DNA of 64,000 bases, from positions 62,001-126,000 of the forward strand of contig NZ_JANZNR010000006.1 in assembly GCF_025153525.1 (NCBI RefSeq), written 5' to 3'. Below the pieces are notes generated by a model, which was given only the letters and a program-made list of their open reading frames with translations, ran no database searches and had not been told where the DNA came from. The position numbers were made by a program, and so were the translations under genes. Source of the DNA: Psychroserpens sp. SPM9 (lineage in GTDB: Bacteria; Bacteroidota; Bacteroidia; Flavobacteriales; Flavobacteriaceae). Below, piece by piece: positions 1 to 64,000 of this stretch (the first letter of the stretch is position 1; every line of letters begins with the position of its first letter).

Positions 1-2246
1 CCTATTGGATTATAACACATTTGCAATCTAATTTTTACGCCTTTAAGCTCGATGAAAATGGCGTGAATCCAAATCCAGTCATTTCAACAATTCCGCCAGT
101 AATAGAGCTTATTCCTGCCGGAGATGGCAGCTCCTATTTTTATTCTTATTCAGATTTAAAAGCATCTCCAGATGGCAGTTTATTAGCTGCTGCTTTTAAT
201 TCTTTTCCGTCTGATGACGGACCGTATCATATTCCTGGGATTATTCTTTTGTATGATTTTGACAATGCGACTGGAGTCATATCCAATAAGCGTAATGTGT
301 TCAATGGAGAAAGCGCTTATGAATTTCCATATGTCGTTGAATTTTCCCCTCAAAGCAACTGGCTTTATGCGATAGTTGGCGATGGTGGTGTTGCCGAAAA
401 TTTTGTGCCACAACGATTTCTAAGATTTAATTTAAACACTACAAACATTCCAAGTTCTAAGGAACTTATAGAAGAACTTAGCGAAAACATTGCAGATGAT
501 TTACAATTAGGGATAGACAACAAAATATATAGAACCCAAGCTATTTTTAGTACTAGCAATTTAGATTACAGACGCTATTTGGCTACCGTAAACAATCCCG
601 ATGCTTTTAGTTTGTCGAGTATAAATTACGAACCCTTCTCTGTTCTTATCGATATTAATGAATCCAACCAAAATCTTGTAAACGGACAGCTACCAAACAT
701 CAACAAGCAATGGTTTAATAAACGTATTGATATTGTTAAAAATGGGCTTAGTCGTTGTGAACTTTATCTGTGTGGTAATCAAACTGAAACCTTAAAAGCA
801 GATAATATTAGTGGCGCAACTTATACATGGATGAAAGACAACGTCGTTATCCCTAACGAAACAGCATTTACATTAGAGGTTGATGCACCAGGATTTTATG
901 AAGTCTTTGTAGAACCTAATAATGGTAATTGTCCCGTTGTTGGTTTTGCAACAGTGCTATTATCGAACGATATTCCAACAGCTAATAATGCTTCAATACT
1001 TCAGTGTGATGATGAGATAGCTGATGGAATTTCAAGTTTTAACCTTGACGAAATCAGTGCAGAAGTAACCAATAATGAGACTGGTGTTGACATTACTTAC
1101 TATGAAACGTATGCCGATGCTCAAAATCAAGTCAATCCCCTTCCTCTTAATTACACTAATCTTTCTAATCCGCAAACGGTATATGCTACAGTTAGAAATA
1201 TTGATAATGGTTGTTCTAATATTTCTGAAATTACTCTTGAAATTAGTAACACCAATTCTAATGATGTCATTCTTGACGCTTGTGATAGTGGTGAAAATGA
1301 TGGTTTAACCACTTTTGAACTTTCCGAAGCAAATGAAGCGATTACCGAAGGGCTACCTGATGGTCTAACGATTAGTTATTATATGTCACTTCAAGACGCG
1401 TTGTTAGAGATTAATCCTATTGCTACGACTTTTTCTAATACTGTGCCGTATTCTCAAACGGTTTTTGCTCGCGTAGAAAACGCCAATGAATGCTACGGAA
1501 TTAGTGAAATACAACTCAACGTTTTTGAATTACCAGAACTAGAAACCGAAGAAACAATTTACTATTGTCTCAACTCAGCGCCAAATACGATAACACTAAC
1601 AGGTGGTGTTATAAATGATATCCCTAATAATTATTATTACGATTGGTCTACAGGAGCCACAACTTCCGAAATTAACATTAATGAACCTGGCACTTACACC
1701 GTTAGAGTCACTAATACTAATAATTGTTACAGAGATCGAACCATTACAGTTTTGCCTTCTGATATTGCGACGTTTGTAGACATTCAAGTAACAGATGCGA
1801 CAACGAATAATACCATTTCTGTCTTTGTATCGGGTGAAGGTGTTTATGAATATGCCTTGGATAATCCTAATGGTCCGTATCAAGAAAGTAATGTATTTGA
1901 AACTGTGAGCTTTGGATTTCATACCATATTTGTTCGGGATGTTGAAAATGATTGTGGCGTCGTAGAAGATGTGGTTTCAGTTATTGGGTTTCCAAAGTTT
2001 TTTACCCCTAATGGTGATATTCATCATCCTTACTGGCAAGTAAAAGGTATTTCGGCCGATTTTCAACCAAACACGCAAATTCTAATTTTTGATCGCTACG
2101 GAAAACTTCTCAAAGAACTCGATCCATTAAGCGCTGGATGGGATGGCATTTTCAATGGTGTAGACATGCCTACAAATGATTATTGGTATGTTGTGAACCT
2201 TGAAGATGGCAGAACTCTTAAAGGACATTTCACTTTAAAACGATAG
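1..2246 (+). CDS. T9SS type B secreted protein, 5'-truncated by window
   Basis: The open frame runs back to base 3 without a stop, so the gene begins before the window; the TTG at 21 is only an internal codon. The visible N-terminal part (about 240 residues) has propeller-like phrases such as LKASPDGS, VEFSP and LQLGIDNKIY, seen in flavobacterial YncE/WD40-like surface proteins. Two modules opening with C-D-x-x-x-x-D-G loops follow (near 1000 and 1280), then an Ig-like stretch. The last ~85 residues (FFTPNGD, FDRYGKLL, GWDGIFNG, DYWYVV, GHFTLKR) are a type B (CHU_C, gliding-motility-associated) sorting domain for export by the type IX system. The last ~240 residues closely resemble the 782-codon gene ending at 11544, so the two are paralogues. 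The substrate or ligand is unknown. Confidence 0.85.
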   Translation, partial: YWIITHLQSNFYAFKLDENGVNPNPVISTIPPVIELIPAGDGSSYFYSYSDLKASPDGSLLAAAFNSFPSDDGPYHIPGIILLYDFDNATGVISNKRNVFNGESAYEFPYVVEFSPQSNWLYAIVGDGGVAENFVPQRFLRFNLNTTNIPSSKELIEELSENIADDLQLGIDNKIYRTQAIFSTSNLDYRRYLATVNNPDAFSLSSINYEPFSVLIDINESNQNLVNGQLPNINKQWFNKRIDIVKNGLSRCELYLCGNQTETLKADNISGATYTWMKDNVVIPNETAFTLEVDAPGFYEVFVEPNNGNCPVVGFATVLLSNDIPTANNASILQCDDEIADGISSFNLDEISAEVTNNETGVDITYYETYADAQNQVNPLPLNYTNLSNPQTVYATVRNIDNGCSNISEITLEISNTNSNDVILDACDSGENDGLTTFELSEANEAITEGLPDGLTISYYMSLQDALLEINPIATTFSNTVPYSQTVFARVENANECYGISEIQLNVFELPELETEETIYYCLNSAPNTITLTGGVINDIPNNYYYDWSTGATTSEININEPGTYTVRVTNTNNCYRDRTITVLPSDIATFVDIQVTDATTNNTISVFVSGEGVYEYALDNPNGPYQESNVFETVSFGFHTIFVRDVENDCGVVEDVVSVIGFPKFFTPNGDIHHPYWQVKGISADFQPNTQILIFDRYGKLLKELDPLSAGWDGIFNGVDMPTNDYWYVVNLEDGRTLKGHFTLKR

Positions 2247-2283
2247 CGGAAAAAGCTGTAAATTGTCAATCTAAAATCATAAA

Positions 2284-4125
2284 ATGAGCATCTTTAAATA
2301 CTTAGTTATTAGTATCGTTTCTCTCACTACTTTAACTTCGTATGCTCAAGATATTGAATTATTTCAACAATTTAATGGTCGCTATGACTATACAGCAATA
2401 GGAAATACACTCAATCCTTTTGAAAATAATCTGGATCAAAGTTTTTGCTTTCCTTTAGAATCGTCTAGTGCAACCTTAAATATAGCACCTTCAGCAACAG
2501 TCATTGCTGCCTATCTTTATTGGGCTGGTTCTGGCACAGGAGATACGAATGTGACATTAAATGGAATGTCTATTGATGCCGAAGCCACGTATACTGTTGA
2601 TTATACGGAACCGTTTTCAGAAACACTCACCTATTTTTCTAGTTATGCCAATATCACCGATTTTATAATAGCGCAAGGCAATACAACTTATGAGCTATCT
2701 GATTTAGATATTACTGATGTGCTGACCAATACTACTGGATACTGTGACAATAGAACCAACTTTGCCGGCTGGAGTATTTATGTGATTTTTGAAGATGATA
2801 GTTTACCTTTAAATCAACTCAACCTTTATCAGGGTCTCGAAATTATTAATAGAAATAATCAGGAAAAAACCATTGTTATCGACAACCTCAACGTTATTGA
2901 TAATGAAGGTGCAAAAATTGGATTTCTAGCCTGGGAAGGTGATAATGCACTAAATTTTGGAGAACGTTTATCTATAAATGACAATGTGTTATCCAATCCG
3001 CCATTGAATTTAAGCGATAATGCATTTAACGGCACCAATAGCTTTACCAATTCGAGCACATTTTACAATGCCGATTTAGACGTTTATAATATTCAGGATA
3101 ATATCAGTATTGGAGATACAAGCGCAACCATCAAAATGACTACAGGCGCTTTTGATCAATTTGGAATTTTTAGAGCCGATTTAATTATCATTAATAATAT
3201 TGTCACTGTATTAAACAGTCAGCTACCCGATGCCACTATTGCACTAGATAGTTATATGATTAACTGTGGCGACAGAACGCTAGCCTTAGATTATACTGTA
3301 TTCAATACCAATAGTACCGATCCATTACCTGCCCAAACCCCTATTGCTTTTTATGCGGAAGGCCAGCTTATCGGACAATCACAAACGCAAAATGAGATTG
3401 CCATAAATGCTTCAGAAAGCGGTACGATTACTTTAATGCTTTCTGAAAATATTTCTGATGTCTTTCTTCTTACCCTAGCAGTTGATGACGATGGAACTGG
3501 CAACGGAACTATTCTGGAAATCATAGAAATTAATAATATTGATGATGCTATCATCGAACTACTTGTTGTGCCTCCAGCTCAATCGATACCTGGAGAACTA
3601 GCTTGTAATGAAGGTTTCAGCAGCGCTACTTTTAATTTGATTGCTATTCTTCAAAACACTATAAATTCTGATAACGAGCCTGTTTTTTATGAAACCTTAG
3701 CCGATTTAGAGTCTGATACCAATGACATTCTAAATCCTGAAACTTATGCTTCGATTGGAAACCCTCAAACCCTATACGCCAAAATTGATAATCCGCCTTG
3801 CTACGATGTTTATACTTTTGAATTGTCTGTAGAAAATTGCCCACCATATGTTCCTCAAGGCTTTTCACCTAATAATGATGGTATTAATGACTGGTTTAAC
3901 ATACAGGATTTATATGATATTTTTGAAGCTCATGAACTCAAAATTTTTAATCGTTATGGCACTTTAGTTTTTGAAGGCAACAATGATAAAAAATGGAACG
4001 GATTTATAAATCGTGGTTTAAATAATCATGGTAAATTAGTTCCTGTTGGCACCTATTTTTACGTGCTTAACCTCAATGACCCAAATTTTGAAAACTTAAT
4101 TGGCTGGGTTTATGTCAATTATTAA
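2284..4125 (+). CDS. T9SS type B sorting domain protein
   Basis: 613 residues with a signal peptide (about 1-21, ending SYAQ). The N-terminal half has AYLYWAGSG and NFAGWSIYVIFED motifs typical of a secreted beta-sandwich region (DUF3344-like, tentative). A CARDB-like segment lies around residues 310-430, followed by one degenerate copy of the module found in the neighbouring genes (ACNEGFSSATFNL). The C-terminus (FSPNNDGINDWF, IFNRYGTLVFEG, VPVGTYFYVL) is a type B sorting domain of the more usual 'SPNNDG' subtype and differs from the 'FFTPNGD' subtype of its three neighbours. It starts 37 nt after the previous gene and is probably cotranscribed with it. A secreted or surface role is well supported; a specific function is not. 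Confidence 0.85.
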   Translation: MSIFKYLVISIVSLTTLTSYAQDIELFQQFNGRYDYTAIGNTLNPFENNLDQSFCFPLESSSATLNIAPSATVIAAYLYWAGSGTGDTNVTLNGMSIDAEATYTVDYTEPFSETLTYFSSYANITDFIIAQGNTTYELSDLDITDVLTNTTGYCDNRTNFAGWSIYVIFEDDSLPLNQLNLYQGLEIINRNNQEKTIVIDNLNVIDNEGAKIGFLAWEGDNALNFGERLSINDNVLSNPPLNLSDNAFNGTNSFTNSSTFYNADLDVYNIQDNISIGDTSATIKMTTGAFDQFGIFRADLIIINNIVTVLNSQLPDATIALDSYMINCGDRTLALDYTVFNTNSTDPLPAQTPIAFYAEGQLIGQSQTQNEIAINASESGTITLMLSENISDVFLLTLAVDDDGTGNGTILEIIEINNIDDAIIELLVVPPAQSIPGELACNEGFSSATFNLIAILQNTINSDNEPVFYETLADLESDTNDILNPETYASIGNPQTLYAKIDNPPCYDVYTFELSVENCPPYVPQGFSPNNDGINDWFNIQDLYDIFEAHELKIFNRYGTLVFEGNNDKKWNGFINRGLNNHGKLVPVGTYFYVLNLNDPNFENLIGWVYVNY

Positions 4126-4178
4126 AAGCTTTTCCAAAGTGAAATTTTCCTAAAAATGCTTTAAATGTTAAAATTTAA

Positions 4179-4210
4179 TGTATTTCATCGTGTTTTTTTG
4201 TATTTCGTCT
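4179..4210 (+). promoter_or_regulatory. Direct repeat TGTATTTCRTC, 20-bp period, upstream of surface gene
   Basis: TGTATTTCATCG at 4179-4190 and TGTATTTCGTCT at 4199-4210 are 10/12 identical and start exactly 20 bp apart, about 95-125 nt before the ATG at 4303. The spacing of about two helical turns suggests a dimeric regulator, but chance similarity in an AT-rich gap cannot be excluded. Confidence 0.35.
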
Positions 4211-4302
4211 TAATTACATTTACTTTTCGAGCCAACAGAAAATCAATATTAAAAATAGTCCCAAATTAAACGCTATTGATTTCGTAACTTAACCGCTTAC
4301 AA

Positions 4303-7300
4303 ATGACACTACTACAAAAATCCCTCAACATATTCGTATGCATTTTATGCTGCACAGTTAGTGCTCAGCAAATCAGTATAGATAATTCTTTTTCAGAACA
4401 ACAACTCATAGAAAACAACCTCATTCAAGGGTGTGTAGAAACCTCAAATATCCAATCGGTAGTAAACGGTCAAGTTAACGGATTTAATAGTTTTGCATAT
4501 TTTGAACGTGCTGGATCCAATTTTCCTTTCGAAAATGGAATCATGCTCTCCACTGGAAATGCTGCTTCTGGAGGTAATACCGAAAACACAGCAGTTTTAA
4601 ATGAAGGGGAATCAAATTGGACTACAGATTCTGATCTTGAAACAGCATTAGGTATCACAGGCACTTTAAACGCTACATCTATTGAGTTTGATTTCGTTTC
4701 GGTGGCTAATCAAATTCAATTTAATTACATCCTGGCTTCCGAAGAATACTTTGGAAATTTCCCTTGTCAGTACTCTGATGGCTTTGCCTTTCTCATTAAA
4801 GAAGCAGGAACCAACGATCCATATGTTAATATTGCTGTCATTCCTGGTACCTCAACACCTGTAAATACCAACACCATACATGATGAAATCGTCGGGTTTT
4901 GTGAAGCCTCAAACGGTCAATTCTTTGAAGGTTACAATCTTGGAGACACCAATTATAACGGAAGAACCACAGTCATGACTGCTACAGCTAGCATTCAACC
5001 TAATGTGCAGTATCATATCAAATTAGTCATTGCAGATCAAACAGATAAAAATTATGATTCCGCAGTTTTTATAGAAGGTAATAGTTTTAATTCGACGGTC
5101 GACTTAGGTCCAGATATTCAAACCTGTGCAGATGCTGTTACTTTAGATGGAAACATAGAAAACCCACAGGCAACTTACCAATGGTTTTTAAATGACAGCG
5201 CCATCGCAGGTGAAATTCTTCCCACTTATAGTGCAGACCAATCAGGTGAGTATCGTGTAGAAATTCAAATACCTCTTGCTGGTTCTACCTGTCTTATTGA
5301 AGACAGTGTAAATGTAATCTTAAGCTCCACGCAGTCTGCTGAACCTATTTCAGATTATGAATTGTGCGATGACTCAAGTGGTGACGAGATTGAAACGTTT
5401 AATTTATCATCAAAAGACAGCGAAGTCTTAGCGGCTGTACCTTCATCAAACTATACAATTACATATCACTTAACAGCAACTGATGCCCAAAACGGAAACA
5501 ATCCAATTTTTGGAACTATTCAAAATACTTCAAACCCACAAACCATATTCATTAGAATTGTAGATACCACAAATGGTTGTCTGGCTTTTCAAAACTTTAA
5601 TTTGATTGTAAATCCTTTACCAAATATCACGCCTCCTTCCGTTTTATTGGCTTGTGATGATACTGATGCTGACGGATTTACAACTATAGATTTATCGCAA
5701 AAAGATGACGAAATCACCAATGGCAACTTTGATTTAGTAGTCAGCTACCATTACACTCAAAATGACGCAGATAATGGTATGAATGCCATTCCGTTGCCTT
5801 ATGTTAACACCAACCCTACAGAAACACTTTTTGTTAACGTGACGAATAGCAGTACTGGCTGTTCTATCACAACGACCTTAGACCTTGAAGTACTTGGTAA
5901 TCCGGTTATAAATACCGACAATCATTATATAGAAGCTTGCGACCTTGATCATGATGGTTTTGCCATGTTTGATTTAACATCGATTACTGATGATGTTTTA
6001 GAAGGCTTAACTGGTGTAAATGTGACCTTTCATGAAACACAGGAAGATGCCGATTTAGGGGTGAATCCCATTACTGATGAAACCAATTATGCCAATATAA
6101 ACATCGACGAACAAACTGTTTTTATAAGAGTGGAAGATGCTAATACTGGCTGTGCGACTACAACTCCCATTGAAATTCACTCCAACCTCTTATTGACTGC
6201 AACAGACATTAGAGAATATACGATTTGTGATGAAGACAATGATGGCGTCGAAGAATTTAGTTTAACCTATATTACAGATGTTATTATTAATGATGTTGAA
6301 GAGGTCATGGATTATACTATCGATATCGATTTTTATCTTACTGAAGACGAAAGAGATAATCAGGTTAATCCTATAGATACAGCGGTGCCTTTTGTTCCAT
6401 CTAGTAACCCGCAAACCTTATACATAACTCTAACAAGTCCGGAATGTCAAGAAGTTGAAGCCATTGAACTTATTATCAACCCAATTACAGAGTTTGCTCC
6501 TATTAATCATCAAACGGTTTGTGATACAGATCAAGATGGGTTTACCGCAATTGATTTAAGCGCTTATGATGGTCTAGTTACCAATGGCCAAGCTGATTTT
6601 ACTGTCACCTATTTTGCTTCAGAAGCAGATGCCGATGCTAATACAAACCCTTTACCTACAATTTATACCAACACCAGTAATCCACAAACATTCTACACAA
6701 GAATAACATCAAATGATACCTCTTGTGCAGACACAAATGCTTTCGAAATTGAAGTATTACCTGCGCCACTTTCAAACGAGCCTACAGATATTGTGATTTG
6801 CGATGACGATTTAGATGGTGTGTATATTATAGACTTAGATGCTAAGATTTCAGAAGTGGTTTCTGATACAAACAATAGAACCATTACGTTTCATAATAGT
6901 TTAAATGCTGCGGAATCGGATACAAATGCAATCGCTGCAACGACATCATATCCTGCAACTACCGAAACGATTTTTATACGTATTGAAAACACTGCAACTG
7001 GCTGTTATTCAACAGAAAATTTTGAAGTCATTGTAAATACACTTCCAGATTTTATAGCAATTTCAAATTATAAAATTTGTGAAGATGCCAGTGATGATAT
7101 TGGTGATTTTATTTTTGAAACTAAAGATGCCGAAATATTAAATGGTCAAACCGGAAAAGAAGTATTATACTTTTTAAACCAAAACGATGCCGATAATAAT
7201 ACCAATGCTATTGACAAAACAGTCGCCTATCAAAATATTTCTAATCCACAAACGATTGTTGTAAGAGTTCAAAATATTACCGATGTAGATTGCTACGGAA

Positions 7301-9144
7301 CAGCCTCATTTACCATCGAAGTTGGAACCAATCCATTATTTAACACGCCCACAGATTGGTTTGTTTGTGATGATATTTCTAACGATGGAAGCGAAACTTT
7401 TGACTTAAACTCTAAGGTTTCTGAAATTTCAGAAGGTATAAACGACACCTTAGATATTAGCTTTTACACCTCTTTGGCGAATGCCGAAAATCAAACTAAT
7501 GCGATTCCGTTAGAATTTGCCAATACGGTAAACCCACAGCAGATTTTTGTTGTGATTGATAACGGAACCATATGTAACTCGATAACTAGTTTTGAATTAA
7601 ACATCATTCAGGTGCCTGAGGTGAATCTAGCTTTACCTATTTCTGAATGTGATGATGACTATGACGGGATCACTGAATTTGACTTAACACAAGCCGAATT
7701 CGATATTCTTGATGTAAGACATGATGATATTACGGTGACTTATTTTGAAACGATGAGCGATTTGGAAGCCAATACGAACGCGATTCAAAACCCGGAAAGC
7801 TACACCAATCTTACCAATCCGCAAACCGTTTTTATACGCGTGACGAATACTATTTCAGATTGTTTTGTAGCTATTCCTTTAGAACTCAATGTCAACCTTC
7901 CTCCTGCTATTAATGATTTTGGAGTATACGAAGTTTGTGATAATGAAAATGATTTGGTGAACTTAAATGATATCAATTCAGTATTACTTGTCAACACCGA
8001 AAATGTCATCGTTAACTATTACGCATCCCAAGCAGATGCTCAAAATCAAGCGAATGTCTTAGACAACAACTATAACTATGTAACGACAAACGACACGCTG
8101 TTTGCAAGAGTTGAATTTGCAACCACATTGTGTTACTATATTTATGAGTTTAACTTACAAGTTAACCCTTTACCTGTTGCCCATCAGCCTGACAATTTAG
8201 AAGCTTGTGATGATGATTACGATGGCTTCTACGCGTTTGATTTAACACAGCAAAATGCACAAATCTTAGGCGGACAAAACCCTAATAATTTTACGGTAAG
8301 CTATTATTTAGATATGGTGTTAGCCCAAGAAGGCACTAATCCTCTAGAACCAACTTATGATGCACTTACCAATGATGTTATTTATGTGAGAGTAGAAAAT
8401 AATACTACAGGCTGTTTTAGTACAACATCCTTTATGACCATTATCTTTGAGAAACCTATTGTTGCGATTGATGATCAAGTCATCTGCTTAGATAACTTGC
8501 CACTAATTGTTAGTGCTAACACTAATAATGCTGGAGATACCTATTTCTGGTCTACTAATGAAACCGCTCCCGAAATCGAAATCACGCAAATAGGTGATTA
8601 TTGGGTAACGGTTACCACTCCAAATGGCTGTCAGGAAACACGTGTGTTTTCAGTTTCTGAATCGGAAGCTGCGACCATCGAAATTACTGAAACCGTAGAT
8701 TTCTCTGACCCTAATAATATTACTGTTACTATTAGCGGCATTGGAAACTATCTCTACCAATTAGATGATGAAGAACCTCAAGATTCTGGCTTTTTTGAAA
8801 ATGTAAGTTTAGGATATCACACTATTACGATTATCGATTTAAATGGTTGTTCTGAAGTTTCTAAAGAAATCGTCGTGATTGATGCACCAAAATTCTTTAC
8901 GCCAAATAATGATTCTTATTTTGACACATGGCATATTACTGGTGTTGAAACATTAACGGGTACGATGGTTTATATTTATGACCGCTACGGAAAACTGCTA
9001 ACCACATTAGACTCTGATGACAAAGGTTGGGATGGTATTTATAATGGAAATTTGATGCCCGCAACCGATTACTGGTTTGTTGCTGATGTAAAAAAAGGAG
9101 CTATAGAATTTCAAGTTAAAGGCCACTTTTCACTGCGTTTGTAA
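4303..9144 (+). CDS. Giant choice-of-anchor L / T9SS type B surface protein
   Basis: 1,613 residues. A signal peptide (about 1-21, ending VSAQ) is followed by a choice-of-anchor L domain to about residue 265 (FPFENGIMLSTG, ASEEYFGNFPCQYSDGFAFLI, VIPGTSTPVN, YHIKLVIADQ), then an Ig-like stretch and eleven tandem modules of roughly 90 residues between about 5350 and 8450. Each module opens with a Cys and an acidic loop such as CDDDYDG, CDTDQDG or CDLDHDG, and carries a downstream 'NPQTxFxR' strand. A type B sorting domain ends the protein (FFTPNNDS, YDRYGKLL, GWDGIYNG, GHFSLRL). The acidic loops look like Ca-binding DxDxDG loops, which is inference. It is likely an adhesin or other long surface fibre, exported by T9SS. 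It is preceded by a 177-nt gap holding a 20-bp-period direct repeat. Confidence 0.9.
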   Translation: MTLLQKSLNIFVCILCCTVSAQQISIDNSFSEQQLIENNLIQGCVETSNIQSVVNGQVNGFNSFAYFERAGSNFPFENGIMLSTGNAASGGNTENTAVLNEGESNWTTDSDLETALGITGTLNATSIEFDFVSVANQIQFNYILASEEYFGNFPCQYSDGFAFLIKEAGTNDPYVNIAVIPGTSTPVNTNTIHDEIVGFCEASNGQFFEGYNLGDTNYNGRTTVMTATASIQPNVQYHIKLVIADQTDKNYDSAVFIEGNSFNSTVDLGPDIQTCADAVTLDGNIENPQATYQWFLNDSAIAGEILPTYSADQSGEYRVEIQIPLAGSTCLIEDSVNVILSSTQSAEPISDYELCDDSSGDEIETFNLSSKDSEVLAAVPSSNYTITYHLTATDAQNGNNPIFGTIQNTSNPQTIFIRIVDTTNGCLAFQNFNLIVNPLPNITPPSVLLACDDTDADGFTTIDLSQKDDEITNGNFDLVVSYHYTQNDADNGMNAIPLPYVNTNPTETLFVNVTNSSTGCSITTTLDLEVLGNPVINTDNHYIEACDLDHDGFAMFDLTSITDDVLEGLTGVNVTFHETQEDADLGVNPITDETNYANINIDEQTVFIRVEDANTGCATTTPIEIHSNLLLTATDIREYTICDEDNDGVEEFSLTYITDVIINDVEEVMDYTIDIDFYLTEDERDNQVNPIDTAVPFVPSSNPQTLYITLTSPECQEVEAIELIINPITEFAPINHQTVCDTDQDGFTAIDLSAYDGLVTNGQADFTVTYFASEADADANTNPLPTIYTNTSNPQTFYTRITSNDTSCADTNAFEIEVLPAPLSNEPTDIVICDDDLDGVYIIDLDAKISEVVSDTNNRTITFHNSLNAAESDTNAIAATTSYPATTETIFIRIENTATGCYSTENFEVIVNTLPDFIAISNYKICEDASDDIGDFIFETKDAEILNGQTGKEVLYFLNQNDADNNTNAIDKTVAYQNISNPQTIVVRVQNITDVDCYGTASFTIEVGTNPLFNTPTDWFVCDDISNDGSETFDLNSKVSEISEGINDTLDISFYTSLANAENQTNAIPLEFANTVNPQQIFVVIDNGTICNSITSFELNIIQVPEVNLALPISECDDDYDGITEFDLTQAEFDILDVRHDDITVTYFETMSDLEANTNAIQNPESYTNLTNPQTVFIRVTNTISDCFVAIPLELNVNLPPAINDFGVYEVCDNENDLVNLNDINSVLLVNTENVIVNYYASQADAQNQANVLDNNYNYVTTNDTLFARVEFATTLCYYIYEFNLQVNPLPVAHQPDNLEACDDDYDGFYAFDLTQQNAQILGGQNPNNFTVSYYLDMVLAQEGTNPLEPTYDALTNDVIYVRVENNTTGCFSTTSFMTIIFEKPIVAIDDQVICLDNLPLIVSANTNNAGDTYFWSTNETAPEIEITQIGDYWVTVTTPNGCQETRVFSVSESEAATIEITETVDFSDPNNITVTISGIGNYLYQLDDEEPQDSGFFENVSLGYHTITIIDLNGCSEVSKEIVVIDAPKFFTPNNDSYFDTWHITGVETLTGTMVYIYDRYGKLLTTLDSDDKGWDGIYNGNLMPATDYWFVADVKKGAIEFQVKGHFSLRL
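5350..8450 (+). repeat. Eleven tandem CDxDxDG modules inside a T9SS-B gene
   Basis: Eleven protein-level repeats of roughly 270-290 nt, each starting near a TGT/TGC codon followed by Asp codons. The starts show as ELCDDSSGDE, LACDDTDADG, EACDLDHDG, TICDEDNDG, VCDTDQDG, VICDDDLDG, KICEDASDD, FVCDDISNDG, SECDDDYDG, EVCDNEND and EACDDDYDG. Related copies occur in the other three T9SS-B genes (two, one and two copies). DNA identity between units is low, so these are old duplications held by protein-level selection. Confidence 0.85.
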
Positions 9145-9190
9145 TCCATAATCTTAACATTTTTTAAGGCGTAGTAAATCAATCTATACG

Positions 9191-9198
9191 TATCTTTG
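9191..9198 (+). promoter_or_regulatory. -7 box (TATCTTTG)
   Basis: A perfect Bacteroidota TAnnTTTG box 18 nt before the ATG at 9217. No clear -33 TTG is seen at the usual 19-21 nt spacing. It overlaps the upstream TTG-initiated extension of the frame (9196), which argues that the true start is 9217. Confidence 0.5.
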
Positions 9199-9216
9199 CA
9201 ATCGGTAAAATTGCAA

Positions 9217-11544
9217 ATGAAATCCTTATTTAAAATCCTATGTCTGTTTATAACGGTAATGACCTATGGTCAAAACATTACTGTAGATAGTCAAACATTT
9301 ACGCCTCAACAACTTGTTGAAGATATTTTAATTGATAGTGAATGTATAAACAATGTTGTGGTTACTAATGTTGTAGGAGGCAATTTTGATAACACCGATC
9401 AAAGCTTCGGATTTTTTGATGCTACTGGAACTACTTTTCCGTTTGAAACTGGTATTGTTTTAAGTACTGGCCGATTAGCCAATGTGCCTGGTCCTAATGA
9501 TAATTTAAGTGATGATAATGCTCCCAATTGGCTAGGCGACAATGATTTGGAAACCATTCTTAATGAAACGAATACAACGAACGCTACTATTTTAGAATTC
9601 GAATTTACTTCGGTAGCTACTGAAATAAGTTTTCGCTATATTTTTGCTTCCGAAGAATATCAAGAAGGCAACCCAAACACTTGCCAGTTTTCTGATTTAT
9701 TTGGGTTTTTAATCCGCCCTGTCGATGGTCCGCAGTATACCAATATTGCATTAGTTCCTGGCACTAATACGCCTGTTAAAGTGACCACTGTTCACCCTGA
9801 CCTTCCTGGTTGTAGTGCCGAAAACGAAGCTTACTTTGAAGGGTTTAACCCTGTTAATTCGCCGACTAATTTTGCCGGACAAACAAAAATATTAACGGCC
9901 ACAGCTCAGGTCATCCCTAACGAAACCTATCATGTCAAACTAGTAATTGCTGACGAGCAAAATTTTAGATTTGATTCTGCAGTGTTTTTAGAAGCTGGAA
10001 GTTTTAGGCTGTCTACAGATTTAGGTCCGGATCGCTTAATCGCCAATGGAAATCCGATTTGCGGTGATGACACTTTTCAAATACAAACCAGCGAACCTGG
10101 GAACACAAATATTTATAAATGGTTTAAAGATGGGGTTGAACTTTTAGGTGAAACAGGTACAACTTTAGACATTTCTGAGTCTGGTGTTTACAATGTTGAA
10201 ATCACAAAAAATACTTGTGTTTTATTTGGTGAAGTTATTATTGAATATGCCCCTAACCCTGCAGTTGTTGACGCGGTTCTTGTAGAATGTGATCAAAATC
10301 AAGATGGACTTACTTTTTACAACCTGTATGATGCTGAAAGTCTTATTACAAACAACGATAGTGCACTTTCTATAGTTAACTTTTTTCTTACTGAAGCTGA
10401 TGCTATTGTTAACGATAATGCCATTTCTGAGCCTAATAATTTCCAAAATACGAATCCGTTTCAAACCGTTTACGCACGTGTTATAAATCAAGCCAATTGT
10501 TTTAGTATTGCCGAATTAGAATTGCAAATTTCAAATAACACTATTTCTATTGCGCCACTTGAAGCCTGTGATGGCGATACTATTGATGGTATTGCAGATT
10601 TTAATTTAGGAGATATAACGACATCTATTGAGAATCAAATTCCGATGGACGCCAATGTTAGCTTTTACGAAACCGAAGCCGATGCCTTTTTAGAGACCAA
10701 TGCCTTACCTAATACCTTTCAAAATACAACTCCAAATACCCAAACTATTTTTGTCAAAATTAAAAGCAACAACCAATGTTTTGCTATTTCAACGGCAGAA
10801 TTAGTAGTGCTTTATACACCTGTCTTATTAAATGATGAAACGGTAATGTATTGTTTAAATACCTTTCCAGAAACCATTACTTTAGTTGGAGGCGTTTTGA
10901 ATGATGCTCCTAATAATTACTATTACGAATGGCTATTTAATGGCAACTCGACATCTGTAAACACTACATTTAATGAAATTAATGAAGCAGGAACTTATAC
11001 GGTAATTGTGACCGATCCCAATGGTTGTGATTCGAGCCGAACCATAACTGTTTTAGCTTCTAATAATGCCACTATTGAAGATATCATTATAACTGAAGGT
11101 ACTTCAAATAATACCGTAACTATTGAAGTTTCGGGAGAAGGCGATTATGAATATGCACTCGATGAAGCTGAAGGAGAGTATCAAACTGAAAATACGTTTG
11201 CTAATGTTCCACCTGGATTTCATACGGTTTTTGTTCGCGATATTAATGGCTGCGGAATCACAGAACAAGTCATTTCTGTATTAGGATTTCCTAAATTTTT
11301 CACACCAAATGGCGATCCTTTCCACGAATACTGGCACGTGTATGGTGTGAACACTCAATTTAATCAAGGGATAGATATTAAAATTTTTAACCGCTACGGA
11401 AAATTGCTCACACAATTAAACAATACAAGTGTTGGATGGGATGGTACATTTAACGGTCAACCCTTACCGAGTGACGATTACTGGTTTACAGTGCAGCTTT
11501 TAGATGGTAGAACTTTCACAGGACACTTTGCGTTGAGGCGTTAA
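9217..11544 (+). CDS. Choice-of-anchor L / T9SS type B surface protein
   Basis: 775 residues from the ATG at 9217; this start is chosen over the in-frame TTG at 9196 because it directly begins the signal peptide (MKSLFKILCLF...TYGQ) and lies downstream of a TATCTTTG -7 box. A choice-of-anchor L domain covers about residues 25-270 (FPFETGIVLSTG, ASEEYQEGNPNTCQFSDLFGFLI, VPGTNTPVK, YHVKLVIADEQ). Two Cys-Asp loop modules follow (VECDQNQDG, EACDGDTIDG), then an Ig-like stretch and a type B sorting domain (FFTPNGD, FNRYGKLL, GWDGTFNG, GHFALRR). It is a short paralogue of the 1,613-residue gene upstream, and its C-terminal third matches the first gene of the window. It is a T9SS-exported surface protein of unknown ligand. 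Confidence 0.9.
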   Translation: MKSLFKILCLFITVMTYGQNITVDSQTFTPQQLVEDILIDSECINNVVVTNVVGGNFDNTDQSFGFFDATGTTFPFETGIVLSTGRLANVPGPNDNLSDDNAPNWLGDNDLETILNETNTTNATILEFEFTSVATEISFRYIFASEEYQEGNPNTCQFSDLFGFLIRPVDGPQYTNIALVPGTNTPVKVTTVHPDLPGCSAENEAYFEGFNPVNSPTNFAGQTKILTATAQVIPNETYHVKLVIADEQNFRFDSAVFLEAGSFRLSTDLGPDRLIANGNPICGDDTFQIQTSEPGNTNIYKWFKDGVELLGETGTTLDISESGVYNVEITKNTCVLFGEVIIEYAPNPAVVDAVLVECDQNQDGLTFYNLYDAESLITNNDSALSIVNFFLTEADAIVNDNAISEPNNFQNTNPFQTVYARVINQANCFSIAELELQISNNTISIAPLEACDGDTIDGIADFNLGDITTSIENQIPMDANVSFYETEADAFLETNALPNTFQNTTPNTQTIFVKIKSNNQCFAISTAELVVLYTPVLLNDETVMYCLNTFPETITLVGGVLNDAPNNYYYEWLFNGNSTSVNTTFNEINEAGTYTVIVTDPNGCDSSRTITVLASNNATIEDIIITEGTSNNTVTIEVSGEGDYEYALDEAEGEYQTENTFANVPPGFHTVFVRDINGCGITEQVISVLGFPKFFTPNGDPFHEYWHVYGVNTQFNQGIDIKIFNRYGKLLTQLNNTSVGWDGTFNGQPLPSDDYWFTVQLLDGRTFTGHFALRR

Positions 11545-11708
11545 TAATTAGGTTTTTCGAAATTATAGTTTTCCGTTATAATACAAATCATCAACAGCAT
11601 TTTTTACTTTTTAGCTAAGCTAATATTCAGCAATCAAATCTTACTTTCAAAATTCTTAGATCAACTTACTGTAACTACTTTCACATAGAAAAACACATAA
11701 GTTTTGCG

Positions 11709-11716
11709 TAACTTTG
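11709..11716 (+). promoter_or_regulatory. -7 box (TAACTTTG) next to uvrB start
   Basis: A perfect TAnnTTTG match ending only 4 nt before the uvrB ATG at 11721, which would put the transcript start at or inside the start codon (leaderless or nearly so). No convincing -33 TTG is seen at 19-21 nt. Confidence 0.45.
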
Positions 11717-11720
11717 TTAG

Positions 11721-13727
11721 ATGCGTTTTAAAGTACAATCCGAATTCAAACCTACTGGAGATCAACCTCAAGCCATTAAACAATTAGTGGATGGCATTGA
11801 TTCTAATGAAAAATACCAAACCCTACTTGGTGTAACGGGCTCTGGAAAAACTTTTACTGTTGCCAATGTGATTCAGGAAGTGCAACGGCCAACCTTGGTT
11901 TTAGCACACAACAAAACTCTTGCGGCTCAATTATACTCAGAGTTTAAACAGTTTTTCCCTGATAATGCAGTAGAGTACTTCGTCTCCTATTATGATTATT
12001 ATCAACCTGAAGCTTATATTCCTGTTTCGGGTGTATATATAGAAAAGGACTTATCCATCAACGAAGAGATTGAGAAGATGCGATTGAGTACAACCTCTTC
12101 CCTACTTTCTGGTCGACGTGATGTGATTGTAGTCGCTTCTGTGTCTTGTTTGTATGGTATTGGAAATCCGGTTGAGTTTCAGAAAAATGTCATTAATCTG
12201 GAAATAAATCAAGAGATTTCTAGAACCGATCTACTACATCAGCTCGTACAAAGCTTGTATTCTAGAACCGAAGCTGATTTTAATCATGGAAATTTCAGAA
12301 TTAAAGGCGATACCGTTGATGTGTTTCCAAGCTATGCTGATGATGCCTTTCGTATTCACTTTTTTGGCGATGAAATTGAAGATATTGAGCAGTTTAATAT
12401 TCAGACGAATGAAGTCATTGAACATTATGACAGACTCAATATTTATCCGGCAAACATGTTTGTTACTTCCCCAGATGTTTTACAAGGTGCCATTAGGGAA
12501 ATTCAGGATGATCTGGTTAAACAGTATGATTATTTTAAAGAGATAGGAAAGCATTTAGAGGCCAAGCGTTTAAAAGAGCGCACCGAATTTGATTTAGAAA
12601 TGATACGGGAATTAGGCTATTGCTCTGGTATTGAAAATTATTCAAGATATCTCGACGGAAGACAACCTGGAACACGACCGTTTTGTCTCTTAGATTATTT
12701 CCCTGATGATTTTTTAATGGTTGTTGACGAAAGTCACGTGACCATTTCACAAGTCCATGCCATGTATGGCGGTGACCGAAGTCGGAAAGAAAATTTGGTT
12801 GAATACGGATTTCGTTTACCGGCCGCTATGGATAACCGACCTTTAAAATTTGAAGAGTTTGAAGCGCTACAAAATCAAGTTATTTATGTAAGTGCAACAC
12901 CTGCAGATTACGAGCTTCAAAAAACCGATGGTGTTTACGTCGAACAGGTGATTAGACCAACCGGACTCTTAGATCCGGTTATTGAAGTGCGTCCGAGTTT
13001 GAATCAGATTGATGATTTAATTGAAGAAATGCAGCAACGTATTGAAAAGGATGAGCGGACCTTAGTTACGACGCTTACCAAACGAATGGCGGAAGAGTTA
13101 ACCAAATACCTGGATCGCATTCAAATTAGATGTCGTTATATTCATAGTGATGTAGATACCTTAGAGCGAGTTGAAATCATGCAAGATTTAAGAAAAGGAC
13201 TCTTTGATGTATTGGTAGGTGTTAATTTACTTAGGGAAGGTTTAGACTTACCTGAAGTGTCTTTGGTTGCTATTTTAGATGCAGATAAAGAAGGCTTTTT
13301 GCGTTCCACACGTTCACTCACTCAAACAGTAGGAAGAGCTGCTCGACATCTTAACGGGAAAGCCATTATGTATGCTGATAAGATTACAAAAAGCATGCAA
13401 AAAACTATAGATGAAACGGAATACAGACGCGAAAAGCAAATTGCTTATAATACGAAGCATAACATCACTCCGAAAGCCTTAAACAAGAGTTTAGATAATG
13501 CGCTTTCAAAAAATTCAGTGAGCACCTATAGTTATGAATTAGAAGCTGCCAAAGCTGCAGAACCTGAAAGCGAATACCTGACCAAAGCACAATTAGAGAA
13601 AAAAATAAAAGAAAAGCGCAAACTCATGGAGCAAGCTGCTAAAGCTTTAGACTTTATCATTGCAGCGCAATTACGAGATGAAATTAAAGGCTATCAATCT
13701 AAATTAGAGAAATTAAAAGTGTCTTAA
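11721..13727 (+). CDS. uvrB: Excinuclease ABC subunit B (UvrB)
   Basis: 668 residues, the normal full length. UvrB is the damage-verifying helicase-like subunit of nucleotide excision repair; it receives DNA from UvrA and positions UvrC. Visible motifs are Walker A GVTGSGKT (37-44), the beta-hairpin YYDYYQPEAYIP that inserts between the strands (about 90-101), the DESH box (about 336), helicase motif VI in SLTQTVGRAARH, and a C-terminal UVR domain (about 622-657) for UvrC contact. A SRPBCC gene follows after one base. SOS regulation cannot be judged from the sequence. Confidence 0.98.
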   Translation: MRFKVQSEFKPTGDQPQAIKQLVDGIDSNEKYQTLLGVTGSGKTFTVANVIQEVQRPTLVLAHNKTLAAQLYSEFKQFFPDNAVEYFVSYYDYYQPEAYIPVSGVYIEKDLSINEEIEKMRLSTTSSLLSGRRDVIVVASVSCLYGIGNPVEFQKNVINLEINQEISRTDLLHQLVQSLYSRTEADFNHGNFRIKGDTVDVFPSYADDAFRIHFFGDEIEDIEQFNIQTNEVIEHYDRLNIYPANMFVTSPDVLQGAIREIQDDLVKQYDYFKEIGKHLEAKRLKERTEFDLEMIRELGYCSGIENYSRYLDGRQPGTRPFCLLDYFPDDFLMVVDESHVTISQVHAMYGGDRSRKENLVEYGFRLPAAMDNRPLKFEEFEALQNQVIYVSATPADYELQKTDGVYVEQVIRPTGLLDPVIEVRPSLNQIDDLIEEMQQRIEKDERTLVTTLTKRMAEELTKYLDRIQIRCRYIHSDVDTLERVEIMQDLRKGLFDVLVGVNLLREGLDLPEVSLVAILDADKEGFLRSTRSLTQTVGRAARHLNGKAIMYADKITKSMQKTIDETEYRREKQIAYNTKHNITPKALNKSLDNALSKNSVSTYSYELEAAKAAEPESEYLTKAQLEKKIKEKRKLMEQAAKALDFIIAAQLRDEIKGYQSKLEKLKVS

Positions 13728-13728
13728 T

Positions 13729-14148
13729 ATGAAAGTCAGTGAGCCTGTTATAATTGTCAGAGAAGTCTTCAACCATCCCAAAGAGCGGGTTTGGAATGCC
13801 CTAACAAAATTAGATGAAATGACCCAATGGTCTTTTGACAATATTCCTGAATTTAAAGCTGTTGAAGGTTTTAAAACCCAATTCACTGTGACATCCGAAG
13901 ACCGAGCGTTTCCGCATATATGGGAAATTATTGACGTTATTCCGTATCAAAAAATTGTCTACAACTGGAGCTATGAAGGTTATAAAGGTGATTCGCAGGT
14001 AAGCGTTGACAAACAAACCCAATTAACCTTAACGACAACAGTGACGGAAGATTTTCCTGATGATATTCCTGAGTTTAAAAGAGAAAGCTGTGTTGCAGGC
14101 TGGAACTATTTTATTAAAGACCGTTTAAAAAGTTATTTACATACTTAA
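13729..14148 (+). CDS. SRPBCC / AHSA1-like domain protein
   Basis: 139 residues, cytoplasmic, with no signal or membrane segment. The pattern VIIVREVFNHPKERVWNALT...MTQWSF...GFKTQF...KIVYNWSYEGY...GWNYFIKDRLKSYL matches the AHSA1-like branch of the START/Bet v1 hydrophobic-pocket fold. The ligand is unknown. It lies one base after uvrB and is likely cotranscribed, although no functional link to repair is known. Its TAA stop overlaps the stop of the convergent downstream gene (shared TTAA at 14145-14148). Confidence 0.8.
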   Translation: MKVSEPVIIVREVFNHPKERVWNALTKLDEMTQWSFDNIPEFKAVEGFKTQFTVTSEDRAFPHIWEIIDVIPYQKIVYNWSYEGYKGDSQVSVDKQTQLTLTTTVTEDFPDDIPEFKRESCVAGWNYFIKDRLKSYLHT

Positions 14149-14561
14149 TTATACTGCACTTTAAAGATATCTATTAAAAAATCTGGAGGCACCACCTTGT
14201 TTGGAAAACTTTCCATTAAATCCAAAACACGATTAATAGATTCGTGGCTTAAGCCCATACGTAATCCAAAATTATGCAGCTTCACTAATTCCTTATTAGA
14301 AATATGATGATCTAAATTCATTAATAAAACCAATCTGTGAAATTGAACAATACGCTCGCTATGTGATTTTAAATGTACATAGGTCACAGGGTGTTCAAAT
14401 AAATAATTGAAATCTTCTTTTGAAATTTCTAATTGCTTAGCAATGCTCGCTAAAAATTTATATTCAATGGATTTTATATTGTCGTCAGTCTGTGCAAAGG
14501 CAATCATTTCTGATAATAGACTTAGCTTTTCAACACGATTTATCATACGAGAGGGATTCAT
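14145..14561 (-). CDS. TerB-like small cytosolic protein
   Basis: 138 residues, mostly predicted helix (RVEKLSLLSEMIAFAQTDDNIKSIEYKFLASIAKQLEISKEDFNYLF). The spacing of acidic residues after 'MIAFAQTD' and 'LD' resembles TerB/DjlA-type domains, which are built of helical acidic loops. I recall that homologues are sometimes labelled 'excinuclease ABC subunit B' because of the adjacent uvrB, but this protein has no UvrB motif. It ends tail-to-tail with the SRPBCC gene. Function is unknown; the TerB assignment is by pattern only. Confidence 0.6.
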   Translation of the reverse strand: MNPSRMINRVEKLSLLSEMIAFAQTDDNIKSIEYKFLASIAKQLEISKEDFNYLFEHPVTYVHLKSHSERIVQFHRLVLLMNLDHHISNKELVKLHNFGLRMGLSHESINRVLDLMESFPNKVVPPDFLIDIFKVQYN

Positions 14562-14710
14562 GATTTTTAGTTTTATAAATTTAAATACTTTGTTTAGGTT
14601 ATAATCCTTGATATTTTGTAAGTCATCGAAAAATAAAGTGCAATTCGTCGTTCTTTTCCTACTTTCATAAGAAATAAAAAATTAAATAACTGATTATCAA
14701 GTATTTAAAA

Positions 14711-14730
14711 ACAACGTGCAGTTCATCGAT
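14711..14730 (+). promoter_or_regulatory. Shared 20-mer element upstream of esterase gene
   Basis: ACAACGTGCAGTTCATCGAT matches 17 of 20 bases with the element at 60254-60273 upstream of the TPR histidine kinase, in the same orientation. A shorter copy, GTGCAATTCGTCGTT, lies at 14638-14652. GATAAACGGCA at 14756-14766 is the exact reverse complement of part of the direct repeat at 60299-60312. The clustering of several related elements suggests a regulator binding region. Confidence 0.5.
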
Positions 14731-14791
14731 TTTTTACCTTCTAAAAATTATTATCGATAAACGGCATGTCGTCTATTTCTCAAATTTTGTG

Positions 14792-14799
14792 TACTTTCG
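14792..14799 (+). promoter_or_regulatory. Candidate -7 box (TACTTTCG)
   Basis: It differs by one base from TAnnTTTG and lies 17 nt before the ATG at 14817. It falls inside the longer in-frame extension starting at 14766, which favours the shorter start. Confidence 0.4.
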
Positions 14800-14816
14800 T
14801 TTCAATCGATTTTTAC

Positions 14817-15635
14817 ATGAAAAGACGTTTCCTTTTAATCCTTTTTTTAGTATTCCTAACCACGCAAGTAGATGCTCAAAGTACGGCCTCTAAACAAGTG
14901 GCTACATTTAAAATTGAAGCTCCGCAGTTAAAAACACATAAAACCATTTGGGTTTATACTCCTAAAACCTATTCAGATTCTACAAAAACATATCCCGTTA
15001 TTTATATGTTTGATGCTCAAAATCTTTTTGATGCTAAGACATCTTATGTTGGAGAATGGAAAGTAGATGAATACTTAGACACATTAAAAAATCAAGACGT
15101 TATTATTGTTGGTATTGAACATGGCAACGAAAAACGATTGGAAGAGCTCACTCCCTATCCGCATGAAACATATGGTGGTGGAAAAGGTGATACTTTTATA
15201 CAATTTATAATAAACACCGTAAAACCTCATATTGATGTCGTCTATCGCACCAAACCAGAAGCGGAGCATACCACAATTTTTGGTTCTTCACTTGGCGGAC
15301 TTATGGCGTTTTATGCAACCGTGAGCTACCCTGAGACCTTTAGTAAAGCAGGTGTGTTTTCACCTTCATTTTGGGTAAGTTCAAAAATATTTGATTTAGC
15401 AACAACTGTTGAAATTCCCAGTAGCTCTAAATTTTACTTTTTAGCCGGAACTAAAGAAGGGGAATCTATGGTTCCTGACCTGGAAAAAATGGTGGCTTTA
15501 TTAATAAGTAAAGGTGTGAAGCCTTCGCAGATTCAACAAAAAGTAATTGAAGGTGGCGAACATAATGAAGCGCTATGGGGTTCTAATTTCCCTACTGCTT
15601 TTCAATGGCTTATGACCTCAAAAGATCAAGATTAA
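14817..15635 (+). CDS. Secreted alpha/beta-hydrolase (putative esterase, PF00756-like)
   Basis: 272 residues from the ATG at 14817, which begins a clean signal peptide (MKRRFLLILFLVFLTTQVDAQ); an in-frame ATG at 14766 would bury it behind 17 residues and overlap the likely promoter. The protein resembles the enterochelin-esterase / esterase D family: TKTYPVIYMFDAQNLFD, a nucleophile elbow GSSLGG (Ser near residue 158), FSPSFW, and a likely catalytic His in GGEHNEALW (near 248). It probably acts in the periplasm or outside the cell on an ester; the substrate is unknown, since the family includes siderophore and acyl esterases. A DUF1456 gene follows after 10 nt. Confidence 0.8.
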   Translation: MKRRFLLILFLVFLTTQVDAQSTASKQVATFKIEAPQLKTHKTIWVYTPKTYSDSTKTYPVIYMFDAQNLFDAKTSYVGEWKVDEYLDTLKNQDVIIVGIEHGNEKRLEELTPYPHETYGGGKGDTFIQFIINTVKPHIDVVYRTKPEAEHTTIFGSSLGGLMAFYATVSYPETFSKAGVFSPSFWVSSKIFDLATTVEIPSSSKFYFLAGTKEGESMVPDLEKMVALLISKGVKPSQIQQKVIEGGEHNEALWGSNFPTAFQWLMTSKDQD

Positions 15636-15645
15636 AAACAATACC

Positions 15646-15891
15646 ATGACCAATAACGACATATTAAAAAAATTAAGAGTCGCTCACAAATTACGCGATA
15701 ACGATATTATTAAAATTCTAGAGCTTGTTGATTTTAGAGTGTCTAAAAGTGAACTAAATGCCTTATTCCGAAGAGAAGATCATCCCAATTATATGGAATG
15801 TGGTGACCAGATTTTAAGGAACTTTCTCAACGGGTTAATCATTCATTTACGTGGGCCAATGCCTAAAAAGGGAGAAAAAAAGAAACAATAA
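15646..15891 (+). CDS. DUF1456 family protein, single-repeat form
   Basis: 81 residues. NNDILKKLRVAHKLRDNDIIKILEL...ELNALFRREDHPNYMECGDQILRNFLNGL matches one unit of the DUF1456 (YehS-like) family, whose classical members have two such units in about 150 residues. It is cytoplasmic with a basic tail (PKKGEKKKQ). No biochemical function is established for the family. It follows the esterase gene by 10 nt and may be cotranscribed. Confidence 0.8.
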   Translation: MTNNDILKKLRVAHKLRDNDIIKILELVDFRVSKSELNALFRREDHPNYMECGDQILRNFLNGLIIHLRGPMPKKGEKKKQ

Positions 15892-15927
15892 TTTACTGCT
15901 ACTAAATATATTGTAGATGACATTAAA

Positions 15928-16608
15928 ATGAGTCTGATAAAAATTTACATATTATTTCTTCTCTTTCCTTTGTGTCATTACGCTCAATCAAAAACAAATA
16001 CAACAATTCATCCAATTGATTGCGATTCATCTCTTATCACTTTAGACATAAAACATATTGAGTTACTAGATAATCTCATAGCAAAAGCTCAACAAGCAAA
16101 AAGGAAAGAAAAAATTGAATTAGAGCGTCAGTTTTTTTGTGCGATGCCAAATTCTAATGACTCTATGCTTGATCTTATATATCTTGATGAAGTTGAAAAC
16201 TGGAAAAAACGCAACAAAACAGGTAAATTACCTGCAACCAATAGCTTAATACATCGGTTTATTTCTTATTTCAGTAAATTAGAATCTATTGACCCCAATC
16301 AATATTATAATAAATACATTAATATTTGTGTTGATGGTTTTTATGGAGCGGATTATAATAGAAACGGATTTCAAATTTATGAAAGACTTGAAAATGACAC
16401 CAAAACCATTTGTGCTGTTTTATTACAACGTAACGAAACAGAAATTATAAGTGTTTTTAGATTTATATTTGATAGTTCGCATCCTAAAAATGAATTTAAT
16501 CAAGACATCTTCGATAATATCTATCCATTAATAAAAGCAGAAAATAAACGACTCGCTTATTTATTTAAAAAAAGTTTAGAAGACTTAATAAAACAGAAAC
16601 ATCATTAA
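15928..16608 (+). CDS. Secreted protein of unknown function
   Basis: 226 residues with a signal peptide (MSLIKIYILFLLFPLCHYAQ). The mature part is rich in Lys, Asn and Asp and mostly helical (ELLDNLIAKAQQAKRKEKIELERQF; ESIDPNQYYNKYINICVDGFYG). No T9SS sorting domain, lipobox or catalytic motif was recognised. It is likely periplasmic. It sits 36 nt after the DUF1456 gene. Function unknown. Confidence 0.65.
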   Translation: MSLIKIYILFLLFPLCHYAQSKTNTTIHPIDCDSSLITLDIKHIELLDNLIAKAQQAKRKEKIELERQFFCAMPNSNDSMLDLIYLDEVENWKKRNKTGKLPATNSLIHRFISYFSKLESIDPNQYYNKYINICVDGFYGADYNRNGFQIYERLENDTKTICAVLLQRNETEIISVFRFIFDSSHPKNEFNQDIFDNIYPLIKAENKRLAYLFKKSLEDLIKQKHH

Positions 16609-16613
16609 CTAGA

Positions 16614-16640
16614 AAAAGCCCTCTAATGAGAGCTTTCTAT
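16614..16640 (+). terminator. Weak hairpin after the secreted-protein gene
   Basis: AAAG..CTCT-AATG-AGAG.CTTT forms an imperfect stem six bases after the stop at 16608, followed by a short T-rich tract. It may serve the + strand gene; it is weak because of a CC bulge. Confidence 0.35.
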
Positions 16641-16669
16641 TATACACCATAACTAAAAAAGTGAAATTA

Positions 16670-17380
16670 TTAGCCAAGGTTTTTATCTTGAATCAAAGAT
16701 TTAATATATCTCGCTAATGTTATTAAATCTTCTTGCTTTCTTTTATTTATGTTGTTGGTTTTAACAAACTTTATAATCGCAGCAGCCTTATCTGGAAACG
16801 CTTTCTTGATTGTTCGTTTACTGGTTGTCAAATGTACCAACTTATTATTCTGATCTAACATGTAGTAGACATCAGTTATTTCTATTTTACTATCGGTTCC
16901 TAAATAACGGTCTCTCGCTTTTTGAAACGCTTGTTTTCTGAAAACGCCTAATTCATCCGACAAATGATCTACAATAAAATAACTAGAATACACAAGGCCA
17001 TCATCACCATAATATGAGATGTATTGATAGGTTTCATTCGATTCTAAGAATGCAATATTTAAGTTTGGACGTTCTTTTAACTTATATATTTTGTTATTAT
17101 TCTTTACTTCAATGGCATCATACAACGCATTATATCGAGCAGAGACTATTTTGGGTTGATTATTAATTAGGAGTGTCGCTTTTTTCCATTTTAATTCATC
17201 AGATTTATAATATACATCAGAGAATTGTACATCGAGAAAACTCGGTGTTAAAGCCGGAAAATTATTGGCCGAATTACAATGGTTTGTGTTGGTGGTTAAC
17301 GTGCAATTAGTTGAACTAGATTGGGAATTGACTAGGTTCCCCACAAATAAACTCAATGTGATAAGAATTAAATTTTTCAT
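16670..17380 (-). CDS. Secreted protein of unknown function
   Basis: 236 residues with a signal peptide (MKNLILITLSLFVGNLVNSQ). The mature protein has a beta-rich middle (KATLLINNQPKIVSARYNALYDAIEV, YQYISYYGDDGLVYSSYFIVDHLSDELGVF) and a helical basic tail. The wording (substitution of internal values, 'RYNALYDAIEV') recalls small periplasmic proteins common in Flavobacteriia, but no named family was recognised. A perfect TGGCTA-AA-TAGCCA palindrome at 17405-17418 lies about 25 nt before the start and may be an operator or 5' UTR hairpin. Confidence 0.65.
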   Translation of the reverse strand: MKNLILITLSLFVGNLVNSQSSSTNCTLTTNTNHCNSANNFPALTPSFLDVQFSDVYYKSDELKWKKATLLINNQPKIVSARYNALYDAIEVKNNNKIYKLKERPNLNIAFLESNETYQYISYYGDDGLVYSSYFIVDHLSDELGVFRKQAFQKARDRYLGTDSKIEITDVYYMLDQNNKLVHLTTSKRTIKKAFPDKAAAIIKFVKTNNINKRKQEDLITLARYIKSLIQDKNLG

Positions 17381-17483
17381 AATGTTATGTTTTTAAAATG
17401 TTAATGGCTAAATAGCCACAAATACCATTCCAGAATTATCTTAGATAAGCGTCTCTAAAATACTAAATACAAAAGACTTATAA

Positions 17484-17519
17484 GCAAAAAAAAACTCACA
17501 AATACTAAGTATCTGTGAG
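17484..17519 (-). terminator. Rho-independent terminator of sucC
   Basis: On the - strand, CTCACA pairs with TGTGAG, reinforced by inner GTAT/ATAC pairing, and the hairpin is followed by an unbroken run of about ten T (plus-strand A-run at 17485-17494). It lies 27 nt after the sucC stop. Confidence 0.85.
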
Positions 17520-17545
17520 GCCTTATTTATATAATATTATCTACT

Positions 17546-18736
17546 CTAGCTTAGAACAGCTTGCACTTTATCTGCAGCTTCTTGGAATTCTGTTGCACTT
17601 AAGACATCCAAACCAGAATTATCAATTAATTTTTTAGCAATGTCTGCGTTCGTTCCTTGCAAGCGGACAATAATAGGTACATTAATTGTTCCCATATTTT
17701 TATAAGCATCAATGACGCCTTGAGCTACACGATCACAACGCACAATACCTCCAAAAATGTTGATTAAGATTGCTTTTACAGCTGGATCTTTTAAGATGAT
17801 TTTAAATGCAGCTTCCACACGAGCAGCATCGGCAGTACCACCAACATCTAAGAAGTTAGCTGGCTCTCCGCCTGCTTGCTTGATTAAATCCATAGTAGCC
17901 ATGGCTAAACCAGCTCCATTTACCATACAACCAACATTACCATCAAGATCCACATAGTTTAATCCCATTTCTCCAGCTTCAACCTCAATAGGATTTTCTT
18001 CACGTAAATCGCGTAATTCGGCTAAATCTTTATGTCTAAATAAGGCATTATCATCTAACGATACCTTAGCATCTACTGCCATGATTTTATCATCACTTGT
18101 TTTTAAAACTGGATTAATTTCAAATAATGACGAATCCGATTTTACATAAGCCGTATAAAGAGAGGTCACAAATTTTGTCATACCCTTAAATGCAGCTCCA
18201 GACAATCCTAAATTAAAAGCCACTTTACGTGCTTGAAACGGCAAGATGCCTGTTGCAGGATCTATTTCTTCAGTAAAAATTAAATGTGGTGTTTCCTCGG
18301 CTACGGTTTCAATATCCATTCCACCTTCAGTAGAATACATAATCATATTACGTCCGTTAGCTCTGTTTAAAAGCACAGACATGTAGTATTCTTCTGGTTC
18401 AGAATCACCTGGATAATACACATCTTCAGCAACTAAAACCTGGTGAACACGTTTTCCTTCTGCAGAAGTTTGAGGCGTTACCAAATCCATTCCTATGATT
18501 TGACCAGCAATCGTTTTAACATCATCCAGACTCTTGGCTAATTTTACGCCACCACCTTTTCCACGACCACCTGCGTGAACTTGCGCCTTAATAACATGCC
18601 ATCCCGTTCCCGTATCTTCTGTTAATTTTTTAGCTGCTTCTACGGCTTCATCAGCATTTTGAGCAACGATACCACGTTGAATACGTACGCCAAAACTGCT
18701 TAATAATTCTTTTCCTTGATATTCGTGTAAATTCAT
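17546..18736 (-). CDS. sucC: Succinate-CoA ligase (ADP-forming) beta subunit
   Basis: 396 residues, normal length for SucC. With SucD it converts succinyl-CoA, ADP and phosphate to succinate, CoA and ATP in the TCA cycle. The N-terminal ATP-grasp part starts [12 protein letters not shown] and carries the [14 protein letters not shown] nucleotide-binding loop; the C-terminal CoA-ligase domain has [22 protein letters not shown] and [16 protein letters not shown]. sucD is not adjacent in this window. It is a single-gene transcript, with its own -33/-7 promoter upstream and a strong terminator downstream. Confidence 0.98.
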
Positions 18737-18805
18737 TTGGTTTTGAAATTTATGGTTAGCCTTCAGTTACTGTTCCGAAGTCATTATCAGTATTTGTTTC
18801 TGCCA

Positions 18806-18836
18806 CAAAAATAAACATACTAAAAGTTTTTACCAA
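18806..18836 (-). promoter_or_regulatory. sucC promoter (-33 TTG, -7 TATTTTTG)
   Basis: On the - strand, TTG (plus 18834-18836) is followed after 20 nt by TATTTTTG (plus 18806-18813), a full Bacteroidota sigma-A promoter. The predicted 5' UTR is about 60 nt. Confidence 0.7.
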
Positions 18837-18915
18837 TAGTTTTTAAGATAGATTTAAAGGCTGAGTAATTCTGTAAACAGTAGCTAATTCTTTTTTTTTG
18901 ATTTGTTACGTTAGC

Positions 18916-19572
18916 CTAGCTTTTTAGACGTTTAATAACCGAAAATGCCTTATCAACCAAATCGTCTTCTACCACGATTGTAAATTCATTTGTTGTAGAC
19001 ACAACTTCATATAGAGTAATATTTTCCCAAGCCAAACGCTTAAAAATCTGATAGTATAAACCCACAATTTTTGAATTTCCTCTTGGAAGATAAATACTAA
19101 TTGCCGACAATTTATCCTGAAATCCTATTTGCGTTTCCCTTTCAAATGCCTTTAAAACACTTGTACTTTCTGAGGTTGATATGATAATATTACTCTCAAA
19201 CATTCCACGAGTAAAAGCATAAAAAATTTGATGATTGGCACTTATTTTTTCTAAGATTTGCGAATGACTCTTAATTAAAGTCTTGGAGTTTTCAAAGGTG
19301 TAATCACTTAAATTAGAACGAACCGTTATATCGCCTAACTGATTAAAAACCGATTGTAGACGCTTAGAATTTTCGACCTGTAATGGTTGCTGATGACGTC
19401 GTAGAGCCATCATAATCGCACCATCTTTTACAGGTTTGCGTAACATTTCTGAAATGGGCCGATTTAAATCTTTAGCTAATGCTGAAAAATTAATAATCTC
19501 ACGTGATAAGCCTTCTTCCAAAAACGGACTCGTGGCAATGATCTCTTGAACACAGGAAGCAATTGTTTTCAA
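18916..19572 (-). CDS. ACT-domain protein, stand-alone aspartokinase-like regulator
   Basis: 218 residues. The C-terminal part (SAISIYLPRGNSKIVGLYYQIFKRLAWENITLYEVVSTTNEFTIVVEDDLVDKAFSVIK) has the pattern of an ACT ligand-binding domain like those at the end of aspartate kinases. No kinase catalytic domain (KxGG motif, ATP site) is present. The N-terminal 100 residues look helical (FSALAKDLNRPISEMLRKPVKDGAIMMALRR), perhaps a winged-helix or dimerisation part. It is divergently oriented from lysA (118-nt gap), so an amino-acid-sensing role in lysine synthesis is plausible but inferred. A weak TATTTTTA box lies at 19598-19605. Confidence 0.65.
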   Translation of the reverse strand: MKTIASCVQEIIATSPFLEEGLSREIINFSALAKDLNRPISEMLRKPVKDGAIMMALRRHQQPLQVENSKRLQSVFNQLGDITVRSNLSDYTFENSKTLIKSHSQILEKISANHQIFYAFTRGMFESNIIISTSESTSVLKAFERETQIGFQDKLSAISIYLPRGNSKIVGLYYQIFKRLAWENITLYEVVSTTNEFTIVVEDDLVDKAFSVIKRLKS

Positions 19573-19689
19573 TTTGTTAACTATTTAACATTTTGTGTAA
19601 AAATAACAATATTTTTTTATTTTCATGTTTTAACTGCGGATTACACTTATTTTCGCTCAAAATTTATAAGCTAATTAAGATTTATACGA

Positions 19690-20895
19690 ATGGAACAACA
19701 TACCTTATTACAGATTGCAAAAGACTTTGGAAGTCCGGTTTACGTTTATGATGCTGAAAAAATTCAATCTCAGTACAAACGCCTAACATCAGCATTTGGT
19801 AAGGTGAAACAGCTACGATTAAATTACGCTGTTAAAGCATTATCTAATATTTCGGTTTTAAAACTATTTAACCAAATGGGTTCTGGATTAGATACCGTTT
19901 CGATACAGGAAGTTCAACTAGGATTAAAAGCCGGATTTAAGCCTGAACAAATTATTTATACACCTAACGGCGTGTCTTTAGAGGAAATTGAAAAGGCAGC
20001 GAAACTTGGTGTACAGATTAATATTGATAATCTTTCCGTATTAGAACAATTTGGAACCAAACACCCTAAAACACCTGTTTGCATAAGAATTAATCCGCAT
20101 GTTATGGCTGGTGGAAACACCAATATTTCGGTAGGTCATATTGATAGCAAATTTGGAATTTCAATTCATCAGATTCCGCATTTATTGCGAATTGTAGAAA
20201 ACACAAAGATGACTATTAATGGTATTCACATGCATACAGGTAGTGATATTCTTGATATTGATGTGTTTTTATATGCCAGTGAAATATTATTTGATACGGC
20301 TCGAAACTTTAAAAATTTAGATTTTATTGATTTTGGTTCCGGATTTAAAGTCCCTTATAAAACGGGAGATATAGAAACCAATATTGAAGAATTAGGCGAT
20401 AAACTTTCTAAACGCTTTAATCAATTTTGTAAAAACTACGGCAAACAACTCACCTTAGCTTTTGAACCTGGCAAGTTTTTGGTAAGTGAAGCTGGTTATT
20501 TTTTAACAAAAGTAAATGTGGTTAAGCAAACAACGTCTACAGTTTTTGCACAAGTTGATTCTGGTTTTAATCATTTAATACGACCAATGCTATATGGTGC
20601 ACAGCATGAAATTATCAATATTTCTAATCCGAAAGGTCGCGAACGCTTTTACTCGGTAGTCGGTTATATTTGTGAAACAGACACCTTTGCTAATAACAGG
20701 CGTATTAATGAAATTACAGAAGACGATATTTTAGCTTTTAAAAATGCAGGCGCTTATTGTTATTCTATGGCTTCAAATTACAATTCTCGTTATCGTCCAG
20801 CCGAAGTATTGTGGTACAACAAAAAGGCACATTTGATTAGAAAACGAGAAACTTTTGAGGACATTCTACACAATCAAGTTGAAATCAATCTTTAA
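19690..20895 (+). CDS. lysA: Diaminopimelate decarboxylase
   Basis: 401 residues. It decarboxylates meso-diaminopimelate to L-lysine with PLP. Lys49 in NYAVKALSN is the Schiff-base lysine of the alanine-racemase-like barrel; HMHTGSD and the glycine-rich FGSGFKVPY and FEPGKFLV contact PLP phosphate; the C-terminal beta domain carries CETDTF and GAYCYSMASNYN. It is close to the usual 400-420 residues. It is transcribed divergently from the ACT-domain gene; a TATTTTCG box (one mismatch) at 19648-19655 may be its -7 element. Confidence 0.96.
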   Translation: MEQHTLLQIAKDFGSPVYVYDAEKIQSQYKRLTSAFGKVKQLRLNYAVKALSNISVLKLFNQMGSGLDTVSIQEVQLGLKAGFKPEQIIYTPNGVSLEEIEKAAKLGVQINIDNLSVLEQFGTKHPKTPVCIRINPHVMAGGNTNISVGHIDSKFGISIHQIPHLLRIVENTKMTINGIHMHTGSDILDIDVFLYASEILFDTARNFKNLDFIDFGSGFKVPYKTGDIETNIEELGDKLSKRFNQFCKNYGKQLTLAFEPGKFLVSEAGYFLTKVNVVKQTTSTVFAQVDSGFNHLIRPMLYGAQHEIINISNPKGRERFYSVVGYICETDTFANNRRINEITEDDILAFKNAGAYCYSMASNYNSRYRPAEVLWYNKKAHLIRKRETFEDILHNQVEINL

Positions 20896-20928
20896 TTGAT
20901 GGCAGATTTGATAAGTTATTAGCCATTT

Positions 20929-23304
20929 CTATTGATTTATTGTGATGCGGTCTGATACCAATTGGTTTGTATTCACTACACCTTCAATAAATAGGGACAC
21001 ATCGGTTTGATGATTAGGTATCTTGAATATTAGCTTCCCTTGGGCATCAACTTTTGCACTTGGAATCCAGCCTACAACGCCATATTCTTTAAAAAACACA
21101 GAGGTATAGGAAGCATATCTCGGCATATAAAAGCGTTTGGGCGTACTATAGGTCAACGGAATATCATAAGCTGTAAAAGACACTTTGGGTTTTAACTTGA
21201 ATTGTTTATTTGGGTCTGTGAATATTTTAATCACTCCTGCACCTCCTCTAATACCTTCACCAACGCCACTTTTATTGACTTCAACATAATCAACAACCGC
21301 CATACTAAAATTATTCAAGATGTCTAAATCTACTAAAATCGCGTTATCTAAATAAATGAGTGGAACACTGGACGCATTAATTGACACAGGGAGTCTGGTC
21401 TTAATTCTAAAAATTGAATACTCCCCAGTTTGAGGGTCTTCATGTGGCGTTTCTTCAACAATAAAACCACGCTCACTAATAAATTGAGCAAAGGTTTTAT
21501 AAAATTGACGTTCGTGTTCGCCAAATTCAGTAATTCTTCCGAGGCTTCTGTTCTTTAGTTTTTCGATTCGCGTGTATTTCTTTTTCGCAAATAACTGCAC
21601 TTCATCTAATTCTTCAATAGCATCAAACTTAAAACCACTAACATCTTTAGCTGCATATTGATTGGCTCTTAGCATGCTTTTAGGTTCATATTTTGTGTTA
21701 AAACCTTTTATCGATGATGGCGTAAATTGCAATACTACATTTGAGCGTCCTAGTTCCCCATTAGATTTGATTTCTCCTATTCGTAATTTTTCATCGTCCA
21801 ACGGAAAAAAACCGCGTTTTTCCAAAGATTGCTGAGTTTTGTCCAGCGTTAATAATTCTGATTTTGTGTTGATATTAGGGTAAATCAGTAAATTTTTTGA
21901 CTTACTATTATTTGTATTTATGGTATAATTGACACCAATCTCAAAGTTATAAACGGGTTCTGGAGCGGAATTAAATATGGAAGTCCAGTCATAACTACTC
22001 CAACCTTGTGTGAGTAACAAATTATCTAATTCATATTTTTTCTTATCATCAATGGCCGTAAAATAATAAGAAGCCTGTTCTACTGCACTTTTTAAATACG
22101 GTTGAAGGTAAGTTGCTGAAATAATATTTTGATGATGATCATAGCTTTTCGTTTCTGAAGGCAAAACCGAAATACTCAAATTTTGTAATTTTTGAATATC
22201 AACTGAAGGTATTGCTAATTTAATTTCCAAACTATCGGTTCTCATTGGAAGCTGTTCTGCCTTAGAAATGGATTGCAATGGTAAGCCATTAAAATTAAAA
22301 TAGAGACGTTCGGCAATAGGTCGATCTTCGTCATCAAAAAGTGTAAAAATATTAACGCCAGGATATAAATACTTTAAATCTACTGTAGTTATTGACGATT
22401 TTGAACCATTAAAACTGATAGTCGCTTCGCTGGCATTAGAACCGTTGTGAATGATCAGTTTATAATTGCGGTTTCCGAAAAGTTCAAAACTTTTAGCGTT
22501 AGTTTTTAAAGCTAAAGCAATACTATTGGGTGTTGACGTTTCGGTGACCGAAAGCACTACGCCCATACGTTTTGCTGTAGGCAAAGTATAACTTGCTTTT
22601 TCGTTATCATAAGAATATTCTAAACGATAGACCTCACCTTCCGAAGGGTGCAGTAAAAACTTACCAATTCCAAAGGTGTTAAGCGTCGTTGTGGTTAATA
22701 AATCTCCTTCAGCATTTAACACATTGATTTCCAAATTAGGAATCCCTAAGCCTAGCTGATCTTTTGCAATAACACCAACTACATTTAAGGTTTCAGAAAG
22801 CAGATGTCCACTTTCAGGAAGCACTTGGATATCTATTGCTTTTGAAATGTTTGCTGGTTTATCTTCGGCTTTATCTTCCGGATTAATCACTCTAAAATTT
22901 TCCAGAAAATAATTATGTTCATTAGGAAAATTTCGACTCCAGTTGGTATAGCTTTTAAATTTATACTCGCCACTGGCAAATGTACTGTCAATCATAAAAT
23001 CACCACGTGAAAACCCTTGATTCATCATGAGTAGTTTTTCGGTGATAACCTTGTCGTTTTTGTCGAGAATCTGACAGTATAAATTAGTGGTTCGGGTCGA
23101 AGGTTCTTTAATATCTTTCAGAAATACATAGGCATTAAAACCCAGCATTTCTCCAGTAATGTAAGTCGATTTATTGAGATGAACGTAGATTTGTTCTCTT
23201 GATAAATCGGTATAATCTTCATAAGCATCAATTATATCACTCGTGTCTTGAGCAAAACTATTTCCGAAGACAAGTATTGAAAAAAACAGAATGATATTCT
23301 TCAT
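20929..23304 (-). CDS. Large secreted MG2/TonB-plug-like protein
   Basis: 791 residues with a signal peptide (MKNIILFFSILVFGNSFAQ). The start of the mature region (EQIYVHLNKSTYITGEMLGFNAYVF) is the macroglobulin MG2-like signature common in Bacteroidota envelope proteins. A segment near residues 640-700 (PLIYLDNAILVDLDILNNFSMAVVDYVEVNK...GIRGGAGVIKIFT) looks like a TonB-receptor plug, but there is no following 22-strand barrel. It lies 4 nt after the carboxypeptidase-regulatory-like gene in the same operon. It probably works in the periplasm or outer membrane; ligand unknown. Confidence 0.75.
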   Translation of the reverse strand: MKNIILFFSILVFGNSFAQDTSDIIDAYEDYTDLSREQIYVHLNKSTYITGEMLGFNAYVFLKDIKEPSTRTTNLYCQILDKNDKVITEKLLMMNQGFSRGDFMIDSTFASGEYKFKSYTNWSRNFPNEHNYFLENFRVINPEDKAEDKPANISKAIDIQVLPESGHLLSETLNVVGVIAKDQLGLGIPNLEINVLNAEGDLLTTTTLNTFGIGKFLLHPSEGEVYRLEYSYDNEKASYTLPTAKRMGVVLSVTETSTPNSIALALKTNAKSFELFGNRNYKLIIHNGSNASEATISFNGSKSSITTVDLKYLYPGVNIFTLFDDEDRPIAERLYFNFNGLPLQSISKAEQLPMRTDSLEIKLAIPSVDIQKLQNLSISVLPSETKSYDHHQNIISATYLQPYLKSAVEQASYYFTAIDDKKKYELDNLLLTQGWSSYDWTSIFNSAPEPVYNFEIGVNYTINTNNSKSKNLLIYPNINTKSELLTLDKTQQSLEKRGFFPLDDEKLRIGEIKSNGELGRSNVVLQFTPSSIKGFNTKYEPKSMLRANQYAAKDVSGFKFDAIEELDEVQLFAKKKYTRIEKLKNRSLGRITEFGEHERQFYKTFAQFISERGFIVEETPHEDPQTGEYSIFRIKTRLPVSINASSVPLIYLDNAILVDLDILNNFSMAVVDYVEVNKSGVGEGIRGGAGVIKIFTDPNKQFKLKPKVSFTAYDIPLTYSTPKRFYMPRYASYTSVFFKEYGVVGWIPSAKVDAQGKLIFKIPNHQTDVSLFIEGVVNTNQLVSDRITINQ

Positions 23305-23308
23305 CTTA

Positions 23309-24844
23309 TTACTTTTTTAATGGTGTATTCATCCAGTAGGAATTCGCTATTTCAAGATTATTGACTTTAGCTTCAGACAAGGGTTTATATCTAAGAATGA
23401 ATTCTAAGTTACTGGGTTTTTGTTTATTGACAAAAATATCTTGAGCAAAAAATTCTCTAAACTGAGCGGCTTCAATTTTTGGAGATTTTGAAATTTCTCT
23501 GTTAGTGATATCATATACGTTTTTAATTCTGACATCAAATTCATTCATATTGGTATTCTCATCAATGGTTTCAGGGAAACTCCATTCGGCAATCTGCAAT
23601 TTCACAGTACTTTCATCGACAATCTCAACCGATTTTACCATCAGTTTTCGCTTTTGATATTTGAGTTTAAAATCCTTTCGGTCTACAGTTGTGGTATCTA
23701 ATGCATTATTAAAACTGATATAAAATGCCTGTTCATAGATATTAAAATCAACTTTTTTTGCACTAAACACAAATTGGTCACTTACAACAAAGCGATTATT
23801 AAATGTGATATAATTTAAATACATTAAACGTCCCTTAGGCTTATATTCGATTTCAACTTCAAAAAGCGGATTCTCATTGTTGATTTCGAAAACACTATAT
23901 TCTAATTTATGAATCGCAAAATCGTCTTTAGCTATATAAATTTTACCTAAAGCTCGATGACTGGTCCCTACCAATCGCTTTTTTGCTTTGAAGCCTATCT
24001 CGTAAATAACATCGTCATTAAGATATACCTTACGTAAGGTTTCAAACTCATGATTTTCTAAAAATTTTCGTTTGAATACATATACAAATGAAAAACTGAG
24101 GTGCTCAAAATTTCGAATCGGATTATGTATGTTGAGTATGCCTAATTCGTTTCCGCCTTGACCTGATAAAGTTGTGTTTTTAATGTATTTGGACGCGCCA
24201 TCGTAAGCAATTAACAATGTAGAATCTCTTGGAAACTCTTCGTTTTCTTTATAACTTAAAATAGCACTTTCATTGTAATTGTCGGTCATAATATCGGTGT
24301 CAAATCCGGCATCAAAAGATTCTATAATAGCTTCATTTAAATTGTAATACTGACCTCTCACAACCTGATAATCTCTATAATAGCCAATTGAAGAATAATT
24401 TTCTTTTGGATAATTGAGCGGAATACTGGCAATGGCTTTTTTTACAAGTGTATAAGCTTCTAAGTCTTTGCTCTTCGTCTTTTTTCCTTTGATAAGCACT
24501 TGATTGAGTAGTTCAATTTTGGGTTTAAGCGTAATGATATTGGTTTTATAATCTTCTAATGCAGCAGCAGCTACCTGTTTGGTTTCATAGCCCAAGCAGG
24601 AAATAATTAAACTATCTTTTGCCTTTTTGTAGTGATACGGAATTCTAAAATCACCATCAATATTAGCGATAACACCTTTTCCAGTATGTTTAAATTGAAT
24701 CGTTGCATAAGGCACAGGATAATTGGTACCCGTTTCAATAATTTTACAAAACAATGCTTCTACAGACTTACCTTGCGAATGTGCAGATTTAGCCATAAAA
24801 AACAGTAGTAATACGAGTAAAATTTTACCTGTAAAAGCTTTCAT
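23309..24844 (-). CDS. Carboxypeptidase-regulatory-like domain outer-envelope protein
   Basis: 511 residues with a signal peptide (ending KSAHSQ). Residues about 30-115 (VPYATIQFKHTGKGVIANIDGDFRIPY...LIISCLGYETKQV) form a CarboxypepD_reg-like beta-sandwich, as found at the N-termini of SusC-type receptors. The rest (about 120-500) is beta-rich and resembles the DUF5686-type region that follows such domains in flavobacterial proteins, without an obvious T9SS domain. It sits between the VOC gene and the MG2/plug gene with 4-nt gaps, so it is cotranscribed. Function unknown. Confidence 0.75.
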   Translation of the reverse strand: MKAFTGKILLVLLLFFMAKSAHSQGKSVEALFCKIIETGTNYPVPYATIQFKHTGKGVIANIDGDFRIPYHYKKAKDSLIISCLGYETKQVAAAALEDYKTNIITLKPKIELLNQVLIKGKKTKSKDLEAYTLVKKAIASIPLNYPKENYSSIGYYRDYQVVRGQYYNLNEAIIESFDAGFDTDIMTDNYNESAILSYKENEEFPRDSTLLIAYDGASKYIKNTTLSGQGGNELGILNIHNPIRNFEHLSFSFVYVFKRKFLENHEFETLRKVYLNDDVIYEIGFKAKKRLVGTSHRALGKIYIAKDDFAIHKLEYSVFEINNENPLFEVEIEYKPKGRLMYLNYITFNNRFVVSDQFVFSAKKVDFNIYEQAFYISFNNALDTTTVDRKDFKLKYQKRKLMVKSVEIVDESTVKLQIAEWSFPETIDENTNMNEFDVRIKNVYDITNREISKSPKIEAAQFREFFAQDIFVNKQKPSNLEFILRYKPLSEAKVNNLEIANSYWMNTPLKK

Positions 24845-24848
24845 TAAA

Positions 24849-25226
24849 TTATAAATCTCTATAAAAAATTAAACCGTTTGAGTCGCAATCGTAAATTCCA
24901 AATTCGCGAGTGCGCCAAGCGGTATCACGAAGCATGGTATTATTGTGAAATACATCTTTGGTTTTATAGTCGTTAAACAAGCTATCAACTTCAGTGACAT
25001 AAATTCTTAATAAAGCACTGTCCATGCCATTGGTCCAGTCGTTTTCGTCATGCCATTGCAAATGAATTTCAACAGCATCTCTTTGAACTCCAGCATATTT
25101 AGGGTCATTTCCTGCATCTTTAAAGCTTAATTTAAATCCGAGTTTATCAACATAATAATGAATAGCCCTGGAAACGTTACGCACAGGAAGTACCGGATGA
25201 ATTTGTTGTAAAATAGCTGTAGCCAT
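24849..25226 (-). CDS. VOC family (bleomycin-resistance-type) protein
   Basis: 125 residues with two betaalphabetabetabeta half-modules (HPVLPVRNVSRAIHYYVDKLGFKLSFKD; LLRIYVTEVDSLFNDYKT; TREFGIYDCDSNGLIFYR). This is the size and pattern of glyoxalase-fold proteins annotated as bleomycin/antibiotic-binding. No substrate can be assigned. It is cytosolic, unlike its operon neighbours, which have signal peptides. It lies one base after the DinB-like gene. Confidence 0.85.
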   Translation of the reverse strand: MATAILQQIHPVLPVRNVSRAIHYYVDKLGFKLSFKDAGNDPKYAGVQRDAVEIHLQWHDENDWTNGMDSALLRIYVTEVDSLFNDYKTKDVFHNNTMLRDTAWRTREFGIYDCDSNGLIFYRDL

Positions 25227-25227
25227 A

Positions 25228-25803
25228 TTATTGCTTTACAGTACCTCTAAAGTGATTTACGTTTGAATTAATCGGATTTCCTGAAATTCTTCGGAATGTT
25301 GCTATTTGTCCGCAATGCCAAATCGCATCAGCAATAGGACCATTAACCTGGTTCCAAAACGGAATTTCATTGGTCCCGAAAATAATTTTATATTGTGAAA
25401 TATCGTCACTTGCTCTTAAAATATCGGCTGCTGTTTTAAGATTAATCAAGGCTTGCTTCCGTTGTTCTGCATAAGTCATTTTGGAACTGTCATTTTTTTT
25501 ATTAGCTTGCTTTAAGGTAGAGTTGACAATAATATACGACAAATCTAAAATATGCGTAATCGTTTCGGCTGTAGTTCGTGATTCGTCACCTGGTTTGTAT
25601 TCCAAATCTTTTTCAGTAAGCCCTTCGCTGGCCCAATAAAAACGGAATCCGAGTGCATCTACCATACGTGCTGCCATGGTTCCTGCTGTAAAGCTTTCAG
25701 CGTATTCGGGTACTTCGTAATAAGGTAGTTTCGCTTCGGAAGCGTTTTGTGCAAAAGACACAGCACTTAACATTAAACACAGCACAAATCCTTTAATTTT
25801 CAT
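25228..25803 (-). CDS. Secreted DinB-like four-helix protein
   Basis: 191 residues with a signal peptide (MKIKGFVLCLMLSAVSFAQ). The mature part (MAARMVDALGFRFYWASEGL...ETITHILDLSYIIVNS...GPIADAIWHCGQIATFRR) fits a DinB-type four-helix bundle with candidate metal-binding histidines in THILDL and IWHCGQ. DinB proteins are often cytosolic thiol-dependent enzymes, so an exported version is notable though not rare in Bacteroidota. It is part of the M28 peptidase operon. Confidence 0.75.
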   Translation of the reverse strand: MKIKGFVLCLMLSAVSFAQNASEAKLPYYEVPEYAESFTAGTMAARMVDALGFRFYWASEGLTEKDLEYKPGDESRTTAETITHILDLSYIIVNSTLKQANKKNDSSKMTYAEQRKQALINLKTAADILRASDDISQYKIIFGTNEIPFWNQVNGPIADAIWHCGQIATFRRISGNPINSNVNHFRGTVKQ

Positions 25804-25820
25804 CTTAACAATTTTTAATA

Positions 25821-27224
25821 TTAATCTCTTAATTCTTCAGTATTTGAAATGGTTTGAGTTCCATATTTATCAATCAAATAAATTAAAGCCGTCATTGATG
25901 CGGCACCTAACTCAAGTTCTCGTTTATTCACGTGTTCAAAGGTATCATTACTTGCATGATGGTGATCAAAATAGCGTTGTGAATCGGGACGCAAACCAGT
26001 CAGAACGATGTTGTCATTTTTTAACGGACCGATATCAGCGCCACTACCGCCCTTTTCAAAGTAATGAATTAAGTACGGCTTAAAAAGTGGTTTCCAGCTT
26101 TCTATTTTGGCAAACATTACATCGCTACAATCAAAGCTAAATCCTCTAGGCGTAAAACCTCCTGAATCACTCTCTAATGCAAACACATGGTTTTCCTTTT
26201 TTTCTTGAGCGATTTCGGCATATTTCCTTCCGCCACGCAAACCATTCTCTTCATTCATAAATAAGACGACTCGAATGGTGCGCTTAGGTTTTATTCCACT
26301 TTCTTTGAGCAATCGCAATACATCCATAGATTGAACCACACCTGCGCCATCATCATGAGAACCATCGCCTAAATCCCAGGAGTCCAGATGACCACCAACG
26401 ATAATAATTTCGTTTGGAAACTCGCTTCCTGTTATTTCACCAATCACATTATAAGATTGTACATCTTTTAATTGCTGACAGTTTTGCTTAAAAAAGAACT
26501 TAACCTCTTTATTCAGCGCCAACATACCGCTTAATAATTCGGCATCATTTGTACTAATTGCAGCTGAAGGAATGCGTTGATTAACCGGTAAATCACCATA
26601 GCTCATACTTCCTGTGTGCGGAAAATCATCCAATCTCAAGTTTAACGAGCGCACTATAGTTCCAACAGCGCCATATTTTGCAGCTTCGGCAGCTCCAGCA
26701 TAACGTTCTACAGCACAACCACCATAAGCCTCAAAAGTATTAATCAAATCGGCTTGCATCGGACGATTAATAAACACAATTTTACCTTTAATTTCCGCTT
26801 CGCCTAAAGCTTCTAAATCCTTATAGGATTTAACTTCTATAACCTTAGCCTTAATACCTCCAAGCGGTGTTGCTACTGAACCACCAAGCGCACAGATATT
26901 CACATTAGTGGTGACTCCAGGTGAGGTTTCGAAGTAAGCAAATTCAGGAGCACCTCTCACCCAACGCGGCACCATCACAGGTTGAAGCCACACCTTATCT
27001 AAGCCGAGTTTTTCAAGTTCTTCTTTGGTATATTGCACAGCTTTTTCGGCATTTAAAGAACCCGAAAGCCGACCACCAATTTGGTTGGATAAATGGTCTA
27101 ACCATTGGTAACTCATACCATTAGTTAGTGAATTGGAATATATGCTTTTAAGATTTTCAGCATCGGTTTGTGCTGAAATTTGACCCATTATAAAACAGAA
27201 AACAATAGTTATCAATAACCTCAT
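25821..27224 (-). CDS. Secreted M28 family metallopeptidase
   Basis: 467 residues with a signal peptide (MRLLITIVFCFIMGQISAQ). The layout is that of the plasma-glutamate-carboxypeptidase branch of M28: a PA-like insert in the first half (about 110-220) and a two-zinc catalytic domain with GGHLDSWDLGDGSHDDGAG, MNEENGLRGG, ESDSGGFTPRGF and a final His in FDHHHASNDT. It probably removes residues from peptides in the periplasm. It is the first gene of a five-gene - strand run (gaps 17, 1, 4 and 4 nt), with a TATCTTTA -7-like box just upstream. Confidence 0.9.
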   Translation of the reverse strand: MRLLITIVFCFIMGQISAQTDAENLKSIYSNSLTNGMSYQWLDHLSNQIGGRLSGSLNAEKAVQYTKEELEKLGLDKVWLQPVMVPRWVRGAPEFAYFETSPGVTTNVNICALGGSVATPLGGIKAKVIEVKSYKDLEALGEAEIKGKIVFINRPMQADLINTFEAYGGCAVERYAGAAEAAKYGAVGTIVRSLNLRLDDFPHTGSMSYGDLPVNQRIPSAAISTNDAELLSGMLALNKEVKFFFKQNCQQLKDVQSYNVIGEITGSEFPNEIIIVGGHLDSWDLGDGSHDDGAGVVQSMDVLRLLKESGIKPKRTIRVVLFMNEENGLRGGRKYAEIAQEKKENHVFALESDSGGFTPRGFSFDCSDVMFAKIESWKPLFKPYLIHYFEKGGSGADIGPLKNDNIVLTGLRPDSQRYFDHHHASNDTFEHVNKRELELGAASMTALIYLIDKYGTQTISNTEELRD

Positions 27225-27248
27225 AAAATTGTATTTTTCAATGAAGTC

Positions 27249-27256
27249 TAAAGATA
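27249..27256 (-). promoter_or_regulatory. Candidate -7 box (TATCTTTA) of the M28 operon
   Basis: The - strand TATCTTTA is one base off TAnnTTTG and ends 24 nt before the start at 27224. The same variant occurs upstream of bshC, the M14 peptidase gene and the ABC operon. Confidence 0.4.
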
Positions 27257-27295
27257 CTATTTAAAATACTTAGGACGAAAAAAATATCAGATAGA

Positions 27296-28174
27296 CTATT
27301 CGCTTTCTAGGGCTTTAATGTAGGTCAGTAAATTTGCTTTTACCTCTTCTTCTAATTCTGGTTCCACAATATCCTTGTATTGAATAAGCGTATCATATAA
27401 AATTCTGGCAACGATATAACGTGCTGTTGGTTTATCGTCGGCAGGAATCGTATACCAAGGTGCATGGGTTTTTGAAGTTCTGTTGATAGCCTCTTCATAA
27501 CAGGCTTGATATTGATCCCAAAGCTTCCGTTCTTTAAGATCTCCAGGAGAGAATTTCCAGTTTTTTTCACTTTTATGCAAGCGTCTTAGCAGTCTGTTTT
27601 TTTGTTCTTCTTTGGAAAGATGCAAGAAGAATTTAAATACAATTGTACCATTTTCAGCAATGTGCTTTTCAAAGTCGTTAATTTGATTAAAGCGTTTATC
27701 CCAAAATGCATCATTAACATCGTCAACCGAATTCACATCAGGCAAAAATTCGCCTAGAATATATTCGGGATGCACACGTGTTACCAATACATTTTCATAA
27801 TGCGTACGATTAAAAACACCAAACTTTCCGCGCGCAGGAAGTGCGATGTAATGGCGCCATAAATAATCGTGTTTACGTTCTAATTCGGTAGGAACTTTAA
27901 AGCTGTGAACCACGATGCCTCTCGTGTTAAAATCCTTAAAAACCTCACGTATCATGCTATCTTTTCCTGCGGTATCCATACCTTGAATACAGATTAAAAC
28001 AGCATATTTTCCGTGGGCATAAATGGTATTTTGAAACTCCCCAAGTTTTTCTCTAACGTCTTCTAATTCTTTTTCAATCTCTTTTTTACTTGCATCCAAG
28101 TCAAAAGTTGTCGGAATGTCATGGAGCTGAACAGGTTTTGTAACCTTAAATTGATTGCTATTGATATCTTTCAT
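27296..28174 (-). CDS. Polyphosphate kinase 2 family protein
   Basis: 292 residues, a single-domain PPK2. These enzymes transfer phosphate between polyphosphate and nucleotides. Motifs are the Walker A-like GMDTAGKDSMIREVF (about 66-80), GVFNRTHYENVLVTRVHPE, and the lid region HLSKEEQKNRLLRRL. The FNRTHYENVLVTRVH wording is closest to the class III type able to phosphorylate AMP as well as ADP (inference). It is the last gene of a six-gene operon and follows the NtrC-like regulator by 8 nt, which links polyphosphate use to envelope stress genes in this organism. Confidence 0.93.
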   Translation of the reverse strand: MKDINSNQFKVTKPVQLHDIPTTFDLDASKKEIEKELEDVREKLGEFQNTIYAHGKYAVLICIQGMDTAGKDSMIREVFKDFNTRGIVVHSFKVPTELERKHDYLWRHYIALPARGKFGVFNRTHYENVLVTRVHPEYILGEFLPDVNSVDDVNDAFWDKRFNQINDFEKHIAENGTIVFKFFLHLSKEEQKNRLLRRLHKSEKNWKFSPGDLKERKLWDQYQACYEEAINRTSKTHAPWYTIPADDKPTARYIVARILYDTLIQYKDIVEPELEEEVKANLLTYIKALESE

Positions 28175-28182
28175 ATGAGGTG

Positions 28183-29346
28183 TTATTTAGAGGCAAACAG
28201 CTTAACATCATTATCACTAACTTCCTTTTCGCCAAGAATGATTAACCGTTCAACCACATTACGTAATTCTCTAATATTACCAGTCCAGTCATACTCTTGT
28301 AAACGTTTGATGGCTTTATCAGAAAATTCTTTTTTAGCGGTACCTTGTTCTTCTGCGATTTTAGACGCAAAATGATTAATTAGAAGCGGGATATCTTCGC
28401 GTCGGTCGTTAAGTGCCGGAACTTTAATTAAAATCACTGCAAGTCTGTGGTATAAATCCTCTCTAAACTTACCATCTTCAATTTCTTTCTTTAAATTCTT
28501 GTTTGTTGCAGCAACCACACGAACATCCACTTTGATGTCTTTATCATTACCTACACGTTGAATCTTATTTTCTTGCAAAGCACGCAGTACTTTTGCCTGA
28601 GCAGAAAGACTCATATCTCCAATTTCATCTAAGAAAATGGTTCCGCCATTGGCCGCTTCAAACTTTCCTGCTCGGTCTTTAACAGCACTTGTAAATGCTC
28701 CTTTAACGTGCCCAAACAATTCGCTTTCTATTAATTCTGAAGGAATCGCAGCGCAGTTTACTTCAATTAACGGACCTTTAGAACGTTCACTTTTTTGATG
28801 TAACCAATGCGCTACGAGCTCTTTACCAGTTCCGTTTGGCCCTGTAATTAAGACTCTTGCATCGGTAGCCGACACCTTTTCTATCATCTCTTTAATATGA
28901 GAAATGGCTTCGCTTTCACCAATCATCTCATACTTTTTATTGACTTTTTTCTTGAGAATTTTATTTTCAACAACTAGCTCTTTTCGGTCTAGCGCAATAC
29001 GAACTGTGTTGAGTAAACGGTTTAAATCTGGTGGTTTCGAAATATAATCAAAGGCGCCGAGACGCATCGTATTGACAGCCGTATCTAAATCGCCATGACC
29101 AGAAATCATGACCATTGGGATTTCGGGTTTGATTTTTTTTACAGCTTCAAGGACTTCAACACCATCCATTTTTGGCATTTTAATATCGCATAAAACGAGG
29201 TCAAAATCATCTTTCTTAATTTTTTCAATACCCGCAAGCCCATCTTCGGCTTCATCTACTTGATAGGTATCGCTTTCTTCAGAAAGTATTTTTACCAATA
29301 CTCTTCGTATTGCTGCTTCATCTTCAATTACTAAAATTTTTGCCAT
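28183..29346 (-). CDS. NtrC-type response regulator lacking a DNA-binding domain
   Basis: 387 residues. The receiver domain (1-120) has acidic pocket ED at 8-9, phospho-acceptor Asp54 in LCDIKMPKMDG and Lys104 in SKPP. An AAA+ domain follows (about 140-370) with Walker A GPNGTGKE (169-176), Walker B GGTIFLDE (234-241), and the sigma-54-contact loop reading GAFTSA (216-221) in place of GAFTGA. The protein ends about 15 residues after the AAA+ lid (EKEVSDNDVKLFASK), so the usual Fis-type helix-turn-helix is missing. It may act from solution on sigma-54 holoenzyme, as other HTH-less family members do. No histidine kinase is adjacent. Confidence 0.93.
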   Translation of the reverse strand: MAKILVIEDEAAIRRVLVKILSEESDTYQVDEAEDGLAGIEKIKKDDFDLVLCDIKMPKMDGVEVLEAVKKIKPEIPMVMISGHGDLDTAVNTMRLGAFDYISKPPDLNRLLNTVRIALDRKELVVENKILKKKVNKKYEMIGESEAISHIKEMIEKVSATDARVLITGPNGTGKELVAHWLHQKSERSKGPLIEVNCAAIPSELIESELFGHVKGAFTSAVKDRAGKFEAANGGTIFLDEIGDMSLSAQAKVLRALQENKIQRVGNDKDIKVDVRVVAATNKNLKKEIEDGKFREDLYHRLAVILIKVPALNDRREDIPLLINHFASKIAEEQGTAKKEFSDKAIKRLQEYDWTGNIRELRNVVERLIILGEKEVSDNDVKLFASK

Positions 29347-29347
29347 C

Positions 29348-30232
29348 TTATATTTTAAATTTTAATCCGGTTCTTAAATAAAATGCGTTAATATCGTCTA
29401 ATTTAAAAACTTCATCTCTATTATTATCACGTAATACATTATTTAACCTAAACGTATAACCTGTATACGCATATGCCACTAAGTTTTTAGTAAAACAATA
29501 TTCATAGCCAATACCAGCAACGGCTACGGATAAAGAAATATGATCAACTTCTTGATCATTGATTACCAGCGGTCGCTGTAAATTAGCAAAATATCCATCT
29601 AAACTCACAAAAGTTTGCATCATACTTTTTTCATTAAAAAAATATTTCAAATTAGATTTTGGCACACCAGCAGAGAACGACCAGTTATCATTTACGCGTC
29701 TGTAATAACTTATAAAAGGTAACGGAAAAGGTACACCTGTAGTCGCATTATAAGTCAGCCCCAAAATTAAGCGGTAAGGTCTTTTAAGTGATTCATCATC
29801 GGTTCTATCGTGAATTGCAAATATCCCACCATTTAAAAACACATCTTCAAAGGTAATTTTGTCTATCAAAGTTGAGGCAACTCTGGGGTTTGCTTTTAGT
29901 CCGATTCTCCAATGTTCACTCGTTTTAAACGTATAACCAATATTTAAATCTATAATGTTGATGGTTTCCAAAGCAGACGTATCAAAAGGGTAATTATCTT
30001 CAATATTAAGTATGATTCGGTTGTATTCGGCACCAACTATCAAATAACAATCTTCGCTGGTTTTAATTGGATAATTAACTAAAGCTCTAAGTCGAGTATA
30101 TTGATCTTCGGAATTGCTTTTAGGTATAAATGAATATTCTAATCGTGCCAGATCTGTTAGTTGTGCCAGGACAGTATGTGTCGTGAAACAAAAAAACAAA
30201 AGCATAAAAATAGTGCACGATTTCGTAGTCAT
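29348..30232 (-). CDS. Outer-membrane beta-barrel protein (DUF6268-like)
   Basis: 294 residues with a signal peptide (MTTKSCTIFMLLFFCFTTHTVLAQ) and a mature region of alternating amphipathic strands ending in an aromatic/hydrophobic terminal strand (AFYLRTGLKFKI). Phrases such as LARLEYSFIPKSN, LIVGAEYNR, NIGYTFKTSEHWRIGLKANPR and VAYAYTGYTFRL fit the DUF6268 barrel family (recognised by pattern). It is encoded between the MscS channel gene and the NtrC-like regulator gene. Role unknown, perhaps a porin or envelope sensor output. Confidence 0.75.
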   Translation of the reverse strand: MTTKSCTIFMLLFFCFTTHTVLAQLTDLARLEYSFIPKSNSEDQYTRLRALVNYPIKTSEDCYLIVGAEYNRIILNIEDNYPFDTSALETINIIDLNIGYTFKTSEHWRIGLKANPRVASTLIDKITFEDVFLNGGIFAIHDRTDDESLKRPYRLILGLTYNATTGVPFPLPFISYYRRVNDNWSFSAGVPKSNLKYFFNEKSMMQTFVSLDGYFANLQRPLVINDQEVDHISLSVAVAGIGYEYCFTKNLVAYAYTGYTFRLNNVLRDNNRDEVFKLDDINAFYLRTGLKFKI

Positions 30233-30269
30233 AAAAAGCTAATCGGTTTTAATTAAATTAATTACTGAA

Positions 30270-31151
30270 TTACTCAGGTTTCTGAATAATATGAATGTCT
30301 CTTTGAGGGAACGGAATGGTAACATTATGCTCTCTAAACAACTTGTCAATTTCAAAACGTATATCACTCTTTGGAAATTGTGCTTTAAAACTATCAGCTA
30401 AAGTAAATACGAGTTTAAAATTTAAGGAACTATCACCAAAATTGGTAAACACAACAGAAGGTTCGGGAGAACTAATAACATCAGGATGCGTACTTGCCGC
30501 TTGTAACAATAATTTTTTGACAAGCTGTACATCGCTTCCGTAAGCAACGCCAACCTCAACGCTTTCTCTGGTTAAGGTTCCGTTTTGAGTCCAATTATAA
30601 AGGCTATTTGTTAAATACAAATGATTCGGAATGACCAGTACTTTATTATCGATTGTTACGGCTCTTGTGGTTCTTAATTTGATTTCTTCAACACGTCCAA
30701 CCTTCCCTTCAATTTCTATAATATCACCAACATGTACCGATTGATCGATTAAAATAAACACTCCAGAAATAATATCCTGAAATAAGGTTTGTAAAGCCAA
30801 ACCAATACCAATCATTAATGCCGCAGAAGCTGCAAAAACAGCAGTCACATTAACACCAACTGAATGCAAGGTGATTAATAAAATAATGACGTAAATGAGC
30901 CATCTAAAATATCCGAAAACAACATTAAATTTACCTTTATCATCTGAAGGTAAATTTCTCGTTAAGACTTTTAAAACCAACCTCAAAACTAAGGTAGTTA
31001 TAAAAATGACAGTGATCACCACAAGAATATCAAAAATTGATATGCTAATATCCTTGCCAATATCTAAGTGCATTCCCAGAAAATTTTTAGCTTTTTCCCA
31101 GGCTGTGCTTTCTGTAATTGTTTCTTCTATTTTAGATAAATCCTGAATCAT
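30270..31151 (-). CDS. MscS family mechanosensitive ion channel
   Basis: 293 residues from the ATG at 31151. A longer reading to 31202 would overlap the upstream ABC permease, whose stop is at 31153, so the start one base after that stop is preferred. There are membrane segments at about 35-60, 80-100 and the pore-lining TM3 (VFAASAALMIGIGLALQTLFQDIISGVFIL), followed by the MscS beta domain (VHVGDIIEIEGKVGRVEEIKLRTTRAVTIDNKVLVIPN) and a C-terminal alpha/beta domain. It releases solutes on hypo-osmotic shock. It is cotranscribed with the ABC exporter and barrel genes. Confidence 0.92.
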   Translation of the reverse strand: MIQDLSKIEETITESTAWEKAKNFLGMHLDIGKDISISIFDILVVITVIFITTLVLRLVLKVLTRNLPSDDKGKFNVVFGYFRWLIYVIILLITLHSVGVNVTAVFAASAALMIGIGLALQTLFQDIISGVFILIDQSVHVGDIIEIEGKVGRVEEIKLRTTRAVTIDNKVLVIPNHLYLTNSLYNWTQNGTLTRESVEVGVAYGSDVQLVKKLLLQAASTHPDVISSPEPSVVFTNFGDSSLNFKLVFTLADSFKAQFPKSDIRFEIDKLFREHNVTIPFPQRDIHIIQKPE

Positions 31152-31152
31152 A

Positions 31153-32466
31153 TTAATATTTAATCCATTTATACAGTTCTTTATAACTTGGTTTTTTACC
31201 ATACATTAAGATTCCGACTCTATAGATTTTTGCAGCAAACCAAACCGTAAACATAAATGTAGCGACTAAAATTGCAAATGACAAGAACTGTTGCCAAATT
31301 GGCACTCCAAACGGTATGCGCATAAGCATCACTACAGGTGAAGTAAACGGTACAAATGAAAATACAGTAGATACGGTGCCGTGAGGGTCTTCGATAACTG
31401 TAAAAATCCCTACATAAACTGCTAAAATTAATGGCATAATAATAGGCATCATAAACTGCTGTGTATCGGTTTCATTATCTACCGCAGCTCCAACAGCCGC
31501 ATACAGCGAACTGTATAGCAAATAGCCGCCTATAAAGAAGAACATAAAGGCAATCACCAGGTTTGCCAGTGGCAAATTAAAAAAGGATTGCATCGCTAAT
31601 TGGACTTCGTTGGCAACTTCTGGATTTTCCATGGCTTGATTCATCAAATCCTGAGAAGGGGTTTGCAGTTCTGACATACTAATACCGAAGATTGCAGATA
31701 ATACAAACACTAAAATACTTCCTAAGATCACCCAAATACCAAACTGTGTAATTCCTGCTAATGATGTTCCAATGATTTTCCCCATCATCAATTGTATAGG
31801 TTTTACAGAAGAGATTATCACCTCAATAATTCTGCTGGTTTTTTCTTCAATGACACTTCTCATGATCATATTTCCGTAGATAATAATGAACATAAACAGC
31901 AAATATCCTGCGGCACCTCCAAAGGCCAGTTTCAAATAACTATCCACTTTAGACGTCTTTTCTCCTGTAAAGGTTTCCTGAGCTATAGTCACATTCGTTT
32001 TTGATGCTTGAATTTTCGCAATATCAACACCATCATTTCGAAGTTTAGTCTCAGATAATTTCTTTTCAATTTTTTCTTCTAAGCTCGACATGATAGACAA
32101 TGAAGGCGATTCATCAGAATAAAACCGAACACTAGACAATACATTCATGGTGTCCTGGCTCTTCTCGATGTACAGAAGTCCAAACTCACTTTTAGCCTTC
32201 ACCAGTTCTTTAGCCGTTTCAAGATTTGTATCTGTAAGTATATTGTAAGTTGTATGCTCTGTACTCACAAACACATCACTTAAAACACCTGTTTCGTCCA
32301 GCACCGAAATACTGCGCTCTTTATCGTTATTTAACTGTGATAAATAGGCTACTACTGCAATTAAAGCAACCATAATTAAAGGACTCACAAAAGTCATAAT
32401 AATGAACGATTTGTTCTTAACCTTTGTAAGATACTCGCGTTTTATAATGAGTGGTAAATGGTTCAT
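31153..32466 (-). CDS. ABC-2 type transporter permease (NatB-like)
   Basis: 437 residues. One N-terminal membrane helix (FVSPLIMVALIAVVAYLSQL) is followed by a large extracytoplasmic loop (about 50-180) and then five or more C-terminal helices, the architecture of NatB/ABC-2 permeases. It pairs with the ATPase gene one base upstream. Na+ export is the founder's role, but the substrate here cannot be told. Confidence 0.9.
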   Translation of the reverse strand: MNHLPLIIKREYLTKVKNKSFIIMTFVSPLIMVALIAVVAYLSQLNNDKERSISVLDETGVLSDVFVSTEHTTYNILTDTNLETAKELVKAKSEFGLLYIEKSQDTMNVLSSVRFYSDESPSLSIMSSLEEKIEKKLSETKLRNDGVDIAKIQASKTNVTIAQETFTGEKTSKVDSYLKLAFGGAAGYLLFMFIIIYGNMIMRSVIEEKTSRIIEVIISSVKPIQLMMGKIIGTSLAGITQFGIWVILGSILVFVLSAIFGISMSELQTPSQDLMNQAMENPEVANEVQLAMQSFFNLPLANLVIAFMFFFIGGYLLYSSLYAAVGAAVDNETDTQQFMMPIIMPLILAVYVGIFTVIEDPHGTVSTVFSFVPFTSPVVMLMRIPFGVPIWQQFLSFAILVATFMFTVWFAAKIYRVGILMYGKKPSYKELYKWIKY

Positions 32467-32467
32467 T

Positions 32468-33394
32468 TTAGTTGTTTTTTACGGTTTGAATAAAAATGTC
32501 GTCTGCACTTGGCACTACTTCAACAAAATGATGAACTTCGGCTTTGGACGTTAAAAATGATAATAAATCATTAGAACTGTCTTGAGTGTTCAGTTTAATA
32601 TTGAGTTTAACATCATCATGAAGATTTTTAAAGGTTGCTGGTAGTACTTCAAATTTTTCTTTGATAGCGTTGGTTACTTCTGTAACCGATTCGGTTTGTA
32701 ATCCGACCTCAAACGTATTTGTTTTGTATTGACGTTTTATATCTATTAATTTGCCGTCAAGCACCTTATTAGATTTATGAATTAATGCGATATGATCGCA
32801 AAGTTCTTCAACAGATTCCATGCGGTGTGTTGAAAAAATAACCGTTGCTCCTTCATCTCTTAACTGAAGGATTTCATCTTTAATTAAATTCGCATTAATA
32901 GGATCAAACCCTGAAAAAGGTTCATCAAAAATCAACAATTTTGGTTGGTGCAAAACGGTGACAATAAATTGAATTTTTTGAGCCTGACCTTTACTTAGTT
33001 CTTGAATTTTCTTATTCCACCAATCGCCTATTTCTAATTTTTCGAACCAGTATTTTAATCGTTTTTTAGCTTCAGGTTTGGTTAAGCCTTTCAACTGAGC
33101 AAGGTACAATGCCTGCTCTCCTACTTTCATAGATTTATAGAGTCCTCGCTCTTCAGGCAAATAACCAATATTCTGAATATGTTCGGGCTTTAATGCTTCT
33201 CCGTCAAGTAACACACTCCCGGTATCTGGCATGGTGATTTGATTGATGATTCTAATGAGTGTGGTTTTCCCAGCACCATTAGGACCTAATAAGCCAAAAA
33301 TACTTCCTTTGGGAACTGAAATAGAAACATTATTTAATGCTCTAAACGTTCCGAAGCTTTTAGATACAGAATCTGCAACTAATAGATGATTCAT
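32468..33394 (-). CDS. ABC transporter ATP-binding protein (NatA-like)
   Basis: 308 residues. It has Walker A GPNGAGKTTL (about 36-45), Q-loop, signature LSKGQAQK (about 136), Walker B LLIFDEPFSGFDP and H-loop STHRMES, plus the ~80-residue C-terminal extension (DUF4162-like) typical of NatA/CcmA-type ATPases. It energises the ABC-2 permease encoded immediately downstream. First gene of a six-gene operon (gaps 1, 1, 37, 1 and 8 nt). Confidence 0.93.
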   Translation of the reverse strand: MNHLLVADSVSKSFGTFRALNNVSISVPKGSIFGLLGPNGAGKTTLIRIINQITMPDTGSVLLDGEALKPEHIQNIGYLPEERGLYKSMKVGEQALYLAQLKGLTKPEAKKRLKYWFEKLEIGDWWNKKIQELSKGQAQKIQFIVTVLHQPKLLIFDEPFSGFDPINANLIKDEILQLRDEGATVIFSTHRMESVEELCDHIALIHKSNKVLDGKLIDIKRQYKTNTFEVGLQTESVTEVTNAIKEKFEVLPATFKNLHDDVKLNIKLNTQDSSNDLLSFLTSKAEVHHFVEVVPSADDIFIQTVKNN

Positions 33395-33427
33395 AAACTG
33401 TCTTTGTAGGGTTGAATTTTATGATGG

Positions 33428-33435
33428 TAAAGATA
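33428..33435 (-). promoter_or_regulatory. Candidate -7 box of the six-gene ABC-PPK2 operon
   Basis: TATCTTTA on the - strand, ending about 33 nt before the ATPase start at 33394. One mismatch to TAnnTTTG and no clear -33 TTG. Confidence 0.35.
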
Positions 33436-33540
33436 AAAATGTTAGTGATGAAATTTAGCTTATATGCGTAAAATTTTAACATTTATGCCAGATTCACAAA
33501 GAAGCCTATAAATCTCTGTTTTAATGAAAGTTAAAAAGGG

Positions 33541-33584
33541 TATAAAAAAAACAAAACCCACCCTTAAAACTAATTAAGGATGGG
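33541..33584 (-). terminator. Rho-independent terminator of the grpE-dnaJ operon
   Basis: On the - strand, CCCATCCTTAA pairs with TTAAGGGTGGG around a short loop (one A/C mismatch), followed by TTTTGTTTTTTTT. It lies about 90 nt after the dnaJ stop. A second hairpin, CACTAAT-TTCT-ATTAGTG, lies at 33614-33631 between it and dnaJ. Confidence 0.75.
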
Positions 33585-33613
33585 AAAAAATTGCTATGAA
33601 AAAGAAAAATTAC

Positions 33614-33631
33614 CACTAATAGAAATTAGTG
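33614..33631 (-). other. Perfect 7-bp stem hairpin between dnaJ and its terminator
   Basis: CACTAAT and ATTAGTG flank a four-base loop, giving a perfect stem. It is followed on the - strand by a T-rich tract, so it may be a first, weaker terminator or a 3' RNA-stabilising hairpin. Confidence 0.4.
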
Positions 33632-33671
33632 ATAATTCAAATATAGTGTTTTTTATTAAAAAAGGGGATTG

Positions 33672-34799
33672 TTAAGAAAACATATCTTTAACTTTTTCAA
33701 AAAACGACTTGTCTGTGCTTTCTGGCTTAGGCTGGAAGTGCTCGTCGTTCTTCATGTTTTCGAAGAATTCCTTCTGTTGTTTGTTCAATGTTTTTGGTGT
33801 CCAAACGTTAACATGAACTAATAAATCACCACTACCATAACCATTGATACTTGGGATGCCTTTTCCGCGTAAGCGAAGGATTTTCCCCGATTGTACGCCA
33901 GCTTCGACTTTAATTCTCACCTTCCCTGTAACTGTATCGATTTCTTTAGACGTTCCTAATACAGCATCAGGCAAACTCACGTATAAATCATAATGTAAAT
34001 TATCGCCTTCACGTTTAAGAGATTCGTGTTCTTTCTCTTCAATAACGACTAATAAGTCTCCCGAAATACCATTTCCTGGAGCTTCATTACCTTTTCCAGT
34101 TACCTTTAACTGCATTGAGTCGACAACACCTGCAGGTATTTTTACTGAAACTGTTTCTTCCTGAACTTTTAAGCCTTGTGCATCAGCATCTGCCGGTTTT
34201 TTATCAATACTTTGTCCGGCACCTCCACAAGTTGGACAAGTTGAAGCCGTTTGCATACGTCCGAGAATAGTGTTAGTCACTCTTGTGACTTGACCTTGAC
34301 CGTTACAAGTAGCACAGGTTTTATAAGTTGTTCCAGGCGCTTGAACTTTACGTTTAACTTTAATTTTTTTCTCTACACCTTTAGCCACTTCTTCAAGTGT
34401 AAGCGCCACTCTAATTCTCAGGTTGCTTCCTTTAACACGGCGTTGGCCACCTCCAAAACCACCTCCAAAGCCAGAGAAACCTCCTCCGCCTCCAAAAGCG
34501 CCTCCAAAAATATCTCCAAACTGGCTAAATATGTCATCCATATTCATACCGCCACCGCCAAAACCACCAGCGCCTTCAAAAGCTTGATGTCCAAACTGGT
34601 CGTAACGTGCTTTTTTATCGGCATCGCTCAGTACTTCATAAGCTTCGGCAGCTTCTTTAAATTTTGCTTCGGCCTCACTATCATCTGGGTTTTTATCGGG
34701 ATGATATTTGATTGCCATCTTTCGATAGGCCTTTTTTATTTCGGCTGCAGATGCATTTTTTTCTACACCTAATATTTCGTAATAATCTCTTTTTGCCAT
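33672..34799 (-). CDS. dnaJ: Chaperone DnaJ with half-size zinc region
   Basis: 375 residues. The J domain (1-70) has the HPD motif at 33-35, followed by a Gly/Phe linker (about 75-119) and the two C-terminal client-binding domains. The central region shows only two CxxCxGxG motifs (CATCNGQG 162-169 and CPTCGGAG 188-195), whereas classical DnaJ has four. DnaJ delivers clients to DnaK and stimulates its ATPase. It is cotranscribed with grpE (8-nt gap); dnaK is not in the window. Confidence 0.97.
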
Positions 34800-34807
34800 G
34801 TCTTTTT

Positions 34808-35353
34808 TTATTGTCCGATTACAACCTTAGGAAAACGTATTACTTTATCTCCCAGTTTATATCCTTTTTCGATAACATCAATTATTTTTCCTTTTAAATC
34901 GTCGCTTGGCGCAGGAATTTGAGTTATAGCTTCGTGGTCATCTGCATTAAATACATCGCCTTGACTAACCTCTATTTTTGTTAAGCCTTTCTTTTCTAAA
35001 GTTGATAAGAGTTTGTTGTAAATTAACAGCACACCTTTTCGTAATTCTTCGGCCTCTTTATCGTCTTCAATATGCAATAAAGCACGTTCAAAATCATCTA
35101 ATACAGGTAACATCGATAACATTACATCTTCACTAGCTGTTTTAAAAAGATCAATACGTTCTTTAGCTGTTCGTTTTTTATAGTTTTCAAATTCAGCAAA
35201 TAAACGCATGAATTTGTCTTTTTCTTTAGCTAAGTCTTCTTGCAATTGCTCTTCTACACTAATAGTTTCTACATTAGTATCTTCCGTATTTTCATGAACA
35301 TCGTCTTGTAATTGAGGTTCTTCTATAGTTTGATTTTTATCTTTCTTACTCAT
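34808..35353 (-). CDS. grpE: Nucleotide exchange factor GrpE
   Basis: 181 residues. An acidic disordered N-terminus (about 1-35) leads into the long dimerising coiled coil ([34 protein letters not shown]) and a C-terminal beta domain ending [21 protein letters not shown], the GrpE hallmark. It releases ADP from DnaK in the DnaK-DnaJ-GrpE cycle. First gene of the grpE-dnaJ operon, with a well-formed promoter 40 nt upstream. Confidence 0.97.
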
Positions 35354-35392
35354 ATTCTTGATTGTTATAACTAAATCTTCGATTTAAGATGG

Positions 35393-35424
35393 CAAAAGTA
35401 CTGCCATTATCTTAAAAATGTCAA
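35393..35424 (-). promoter_or_regulatory. grpE-dnaJ promoter (-33 TTG, -7 TACTTTTG)
   Basis: On the - strand, TTGACA begins at plus 35424 and TACTTTTG spans plus 35393-35400, spacing 21 nt. No CIRCE-type heat-shock inverted repeat is visible nearby. Confidence 0.7.
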
Positions 35425-35451
35425 AATGTCACCAAATAATTTTATCGGATA

Positions 35452-35482
35452 TTGACATATCCTTCAGCAATATGTATTTTTG
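35452..35482 (+). promoter_or_regulatory. YceI lipoprotein promoter (-33 TTG, -7 TATTTTTG)
   Basis: TTGACA starting at 35452 and TATTTTTG at 35475-35482 are separated by 20 nt, matching the Bacteroidota consensus at both boxes. The predicted 5' UTR is about 25 nt. It is divergent from the grpE promoter. Confidence 0.75.
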
Positions 35483-35513
35483 TGTGAAACAACCTTAAAT
35501 AATACAAAAGACT

Positions 35514-36188
35514 ATGAAAACGAAATTTTTAAAATTTTCAATGATTTTAGCTATTGCCTTTGCATTTACAAGCTGTAAAGACAAAGCTGATGAGGCAAAT
35601 ACAAGTGATGCGGAAGCGGCCGCTGTAAGCGATAGTACTTCTGAAAAATATATTGTCAATACGTCTGAATCTACAATTCATTGGAAAGGATTTAAACCAA
35701 CTGGCACACATACAGGAACTATTAGTTTAGACAATGGTGTTTTTAAAACTGATGATGGTAAATTACATAGCGGAACTTTTTTAATTGACATGAAATCTAT
35801 TGTGGTAACCGACTTAGAAGCTGGTAAAGGCAAAGAAAAGTTAGAAGCGCATTTAATGGGAACGGTTGAAGGTAAGGAAGGTGATTTCTTTGATGTGACG
35901 AAATTTCCTAATGCGGCATTTGAAATCACAAGCACAGAATCTATAGCTGCCGGAAAAACAAGATTATCTGGAAACTTAGCGATTAAAGGTCAGAAACATA
36001 ATATTTCATTTCCTGTGACCATCACTAATGAAAATGACATGATGATAATTAAAAGCGAACCTTTTACTATTGATAGAACTACTTGGGGAATTAACTTCAA
36101 ATCTAAATCTGTATTTGATAGTTTAGGTGATAATTTTATCAAAGATGATATGGAATTACAAATTGTTGTAAAAGCTAAAAAAGCATAA
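35514..36188 (+). CDS. YceI family lipoprotein
   Basis: 224 residues. A lipoprotein signal (MKTKFLKFSMILAIAFAFTSC, lipidated Cys21) is followed by an acidic linker and the YceI lipocalin-like barrel: STIHWKGFKPTGTHTGTISL, LHSGTFLIDMKSIVV, FPNAAFEITS, LAIKGQKHNISFPVT, TTWGINFKSKS. YceI proteins bind long isoprenoid or lipid chains in a central pocket. It probably sits on the periplasmic face of a membrane. Monocistronic, with its own promoter and a strong terminator. Confidence 0.95.
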   Translation: MKTKFLKFSMILAIAFAFTSCKDKADEANTSDAEAAAVSDSTSEKYIVNTSESTIHWKGFKPTGTHTGTISLDNGVFKTDDGKLHSGTFLIDMKSIVVTDLEAGKGKEKLEAHLMGTVEGKEGDFFDVTKFPNAAFEITSTESIAAGKTRLSGNLAIKGQKHNISFPVTITNENDMMIIKSEPFTIDRTTWGINFKSKSVFDSLGDNFIKDDMELQIVVKAKKA

Positions 36189-36212
36189 GTAAGCCAAAAG
36201 CTATCCATTATA

Positions 36213-36248
36213 AAAAGTCTTAATCATCTGATTAAGGCTTTTCTTTTT
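36213..36248 (+). terminator. Rho-independent terminator after YceI gene
   Basis: AAAAG-T-CTTAATC pairs with GATTAAG-G-CTTTT around an ATCT loop (12 paired positions with one T/G wobble), followed by C and six T. It begins 25 nt after the stop at 36188. Confidence 0.88.
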
Positions 36249-36283
36249 TGATTTCATAACATCTTAAAAACGGAAGTATCTCT

Positions 36284-36514
36284 TTATTTGGGATAACGCT
36301 TTTGAATATCCCGAATTAAATATTCTAATCCGTTTAACTTCAACTCGTAAACTTGTGTAAGCATGGCTCCTAAGGCGCCTTTAGGAAAGCCTTTATTGTG
36401 GTACCAAACGATATAATATTCGGGTAAATCTATAAGATAACGTCCTTCATATTTGCCAAATGGCATTTTGGTATGTGCTAATTTGATTAAGAAATTTTTA
36501 TCAGGCTGAAGCAT
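36284..36514 (-). CDS. DUF3820 family protein
   Basis: 76 residues. KMPFGKYEGRYLIDLPEYYIVWYHNKGFPKGALGAMLTQVYELKLNGLE is the DUF3820 pattern (small cytosolic proteins named for a putative quorum-sensing-regulated virulence factor). No activity is established. It begins one base after the DUF922 gene and is the last gene of the guaA-led run. Confidence 0.9.
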   Translation of the reverse strand: MLQPDKNFLIKLAHTKMPFGKYEGRYLIDLPEYYIVWYHNKGFPKGALGAMLTQVYELKLNGLEYLIRDIQKRYPK

Positions 36515-36515
36515 T

Positions 36516-37058
36516 TTATTTAGATCTAAAAGCGCTATACTTTTGAAGTTCTTCTTTTACAAATTCGGCCCAAATGGCTTGTTGTTCTTTATCAATAGAA
36601 TTTTGACTTTGTAAGTCATAAGCATTTTGCATCTTAGCCAATTCCATATTAGCATCTTCATGTAAAGCCCTTAAATCTTCTCGTATGCGTTGTGACACTT
36701 TTAGCTTAGAAATACCATAGCGTAATCGTCTCACATGAAGTTCTGTAATATCAAAATGAAGTTGCTCATGCGCCAAGATATGATCATCTCCTTTATCTTT
36801 GATATACCAAGATTTTTCAGGGTAAAAATGAGCATCAGCCTGAGCATTAAAACTTACAAATCGATCATTAGATTGCTGTACAGAAAACGAAAATGTAATT
36901 CCCGATGCCGTGACAGCAACAGCATCTGAAGTGGTATCAACAGCACCTCTAAAATCTGCCCAAGTTAATTTTTTGTTTTCATTCCATTGTATGGTAACCT
37001 CATTGTTTGAGCTTACATTCAGAACAAATAAAAAAATCATTAAAAATCGCAGCAACAT
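36516..37058 (-). CDS. DUF922 secreted zinc-protease-like protein
   Basis: 180 residues with an N-terminal signal segment (MLLRFLMIFLFVLNVSSNN). LTWADFRGAVD and AVTASGI are typical DUF922 strands, and HILAHEQLHFDITEL carries an HExxH zinc-protease motif; ARKL-type helices follow. Predicted periplasmic metalloprotease, substrate unknown. It lies 9 nt after osmC and one base before the DUF3820 gene. Confidence 0.88.
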   Translation of the reverse strand: MLLRFLMIFLFVLNVSSNNEVTIQWNENKKLTWADFRGAVDTTSDAVAVTASGITFSFSVQQSNDRFVSFNAQADAHFYPEKSWYIKDKGDDHILAHEQLHFDITELHVRRLRYGISKLKVSQRIREDLRALHEDANMELAKMQNAYDLQSQNSIDKEQQAIWAEFVKEELQKYSAFRSK

Positions 37059-37067
37059 AGCTTTACA

Positions 37068-37469
37068 TTAGTTCCAGTTAAACGTGATATCTTTTTCGAT
37101 ATCTGGATGTAAACTGAAATGTACAGGACATGTATTTGCTGTTCGTTCTAAAATTTTACGGGTTTTATCATCAGCTTCAAAAGGGAAGTCTAAAACCACT
37201 TCTATTTTGGAAATCCGTCGTGGATTACTCGCCATGGTTTTGGTTACTTGAGCTGACGTTCCTGTCATATCAATCCCCATATCTCTGGCCTTAATTCCCA
37301 TAACGGTCATCATGCAACTTGCCAATCCTGTAGCAACAGTATCTGTAGGTGAAAACGCTTCTCCTTTGCCATTATTGTCTAAAGGCGCATCTGTTATAAA
37401 AGAATCGTTAGATTTAAGATGTGTACTTTGAGTTCTTAAATCACCTAAATAAATTACTTTTGAGGTCAT
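37068..37469 (-). CDS. OsmC family peroxiredoxin-like protein
   Basis: 133 residues. OsmC/Ohr proteins reduce organic hydroperoxides with two cysteines, seen here as Cys52 (TGLASCMMTVMGIKARDMG) and Cys114 (TANTCPVHFSL). It belongs to the YhfA/OsmC-like side by its 'PTDTVATGLASC' pattern. Its ATG overlaps the stop of the LysM gene (ATGA at 37466-37469), implying translational coupling. Confidence 0.92.
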   Translation of the reverse strand: MTSKVIYLGDLRTQSTHLKSNDSFITDAPLDNNGKGEAFSPTDTVATGLASCMMTVMGIKARDMGIDMTGTSAQVTKTMASNPRRISKIEVVLDFPFEADDKTRKILERTANTCPVHFSLHPDIEKDITFNWN

Positions 37470-39376
37470 TTTCCTGCTTCTACGATGGTTAAATTGTCAT
37501 ATTTCACGATATAAACCGCTTCATTAAAATAACCGCCAAACAGCTTTTTAGAATAGCGAAATTTATTTTCAACATACTCTGTTTCCACTTCGCTGGAGGA
37601 AGCTTTATACAAATCCTCTTCACTCGCCAAGCGCAATAAGAGGTCTAGCGTTAAATCAAAACCACGAACGGCATATTTATTCGGACTCACATTATACTCA
37701 CGTCTGTACGCTCTTACAAAAGGATTATTGGCTGTTAATATATCGGTCGTTTTGTTTGGTGACGGATAATGAAACTTCAAATTTGACAGGTGATAATTAG
37801 AAATTTCGCGACCTTCAAACGCTTTGTTTTTATCGGTGGTCATCAAAATAATTTCTTTCCCTTTGATATTTAAACCATTAATAATACTAATAACATTAGA
37901 TGCAAAACCCTCGTTATCTGTTTCTAAAAAGACAAAATTTCGTCCATTTTTAAAAATAGTTTCTAAATCGGTTTGGTACACAAAATAAGCCTCTGCTCCT
38001 TTTTTTGTTTTTCTGGAAAATATTTGTTTTGCTGAAGGAAACTCTGCCAATAATCGGTCACTAACGGCTTTATGCTTAGAGTCTGCAATGATTACCATAT
38101 GCTTTGGCAAAGAATCTGTTTTAACGAAATTAATCATTGTCTTTTCTAAAAGTTCACTTGAAGGTACCGTTTGAAATACATTATCGTATAACTTTTCAGG
38201 CATTGTTAATGGTGATAATACCGGAATATGATCGCCTTTTAATTCTGAAGCAACCCGATCTAAGTTTTTGGGTAATAACGGACCAATAACAGCGTCATAA
38301 TCTGAAAAATCGGTGTTGTTTAAAATATTAGAAATTTCAGACGATTGGTTTCTGGTATCAAATACTTTTAAATGTGTTGAAATTCCCAAACGTTTAGCCG
38401 AATCGATAGCCATCAATACACCAGCGTGAAAATCTAACGACACCGATAATAAGCCATCTGTCCTAATCGCTTTTTTAGCTTCAGCTACAGAATCTACATC
38501 AATTCGATGTGTTCTGTAAGGTAGCATCAAGGCTATTTTTTTAGTCTTAAAGTTTTTTAGAGTACTTGTCAAATCAGTGTTCACAAGATCTTTAACAACA
38601 AGCTCTGTTTTTGCAGTTTTTGGCACACGCAAAACCATCCCTAATTTGAGTCCGCCATCCTTCAAATCAGGATTCAGTTTTTCTAGTTGCTCTTGAGTGA
38701 CACCTAACTTTCGATTCAAGGCCATATAACCTTCACTCTTTAAAACTGTATAATAATTGTATGTTTCTTCAACAGCTTTTTCTTCGTTATCACTAATATT
38801 AGGAACGTTTACTTCTTGGCCAGGTTGTAAAACGTCTTCGAGATCTGGGTTTAAAGCTTCAAGCTCTGGAACAGTAATTCCGAACTTATAAGCCACACGC
38901 CACTTCCCTTCTTTTGGTAAGACTTTATACTTTTTAACGGTATTATTTAAAGATACTTTACTAACAATCGTTTTAAACTTTGGGATTTGGATGCGATCGC
39001 CTTTCCGAAGATTTTCAGCATATAGAGACGTATTATGCTTTTTGATATCTTCAATCTCTACATTGTATTTTTTAGAAATGCTGTAGAGGGTTTCCTTACG
39101 CTTAACTTTATGCTTTCTGTAACCAATAAGTTCTTTTGTGGTTTCAGGAATGGGTTCATTTTTAACCTTAGAATCAGGAATAATCAAAACCGTATTTAAA
39201 TCGATAGATTTCTTAGCATCAGGATTTAATGCGTAAATATCAAAAGGCGTCACCAAATACTGCTTTGCAATACTTTCTATAGTCTCGCCTTGCTTGACTT
39301 TGTGTGTTTTATACTCTTGAGCAATCGTAGACCAGCTACAAAACACCACAAGAAGTATGAAGATGAGTTTTTTCAT
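37466..39376 (-). CDS. LysM-repeat protein with periplasmic-binding-like domain
   Basis: 636 residues with a signal peptide (MKKLIFILLVVFCSWSTIAQ). Four LysM modules occupy about residues 22-265 (YKTHKVKQGETIESIAKQYL; RKHKVKRKETLYSISKKY; two more divergent), giving peptidoglycan binding. The rest (about 275-600) resembles a type I periplasmic-binding / LpoA-like fold (KIALMLPYRTH, DYDAVIGPLLPKNLDRVASEL, HIPVLSPLT). It is therefore a likely cell-wall-bound periplasmic protein, possibly a regulator of wall synthesis (inference). It lies 86 nt after guaA. Confidence 0.88.
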   Translation of the reverse strand: MKKLIFILLVVFCSWSTIAQEYKTHKVKQGETIESIAKQYLVTPFDIYALNPDAKKSIDLNTVLIIPDSKVKNEPIPETTKELIGYRKHKVKRKETLYSISKKYNVEIEDIKKHNTSLYAENLRKGDRIQIPKFKTIVSKVSLNNTVKKYKVLPKEGKWRVAYKFGITVPELEALNPDLEDVLQPGQEVNVPNISDNEEKAVEETYNYYTVLKSEGYMALNRKLGVTQEQLEKLNPDLKDGGLKLGMVLRVPKTAKTELVVKDLVNTDLTSTLKNFKTKKIALMLPYRTHRIDVDSVAEAKKAIRTDGLLSVSLDFHAGVLMAIDSAKRLGISTHLKVFDTRNQSSEISNILNNTDFSDYDAVIGPLLPKNLDRVASELKGDHIPVLSPLTMPEKLYDNVFQTVPSSELLEKTMINFVKTDSLPKHMVIIADSKHKAVSDRLLAEFPSAKQIFSRKTKKGAEAYFVYQTDLETIFKNGRNFVFLETDNEGFASNVISIINGLNIKGKEIILMTTDKNKAFEGREISNYHLSNLKFHYPSPNKTTDILTANNPFVRAYRREYNVSPNKYAVRGFDLTLDLLLRLASEEDLYKASSSEVETEYVENKFRYSKKLFGGYFNEAVYIVKYDNLTIVEAGK

Positions 39377-39462
39377 TTAAACCATTTTATATTCTGAATT
39401 CCCTTTATTTAGGAAACCTTATTTCATTTCTATTATCAATTGAATTTTTAAAAGCAACTCGC

Positions 39463-40998
39463 TTATTCCCATTCAATTGTTGCTGGTGGTTTAGAGCTAA
39501 TGTCATATACCACTCGATTTACACCTTTTACTTTATTGATGATCTCGTTGGAGGTCTTCTGTAAAAATTCATACGGAAGATTCACCCAATCGGCAGTCAT
39601 CCCATCGGTACTTTCAACAGCTCTTAACGCGACACATTTTTCATAGGTACGCTCATCACCCATAACGCCAACGCTATTAACCGGAAGTAAAATTGCACCA
39701 GCCTGCCATACGCTATCGTACAAATTCCAAGATTTCAGGTTATTAATAAAGATCGCATCTACCTCTTGTAATATACGTACTTTTTCCCGAGTTAGATCAC
39801 CTAAAATTCTAATCGCTAATCCTGGCCCCGGAAAAGGGTGTCGCCCTAAAATCGATGCATCCATTCCCATGGAAGCGCCTACACGACGAACCTCATCTTT
39901 AAATAAAGCTTTTAAAGGCTCTACGATTTTCAATTTCATAAAATCAGGCAAACCGCCAACATTATGATGACTTTTAATCGTTGCACTCGGACCTCCAGTA
40001 GCCGATACACTTTCGATAACATCAGGATAAATAGTCCCTTGAGCCAACCATTTTACATCTTCAATAAGATGAGCTTCATCATCAAAAACTTCAATAAACA
40101 CGCGACCTATAGCTTTTCGTTTCTTTTCAGGATCGCTAACACCTTCTAAGGCATCCAAAAAGCGTGCCGAAGCATCGACACCTTTTACATTAAGTCCCAT
40201 GCCCTCATATTGCTTGAGTACACTTTCGTATTCGTTTTTCCGAAGCAAACCATTATTTACAAAAATACAATACAAGTTTTTACCAATCGCTTTGTGTAAT
40301 AATATCGCAGCTACGGAAGAATCAACACCTCCCGACAACCCTAAAACGACTTTATCGTTTTCTAATTGTGTTTTAAGGTCTGAAACGGTTTCTTCAACAA
40401 AGGAATCTGGCGTCCAATCTTGCTCAACGTGAGCGATATGCACCAAGAAATTTTCTAATAGTTGTTTTCCATCGGTCGAATGATAAACTTCGGGGTGAAA
40501 CTGAATTGCATAGGTTGTTTCGCCTTCAATTCTGAAAGCTGCATTTTCAACATCATGAGTGCTTGCTAATAAAACACCATGAGTTGGCAATTGTTTGATG
40601 GTATCACTATGGCTCATCCAAACCTGACTTCCTTTAGAGATTCCTGTAAAAAAGTCTTCATCTTGCTTTACAAAACTCAAATTGGCTCTTCCGTATTCTC
40701 GTGTATTGGATTCGGCAACTTCGCCTCCAGAAAAATGCGCCAAATATTGAGCGCCATAACAGACGGCCAGCATTGGTTTTTTTCCTCGGATTTGTGATAA
40801 ATCTGGATGAAGTACATCTTCGCCTCGAACCGAGTTTGGACTACCCGATAAAATCACGGCTTTGAAGCTTTCAGAATCAGCAGGAATTTTATTAAAAGGA
40901 TGAATTTCGCAGTAGATATTTAACTCTCTAACGCGACGCGCAATAAGCTGTGTATATTGCGAACCGAAATCTAAAATTAGGACTTTGTTGTGTTGCAT
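39463..40998 (-). CDS. guaA: GMP synthase (glutamine-hydrolysing)
   Basis: 511 residues from the ATG at 40998; a TTG two codons earlier (41004) lies inside the promoter box and is not needed. It aminates XMP to GMP using glutamine. The class I amidotransferase half has the nucleophile Cys80 in AVCYGAQY and the His-Glu pair in FHPEVYHS; the ATP-pyrophosphatase half has the P-loop [11 protein letters not shown], and the C-terminal dimerisation domain ends with PPATIEWE. Full length. First gene of a run with the LysM, OsmC, DUF922 and DUF3820 genes. Confidence 0.98.
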
Positions 40999-41001
40999 GT
41001 G

Positions 41002-41009
41002 CAAAAGTA
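41002..41009 (-). promoter_or_regulatory. -7 box (TACTTTTG) abutting guaA start
   Basis: A perfect TAnnTTTG on the - strand, separated from the guaA ATG by only three bases. This predicts a leaderless or near-leaderless mRNA. The -33 element is not obvious. Confidence 0.5.
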
Positions 41010-41103
41010 ATAATTGATTTTAGATTGGCGATTTTCAGTTTACGATTTTTTGAGTTTTTTTTTAACAATTCAAAACATCAATTAAATTAGGTACTGTGGA
41101 GTA

Positions 41104-41129
41104 TGTACCCCTTTTGTCTTACCCTAAAA
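41104..41129 (+). promoter_or_regulatory. TACCCC/TTTTG element upstream of TPR-LuxR gene
   Basis: TGTACCCCTTTTGT (41104-41117) runs into TGTCTTACCCTAAAA (41115-41129), 51 nt before the ATG at 41181. The first half is identical to 46393-46406, before the convergent surface operon; the second half matches 14/15 bases with the element before the beta-helix gene (57775-57789). A TATATTTA sequence at 41153-41160 may be the -7 box, putting the element in an upstream activator position. Confidence 0.55.
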
Positions 41130-41180
41130 ACACAACTGACATATAATAATATTATATTTAGGTGATTAGAATTCAATCCT

Positions 41181-43046
41181 ATGAAATTTTCAACACAACT
41201 CAATATTTTAGCTTTGGTTTTATCAATGCTATTAAGTGCCCAAGAGCAACAGAAAATTGATAGCCTTACTCAGGTTATTAAAACCACAACAGCTGACAGC
41301 ATTAAAGCGTTAAATCATTTAAAGATTGCCCAGCTTTTAATGTATAAAGATTCTGAGGAAACGAAAACAAATATTTCTGCAGCAGAACACCTCTACAAAA
41401 AGTCAACTAATTTAAAACAATTAGCCAATCTAAATAGTGTCAAAGCCGAGTATATGTTTACGCAAAACAAATATGACTCTGCGATGGTATTTGTTGAAAA
41501 GTCTGCAAATCAATTCCTAAAGAACGGTGATAGCATAAAAGGAGCAACCTTAAAATCTAACTTGGCAAATTTAGTTAAAGTACTCACTAGTGATTATGAT
41601 CGCATACAATCTATATATGATGAAATTGAACCAATTGCGTTATCACATAAGGATACCGCGTTAATAGCCATTGTTCTCTCTGGCAAAGCTGATATAGCCT
41701 TACATAAAGGCCATAGAAATATCGCAATAGAGCTCACGAAAAATACGATTAACCTTAGAGAAGCTCAAAATGATTCTTTAAGAATTCCACAGGAGTATTT
41801 CAAAATTGGCAAAATTTATCAAGAGTTATTCGACTTTAAAGAATCTATTACAAATTTTGATGAAGGTATTGCCATTGCCGACGCCTCAAATAATTTCAGA
41901 ATTAAAGCAGAGCTTTTAAGAATCAAAGGAACTTCTCTAATTAAACTGAAGCAATTTGACAATGCAGAAAAAAGTCTTCTTGAAGCTTTAGACCTTTCTA
42001 AAACGACTAATTTAAAGACGAGTGAATTACAAACCTTAATCATATTAGGATTACTCGAAGTTGATCGTGATGATCTTGAAAAAGCCGAACATTATGTGAA
42101 TTTAGCCAAATCTATGATGAACCCTGTAAATGCCTATAATGTAGATTATAATTATAATTTAATTCGTGGTCAAATTGAATTAGGGAACAAACAATATCAA
42201 AAGGCACTCACACATTTTGAAAACTGCGTTGAACTAGCAGAAAAAAAAGGAGCTTTAGTCAACTTAAGCTTTTCTAAAAAATTCAAATCGCTGGCTTTAG
42301 AAAAGCAAGGTGATTATAAGCGGGCCTTAGCATTGTATAAAGAAAGTAGCGACGCTAAAGACACTTTAACTTCCCAAATGAGGACTTCTTTATCTATAGA
42401 ACAAAAGATAATTTATGAAACCGAAAAGAAAGAAAAAGAAATTTTATTACAGAAAAAAGATTTAGAAATTTTACAACAAAAAGAAGCGACAAGTAAACTT
42501 CGAAATAATGCGTTAACTATTATTATAATTGGGTTACTTATCATATTTGGGTTATTGTTTTATGCGATAAAACAAAAAATGAAGAAAAATAAAATCTTAA
42601 GAGAAAACTTAGATAAAGATTTAGAACATAAAACTAAAGAATTAACCACTCATGCACTGCATTTAGCCAAAAAGAACGAAGTTTTAAACGATTTAAAACA
42701 AAAAGCTAAAGTTTTAAAAGCCGATGCCAATGCCGACCCTGGTTACCAAATGCTCATACAAACTATTAATTTTGACTTACAAGACGATAATAACTGGGAA
42801 AATTTTTCACGATATTTTGAGCAAGTTCATAAAGACTTCAATGCCAAAGCCCAGGAACAATTTCCTAATATTACCAAAAATGATTTACGTTTAATGGCGC
42901 TTTTAAAAATGAATCTATCATCAAAGGAAATTGCAAATATTTTAAATATTTCTAGTGATGGTATTAAAAAAGCCAGACAACGTCTTCGTAGAAAAATGGG
43001 ATTAGAATCTAAAGATTCTTTAGAAACTGTAATATTAAGTATATAA
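41181..43046 (+). CDS. TPR-containing, membrane-anchored LuxR-type regulator
   Basis: 621 residues. A signal-like N-terminus (MKFSTQLNILALVLSMLLSAQ) is followed by TPR-type helices outside the cytoplasm (about 25-410), a membrane helix (NALTIIIIGLLIIFGLLFYAI, about 445-465), a cytoplasmic coiled coil, and a LuxR/GerE-type helix-turn-helix near residues 570-606 (MNLSSKEIANILNISSDGIKKARQRLRRKMG). The family is a one-component sensor-regulator common in Bacteroidota, in which the exported TPR part is thought to sense a protein or ligand. It converges with a three-gene surface operon (stops one base apart) that shares its upstream element. Confidence 0.9.
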   Translation: MKFSTQLNILALVLSMLLSAQEQQKIDSLTQVIKTTTADSIKALNHLKIAQLLMYKDSEETKTNISAAEHLYKKSTNLKQLANLNSVKAEYMFTQNKYDSAMVFVEKSANQFLKNGDSIKGATLKSNLANLVKVLTSDYDRIQSIYDEIEPIALSHKDTALIAIVLSGKADIALHKGHRNIAIELTKNTINLREAQNDSLRIPQEYFKIGKIYQELFDFKESITNFDEGIAIADASNNFRIKAELLRIKGTSLIKLKQFDNAEKSLLEALDLSKTTNLKTSELQTLIILGLLEVDRDDLEKAEHYVNLAKSMMNPVNAYNVDYNYNLIRGQIELGNKQYQKALTHFENCVELAEKKGALVNLSFSKKFKSLALEKQGDYKRALALYKESSDAKDTLTSQMRTSLSIEQKIIYETEKKEKEILLQKKDLEILQQKEATSKLRNNALTIIIIGLLIIFGLLFYAIKQKMKKNKILRENLDKDLEHKTKELTTHALHLAKKNEVLNDLKQKAKVLKADANADPGYQMLIQTINFDLQDDNNWENFSRYFEQVHKDFNAKAQEQFPNITKNDLRLMALLKMNLSSKEIANILNISSDGIKKARQRLRRKMGLESKDSLETVILSI

Positions 43047-43047
43047 C

Positions 43048-45168
43048 TTACATATCTTTAATAATAGCTCTCAAATTATCTAGTAAATAATTCTTGTCTG
43101 TAACCACTCGATTTGTTTGCTCATATAATTTGTAATTGACCTTTTTAGCATCTAGATATGCTCTGGCATCTGCTAAAATACCTTCAATAACATCCGGATT
43201 TTCCTCCAAAAAGCTCAAAATAAGCTCAAATTTACTTTTTGTCGTTGTATACTCGCCATTAGCAATATGTGTTTGATTCTCATTATCGCTGTTGACAACT
43301 TCATTGTCTCTATTTGTGTATTCTGATAAATTAAAAAATTCTGCATCAAAATTAGGGTCTTTTTGTTTTAAATATAAAACAATAGCACTCACTTCACTTT
43401 TAAGCATATTGATTTCATCTTGCTGCTGTTCTAAAAGTTTTAATGTATCATTTGTATTAATTCCAACAGCTAAATTAATATAGGAAATGCCTCTAGCATC
43501 AGACTCAGACCAAGCTACTCCTACTATAGTTTTATAGTGTTCTACAGTCATGTTTTTAGGTGAAACTGCTCTCCCAATACCATCATTTAATCCTGATGGA
43601 ATTATATAATCTCCAATAGATACTTTTCCTAAAACCTTTACAGGTATTTGTCCCATAAATGCGATTTTCTCAAAATCTTTTTCTCTGTTGTTTTCTGGCA
43701 TATTGCCCAAAACGATTGGGTTTTTTGAAACCACCATAAAATGATCTGCAGTAGTAGTGTTTTTGGTTATTTTACCACCAGAAACTCCAACAATATCTCC
43801 ATAGCTGAATATTTCATTTACATCTTTTTTTTCTAACCACTCTGCATAATCTCCAAATCCAGATTCAAAAGCAACTCCTACATTGTTTTGCATATGAACT
43901 CTAAGAACAACCCAATTAGCAATCATATCTACCATTTCAAAACCTTCAATAGCAGCAGCATCAAAATCATCAACACCAAAAAGATCTGCAGTTACCATTG
44001 CGAGTTGAAAACCAGTTTCTAAACCTTCTTGTGTTTGATTCCAAATAAAAGGGAAACTACTAGTCAATTCGTTATTGGTTTGACCTTCTATACGACCATA
44101 TATGATATTATTTGCACCTTTAAACGACAGAAAATTATTTCCATTATTTGGTGTTCCTCCTGCTGCATTACCATTAAGTTCAATAGTAATACCTTGTTTA
44201 CTACCTTTAACCCATAATGGATATGCTGTTGGAAATAAGTCACCACCTGCATCATCAACATTAGTATCGATAATAACTCTCCCATTTAGAAAACTATTAG
44301 CATTTACAAACAACGTATTATTTAAAGTTGTAGTCCCATTAACATTTAAAAGATTTGATAGATTTGTTGCTCCACTTGCAGTCAACGTATTTAATAAAGA
44401 ATTTTGATTCACCGTTATATTGTCAAAAATACCATCTGCAAAATTAGAAGTTCCTAAAACATTCAAATCACCTTCTAAAAGCGAATTACCAGCAACCGTT
44501 AAATCTGAATACAAATTAGTATCGCCTCCTACAGCTAATTCTCCATCAAAACTAACCAAACCATCCACAGTCAAGTCTCCAGTTAGGTAAGTAGGACTTT
44601 GATTATTGACTGTTAAATTAGAATTTAAGTCTGTAGTTCCATCCGTGGTTAAGCTTCCTGATAATAGTGTCGGACTAGCATTATTAACGGATAAACTATT
44701 ATTTAAATTGGTAGCGCCATCGACATCTAAGGTTGACGTTGCGATAATTTCTCTATGTCTTATGTAAGGGATATACGTTAGCTTTTGGTAGCTAAATTCT
44801 ACAAAACCGTTACCATCAAAAAGATCTATTTCTACTCGCAAGAACTTTTCGTTATCCCAATATACCTGATTGAACGTCGTTAATGTTTCAGACGTCAATT
44901 CACCTTGACCGATCATTAAATTGATCATTCCAAAAGCGTCAGTTTCGGTATCTTGCGTCTCTTGATACTCAATTTGATTGGTATTATCAATAATGCTAAA
45001 TCGGACTTTCAATGCCGTATTAGGTAAGTTATTTGATGGCACATCAACGCCTGGTATTTCTTGCGGATTATTATCTATAATTACAGCCTGATAACTAATA
45101 CCATCGGTCTGCCCATAGCTCAATATACCAATGAGCATAACTAAAATAAAGGATACATGTTTTTTCAT
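43048..45168 (-). CDS. Secreted tail-fibre-like repetitive protein
   Basis: 706 residues with a signal peptide (MKKHVSFILVMLIGILSYGQ). After a beta-rich head (about 20-135) come 10 or so short repeats of the form 'ATNLNNSLSVNNASPTLLSGSLTTDGTTDLNSNLTV' (about 140-290), typical of thin beta-helical fibres. The region FGDYAEWLEKKDVNEIFSYGDIVGVSGGKITKN...VVSKNPIVLGN (about 440-500) resembles the intramolecular-chaperone/autoprotease (peptidase G2-like) part of phage tail proteins (tentative). The tail has a coiled coil (LEQQQDEINMLKSEVSAIV) and no T9SS domain. Last gene of the operon. Confidence 0.7.
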   Translation of the reverse strand: MKKHVSFILVMLIGILSYGQTDGISYQAVIIDNNPQEIPGVDVPSNNLPNTALKVRFSIIDNTNQIEYQETQDTETDAFGMINLMIGQGELTSETLTTFNQVYWDNEKFLRVEIDLFDGNGFVEFSYQKLTYIPYIRHREIIATSTLDVDGATNLNNSLSVNNASPTLLSGSLTTDGTTDLNSNLTVNNQSPTYLTGDLTVDGLVSFDGELAVGGDTNLYSDLTVAGNSLLEGDLNVLGTSNFADGIFDNITVNQNSLLNTLTASGATNLSNLLNVNGTTTLNNTLFVNANSFLNGRVIIDTNVDDAGGDLFPTAYPLWVKGSKQGITIELNGNAAGGTPNNGNNFLSFKGANNIIYGRIEGQTNNELTSSFPFIWNQTQEGLETGFQLAMVTADLFGVDDFDAAAIEGFEMVDMIANWVVLRVHMQNNVGVAFESGFGDYAEWLEKKDVNEIFSYGDIVGVSGGKITKNTTTADHFMVVSKNPIVLGNMPENNREKDFEKIAFMGQIPVKVLGKVSIGDYIIPSGLNDGIGRAVSPKNMTVEHYKTIVGVAWSESDARGISYINLAVGINTNDTLKLLEQQQDEINMLKSEVSAIVLYLKQKDPNFDAEFFNLSEYTNRDNEVVNSDNENQTHIANGEYTTTKSKFELILSFLEENPDVIEGILADARAYLDAKKVNYKLYEQTNRVVTDKNYLLDNLRAIIKDM

Positions 45169-45178
45169 AGTTGTCGTA

Positions 45179-45829
45179 TTATAAAGTACAATTACAACTT
45201 GGCAGACTTATGATTAAGCCAATACCAAATTGATGATTATTTAGTTTTAAAGATTCTTGATCCAACGTTTTATTCCCATCTATGAGAACCGTTTTTCCGT
45301 AGGTATAACTGGCGATTAACGCGGTATTTCGCGATATAGGATATTGCATCCCAAGTCCGGCTCTGGCAAAAAAAATGTAATTATTAAATTCATCTTCACC
45401 AACCAAATTAAACACCTGATTGTTTAGTGTTTGCGTACCTCTAATAAGATATTCAACAGCGACTCTTCCTTTGAGATAAAACGAAAAATCGCGTAAAGCG
45501 AAAAGCTTAAAATCTAATCCAGTATTTAGTCCTAGGTAAGTAACATCCCATTCAAAGTAATTATCCAAAATACGATCACTACCAATCGCACCATAACCGT
45601 TATATATGATACCTAAAGACAAGAACAATGTTTTGTTTTTATTAAGTACATCTCGGTATCCTATTTCCATATACGTATTAGGCTTGGATAGTAAATTGTC
45701 TAATGGTTCTCCTGACGAATTTTTATAGTCAAATCCTGATGTTGATTTACCTATTTCCACAAATAATTGTTGACCAGACAATTGCAAAGTCACAACAAAA
45801 CATAACATAAGTAGTATTGTAGATTTCAT
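45179..45829 (-). CDS. Outer-membrane beta-barrel protein
   Basis: 216 residues from the ATG at 45829. An upstream in-frame start (45853) would overlap the previous gene, and M9 begins the signal peptide MKSTILLMLCFVVTLQLSGQ. The mature part has amphipathic strands (YMEIGYRDVLNKNKTLFLSLGIIYNGYGA, WDVTYLGLNTGLDFKLFALRDFSFYLKGR, YPISRNTALIASYTYG) and ends HQFGIGLIISLPSCNCTL. It is a small porin-like barrel and probably anchors or exports the fibre encoded next. Middle gene of the three-gene surface operon; one base after the T9SS-A gene. Confidence 0.75.
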   Translation of the reverse strand: MKSTILLMLCFVVTLQLSGQQLFVEIGKSTSGFDYKNSSGEPLDNLLSKPNTYMEIGYRDVLNKNKTLFLSLGIIYNGYGAIGSDRILDNYFEWDVTYLGLNTGLDFKLFALRDFSFYLKGRVAVEYLIRGTQTLNNQVFNLVGEDEFNNYIFFARAGLGMQYPISRNTALIASYTYGKTVLIDGNKTLDQESLKLNNHQFGIGLIISLPSCNCTL

Positions 45830-45830
45830 T

Positions 45831-46328
45831 TTACCTTTTGATAATTTTAGCAACGAATCGTTTTTCTCGCATGACTACATTTAAAAGATATACACCACTT
45901 GTTATATCGTTTAATTCTATGGATAAAGATGAGGAAGGATTATATGTTTCAGATAGTACGATGCGACCAGTCAAATCAGAAACATAAATATTCAGTTCGT
46001 CAAAAATAGGTTCTCTAAAGTTTATCGTAATGGTTTCAGAAAATGGGTTTGGAAAAATAATAGCATCTATTAAAGTATTAGAATCACTATTAAGTAATGA
46101 CGCATTTATAGGCTGAAGAAACCCTTGTCTTAAACTGTAATTTCCAGTATCAAAAGTTTTAATAACACTCGCTTGCCCAATACTCTCTTGAATGAAGTAG
46201 CTTTTATTATTAGCATAAACAAAATGAGAACTCCCTTGATTGGTAAGTGTTTCTTTTTTAAGAGTTTGTGCAAAACCTACACTGTAAAATAAAACGCATG
46301 CAATTAAAAAACGAAGATTATGAGACAT
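45831..46328 (-). CDS. Small T9SS type A sorting domain protein
   Basis: 165 residues from the ATG at 46328, which starts the signal peptide MSHNLRFLIACVLFYSVGFAQ; the upstream TTG at 46370 is unlikely. The mature N-terminus (QSSHFVYANNKSYFIQESIGQASVIKTFDTGNYSLRQGFLQPIN pattern) is a short beta domain seen in many flavobacterial surface proteins, and the C-terminus (IIFPNPFSETITINF, LNIYVSDLTGRIV, ITSGVYLLNVV) is a type A T9SS sorting domain. It is exported and attached to the cell surface. First gene of the operon; the shared regulatory element lies 65 nt upstream. Confidence 0.85.
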   Translation of the reverse strand: MSHNLRFLIACVLFYSVGFAQTLKKETLTNQGSSHFVYANNKSYFIQESIGQASVIKTFDTGNYSLRQGFLQPINASLLNSDSNTLIDAIIFPNPFSETITINFREPIFDELNIYVSDLTGRIVLSETYNPSSSLSIELNDITSGVYLLNVVMREKRFVAKIIKR

Positions 46329-46392
46329 AGCTATTATTTTGTTAATAGCTAATTTAAGCTGCTTTTTCAAGCATCAAAAGCAAATAATAAGA

Positions 46393-46415
46393 TGTACCCC
46401 TTTTGTACCCTCTAA
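46393..46415 (-). promoter_or_regulatory. TACCCC/TTTTG element upstream of surface operon
   Basis: On the plus strand TGTACCCCTTTTGTACCCT spans 46393-46411; on the operon's coding strand it reads as a direct GGGTACAAAAGGGGTACA repeat. Its first 14 bases are identical to the element before the TPR-LuxR gene. Its distance to the operon start at 46328 is 64 nt. Confidence 0.55.
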
Positions 46416-46464
46416 AGTAAAAAATAGTACAAATGCTGATAAAAACAAGGGAAGGATTCGCTTT

Positions 46465-48069
46465 CTATTGGACTGTAAGAATAGAAAATTCTCCTTTTAA
46501 AGGCTCTAGTTCTTTTATTAACTTCGGAATGATAGCGCTTCCATATTCTAAATAAAACTCTGAAAAATTCATATGGCGTTCTTGTAAACTTTGCCCAGGA
46601 AACAATACATCCTGAAGCAAAACAACACGTTCTAAATAATCGCTCAATTTTCTTTTCTGTGCTTTTAGCAAACGTTTCTCCAAATGTTCTAAACCTTTAA
46701 TTTGTTTTCGTTCTTGTGCTGCAACGGCACCTTTAAAGGAGTTATCGGTTTGAGCCGCAAGTTGATATAAATCTTCAAATTGCGTTTTTAGATGTGCTTT
46801 CTGCTTTGAAAAATCAATTTGGATGTCTGAAATCTGCTGTGTCACTTTAGTCTTCAAATCTTCCTGATTCAAAAATAAATCGTTAACCGAAACATCTAAT
46901 TTTTGAAGTTTTTCCCTTTGCTTCTCTGTAATCAGTAATACCGAATTACGAAGCAATAGCATTGGAAACATGACCTTTTGTGCTTCAAAATTTGATTTCA
47001 ATTGCAACCAATACGCCAGTTCTCCACCACCTCCAATATAGCAAAGGTTGGGCAGAATAACTTCTTGAAATAAAGGTCGCATAATCACATTTGGTGAGAA
47101 ATTTTCGGGTGCTTCTTTGAGATGCTTCAGCAATTCCTCTTTAGACCATGTAAGCTCTGTATTTAAAACACTGTAGACGCCATCGACTTCTACTATTCGT
47201 TCCCTGATATTTTCAGCGATATAAAACAAATTGATAGCTCTTGGGTTGACCTGAATTTTATAATTGCTGTCTAAGCTATTCAATTGTTCGTTGGATTGTG
47301 AGACCTTTTCAAAAGAGGTTTGATTGATCAGTTCATCTTCTATATAAGGAATAAATAAACGTTTTAAATCTCTGTCATCACCATCAACAATTACTAAGCC
47401 ATAATCCTTAAACAAAGTATGCACCAAATAACGCATGGCATCGGCTAAATTTTGATGCTCCAGATAAGCGCTTCGGAATAAGGATTTTAATGTTTCAGCA
47501 TTGCTTGTTGAATTCAACTGACTTGCAAAGGCTTCATAAACATGATCTAGCCCATCCAACTCCAAGGCTCCAACAGCTCCGGAAGCATTGCGATCCCACT
47601 GTACTTTTTGTCCTCTAAAATTGAAATAATTAATTTCAGCAAAATCATGATCTTCGGTAGCCATCCAATACACTGGTACAAAATTTTGCTTTGGATATGC
47701 GGCTTTTAATTGCTGGCACAAATTAATCGTTGAAATAATTTTATAGAAAAAATAAAGTGGACCTGTAAATAGATTAAGTTGATGCCCTGTAGTAACTGTA
47801 AAGGTATTGGTATCAGCTAAGAGGTCTATATGCTTTTGTGTGGCCTCAGAAGTAGCCACCGACTCATATTGCTTTTTAAGCGATTGAACTAAAACAGATC
47901 GGGTTTCCGAAGTAAACGCATTTTGCTTTTCTCTGATTTGTGCTTCAAAATTTTCAAGTTTTGGAAAGCGATTATAAAACGGCTTTAATGCGTTATGTTC
48001 ATCTAAATAATCGCAAATCAAGGAAGAAAAATAAGTCGTTTCTCTAAACGGAATACAGTCTGTTGGCAT
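46465..48069 (-). CDS. bshC: Bacillithiol biosynthesis cysteine-adding enzyme BshC
   Basis: 534 residues. BshC is assigned the last step of bacillithiol (Cys-GlcN-malate) synthesis, adding cysteine. The Rossmann-like core shows TTGHQLNLFTGPLYFFYKIISTINL, VYWMATEDHDFAEIN and FLDRDLKRLFIPY-type segments, plus the long C-terminal coiled coil (RKQIKGLEHLEKRLLKAQKRKL). Length matches the family. It is transcribed from a TATCTTTA box (48091-48098) divergently from the M14 peptidase gene. Confidence 0.94.
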   Translation of the reverse strand: MPTDCIPFRETTYFSSLICDYLDEHNALKPFYNRFPKLENFEAQIREKQNAFTSETRSVLVQSLKKQYESVATSEATQKHIDLLADTNTFTVTTGHQLNLFTGPLYFFYKIISTINLCQQLKAAYPKQNFVPVYWMATEDHDFAEINYFNFRGQKVQWDRNASGAVGALELDGLDHVYEAFASQLNSTSNAETLKSLFRSAYLEHQNLADAMRYLVHTLFKDYGLVIVDGDDRDLKRLFIPYIEDELINQTSFEKVSQSNEQLNSLDSNYKIQVNPRAINLFYIAENIRERIVEVDGVYSVLNTELTWSKEELLKHLKEAPENFSPNVIMRPLFQEVILPNLCYIGGGGELAYWLQLKSNFEAQKVMFPMLLLRNSVLLITEKQREKLQKLDVSVNDLFLNQEDLKTKVTQQISDIQIDFSKQKAHLKTQFEDLYQLAAQTDNSFKGAVAAQERKQIKGLEHLEKRLLKAQKRKLSDYLERVVLLQDVLFPGQSLQERHMNFSEFYLEYGSAIIPKLIKELEPLKGEFSILTVQ

Positions 48070-48090
48070 AGTTATAATTCAATTCTACGG

Positions 48091-48098
48091 TAAAGATA
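48091..48098 (-). promoter_or_regulatory. Candidate bshC -7 box (TATCTTTA)
   Basis: TATCTTTACC on the - strand, ending 21 nt before the bshC ATG. The same octamer, TATCTTTA, faces the other way at 48152 before the M14 gene. Confidence 0.4.
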
Positions 48099-48151
48099 AT
48101 GCTCTTAGCTTTTTTTAAGTCCTAAATTTTAGTTAATTGATATTGACTTGC

Positions 48152-48159
48152 TATCTTTA
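48152..48159 (+). promoter_or_regulatory. Candidate M14 gene -7 box (TATCTTTA)
   Basis: TATCTTTA lies 28 nt before the ATG at 48188 and inside the longer in-frame reading from the TTG at 48137, supporting the shorter start. Confidence 0.4.
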
Positions 48160-48187
48160 CTGTTCAACTAACTCCGATTTCTTATTT

Positions 48188-50680
48188 ATGAAAAAATCTC
48201 TCAGCCTAATAATCGCTTTTATTATTTCATATACCACATTCGCACAAACACTACAGTCACCTTCAGAATTTCTGGGCTATGATATAGGAACCCAATTTTC
48301 ACGACACCACCAAGTGGTTGATTATTTTAAGCATGTTGCAGACGAAAAACCACAACAGGTCCAATTAGAATACTACGGAAAAACAAATGAAAGACGTCCG
48401 TTAATGCTCGCTATAATTTCTTCCGAAGCCAACATAAAAAACCTCGAAACCATAAGAAAAAACAATCTTAAAAACACAGGTATTATAGAGGGAACACCAA
48501 CTGCAACTGATATTGCAATTGTTTGGTTGAGTTATAATGTTCACGGTAATGAAGCCTCCAGTACAGAAGCCGCTATGAACACGATTTATAAATTACTTAC
48601 CGAAAAACAAGCCTGGTTAGAAAATACAGTGGTTATTATCGATCCTTGTATCAATCCTGATGGTCGTGATCGCTACGTAAATTGGTATAATGAAACTGCC
48701 AGTACACCTTATGACATCAACCAGCAAGCGAGTGAACACAGCGAGCCATGGCCAGGCGGAAGAGCCAATCATTATTTGTTTGATTTAAATCGAGACTGGG
48801 CTTGGGCAACGCAGGTAGAATCTGCTACCCGATTAAAAGCGTACAATAAATGGATGCCGCATATTCATGTCGATTTTCATGAGCAAGGCATTAACGAACC
48901 TTATTATTTTGCCCCTGCTGCCGAGCCTTTTCATGAAATTATTAGTGATTGGCAGCGCGATTTCCAAACTCAAATTGGTAAAAATCATGCGACCTATTTT
49001 GATGCAGAAGGTTGGCTGTATTTTACACGCGAGCGCTTTGATTTACTGTACCCAAGTTATGGCGATACGTATCCAACTTATATGGGAGCGATTGGAATGA
49101 CCTATGAGCAAGGCGGCCATGGACGTGCCGGATTAGGAATATTAAACGATGAAGGCGATGTACTTACTTTGGTTGATCGTTTAACGCATCATACAGTTAC
49201 TGGATTATCTACGGTAGAGATAGCCTCTAAAAATGCCGAAACACTCAACCAAGAATTTGCTAAATATTTTGATACTACAAACTTAAATTACAAGAGTTAT
49301 GTTTTAAAAGGCGATGCAGATAAAATTCAAAGTTTAACAGCGCTTCTCGATAAGCATGCTATTCGTTATGGTTTCGCTCAAGGCGGAAAAGTGAGCGGAT
49401 ATCTTTATGCGTCTTCTAAACAAGGTGAGATGAACACCTCTTCAAAAGATTTGGTGGTGAGCACAAATCAACCTAAAGGAAAGATGGTCAAAGTTTTGTT
49501 TGAACCACAAACCAAACTAAGCGATTCTTTAACTTATGATATTACAGCTTGGTCTGTACCTTATGCTTATGGTTTGGATGCTGTGGCGAGTAAGTCATTA
49601 ATTTCAACTAAAGTTATTGGCAAAACACCTGTTTTAAACACTAAAAACTCGTCGGCAACCGGATATGTTTTAGATTGGAACAGCCTTCAAGATGCTCAGT
49701 TTTTAGCTGCAGTATTACAACACAATATTAAAGTACGTTTTACCGAAAAACCATTTACAGCGCAAGGTCAAACTTATGATCGAGGCTCTTTAATTATTGT
49801 TAGAGGCGATAATAAAACCATCGAACAATTTGACGATACACTAATACAATTAGGAAACCAACACAAGCGTCAATTGACAGCTTTAACCTCTGGGTTTTCA
49901 ACCTCAGGACCAGATTTTGGTTCGCCTGATATTAAATTAGTTAATCCTCCAAAAATAGGCTTACTCTCTGGTGACTATACCTCATCGTATAGCTACGGAG
50001 AACTTTGGCACTTTTTTGAGCAACAATTACACTATCCTGTAACATCAATAAATACTGATAATTTATCAAGAACCAACCTTTCAAAATTTAATGTATTGAT
50101 TATGCCTAATGGCTATTATGGCGGCTTGCTTAATGACGCGCTTATGGACAAGCTAAAATCATGGATTCGCGATGGAGGCAAACTCATAACGATTGAAGGC
50201 GCATTACATAGTTTTGCTGATAAGGAGGGTTTCGGACTCAAGAGAAATCAAGCTCAGGATCCTTCCGAAGACAAAGAAAAAAGCAAACGTATCAAATATG
50301 CTGATCGCGAACGTGACTACACCAAGAATTTAATTACAGGTGCCATTTTCAAAAGTGATGTTGACAATACACATCCAATGGCTTTTGGTTATGATGACAG
50401 TTATTTTACGTTAAAACTAGGAAGTGCTTCTTACAGCTTATTAGATAGTGGCTATAACATAGCTTATCTTGGAGAGAACCCAAAAAACGCCTCTGGTTAC
50501 GCAGGAAAAGAAGCCTTGAAAAAGTTAAATAATTCGCTCATATTTGGCGAACAACGTATGGGAAGCGGGAGTATTGTTTACCTTGTAGACAATGTGATGT
50601 TTAGAAGTTTCTGGGAGAACGGAAAGCTTTTCTTAGTCAATTCCATTTTTTTTGTCAATAATAATTTACACGAATTATAA
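48188..50680 (+). CDS. Secreted M14 family zinc carboxypeptidase
   Basis: 830 residues from the ATG at 48188, which begins the signal peptide MKKSLSLIIAFIISYTTFAQ; the TTG at 48137 would add 17 residues in front of it. The M14 catalytic domain (about 40-370) has the zinc ligands in SYNVHGNEASSTEA and PHIHVDFHEQGINEPYYF, substrate Arg in LFDLNRDW, and a likely catalytic Glu in MTYEQGGHGRAG. A long C-terminal region (about 400-830) contains a glutamine-amidotransferase-like fold segment (FNVLIMPNGYYGG...DGGKLITIEGALHSF). It is a periplasmic or surface peptidase and ends 3 nt from the convergent LpxR-like gene. Confidence 0.9.
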   Translation: MKKSLSLIIAFIISYTTFAQTLQSPSEFLGYDIGTQFSRHHQVVDYFKHVADEKPQQVQLEYYGKTNERRPLMLAIISSEANIKNLETIRKNNLKNTGIIEGTPTATDIAIVWLSYNVHGNEASSTEAAMNTIYKLLTEKQAWLENTVVIIDPCINPDGRDRYVNWYNETASTPYDINQQASEHSEPWPGGRANHYLFDLNRDWAWATQVESATRLKAYNKWMPHIHVDFHEQGINEPYYFAPAAEPFHEIISDWQRDFQTQIGKNHATYFDAEGWLYFTRERFDLLYPSYGDTYPTYMGAIGMTYEQGGHGRAGLGILNDEGDVLTLVDRLTHHTVTGLSTVEIASKNAETLNQEFAKYFDTTNLNYKSYVLKGDADKIQSLTALLDKHAIRYGFAQGGKVSGYLYASSKQGEMNTSSKDLVVSTNQPKGKMVKVLFEPQTKLSDSLTYDITAWSVPYAYGLDAVASKSLISTKVIGKTPVLNTKNSSATGYVLDWNSLQDAQFLAAVLQHNIKVRFTEKPFTAQGQTYDRGSLIIVRGDNKTIEQFDDTLIQLGNQHKRQLTALTSGFSTSGPDFGSPDIKLVNPPKIGLLSGDYTSSYSYGELWHFFEQQLHYPVTSINTDNLSRTNLSKFNVLIMPNGYYGGLLNDALMDKLKSWIRDGGKLITIEGALHSFADKEGFGLKRNQAQDPSEDKEKSKRIKYADRERDYTKNLITGAIFKSDVDNTHPMAFGYDDSYFTLKLGSASYSLLDSGYNIAYLGENPKNASGYAGKEALKKLNNSLIFGEQRMGSGSIVYLVDNVMFRSFWENGKLFLVNSIFFVNNNLHEL

Positions 50681-50683
50681 GGT

Positions 50684-51646
50684 CTAAAATGTAAATCCGA
50701 ATTTAATTCCGCCCCACTTTGCTGTCGCTCCAGTATTAAATTCTTTAGTGATACTCGAACGTGTATATTCAAAATAAAGCGTTCGGGTTTGTATAACTAA
50801 TCCATAATTGAACTGAAACGTAAAACGTTCAATGGCTTCCGAAGAAATTGTATACGGACTATCGGTATGAAACAAGCCACCTTGTAGTGTTGCATCATAA
50901 CCCACAACCGTAAATACTGGTTGCGCATAAGTATATATTTGAAAGGTTTTTGTTTTTTCTTCAGAAGAGAATGGGTTATTAAATATTCCGAAGACAACAT
51001 TTGTTCCCGCAGAAATATGAGTAAATAAAGTTCCTATACTAACATTAGATTGCACCTGGATGGATAAAAGTGAATTGAAATTTATAAGTTGTTTTTCGAT
51101 CCCAAGATTGTAATTCACAACAACATCATTTTTTATTTGATGACGCCAACCTCGTGGTGTTTTATTACCAGTTGCTTTATGAATACCAACCTGCATTTCT
51201 TCTCCAAAAGCGCCAGGCCCAATTAAACCTAAACTTAATGAAGTATGCAATCGAAGTTTCTTAACCGTACTTTTTCCTACAACAGAATTTTTGAGCATAA
51301 TAGCAGCAGCAAAAGGACGATCGCCAAATTGAATATCTGGAAGTTCATAATCATCTGGAGTAAATCCAATGTGCTCGATTGCTAAAGCATATTTCAAATC
51401 AAAATCTTCAGGTTTGATCAATAGTGAATTTATCGGATTTCCTTTAAAAAAAGGAGACACAAACTCCAAATTATAGCCTTGTGTATAATTCTCATCACTA
51501 GCAGCAAAATAATCGTTATCGTAATTAAATCTGAAGTAGTTGTCACTATCTATAGTTCTAAACGAAACCAGGTGATCAATTTTTTGAGCAGTTCCTTTAA
51601 GATAACAAAAGCATATTAGCAATGTAATTATGGAAGTTCTAATCAT
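50684..51646 (-). CDS. LpxR-like (DUF2219) outer-membrane lipid A deacylase
   Basis: 320 residues with a signal peptide (MIRTSIITLLICFCYLKGTAQ). FRFNYDNDYFAASDENYTQGYNLEF matches the conserved N-terminal strand of the LpxR family, which removes the 3'-acyloxyacyl chain of lipid A; the Asn/Asp in 'NDYF' and a Tyr-rich barrel (FTFQFNYGLVIQTRTLYFEYTRSS, GIKFGFTF) are seen. The enzymatic role is inferred by family and unproven in Bacteroidota. Convergent with the M14 gene. Confidence 0.82.
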   Translation of the reverse strand: MIRTSIITLLICFCYLKGTAQKIDHLVSFRTIDSDNYFRFNYDNDYFAASDENYTQGYNLEFVSPFFKGNPINSLLIKPEDFDLKYALAIEHIGFTPDDYELPDIQFGDRPFAAAIMLKNSVVGKSTVKKLRLHTSLSLGLIGPGAFGEEMQVGIHKATGNKTPRGWRHQIKNDVVVNYNLGIEKQLINFNSLLSIQVQSNVSIGTLFTHISAGTNVVFGIFNNPFSSEEKTKTFQIYTYAQPVFTVVGYDATLQGGLFHTDSPYTISSEAIERFTFQFNYGLVIQTRTLYFEYTRSSITKEFNTGATAKWGGIKFGFTF

Positions 51647-51682
51647 ACTCTACTTACGGTTTTTGCTTACATAGGGTTTTAT

Positions 51683-51713
51683 AAAAAGGAAAGCCGCCAA
51701 AAGGCAGCTTTCC
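51683..51713 (-). terminator. Terminator of the beta-helix gene
   Basis: GGAAAGC-C-GCC pairs with GGC-A-GCTTTCC around an AAAA loop (10 bp stem with one mismatch), followed on the - strand by TTTTT. It lies 33 nt after the stop at 51746. Confidence 0.8.
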
Positions 51714-51745
51714 AAGCAAATTTAGTTTAGTGATAGACTACATCA

Positions 51746-54700
51746 CTAATCTAAAATTAATTTATGCGTCACAGAATTGTTATCTGAAGTGATATTCAAA
51801 AGGTATATTCCTGAAGCCATTCCATCAATATTAATCGTATTCAATCCCGTAGTAAGTGTTGTTTGCTTTACTAATTTTCCAGTAATTGAAATCACTTTCA
51901 AGTCAATATCATTTGAAACTGAAGTTCCAATTTCGATATTAAACACTCCTGTTGTAGGATTAGGATATACGCTTAATACAGCTGTTTCATTAAAATCGGT
52001 AACCGATAATACTGTTTGAGATTCGTAGGCACCAATATCTCTGGCGATACCAAACACAGGTTGACCAATTTGATCTGTAAACGTATCTGTAGCGTCACCA
52101 GCATCAAAGGCAGGTGAGTTATTTAATAATTGATGAGTTAAAGTCGAACCACCATTATTTTGTAATGGTCCAATAAGCGGATCAACTCCTTCTTGGTCAT
52201 TGGTTTGTGGCGTAAATACATTTAAATCATCAGATCCAATAAGATTGTAATCATTAGAAGTTAAGGATCCAAAAACGTCTGTTCCCGAACTTGCTGAGTT
52301 TAATGCTACAATTGTATTCTTTAATGACACATCGTTATTAGCTTCAATTCCGCCTCCATTTCCTGCCGCAGTATTCATCACAACAGTTACAGCGTTTAAA
52401 TCTAAACTAGCACCATTATTTGTAAGTCCGCCACCAGAAACAGATGCCGTATTACTTGAAATCGTACTGGTCATCACAGTCGTAATCGCTCCTGTATTAT
52501 TATAGATTCCACCACCTTCTCCTGCAGTATTGTTATCTACAGTAGATGATGACACTGTCATAGTCGTTCCATTTTGGTTCCATAAACCACCACCTTCATT
52601 CGCTGCAGAGTTACCTGTAACTGTACTTGTAGTAATTGTAACTGTACCTGAATTTCCTGTAATATGGAGTCCACCACCATTTCCAGGCGCAGGTGAACCA
52701 GCACCACCATTAACATCATTACCAACCATCACAGAATTTGTAAACGTTAATGTTCCGTCAATAATTTCGATAGCACCTCCTGCTCTGTTAGCTGCATTAG
52801 ACTCAAAAGACGAATCTGTAACAGTAACGTCACCAGCCGTACTTAATAATCCACCACCAGAAGCTGAAGCTCCAATTGATGTATTATTAGAAATTACGGT
52901 TCCATTTGTAATATTAAGAGTACCACCATTATTAAAAACACCAGCGCCACCGTCATCTGCGGCATCACCTAAAGCTAAATTAGAATCGATGGTTACAGCA
53001 TCTAAAGTCATGACTCCAGAACCATTCCATAAGCCACCACCTTCACGACTTGCCGTATTTTCATTTACCATACCTCCAGTAATGTTAGAATCTCCAGGTC
53101 CAGTGATATGCAAACCACCTCCATTTCCTGGAGCAGCACCTGTAGAATTATTTAACATATTGGTATTGGTTAATGTTAATATGCTTCCTGAAATCGAATT
53201 TTCTTCAATGGCTCCACCAGCTCTAACCGACATATTATTACTTAATTCAGAATCGATAACAGAGAGTGTTCCCATATCATTTAAGATTCCTCCTCCAGAA
53301 CCAGCAGTTCCAGCAGCATCATTATTACTAATCACTGTTCCGTTTTGAACAATTAATGTACCTCCAGCGTTAAAAATTCCGCCGCCACCATTATCGGCAG
53401 CATCTCCATTTGCAGTATTATTATCAATGGTCGTTCCATCAACAATCATCAACCCTGTTCCATTCCATAGTCCACCACCTTCAAGAGCGGCAATATTTCC
53501 ATTAACTGTACCGCCTGTAACAGTTGAGTTTCCAGGACCAGTGATATGTAAACCACCACCATTTCCTGGAGCTGAACCTACTGTATTATTATCTAAATTA
53601 GTATTCATTAATGTAATAGTTCCAATGGCGACAGTTGAATTATCTTCAATTCCACCACCAGCTCTATTGGCTGAATTTCCACTAATTGACGAATCTGAAA
53701 CCATTACAGAACCACCATCTACATTCTGAATTCCACCTCCAGAACCTGAAGTTCCACCAGCTAAATTACTCGTAATAAGTGTTCCATTTTGAACGATAAG
53801 TATTCCGCCGTTATTAAAAATTCCACCACCACCATTATCGGCAGCATCTCCATTAGCGGTATTATTTTCTAGGGTAACAGCATCAACAGTCATTGTCCCT
53901 GAACCATTCCATAAGCCGCCACCTTCAGAAGCCGCTGTATTATTATCAACAGTTCCGTTAGTAACGCTCACCATGCTATTTCCACTCACATGAAGTCCAC
54001 CTCCATTTCCGGGAGCTCCTGCTCCTGTTACCACACCAGTTTCATTAAAATCTAAACTAACATTGGTAAGTGAAACTGCACCAGCACCATTGGTTTCTAT
54101 TCCGCCACCAGCTCTATTAGACTGGTTGTTCAAGATTGAAATTCCATTAGCCGTTAACGTACCCGCAGCATTTAAGATTCCACCGCCTGTAGATTGAGCT
54201 CCATCAGCAATGTTATTCGTAATAGCTGTTGAACCTGATAAATCAAGAGTTCCACCTTCGTTAAAAACACCTCCGCCTCCAGCGGCTCCAGGCGTCATCG
54301 CATCATTTCCAGATGCTGTGTTTCCATCTACAATATGATCTACCAGTATCATAATCCCTGAACCATTCCAAAGTCCACCACCTTCATTAGCAGCCGTGTT
54401 TCCATTTGTAGTTCCGCCATTAATAGTGGCATTACCAGAACCAGTGATATGTAAACCACCTCCATTTCCTGGAGCAGCACCTGTAGAATTATTATTCAAA
54501 GTAACATTTGTTAATGTGAGTGTTCCGGAAGCCAAGGTCGAATTATCTTCAATTCCGCCTCCAGCTCTATTGGCTGAATTATTCGTAATCGTTGAATTTG
54601 AAATGGATACTGTTCCTCCAGCTACGTTTTGTATACCACCACCAGAACCCGATGCGCCATCAGCCATATTATTGATAATAGTTGTTCCATTTTGAACGAT

Positions 54701-57700
54701 CAACGTTCCGCCGTTATTAAAGATTCCGGCGCCACCATCATCTGCTGCATCACCACTAGCTGTATTTCCATCGATATTTGTTCCATCAACAGTCATAGTA
54801 CCAGACCCATTCCATAAGCCACCACCTTCTCGTGCAGCAACATTATTATTAACCGTTCCTCCTGTAATATTAGAATCAGCTGCACCTGTAATATGGAGTC
54901 CGCCTCCATTTCCGGGAGCAGAACCCGTCGTATTAGAATCTAGAATTGAATTTGTAATATTTAAAGTACCTTCTATAATTTCGATACCACCACCTGCACG
55001 ACTTGAAGTGTTTGTCGTTATTTCTGAAGCATCGATAGTCACCACACCTGCAGTTGACAGGATACCACCACCTGAGCCAGAAGCTCCAGTAGCCGTATTA
55101 TTTGTGATTCTTGTTCCTCCAATTACATTTAACGTTCCGCCATTATTAAAAATTCCTGCGCCACCATCATCTGCTGCCGCACCAATTGCTGAATTTCCTG
55201 AAATGGTTGTTCCATCAACAGTCATTGTTCCTGAACCATTCCATAATCCACCACCTTCACGCGTCGCAGAATTGGTATTAAATGTACCACCAGTTATAGT
55301 CGCATTTGCAGCACCTGTGATATGAAGTCCGCCACCATTTCCTGGCGCAGAACCTGTTACATTTGAATTAACAGTAGAATTTGTAATATTTAGAGTTCCT
55401 TCGATAAGTTCGATTCCTCCACCAGCACGATTAGAAGCGTTATTGTTAATTAGTGAAGCCTCTATGGTAACAACACCTGCGGTTGAAAAAATTCCACCTC
55501 CAGAACCTAAAGCGCCATTTGCATCGTTATTTGTTATGCTTGTTCCACCTATGACATTTAGGGTTCCTCCATTGTTAAAGATTCCCGCACCACCATCATC
55601 AGCAGCAGCTCCTTGAGCAATATTACTGTCTATAACAGTTCCATTAACTGTCATGGTACCAGACCCATTCCATAAGCCGCCACCTTCACGACTTGCCGTA
55701 TTACTATTCACAGTTCCCCCTAATATATTAGCATCAGCGGCACCAGTGATATGTAAACCACCTCCGTTTCCGGGAGCAGATCCCGTCGTATTAAAGTCTA
55801 AAGTTGTATTTATTAGTATTAAGTTTCCTTCAATTAATTCAATTCCACCACCAGCGCGGTTAGACGAATTATAGGCAACCCATGAGGTATTAACCGTTAC
55901 GCTTCCGTCGGTACTCAAAATACCTCCACCAGAACCTGAAGTTCCCGTAGCCACATTATTAGTAACTGTTGTTAAATTTTGTAAGACTAAAGTTCCGCCA
56001 TTATTGAAAATTCCGCCGCCTCCAGTATCTGCATCTGGACCTTGGGCATCATTCCCATCAACTAATGTATTATCGATAGTCATGGTTCCTAAATTATTCC
56101 ATAAGCCACCACCTTCAGAAGCTGCAAAATTAAAAGTAATTGTACTATTATTAATTGTAGCATTCGTCGTACCAGATAAATGAATAGCGCCACCATTTCC
56201 TGGGTTAGGCATAATTGTATTCCCTAATCCTATATCAACACCAGCAGCATTTCCAGTTAAAGTTATACCGTCTAAAGTTAAAGTCCCTTCAGAACTATCT
56301 TCAATGGCACCACCAGCTCTACTCGCATAATTCCCAGAAATTGTTAATCCGTTAGAAAGATTTAAAACACCTCCTGTATTATTGAATATGGCACCACCAC
56401 GACCACCTGGCGTACTAGCACTAGCTATATTTCCAGTAAGCGTTGTTGCATTATCAACATTAAGTGTTCCGCCATTATTAAAAAGGCCTCCACCACCTGT
56501 AGCATCACCTGTAGCTGTATTATTAGTAACGGTTGTTCCGTTAATTGACATTACACCAACACTATTCCATAAACCTCCACCTTCAAAAGCGGTATTGTTT
56601 GATACTGTTCCGCCATTATAAATAACATCACCAGCTCCAGAAATATGAAGTCCGCCACCATTTCCTGGTGCTGGTCCATTTACTGTATTTCCAATTAATG
56701 ATACATTATTGAAAGTATAAGTTTCACCAACGGCAGAATTAATTTCAATTCCACCACCTGCTCTATTAGCTGTATTATTCTCGATTGTAAGTCCGTCAAC
56801 ATTCAAAGTCCCTGGAGTCAATGTAAAAATTCCGCCTCCAGAACCTAAAGTTCCTGAAGCAGTATTATTTGAAATTGTTGTTCCGTTTTGAACGATAAGT
56901 GTTCCTCCATTGTTGAAGATACCTCCACCGCCATCATCACTTCCGTCACCTTGAGCATCATTATTTTGGATTATCATACCATCAACAGTCATGGTTCCGA
57001 AGCCATTCCAAAGAGCGCCACCTTCACGTGCTGCACTATTTCCACTAGCCATACCTCCTGTAATATTTACTGAACCGTTGCTAGATACATGAATACCGCC
57101 ACCATTTCCAGGAGCCGCTATAGCTGGTGATACACCAGCATTATTATTTAACAAGGATACATTATTGAGCGTTGTTGTTATGGTGGCACCACCAGCTGTT
57201 TTGTCTTCAACACCACCACCAGCTCTATTGGCTGTATTTGATGATATTTCAGAATCATTAACCACTAATATTCCACCAACATCGTTAAAAATTCCACCAC
57301 CAGAACCAGCAGGAGAACCCGTGGCATTAGCTACATTGTTGGAAATAATACAATCATTAATAATTACTGTGGCATTGGTCATATAAATACCACCACCATC
57401 GGGTGCAACACCATTAGTTAATGTTAAATCATTTAAAGTGACGTTTCCAGAAGTAATATTAAATATTCGTCCATTAGAATTGGCATCAATAACCACAGTT
57501 GATGAAGGCGTACCTGTTATGGTAAGATCCTTATCAATTAAAAGTTCACTGTTTAAAGTGACCGTAGTAACCGATGGCATAAATGTAATGGTTCCACCCA
57601 TAGGTGTATCTGCGATTTCATTTCGCAATGTTCCGTCTGTTCCATCATCGGCACCACTTGTAACAATTTGTGCGAATGAATGTGTTGAAATAAAAAATGC

Positions 57701-57739
57701 TATTGCAAAGGCAATACCAAGAGTAATTTTGTTTCTCAT
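51746..57739 (-). CDS. Giant right-handed beta-helix T9SS type A protein
   Basis: 1,997 residues with a signal peptide (MRNKITLGIAFAIAFFISTHSFAQ). A parallel beta-helix of Gly/Asn/Thr-rich rungs fills the molecule, organised in about eleven superrepeats of ~150 residues, each with signatures such as GGGLWNGSGTMTVDGT, GGAGIFNNGGTL, SNRAGGGIE and APGNGGGLHITG. A choice-of-anchor Q-like segment (NSPAFDAGDATDTFTDQIG..ARDIGAYES) precedes the type A T9SS sorting domain (SVYPNPTTGVFNIEIG, VISITGKLVKQ, MASGIYLLNI). It is a T9SS-exported cell-surface or released fibre, probably an adhesin. It is monocistronic with its own terminator, and its upstream region shares an element with the TPR-LuxR gene. 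Confidence 0.9.
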   Translation of the reverse strand: MRNKITLGIAFAIAFFISTHSFAQIVTSGADDGTDGTLRNEIADTPMGGTITFMPSVTTVTLNSELLIDKDLTITGTPSSTVVIDANSNGRIFNITSGNVTLNDLTLTNGVAPDGGGIYMTNATVIINDCIISNNVANATGSPAGSGGGIFNDVGGILVVNDSEISSNTANRAGGGVEDKTAGGATITTTLNNVSLLNNNAGVSPAIAAPGNGGGIHVSSNGSVNITGGMASGNSAAREGGALWNGFGTMTVDGMIIQNNDAQGDGSDDGGGGIFNNGGTLIVQNGTTISNNTASGTLGSGGGIFTLTPGTLNVDGLTIENNTANRAGGGIEINSAVGETYTFNNVSLIGNTVNGPAPGNGGGLHISGAGDVIYNGGTVSNNTAFEGGGLWNSVGVMSINGTTVTNNTATGDATGGGGLFNNGGTLNVDNATTLTGNIASASTPGGRGGAIFNNTGGVLNLSNGLTISGNYASRAGGAIEDSSEGTLTLDGITLTGNAAGVDIGLGNTIMPNPGNGGAIHLSGTTNATINNSTITFNFAASEGGGLWNNLGTMTIDNTLVDGNDAQGPDADTGGGGIFNNGGTLVLQNLTTVTNNVATGTSGSGGGILSTDGSVTVNTSWVAYNSSNRAGGGIELIEGNLILINTTLDFNTTGSAPGNGGGLHITGAADANILGGTVNSNTASREGGGLWNGSGTMTVNGTVIDSNIAQGAAADDGGAGIFNNGGTLNVIGGTSITNNDANGALGSGGGIFSTAGVVTIEASLINNNASNRAGGGIELIEGTLNITNSTVNSNVTGSAPGNGGGLHITGAANATITGGTFNTNSATREGGGLWNGSGTMTVDGTTISGNSAIGAAADDGGAGIFNNGGTLNVIGGTRITNNTATGASGSGGGILSTAGVVTIDASEITTNTSSRAGGGIEIIEGTLNITNSILDSNTTGSAPGNGGGLHITGAADSNITGGTVNNNVAAREGGGLWNGSGTMTVDGTNIDGNTASGDAADDGGAGIFNNGGTLIVQNGTTIINNMADGASGSGGGIQNVAGGTVSISNSTITNNSANRAGGGIEDNSTLASGTLTLTNVTLNNNSTGAAPGNGGGLHITGSGNATINGGTTNGNTAANEGGGLWNGSGIMILVDHIVDGNTASGNDAMTPGAAGGGGVFNEGGTLDLSGSTAITNNIADGAQSTGGGILNAAGTLTANGISILNNQSNRAGGGIETNGAGAVSLTNVSLDFNETGVVTGAGAPGNGGGLHVSGNSMVSVTNGTVDNNTAASEGGGLWNGSGTMTVDAVTLENNTANGDAADNGGGGIFNNGGILIVQNGTLITSNLAGGTSGSGGGIQNVDGGSVMVSDSSISGNSANRAGGGIEDNSTVAIGTITLMNTNLDNNTVGSAPGNGGGLHITGPGNSTVTGGTVNGNIAALEGGGLWNGTGLMIVDGTTIDNNTANGDAADNGGGGIFNAGGTLIVQNGTVISNNDAAGTAGSGGGILNDMGTLSVIDSELSNNMSVRAGGAIEENSISGSILTLTNTNMLNNSTGAAPGNGGGLHITGPGDSNITGGMVNENTASREGGGLWNGSGVMTLDAVTIDSNLALGDAADDGGAGVFNNGGTLNITNGTVISNNTSIGASASGGGLLSTAGDVTVTDSSFESNAANRAGGAIEIIDGTLTFTNSVMVGNDVNGGAGSPAPGNGGGLHITGNSGTVTITTSTVTGNSAANEGGGLWNQNGTTMTVSSSTVDNNTAGEGGGIYNNTGAITTVMTSTISSNTASVSGGGLTNNGASLDLNAVTVVMNTAAGNGGGIEANNDVSLKNTIVALNSASSGTDVFGSLTSNDYNLIGSDDLNVFTPQTNDQEGVDPLIGPLQNNGGSTLTHQLLNNSPAFDAGDATDTFTDQIGQPVFGIARDIGAYESQTVLSVTDFNETAVLSVYPNPTTGVFNIEIGTSVSNDIDLKVISITGKLVKQTTLTTGLNTINIDGMASGIYLLNITSDNNSVTHKLILD
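52350..57400 (-). repeat. About eleven ~450-bp imperfect superrepeats in the beta-helix gene
   Basis: The 'GGGLWN' landmark occurs eleven times at roughly 150-residue intervals, with the same order of sub-motifs in each unit. Central units are most alike at the DNA level (recurrent plus-strand CCATTCCATAAGCCACCACC and CCACCATTTCCTGGAGC), which points to recent unequal exchange in the middle of the array. Confidence 0.8.
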
Positions 57740-57774
57740 TTGATTAGTGTTAATTAAACGTTTGTTTTAACGCC

Positions 57775-57790
57775 TTTTGGGGTAAGACAC
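57775..57790 (-). promoter_or_regulatory. GTGTCTTACCCCAAAA element upstream of beta-helix gene
   Basis: On the coding (-) strand GTGTCTTACCCCAAAA lies 35 nt before the ATG at 57739. TGTCTTACCCYAAAA is shared 14/15 with 41115-41129 upstream of the TPR-LuxR gene, in the same orientation relative to the gene. The flanking GTAAG...CTTAC inverted pair (57782-57800) adds a possible operator. Confidence 0.5.
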
Positions 57791-57938
57791 TAACACTTAC
57801 GAGAAAACTCAAGAGTGGGTTTTATAAAACTGAAATTTTAACATTTTATTAAGAATAATAAATGCAAACTCCTTTGATTATAGGTTCAAAATTTGACAAT
57901 ATTTAAACAAAACGAATTGATGATTAAGGAATTCTTAA

Positions 57939-59732
57939 TTACATACGTTCAGGAACATTGATTCCAAGAAGGTTAAATGCATTTTTTATCACGTTAGCAA
58001 CGGTTTGAGATAACTGTACACGCCACACTTTTTCGGAGGTATTATCGGCACCTAAAATAGAAACATTTTGATAAAAGGAATTAAATTCTTTCACCAATTC
58101 ATAAGTATAGTTTGCTATGAGCGCAGGACTGTAATTATCTGCAGCATTTTGAATCACTTCAGGAAACAATTCTAATTGTTTAAGTAGTTCCTTTTCTTTA
58201 GGATGCATGATTACCTCTGACTGACTAGAAGTTACAGACACATCTAAATTAGATTTACGTAAGATTGACTGAATACGCGCATAAGTATATTGAATAAAAG
58301 GTCCTGTATTGCCTTGAAAATCGATAGACTCTTTAGGATCGAACAAAATACGTTTTCTCGGGTCGACTTTAAGAATAAAATATTTTAAAGCACCTAAACC
58401 AATTGTTTTGTAAAGCGCTTGTTTCTCTGTTTCAGAATAGCCGTCAAGTTTTCCTAATTCTTCAGAAATCTCACCAGCAGTCTGTGCCATTTCATCGACC
58501 AAATCATCGGCGTCAACCACAGTTCCTTCTCTACTTTTCATTTTTCCGGAAGGCAAATCAACCATCCCGTAGCTTAAGTGATATAAATTATCGGCCCAGT
58601 CAAAACCGAGTTTTTTAATAATTAAAAACAAGACTTGAAAATGGTATTCCTGTTCATTCCCAACGGTATACACCATACCACCAACATCTGGAAAATCCTT
58701 GACACGTTGAATTGCAGTACCAATATCTTGAGTCATATATACGGCAGTCCCATCGCTACGCAAAACGATTTTTTCATCTAAACCTTCATCGGTTAAATCA
58801 CACCAAACCGACCCATCTTCTTTCGTAAAAAACACGCCTGTTTTTAAACCTTCGGCTACAAATTCTTTACCTAATAAATAGGTTTCGCTTTCATAATATA
58901 AGGTGTCAAAATCGACACCTATAGCTTTATAGGTCGCATCAAAACCGTCATAAACCCAACCATTCATTTTTTTCCATAATGCGACAACTTCCTCGTCTCC
59001 AGCTTCCCATTTTCTGAGCATATCCTGGGCTTCTAATAAAATTGGCGCCTGCTTTTTAGCCTCTTCTTCGGTTTGTCCTTTGGAAATAAGCTGTTGGATT
59101 TCTGCCTTGTATTCTTGATCGAATTTCACATAGTAATTCCCTACAAGTTTATCGCCTTTTAGACCAATTGACTCTGGAGTTTCTCCATTTCCGAAGCGCT
59201 TCCAGGCCAACATACTTTTACAAATATGAATGCCTCTATCATTAATAATTTGCGTTTTATAAACCTTCTTTCCTGATGCTTTTAAAATTTCAGAAACGCT
59301 ATACCCTAAAATCACATTTCTAATATGTCCTAAATGCAGAGGTTTATTTGTATTAGGTGAAGAATACTCGACCATTACTGCTTTTCCTTTAGAATTAGGT
59401 GTAGCAAAACCGTAGTTATTCTGGTCCTTAATACTATTAAAAAAATTAATATAATAGGCATCGTTAATTTCGATATTTAAAAAGCCTTTTACGACATTAA
59501 ATGCCTTGACTTCATTAACGTGCTCTACCAAATACGTCCCAATTTGTTCTCCTATTTGGACAGGATTACCTTTAACAATCCTCAACATAGGAAACACAAC
59601 AACTGTAATATCTCCAGCAAACTCTTTACGAGTGGCTTGAAATTCTACTGATTGTAATTCTGCATCAAAAACAGATTTTACGGCCTGTTTTACCTTTTGT
59701 GACAGTGTCTCCTGAAGATTCATTTTAGTCAT
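57939..59732 (-). CDS. argS: Arginine-tRNA ligase
   Basis: 597 residues, a class I aminoacyl-tRNA synthetase charging tRNA-Arg. It has the ArgRS-specific N-terminal domain (about 1-110), the HIGH motif in PNTNKPLHLGHIRNVILG (about 122-139), the degenerate KMSK segment LPSGKMKSREGTVVDADDL, and a C-terminal DALR anticodon-binding domain ending LLGINVPERM. Two ATGs three codons apart are possible starts. A perfect TATCTTTG box lies 13 nt upstream. Confidence 0.97.
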   Translation of the reverse strand: MTKMNLQETLSQKVKQAVKSVFDAELQSVEFQATRKEFAGDITVVVFPMLRIVKGNPVQIGEQIGTYLVEHVNEVKAFNVVKGFLNIEINDAYYINFFNSIKDQNNYGFATPNSKGKAVMVEYSSPNTNKPLHLGHIRNVILGYSVSEILKASGKKVYKTQIINDRGIHICKSMLAWKRFGNGETPESIGLKGDKLVGNYYVKFDQEYKAEIQQLISKGQTEEEAKKQAPILLEAQDMLRKWEAGDEEVVALWKKMNGWVYDGFDATYKAIGVDFDTLYYESETYLLGKEFVAEGLKTGVFFTKEDGSVWCDLTDEGLDEKIVLRSDGTAVYMTQDIGTAIQRVKDFPDVGGMVYTVGNEQEYHFQVLFLIIKKLGFDWADNLYHLSYGMVDLPSGKMKSREGTVVDADDLVDEMAQTAGEISEELGKLDGYSETEKQALYKTIGLGALKYFILKVDPRKRILFDPKESIDFQGNTGPFIQYTYARIQSILRKSNLDVSVTSSQSEVIMHPKEKELLKQLELFPEVIQNAADNYSPALIANYTYELVKEFNSFYQNVSILGADNTSEKVWRVQLSQTVANVIKNAFNLLGINVPERM

Positions 59733-59745
59733 GATTTTAAGTCTG

Positions 59746-59753
59746 CAAAGATA
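59746..59753 (-). promoter_or_regulatory. argS -7 box (TATCTTTG)
   Basis: A perfect TAnnTTTG on the - strand, 13 nt before the argS ATG. No clear -33 TTG. Confidence 0.5.
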
Positions 59754-59826
59754 TGTTTTTTATTAAAATTTTAAGATGACTAGGCGCTTTAATTACTTAT
59801 TTTAGTCCTATTAAGCATTCAAATTT

Positions 59827-60195
59827 ATGGAAAGACAGCACCATTTATTACGAGGAATTCCAGTATTAGCATCATTAAACATTAAAAAGACCGTCGATTT
59901 TTACAAATCCAAACTAGGCTTTAATCGTGTGGGATACCTCGATGATAATTATGCAGTAATTGCTCGTGACCATTTTGTGGTACATTTTTGGAAGTGTAAT
60001 GATAAAATCCATCCAGAACACACAAGCTGTTATGTTGATGTTAAAGATATAGACATCTTATATAAGGAATTACAAGCTTTTGACGTGATTCATCCCAACG
60101 GAAAACTAGAAAACAAGCCTTATGGTATGCGCGAATTTTCAATTCTAGATCATGATGGAAATTTAATTAAATTCGGACAAGAATTACATCCATAA
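59827..60195 (+). CDS. VOC family (bleomycin-resistance-type) protein
   Basis: 122 residues. GIPVLASLNIKKTVDFYKSKLGFNRVGYLDDNYAVIARD, HFVVHFWKC, SCYVDVKDIDILYKELQAF and YGMREFSILDHDGNLIKFGQE give the complete glyoxalase/bleomycin-binding fold, with candidate metal or ligand residues at the usual H/E positions. It differs in sequence from the VOC gene at 24849. Cytosolic, substrate unknown. A hairpin overlaps its stop codon. Confidence 0.9.
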   Translation: MERQHHLLRGIPVLASLNIKKTVDFYKSKLGFNRVGYLDDNYAVIARDHFVVHFWKCNDKIHPEHTSCYVDVKDIDILYKELQAFDVIHPNGKLENKPYGMREFSILDHDGNLIKFGQELHP

Positions 60196-60211
60196 GAAGT
60201 ACTCTTATTTT
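60192..60211 (+). terminator. Small hairpin overlapping the VOC stop
   Basis: ATAAGA and TCTTAT pair around AGTAC, directly followed by TTT. It contains the TAA stop. A short stem, so a weak terminator candidate. Confidence 0.4.
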
Positions 60212-60253
60212 AGGATTAAACACACAATCACTTAATAATCAAAACCTTAACAA

Positions 60254-60273
60254 ACAACATGCATTTCGTCGAT
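60254..60273 (+). promoter_or_regulatory. Shared 20-mer element upstream of TPR histidine kinase
   Basis: ACAACATGCATTTCGTCGAT matches 17/20 with 14711-14730 upstream of the esterase gene in the same orientation. Confidence 0.5.
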
Positions 60274-60278
60274 AGTTG

Positions 60279-60312
60279 TGCCGTTTTTCTATGTTTTTTG
60301 CCGTTTATCTAT
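60279..60312 (+). promoter_or_regulatory. Direct repeat TGCCGTTTWTCTAT, 20-bp period
   Basis: TGCCGTTTTTCTAT (60279-60292) and TGCCGTTTATCTAT (60299-60312) differ at one of 14 bases and start exactly 20 bp apart, a spacing expected for a dimer binding one DNA face. The second copy's core recurs inverted as GATAAACGGCA at 14756-14766. LytTR-type regulators bind such spaced direct repeats (family knowledge; not shown here). Confidence 0.5.
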
Positions 60313-60528
60313 TCGTCGATGTTTTTATAAATTTCAATGGTCACTTTAACTAATTTATAGGTATTAAAACCTAAAAATTAGGGTTTAAGAACCTTTTTAG
60401 TGATTTTTGAAATGCTATTAATCAAAGTCCCAAACGTTGATGAAACTTAATAATCAATCTTTATTGAGATTGTCATTATTATTAAAGCACCCTAACTATC
60501 CAACGCTAAAGGAAGTATCGTGTAGAAA

Positions 60529-60536
60529 TAATTTTG
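60529..60536 (+). promoter_or_regulatory. -7 box (TAATTTTG) of the TPR histidine kinase gene
   Basis: A perfect TAnnTTTG ending 25 nt before the ATG at 60562. Confidence 0.45.
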
Positions 60537-60561
60537 CAATTATTAATGCCCAAACTAAACT

Positions 60562-62622
60562 ATGAAACAGTTAATAACATTAGCTGTTTTATGTGCTTCG
60601 GTCTTTTGTGTTTCACAAACCAATGAGATCGATAGTCTTACTGTGCATTTATCTTTTCAAAAACAAGATTCTACAAAAGTCGATACTTCGTTACGTTTGG
60701 TTAAAGCGCTTTACGAGGCCAAAAGCTACAAAAAGGCACTTGTATATATCGAAAATACAGAACGTTTATCCAAAGTATTAAATCACACCAAAGGCATCGC
60801 TGATGTTAACTACTACAAAGCTTTAATCTATGCCCAAAGAGATGATTATTACAATGCCATAGATGGCTATAATAGATCCAAACGCTATTATACACAGTTA
60901 GGCGACACTCTAGGAATTGCCAAAGTGAATAACAGTATTGGCTTGATAGAAATTAAACGAGGAAACTATGGTGTCGGTCTTGAGAATTCACTATCTGCCA
61001 TTAAAACCTTTGAATCACGTCATTTAAATAATGAATTGAGTTCTGCGTATAATAATTTAGCTGAAGCTTATTACAACACACATCAGATAGACAAATCTCT
61101 TGAATTTAACATTAAAGCATTAGATGTAAGGGAACAATTAAAAGATAGCATTGGTATTAAAACCTCAACCCGAAACATTGCGCTTTTATATTCTGAACGA
61201 AAAGAACACCGAAAAGCCATTGAATATTACGAAAAGGTTTTAAAGCTTCTCAACCCTAATACAGATCAAAAGCTCAGAGGTGAGATTTTGCCGCGAATTG
61301 GTGCCGAATACCTCAAGTTTAAAGATTATGACAAAGCTGCCGAATACCTTGTTGAAGGTTTAAAGTTCAACAGAAAAAACAATAATGACGATGGTATTCT
61401 AAGAGCGTTGAATGCTATTGGTGAACTCAATATGCAACAAGGCAAAGTAAAGTTAGCTCAAATTCAAATTGATGAAGCTTACACAATTGCTTCAAAAATC
61501 AACAATAAACCTGAGTTACTTAAAAACTACAGATTGCATAAAGAATTAGATTCAATAAATGGAAAATTCCAAAATGCATTCTTTTGGCAAGGCAAATATT
61601 TTAACTTAAAAAGTGAACTCGATAAGGCCAACCAACCTATCATTCCAGTTATTACCCAACCTATCACTGTGGAACCTCTAGATGCTGATGAGGATTTTAA
61701 TGCCATAGCTTTAAAGCAACAAGAAGAAGAAAAAGATATTCAGTTTAAAAAACAGAAAGCGATTTCATATGTTTTAGGTGCTGCGTTTTTAATTGTATCT
61801 ACAATTTTATTATTGATTTATCTCAAACGAAAAAACACTCTTAAATTTAATAGAGAACTTCGAGAAAAAAACGAACAAATTGAACTTCAAAATCAAGAGT
61901 TTGCTAAACAAACCAAGCATCTCGAAGAAGTAAATAATGTAAAAGACCGCCTTTTCTCTATTGTGTCTCACGATTTAAAAGATTCCATTTCTTCTATAAA
62001 AGGCTTTATTGACTTACTTAAAGAGGATGGGATTTCTAGAGAAGAATTTTATGACCTTGTTCCTGAATTAAGTGAAAATGCCGATAATGCATCACAACTG
62101 CTTTATAATTTACTGAACTGGTCTAAATCTCAAATGCAGAATTTAGAACCTAAGGCCGACTTGTTTAACATCCAAGACGTCTTTCAGAATAAAATAAGTC
62201 TTGTTGAACAAAAAGTGGAGCAAAAACGTATTGTTCTTATCGACGAATCGCAAAGAGATTTTGTTTATGCTGATAAAAGTATGATTGAAATCGTGATACA
62301 AAATTTAATTACAAACGCGGTCAAATTCACCCGAGTTGGTGATGTGATCACCGTTTCAAATACCGATCATAATGGTAATGCATTAATTTGTGTTGAAGAT
62401 ACTGGTGTTGGGATTTCTAGAGAAAATGTTGATAAACTTTTCCAAAATGGCACCTTTACTACAAGAGGTACAAACAACGAAAAAGGAACAGGTTTAGGCC
62501 TAACAATTTGTAAGGAATTAGTCGAACTTAATAACGGCAGAATCTGGGTAGAAAGCACACCAAATGTAGGCACAAAATTCTATGTAGAACTTCCTAAAAT
62601 GAAACCAGCTACAACGGCTTAA
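60562..62622 (+). CDS. TPR-containing sensor histidine kinase
   Basis: 686 residues. A signal peptide (MKQLITLAVLCASVFCVSQ) exports an array of TPR repeats (about 25-380; for example NNELSSAYNNLAEAYYNTHQIDKSLEFNIKALDVRE). A membrane helix (AISYVLGAAFLIVSTILLLIYL, about 400-422) and a coiled coil lead to the HisKA domain with phospho-acceptor His in FSIVSHDLKDSISS (near 470) and a HATPase_c domain with NLITNAVKFT, EDTGVGIS and GTGLGLTICKELV. It senses an external signal through the TPR part and passes phosphate to an unknown regulator; no response regulator lies beside it. Confidence 0.93.
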   Translation: MKQLITLAVLCASVFCVSQTNEIDSLTVHLSFQKQDSTKVDTSLRLVKALYEAKSYKKALVYIENTERLSKVLNHTKGIADVNYYKALIYAQRDDYYNAIDGYNRSKRYYTQLGDTLGIAKVNNSIGLIEIKRGNYGVGLENSLSAIKTFESRHLNNELSSAYNNLAEAYYNTHQIDKSLEFNIKALDVREQLKDSIGIKTSTRNIALLYSERKEHRKAIEYYEKVLKLLNPNTDQKLRGEILPRIGAEYLKFKDYDKAAEYLVEGLKFNRKNNNDDGILRALNAIGELNMQQGKVKLAQIQIDEAYTIASKINNKPELLKNYRLHKELDSINGKFQNAFFWQGKYFNLKSELDKANQPIIPVITQPITVEPLDADEDFNAIALKQQEEEKDIQFKKQKAISYVLGAAFLIVSTILLLIYLKRKNTLKFNRELREKNEQIELQNQEFAKQTKHLEEVNNVKDRLFSIVSHDLKDSISSIKGFIDLLKEDGISREEFYDLVPELSENADNASQLLYNLLNWSKSQMQNLEPKADLFNIQDVFQNKISLVEQKVEQKRIVLIDESQRDFVYADKSMIEIVIQNLITNAVKFTRVGDVITVSNTDHNGNALICVEDTGVGISRENVDKLFQNGTFTTRGTNNEKGTGLGLTICKELVELNNGRIWVESTPNVGTKFYVELPKMKPATTA

Positions 62623-62678
62623 TTTTCAAGAAATCTTATTTCATTATTTTTACTATCTTTCAAAAAAAGAGACTAATA

Positions 62679-63311
62679 ATGATTCGAAACTTTCTAACAC
62701 TGCTTATTATCCTAACTTTAATTGGTTGTAAAAACGATAAGCAAACTCCTCAAGAGCCAATATCTCAAGATCACTCACATGAATTAGTTGCACTCATGCA
62801 AGGCTCTTTTGATTCAGAAATACAATCGCAGGTTGACTCTACCTATTTCAATATCTCATTACATATGTATCCGATATGGAAAGACAAAGGAAATTTCTTA
62901 TATGTGGAACAAGCTTTGAGTTCTAAGCAAGAGCAACCCTACCGACAGCGTATTTACGAAATCACCCGATTAAATGACAGCATGTATAACTCGGCAGCAT
63001 ATACTATTGAAAATGATTCGCTTTGGATTGGTAAGTGGAAAACACCAGAAGCTTTTCAAGAACTTACTTTAGATCAGATTTCTAAAAAAGAAGGTTGTGA
63101 AGTCTTACTCAAGCGACTCGACGCAGATTATTTTAAAGGCGAAACAGGGGAAAAAACTTGTGAAAGCACACTCTATGGTGCTGCTTATGCGACAAGCGAA
63201 GTAGAGATTATGGAAGATAAAATCATTTCATGGGATCGTGGCTTTGACGCTAAGGGTGAACATGTTTGGGGCGCCGAAAAAGGTGGTTATATTTTCAATA
63301 AACTAGATTAA
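62679..63311 (+). CDS. CpcT/CpeT-like lipoprotein
   Basis: 210 residues. Lipobox LIGC with Cys17 (MIRNFLTLLIILTLIGCKND). The mature part follows the CpcT/CpeT chromophore-lyase fold: ELVALMQGSFDSEIQSQ, LHMYPIWKDKGNFLYVEQALSSKQEQPYRQRIYEI, CEVLLKR, GEKTCESTLYGAAYATSEVEIMEDKIISWDRGFDAKGEHVWGAEKGGYIF. In cyanobacteria this family attaches bilins to phycobiliproteins. A membrane-anchored copy in a flavobacterium must have another, unknown, ligand. A TATCTTTC box lies upstream. Confidence 0.82.
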   Translation: MIRNFLTLLIILTLIGCKNDKQTPQEPISQDHSHELVALMQGSFDSEIQSQVDSTYFNISLHMYPIWKDKGNFLYVEQALSSKQEQPYRQRIYEITRLNDSMYNSAAYTIENDSLWIGKWKTPEAFQELTLDQISKKEGCEVLLKRLDADYFKGETGEKTCESTLYGAAYATSEVEIMEDKIISWDRGFDAKGEHVWGAEKGGYIFNKLD

Positions 63312-63360
63312 AATTACAAAGCAAAAACAGACTGTTTAGAATGCCTTCATTTAGTATTAA

Positions 63361-63448
63361 CGTCATGCTGAACTTGTTTCAGCATCACATTACTATTTGA
63401 CATTCCATAAATTGTTAAATGAGACTCTGAAACAAGTTCAGGGTGACG
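63361..63448. repeat. Inverted repeat, REP-like, between convergent genes
   Basis: Left arm CGTCATGCTGAACTTGTTTC.. (63361-63382) and right arm ending ..AAGTTCAGGGTGACG (63427-63448) are inverted with 20 of 22 bases matching, around a 44-nt AT-rich loop. From memory, nearly the same palindromic element recurs through many Bacteroidota genomes. It lies between convergent genes and may act as a bidirectional terminator or be a mobile, MITE-like relic. Confidence 0.75.
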
Positions 63449-63510
63449 ATTTAATGATGTTGAATATGAATCTCTTCTGAAAAAATGCAAGCTAAAACTT
63501 AGTTAAGCGG

Positions 63511-64000
63511 CTAGTTTTTAGGTAAAAACACTTCAGCCATCATACAGCGAGCGCTTCCGCCTCCACAGGTTTCAATTGTTTCTAATGAACTGGATACTAT
63601 CGGACAAAAACTTTCGATTGTCGCAATTTGCTTTGGTGTTAGACTGTCATGAGCCGCTTTGCTCATCACCAGATAGCGCTGCCCATTATGACCTTGAACC
63701 TGAAGCATATTTCCTGCGAAATGATGCATCTGACTTTCGGTAATCTCAATTATGGTTTTACCATCAGATTTTAAATTTTTAATGACATGCTTCCGCTCTT
63801 TTTTATCATCAATACTATCCAAACAAATAACCGAAAACTCTTCAGCTAAACACATCATAACATTGGTATGGTAGATAGGCAAGCGTTTGCCGTCAACTGT
63901 TTGATTGGCAGTAAAAATTATAGGTGTATACTCAAAATCTTCACAAAATTCAATAAATAAATCTTCATCAGCTCTAGGCGATAAAGCGCAATAGGCTTTT
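63511..64000 (-). CDS. ctlX: CtlX-type citrulline/arginine-deiminase-like hydrolase, 5'-truncated by window
   Basis: The - strand frame stays open to the window edge (AYCALSPRADEDLF...FTANQTVDGKRLPIYHTNVMM), so the N-terminus lies beyond base 64000; the TTG at 63882 is internal. The visible 160 or so residues carry a catalytic His in YHTNVMM and the catalytic Cys in GGGSARCMMAEVFLP of the amidinotransferase (pentein) fold. By family this is the CtlX citrulline-utilisation hydrolase; arginine-deiminase relatives share the fold. Confidence in the exact subfamily is moderate because half the protein is missing. Confidence 0.82.
   Translation of the reverse strand, partial: KAYCALSPRADEDLFIEFCEDFEYTPIIFTANQTVDGKRLPIYHTNVMMCLAEEFSVICLDSIDDKKERKHVIKNLKSDGKTIIEITESQMHHFAGNMLQVQGHNGQRYLVMSKAAHDSLTPKQIATIESFCPIVSSSLETIETCGGGSARCMMAEVFLPKN

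What the first reader, a model, noticed from the sequence alone, without database searches (positions are those of the whole stretch)
41104..46415. Shared element links a TPR-LuxR regulator to the convergent surface operon
TGTACCCCTTTTGT occurs 51-77 nt before the TPR-LuxR gene (41104) and again, identical over 14 bases, at 46393 upstream of the T9SS-A / barrel / tail-fibre operon that converges with it. Identical promoter-proximal elements on a membrane-anchored DNA-binding regulator and its convergent neighbour suggest autoregulation plus control of the operon, with the exported TPR domain as sensor. I know of no described system with this layout, though I could not search for one.
Basis: partly seen in the sequence, partly recalled or inferred. 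Interest (0 to 1): 0.72.

Follow-up and report, generated by a model that had tools for sequence, protein, structure and literature searches.

The report
Membrane regulators with matched DNA operators
A flavobacterium carries a membrane-spanning sensor-regulator whose own promoter and a nearby surface-protein operon share a rare DNA signal, and relatives show several versions of that signal, each tracking one amino acid in the regulator's DNA-reading helix.

Summary
TGTACCCCTTTTGT occurs twice in the window, and its 12-base core only at these two places in the 3.8-Mb genome. The operon copy is a complete direct repeat, TGTACCC-N4-TGTACCC (period 11), 54 bp before a -7-like box. The copy before the TPR-LuxR gene keeps one half-site, 49 bp before a -7 box; this form stands before 8 Gln-type regulators, the window's included. 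In relatives most such regulators have a period-11 repeat nearby, in flavours that track one residue of the DNA-reading helix: Gln with TGTACCC, Tyr with TGTCCAC, Asn with TGTCACC. Among 89 regulators 69 are concordant, none discordant, 1 is a tie and 19 lack a site. The own genome also holds a Tyr-type paralogue with Tyr-type sites. Sensor domains have been swapped between DNA-reading heads. Fixed spacing to the -7 box suggests activators. Targets are T9SS surface operons, apparent lipoproteins and, in two relatives, cytolysin-like proteins, many behind a covarying leader RNA without an Rfam match. Whether the single residue sets specificity is likely but confounded with ancestry.

The parts
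41104..41124 (+). Upstream element of the regulator gene: TGTACCC + CTTT + TGTCTTACCC (one intact half-site, second half decayed)
   Evidence: same form 77-89 bp before the ATG of 8 Gln-type regulators, this one included
41153..41160 (+). -7 box (TATATTTA) 49 bp after the start of the upstream element
   Evidence: Same 49-bp spacing in 8 of 8 loci that carry the upstream element
41181..43046 (+). TPR-LuxR regulator, 621 aa: signal peptide, TPR domain, one transmembrane helix, cytosolic part, LuxR-type HTH
   Evidence: TPR_12 2.3e-17; GerE 3.7e-05, 23.7 bits against cut-off 23.5; signal peptide and transmembrane helix read by eye
42507..42569 (+). Single apparent transmembrane helix (aa about 443-463), basic residues on its C-terminal side
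   Evidence: Read by eye from the sequence; alignment
42873..43016 (+). LuxR/GerE helix-turn-helix (aa 565-612)
   Evidence: Pfam; AlphaFold model (pLDDT blocks 86-93 there); Foldseek
42978..42980 (+). Codon of Gln600, the residue that tracks the operator flavour
43048..45168 (-). Third gene of the convergent operon: 706-aa tail-fibre-like protein with Peptidase_G2/IMC domain
   Evidence: PF11962 2.8e-06, 27.4 bits against cut-off 25
45179..45832 (-). Second gene of the operon: 217-aa outer-membrane beta-barrel
   Evidence: PF13505 1.9e-06, 28.6 bits, just under the cut-off 28.7
45831..46331 (-). First gene of the operon: 166-aa protein with T9SS C-terminal sorting domain
   Evidence: PF18962 1.5e-12
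46349..46356 (-). -7-like box (TAAATTAG) of the operon, 54 bp after the operator start
   Evidence: Same offset in 9 of 9 T9SS-A-first operons counted
46393..46410 (-). Complete operator: direct repeat, period 11, GGGTACA-AAAG-GGGTACA in operon orientation (TGTACCCCTTTTGTACCC on +)
   Evidence: in the genome no other match at 0-2 mismatches

Best explanation
The window holds one member of a family of membrane-anchored, one-component regulators. A periplasmic TPR domain, a single transmembrane helix and a cytosolic LuxR/NarL-type helix-turn-helix are in one chain. Two protomers probably bind head-to-tail to an 18-bp direct repeat with an 11-bp period (one helical turn), placed at a fixed distance upstream of the -7 box, and activate transcription. 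Here the Gln-type regulator binds the complete TGTACCC repeat before the T9SS-A / barrel / tail-fibre operon and, more weakly, the one-and-a-half-site element before its own gene. Shown: the elements, their rarity, their fixed spacing, and their match to the helix residue across relatives. Inferred: binding, activation, the signal sensed, and that the residue itself (Gln, Tyr or Asn, in the slot of NarL Lys192, numbering recalled) sets which repeat is read.
For: Repeat count without a named motif: perfect 7-base direct repeats within 400 bp of 89 regulators peak at period 11 (64 of 89; every other period from 6 to 30 at most 5). Flavour against residue, sites within 500 bp at up to 2 mismatches: Tyr-Tyr 44, Gln-Gln 22, Asn-Asn 3, discordant 0, tie 1, none 19, of 89. 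Of 60 helix-turn-helix columns only this one predicts the flavour in 72 of 72 (next best 69; majority 44); three of the 72 (window, L140, L148) were added by hand because their site lies beyond the convergent operon. Spacing: -7 box TANNTTTR exactly 50 bp after the site start in 56 of 67 sites behind regulators, 54 bp in 9 of 9 T9SS-A-first operons, 49 bp in 8 of 8 upstream elements. Own genome: the Tyr-type repeat at up to 2 mismatches has 2 places (0 and 1 mismatch), both at the Tyr-type paralogue, while its reversed control has 6 places at that looseness; the Gln-type repeat is exact only in the window, then nothing before 3 mismatches (12 places, control 17). Of 397 family genomes, 14 Gln-type sites (control 1) and 16 Tyr-type sites (control 0), 13 and 15 of them with a matching regulator in the fetched stretches. 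L109 and L113 hold both types in tandem, each with its own site. T9SS-A homologues: of 11 wider stretches (L122-L132), 10 have neither repeat nor family regulator.
Against: No binding or expression data. In most relatives the operator lies about 50 bp after the part of the gene that encodes the DNA-reading head, so linkage alone could keep the two together. On the cytosolic-domain tree Gln/Tyr changes only 4 times, with 1 well-supported independent pair, so the residue cannot be separated from its clade. One Tyr-type regulator (L153) has an Asn-like half-site upstream of its gene. 19 of 89 regulators have no site in their flanks. Some sites have no family regulator in the fetched stretch: L107, L115, L057, L058, L131. 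Only 12 of 28 T9SS-A homologues have a repeat within their 3.4-kb locus, so this is one control among others for such operons. Gln-type regulators with Pro before the helix Gly use another form, AGTATACCATTTGTCTCCC (4 of 4), so other residues matter too. Two Asn-type sites in genome G117 have no close family regulator beside them. None of 5 barrel-first operons shows the -7 pattern at 54 bp.
Confidence: 0.82

Rival explanations
1. The element and the regulator type travel together only because they are physically linked and descend as one cassette; the element is read by some other factor or is a passive promoter part.
For: In most relatives the site lies about 50 bp behind the end of the regulator gene; on the cytosolic-domain tree the types change only 4 times; a few sites have no family regulator in the fetched stretch.
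Against: Sites on the far side of the swapped sensor, or beyond the operon, still match: upstream heptamers Gln-Gln 9, Tyr-Tyr 9, Tyr-Asn 1, no Gln-Tyr cross; window, L053 and L054 have the site upstream of the convergent operon. Both T9SS-A operons of the own genome carry the flavour of the regulator beside them. Spacing to the -7 box is fixed in both orientations.
Confidence: 0.12
2. The regulator is a repressor that blocks these promoters until the periplasmic signal arrives.
For: Nothing in the sequence fixes the sign of control; membrane one-component regulators of both kinds exist (general knowledge).
Against: The site lies upstream of the -33 region at constant spacing in 56 of 67 sites, and by eye the -33 region is a T-run without a conserved element, which suits an activator that replaces a weak -33 contact.
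Confidence: 0.2
3. The shared 14-mer is chance.
For: Shuffles of the window give at least 2 matches with up to 2 mismatches in 9 of 100.
Against: Both copies are exact, the 12-base core occurs only there in 3.8 Mb, and both are conserved at the same positions in other species.
Confidence: 0.01

Closest known systems
NarL/FixJ and GerE LuxR-type DNA-binding domain (DosR, NarL, GerE)
   Same: HTH fold: sequence matches are weak but gapless through the helix in the DosR and GerE alignments shown (E 0.018-0.1); structure matches at probability 0.97-1.00 though E-values are above 0.05. The variable residue falls in a helix slot recalled as base-contacting in NarL (Lys192).
   Different: No receiver domain; the HTH sits behind a transmembrane helix and a periplasmic TPR domain; the sites are asymmetric period-11 direct repeats.
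MalT (LuxR-type activator with a helical-repeat sensor; recalled)
   Same: Helical-repeat sensor plus LuxR HTH, asymmetric direct repeats, activation (recalled).
   Different: MalT is a cytosolic ATPase (recalled); here no ATPase domain appears in the Pfam scan and the protein has a signal peptide and a transmembrane helix.
ToxR/CadC-type membrane one-component regulators (recalled)
   Same: Periplasmic sensor and cytosolic DNA-binding domain in one chain.
   Different: Opposite domain order, winged-helix DNA-binding domain, no TPR, no flavoured operator family known to me.
CDC-like toxins of Bacteroidota (PMC11169675; start of abstract, passages)
   Same: Two genes behind such repeats in relatives (L106, L118) match Thiol_cytolysin PF01289.
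   Different: The main text of that paper contains neither LuxR nor tetratricopeptide; no such gene is in the window operon.

Membership tests
LuxR/GerE HTH proteins (PF00196) | GerE HTH domain at the C-terminus | tested here: met
   aa 565-612, 23.7 bits, cut-off 23.5; Foldseek to DosR, NarL, GerE
NarL/FixJ response regulators | N-terminal receiver domain with phospho-acceptor Asp | tested here: not met
   Pfam finds TPRs, no receiver domain
MalT / LAL regulators | N-terminal STAND ATPase domain | tested here: not met
   No ATPase domain in the Pfam scan; TPR_MalT match below its cut-off (34.3 against 45 bits)
Quorum-sensing LuxR | Autoinducer-binding domain | tested here: not met
   No such domain
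Membrane one-component regulators | Extracytoplasmic sensor, one transmembrane helix, cytosolic DNA-binding domain | tested here: inconclusive
   Signal peptide, TM and HTH order read by eye from the sequence; topology not measured
T9SS cargo (operon gene 1) | C-terminal sorting domain | tested here: met
   PF18962 1.5e-12
Rfam RNA families (leader RNA of relatives) | Match at gathering score | tested here: not met
   Five loci and the window, 0 matches; one leader at relaxed threshold gave two chance-level matches only

The most novel reading that the evidence does not exclude
A plug-and-play signalling toolkit: interchangeable periplasmic sensors joined to a small set of mutually insulated DNA-reading heads. 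One helix residue (Gln, Tyr or Asn, with Pro before the Gly as a further variant) chooses among period-11 repeats TGTACCC, TGTCCAC, TGTCACC and the AGTATAC/TGTCTCC form. Each head drives its own surface or pore-forming cargo from a promoter of fixed geometry, often with a second control layer in a structured, possibly switch-like leader RNA.
Probability: 0.5. Interest if true: 0.85.

Novelty: new variant of a known kind. Interest (0 to 1): 0.72.

Why it matters
Bacteroidota encode many membrane regulators whose targets are unknown. Here operator, target and a candidate specificity residue can be read from sequence for a whole family, which makes the regulons predictable and the DNA-reading code testable in one gel-shift series. 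If right, it also gives naturally orthogonal, membrane-coupled regulator-promoter pairs, and evidence that sensors and DNA-reading heads recombine freely.

Tried and rejected
Order-level search for cousins with other helix residues: my script parsed only 3 of the 30 loci, two of them the own genome's family members; the one cousin (L223) had no repeat. The Asn-flavour scan was meant as a blind test: of 5 sites in 4 of 397 genomes, 3 are the Asn-type loci already known and 2 in G117 have no close family member beside them. G117 has only distant cousins (best 2.1e-38), among them two with Asn in the slot and others with Ser, Tyr or His, so it is not a clean confirmation. An independent test of the residue on the DNA-reading-domain tree failed for lack of events (1 starred pair, 3 in all). 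Leaders: 17 of the 62 extracted were left out of the alignment by eye (near-duplicates, leaders cut short by an early ATG call, and divergent ones such as L150, L155, L162, L165, L187, L199, L201), so the covariation figures describe the 45 kept. The window has no leader RNA (best E 0.26). Paper searches gave no listing that suggests a described TPR-LuxR operator system: no paper; four, one, eleven papers, seen as listings only. No NarL residue paper (none). Six loci were dropped by the helix pattern; read separately, three have a site and all three match their residue (L143, L160, L174), two Tyr-type have no site (L151, L154), one has no helix found (L152). Of the 11 background hits (1.2 million positions scanned), six are explained by other calls (L140, L148, L157, L143, L160, L174); the five about 900 bp before Tyr-type regulators (L135, L136, L137, L139, L142) were not followed.

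Full report
What is there. TGTACCCCTTTTGT is exact at 41104 and 46393, and its 12-base core occurs nowhere else in the 3.8-Mb genome. The second copy is longer than reported: TGTACCC-CTTT-TGTACCC, a direct repeat with an 11-bp period; no other place in the genome matches it within 2 mismatches, and the 12 places at 3 mismatches are at control level (17). The first copy keeps TGTACCC and then reads CTTTTGTCTTACCC. The regulator (621 aa) has TPRs and a LuxR HTH, with a signal peptide and one transmembrane helix by eye. The converging operon encodes a T9SS-sorted protein, an outer-membrane barrel and a tail-fibre-like protein with a Peptidase_G2/IMC domain.

A paralogue gave the key. The same genome holds a second module on contig C37, a T9SS-A operon divergent from a TPR-LuxR. 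Its intergenic region carries TGTCCACCCTTTGTCCAC, the same period-11 layout with two positions changed in both half-sites. At up to 2 mismatches that form occurs in the own genome only twice (0 and 1 mismatch), once between the divergent genes and once just after the regulator, before an apparent lipoprotein gene; the reversed control has 6 places at the same looseness.

Family-wide. In 397 family genomes (drawn evenly from a larger group) the Gln-type repeat has 14 sites in 12 genomes (reversed control 1) and the Tyr-type repeat 16 sites in 14 genomes (control 0). I fetched regions around them. 13 of 14 Gln-type sites have a regulator with helix KKARQ or KKSRQ in the stretch, and 15 of 16 Tyr-type sites have one with KKARY. 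The exceptions are G125:C2 (L107) and G196 (L115), with no family regulator in the stretch; for G091 the Tyr-type regulator is seen in the named copy L207. L109 and L113 contain both types, each with its own repeat. T9SS-A homologues are not all under this control: 12 of the 28 found have a repeat within their 3.4-kb locus, and of 11 wider stretches around others, 10 have neither repeat nor family regulator and one (L131) has a repeat without a regulator in the stretch, as have L057 and L058.

Test without a named motif. One scan of named genomes gave 77 loci. In 71 of these plus the window, 89 regulators were recognised: Tyr 54, Gln 31, Asn 3, His 1. Counting perfect 7-base direct repeats in 400-bp flanks, period 11 stands out (64 of 89 regulators, all other periods from 6 to 30 at most 5), and the words sort by residue: GTGGACA with Tyr, GGGTACA with Gln, GGTGACA with Asn, the last a flavour I had not looked for. 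With best sites at up to 2 mismatches: 44 Tyr-Tyr, 22 Gln-Gln, 3 Asn-Asn, no discordance, 1 tie, 19 without a site. The window is among the 19 because its complete site is before the operon, 3.3 kb away. Of 60 helix-turn-helix columns only this residue predicts the flavour in 72 of 72; others reach 69 at most. Six loci missed by the helix pattern were read afterwards: three have sites and all three match.

Residue or clade? Trees were built (quick method) from 82 of the 89 regulators. On the sensor-domain tree the type changes 15 times and the site flavour 12 times, on the cytosolic-domain tree only 4 and 3 times. So sensors are exchanged between DNA-reading heads: apart from its sister L133 (99% and 98%), the window sensor is 44-46% identical to three Tyr-type proteins but 23-29% to four Gln-type proteins whose cytosolic parts are 93-96% identical to it; two other Tyr-type sensors are at 24-25%. 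On the sensor tree 11 of 11 supported independent pairs have residue and site changing together (p 0.00098), but linkage weakens this, because the site usually follows the gene's 3' end. Sites on the other side of the gene are the better evidence: upstream heptamers give Gln-Gln 9, Tyr-Tyr 9, one Tyr-Asn half-site (L153) and no Gln-Tyr cross. On the cytosolic tree only 1 supported pair exists, so I cannot separate the residue from its clade. Sequence alignments to DosR and GerE are weak but gapless through the helix, and the AlphaFold model (mean pLDDT 74.7) matches DosR, NarL and GerE folds at probability 0.97-1.00, with E-values above 0.05. The variable residue falls in the slot of NarL Lys192, which I recall as base-contacting.

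How it probably works. The distance from repeat to -7 box is fixed: 50 bp in 56 of 67 sites behind regulators, 54 bp in 9 of 9 T9SS-A-first operons where the repeat is reversed, and 49 bp in all 8 upstream elements of Gln-type regulators, the window included. None of 5 barrel-first operons met the box pattern at 54; of four further promoters listed, two have a box at 54 (L060 second site, L120) and two do not (L114, L115). The repeat is thus centred near -52, and by eye the -33 region is a T-run. I read this as activation. In the window: strong site, operon; weaker one-and-a-half site, own gene. DNA binding, the signal and the sign of control are not shown.

Targets and a leader RNA. Genes behind such promoters in relatives include T9SS operons, apparent lipoproteins without a Pfam family, an LRR-T9SS protein in the same operon type and, in L106 and L118, proteins matching Thiol_cytolysin. 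CDC-like proteins of Bacteroidota have been shown to kill bacteria (PMC11169675; start of abstract; passages, whose counts show no mention of LuxR or tetratricopeptide). Of 62 leaders between -7 box and ATG, 45 were aligned. They share a fold with 97.4% of cells paired, 41 cells changed on both sides against 9.7 expected from shuffles (0 of 500 as high), and at most 50% paired when slid. Five loci scanned match no Rfam family. The strand GUUUUGUGG can pair with CACAAAAC in the hairpin or with a second CCACAAAAC beside the start codon, which would suit a switch; the second pairing was not tested. The own genome has one such leader, on C37 (E 4e-17, with a weak opposite-strand match at the same place); the window has none.

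Verdict. Its larger meaning is a family of sensor-swapping membrane regulators with matched, mutually distinct operators. I found no description in the searches listed under Tried and rejected; the library holds only open-licence papers.

Noticed in passing
L133-L209 (45 leaders in alignment A4), own genome C37:23590-23708: Covarying structured 5' leader RNA, about 120 nt, between the -7 box and the ATG of many genes behind these repeats; no Rfam match in the loci scanned; two alternative partners for the GUUUUGUGG strand suggest a switch.
   Followed up: partly
L106:8515-10461, L118:8117-9694: Genes matching Thiol_cytolysin (PF01289) lie directly behind a Gln-type and a Tyr-type repeat; regulator control of cytolysin-like proteins is implied.
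   Followed up: partly
L161, L185, L202, L109:12390: Gln-type regulators with Pro before the helix Gly carry AGTATACCATTTGTCTCCC instead of the TGTACCC repeat (4 of 4).
   Followed up: partly
L180, L204: Tyr-type regulators followed by TGTCTAC repeats, a one-base variant of TGTCCAC.
   Followed up: no
L107:8403 (G125); L115, L057, L058, L131: Repeats without a family regulator in the fetched stretch; L107 stands before an apparent lipoprotein gene, a possible target in trans of the Gln-type regulator elsewhere in that genome (L108).
   Followed up: no
L049:6977-7474: Tyr-type regulator of only 165 aa as called, without the TPR part, beside a TGTCCAC repeat.
   Followed up: no
L247:9640, L248:9625 (G117): Asn-type repeats before very large proteins (1,202 and 2,236 aa), each followed 33 bp on by a second repeat-like element, without a close family regulator beside them.
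   Followed up: partly
window 51746-57739: 1,997-aa repeat-rich protein with a T9SS sorting domain, near the module.
   Followed up: no
L047 against window: In the sister genome G001 the place of the converging operon is taken by a 558-aa apparent lipoprotein gene and a 408-aa gene behind the same repeat.
   Followed up: partly
L135, L136, L137, L139, L142 at about 3960-4010: A further TGTCCAC-N4-TGTCTAC element about 900 bp before Tyr-type regulators.
   Followed up: no
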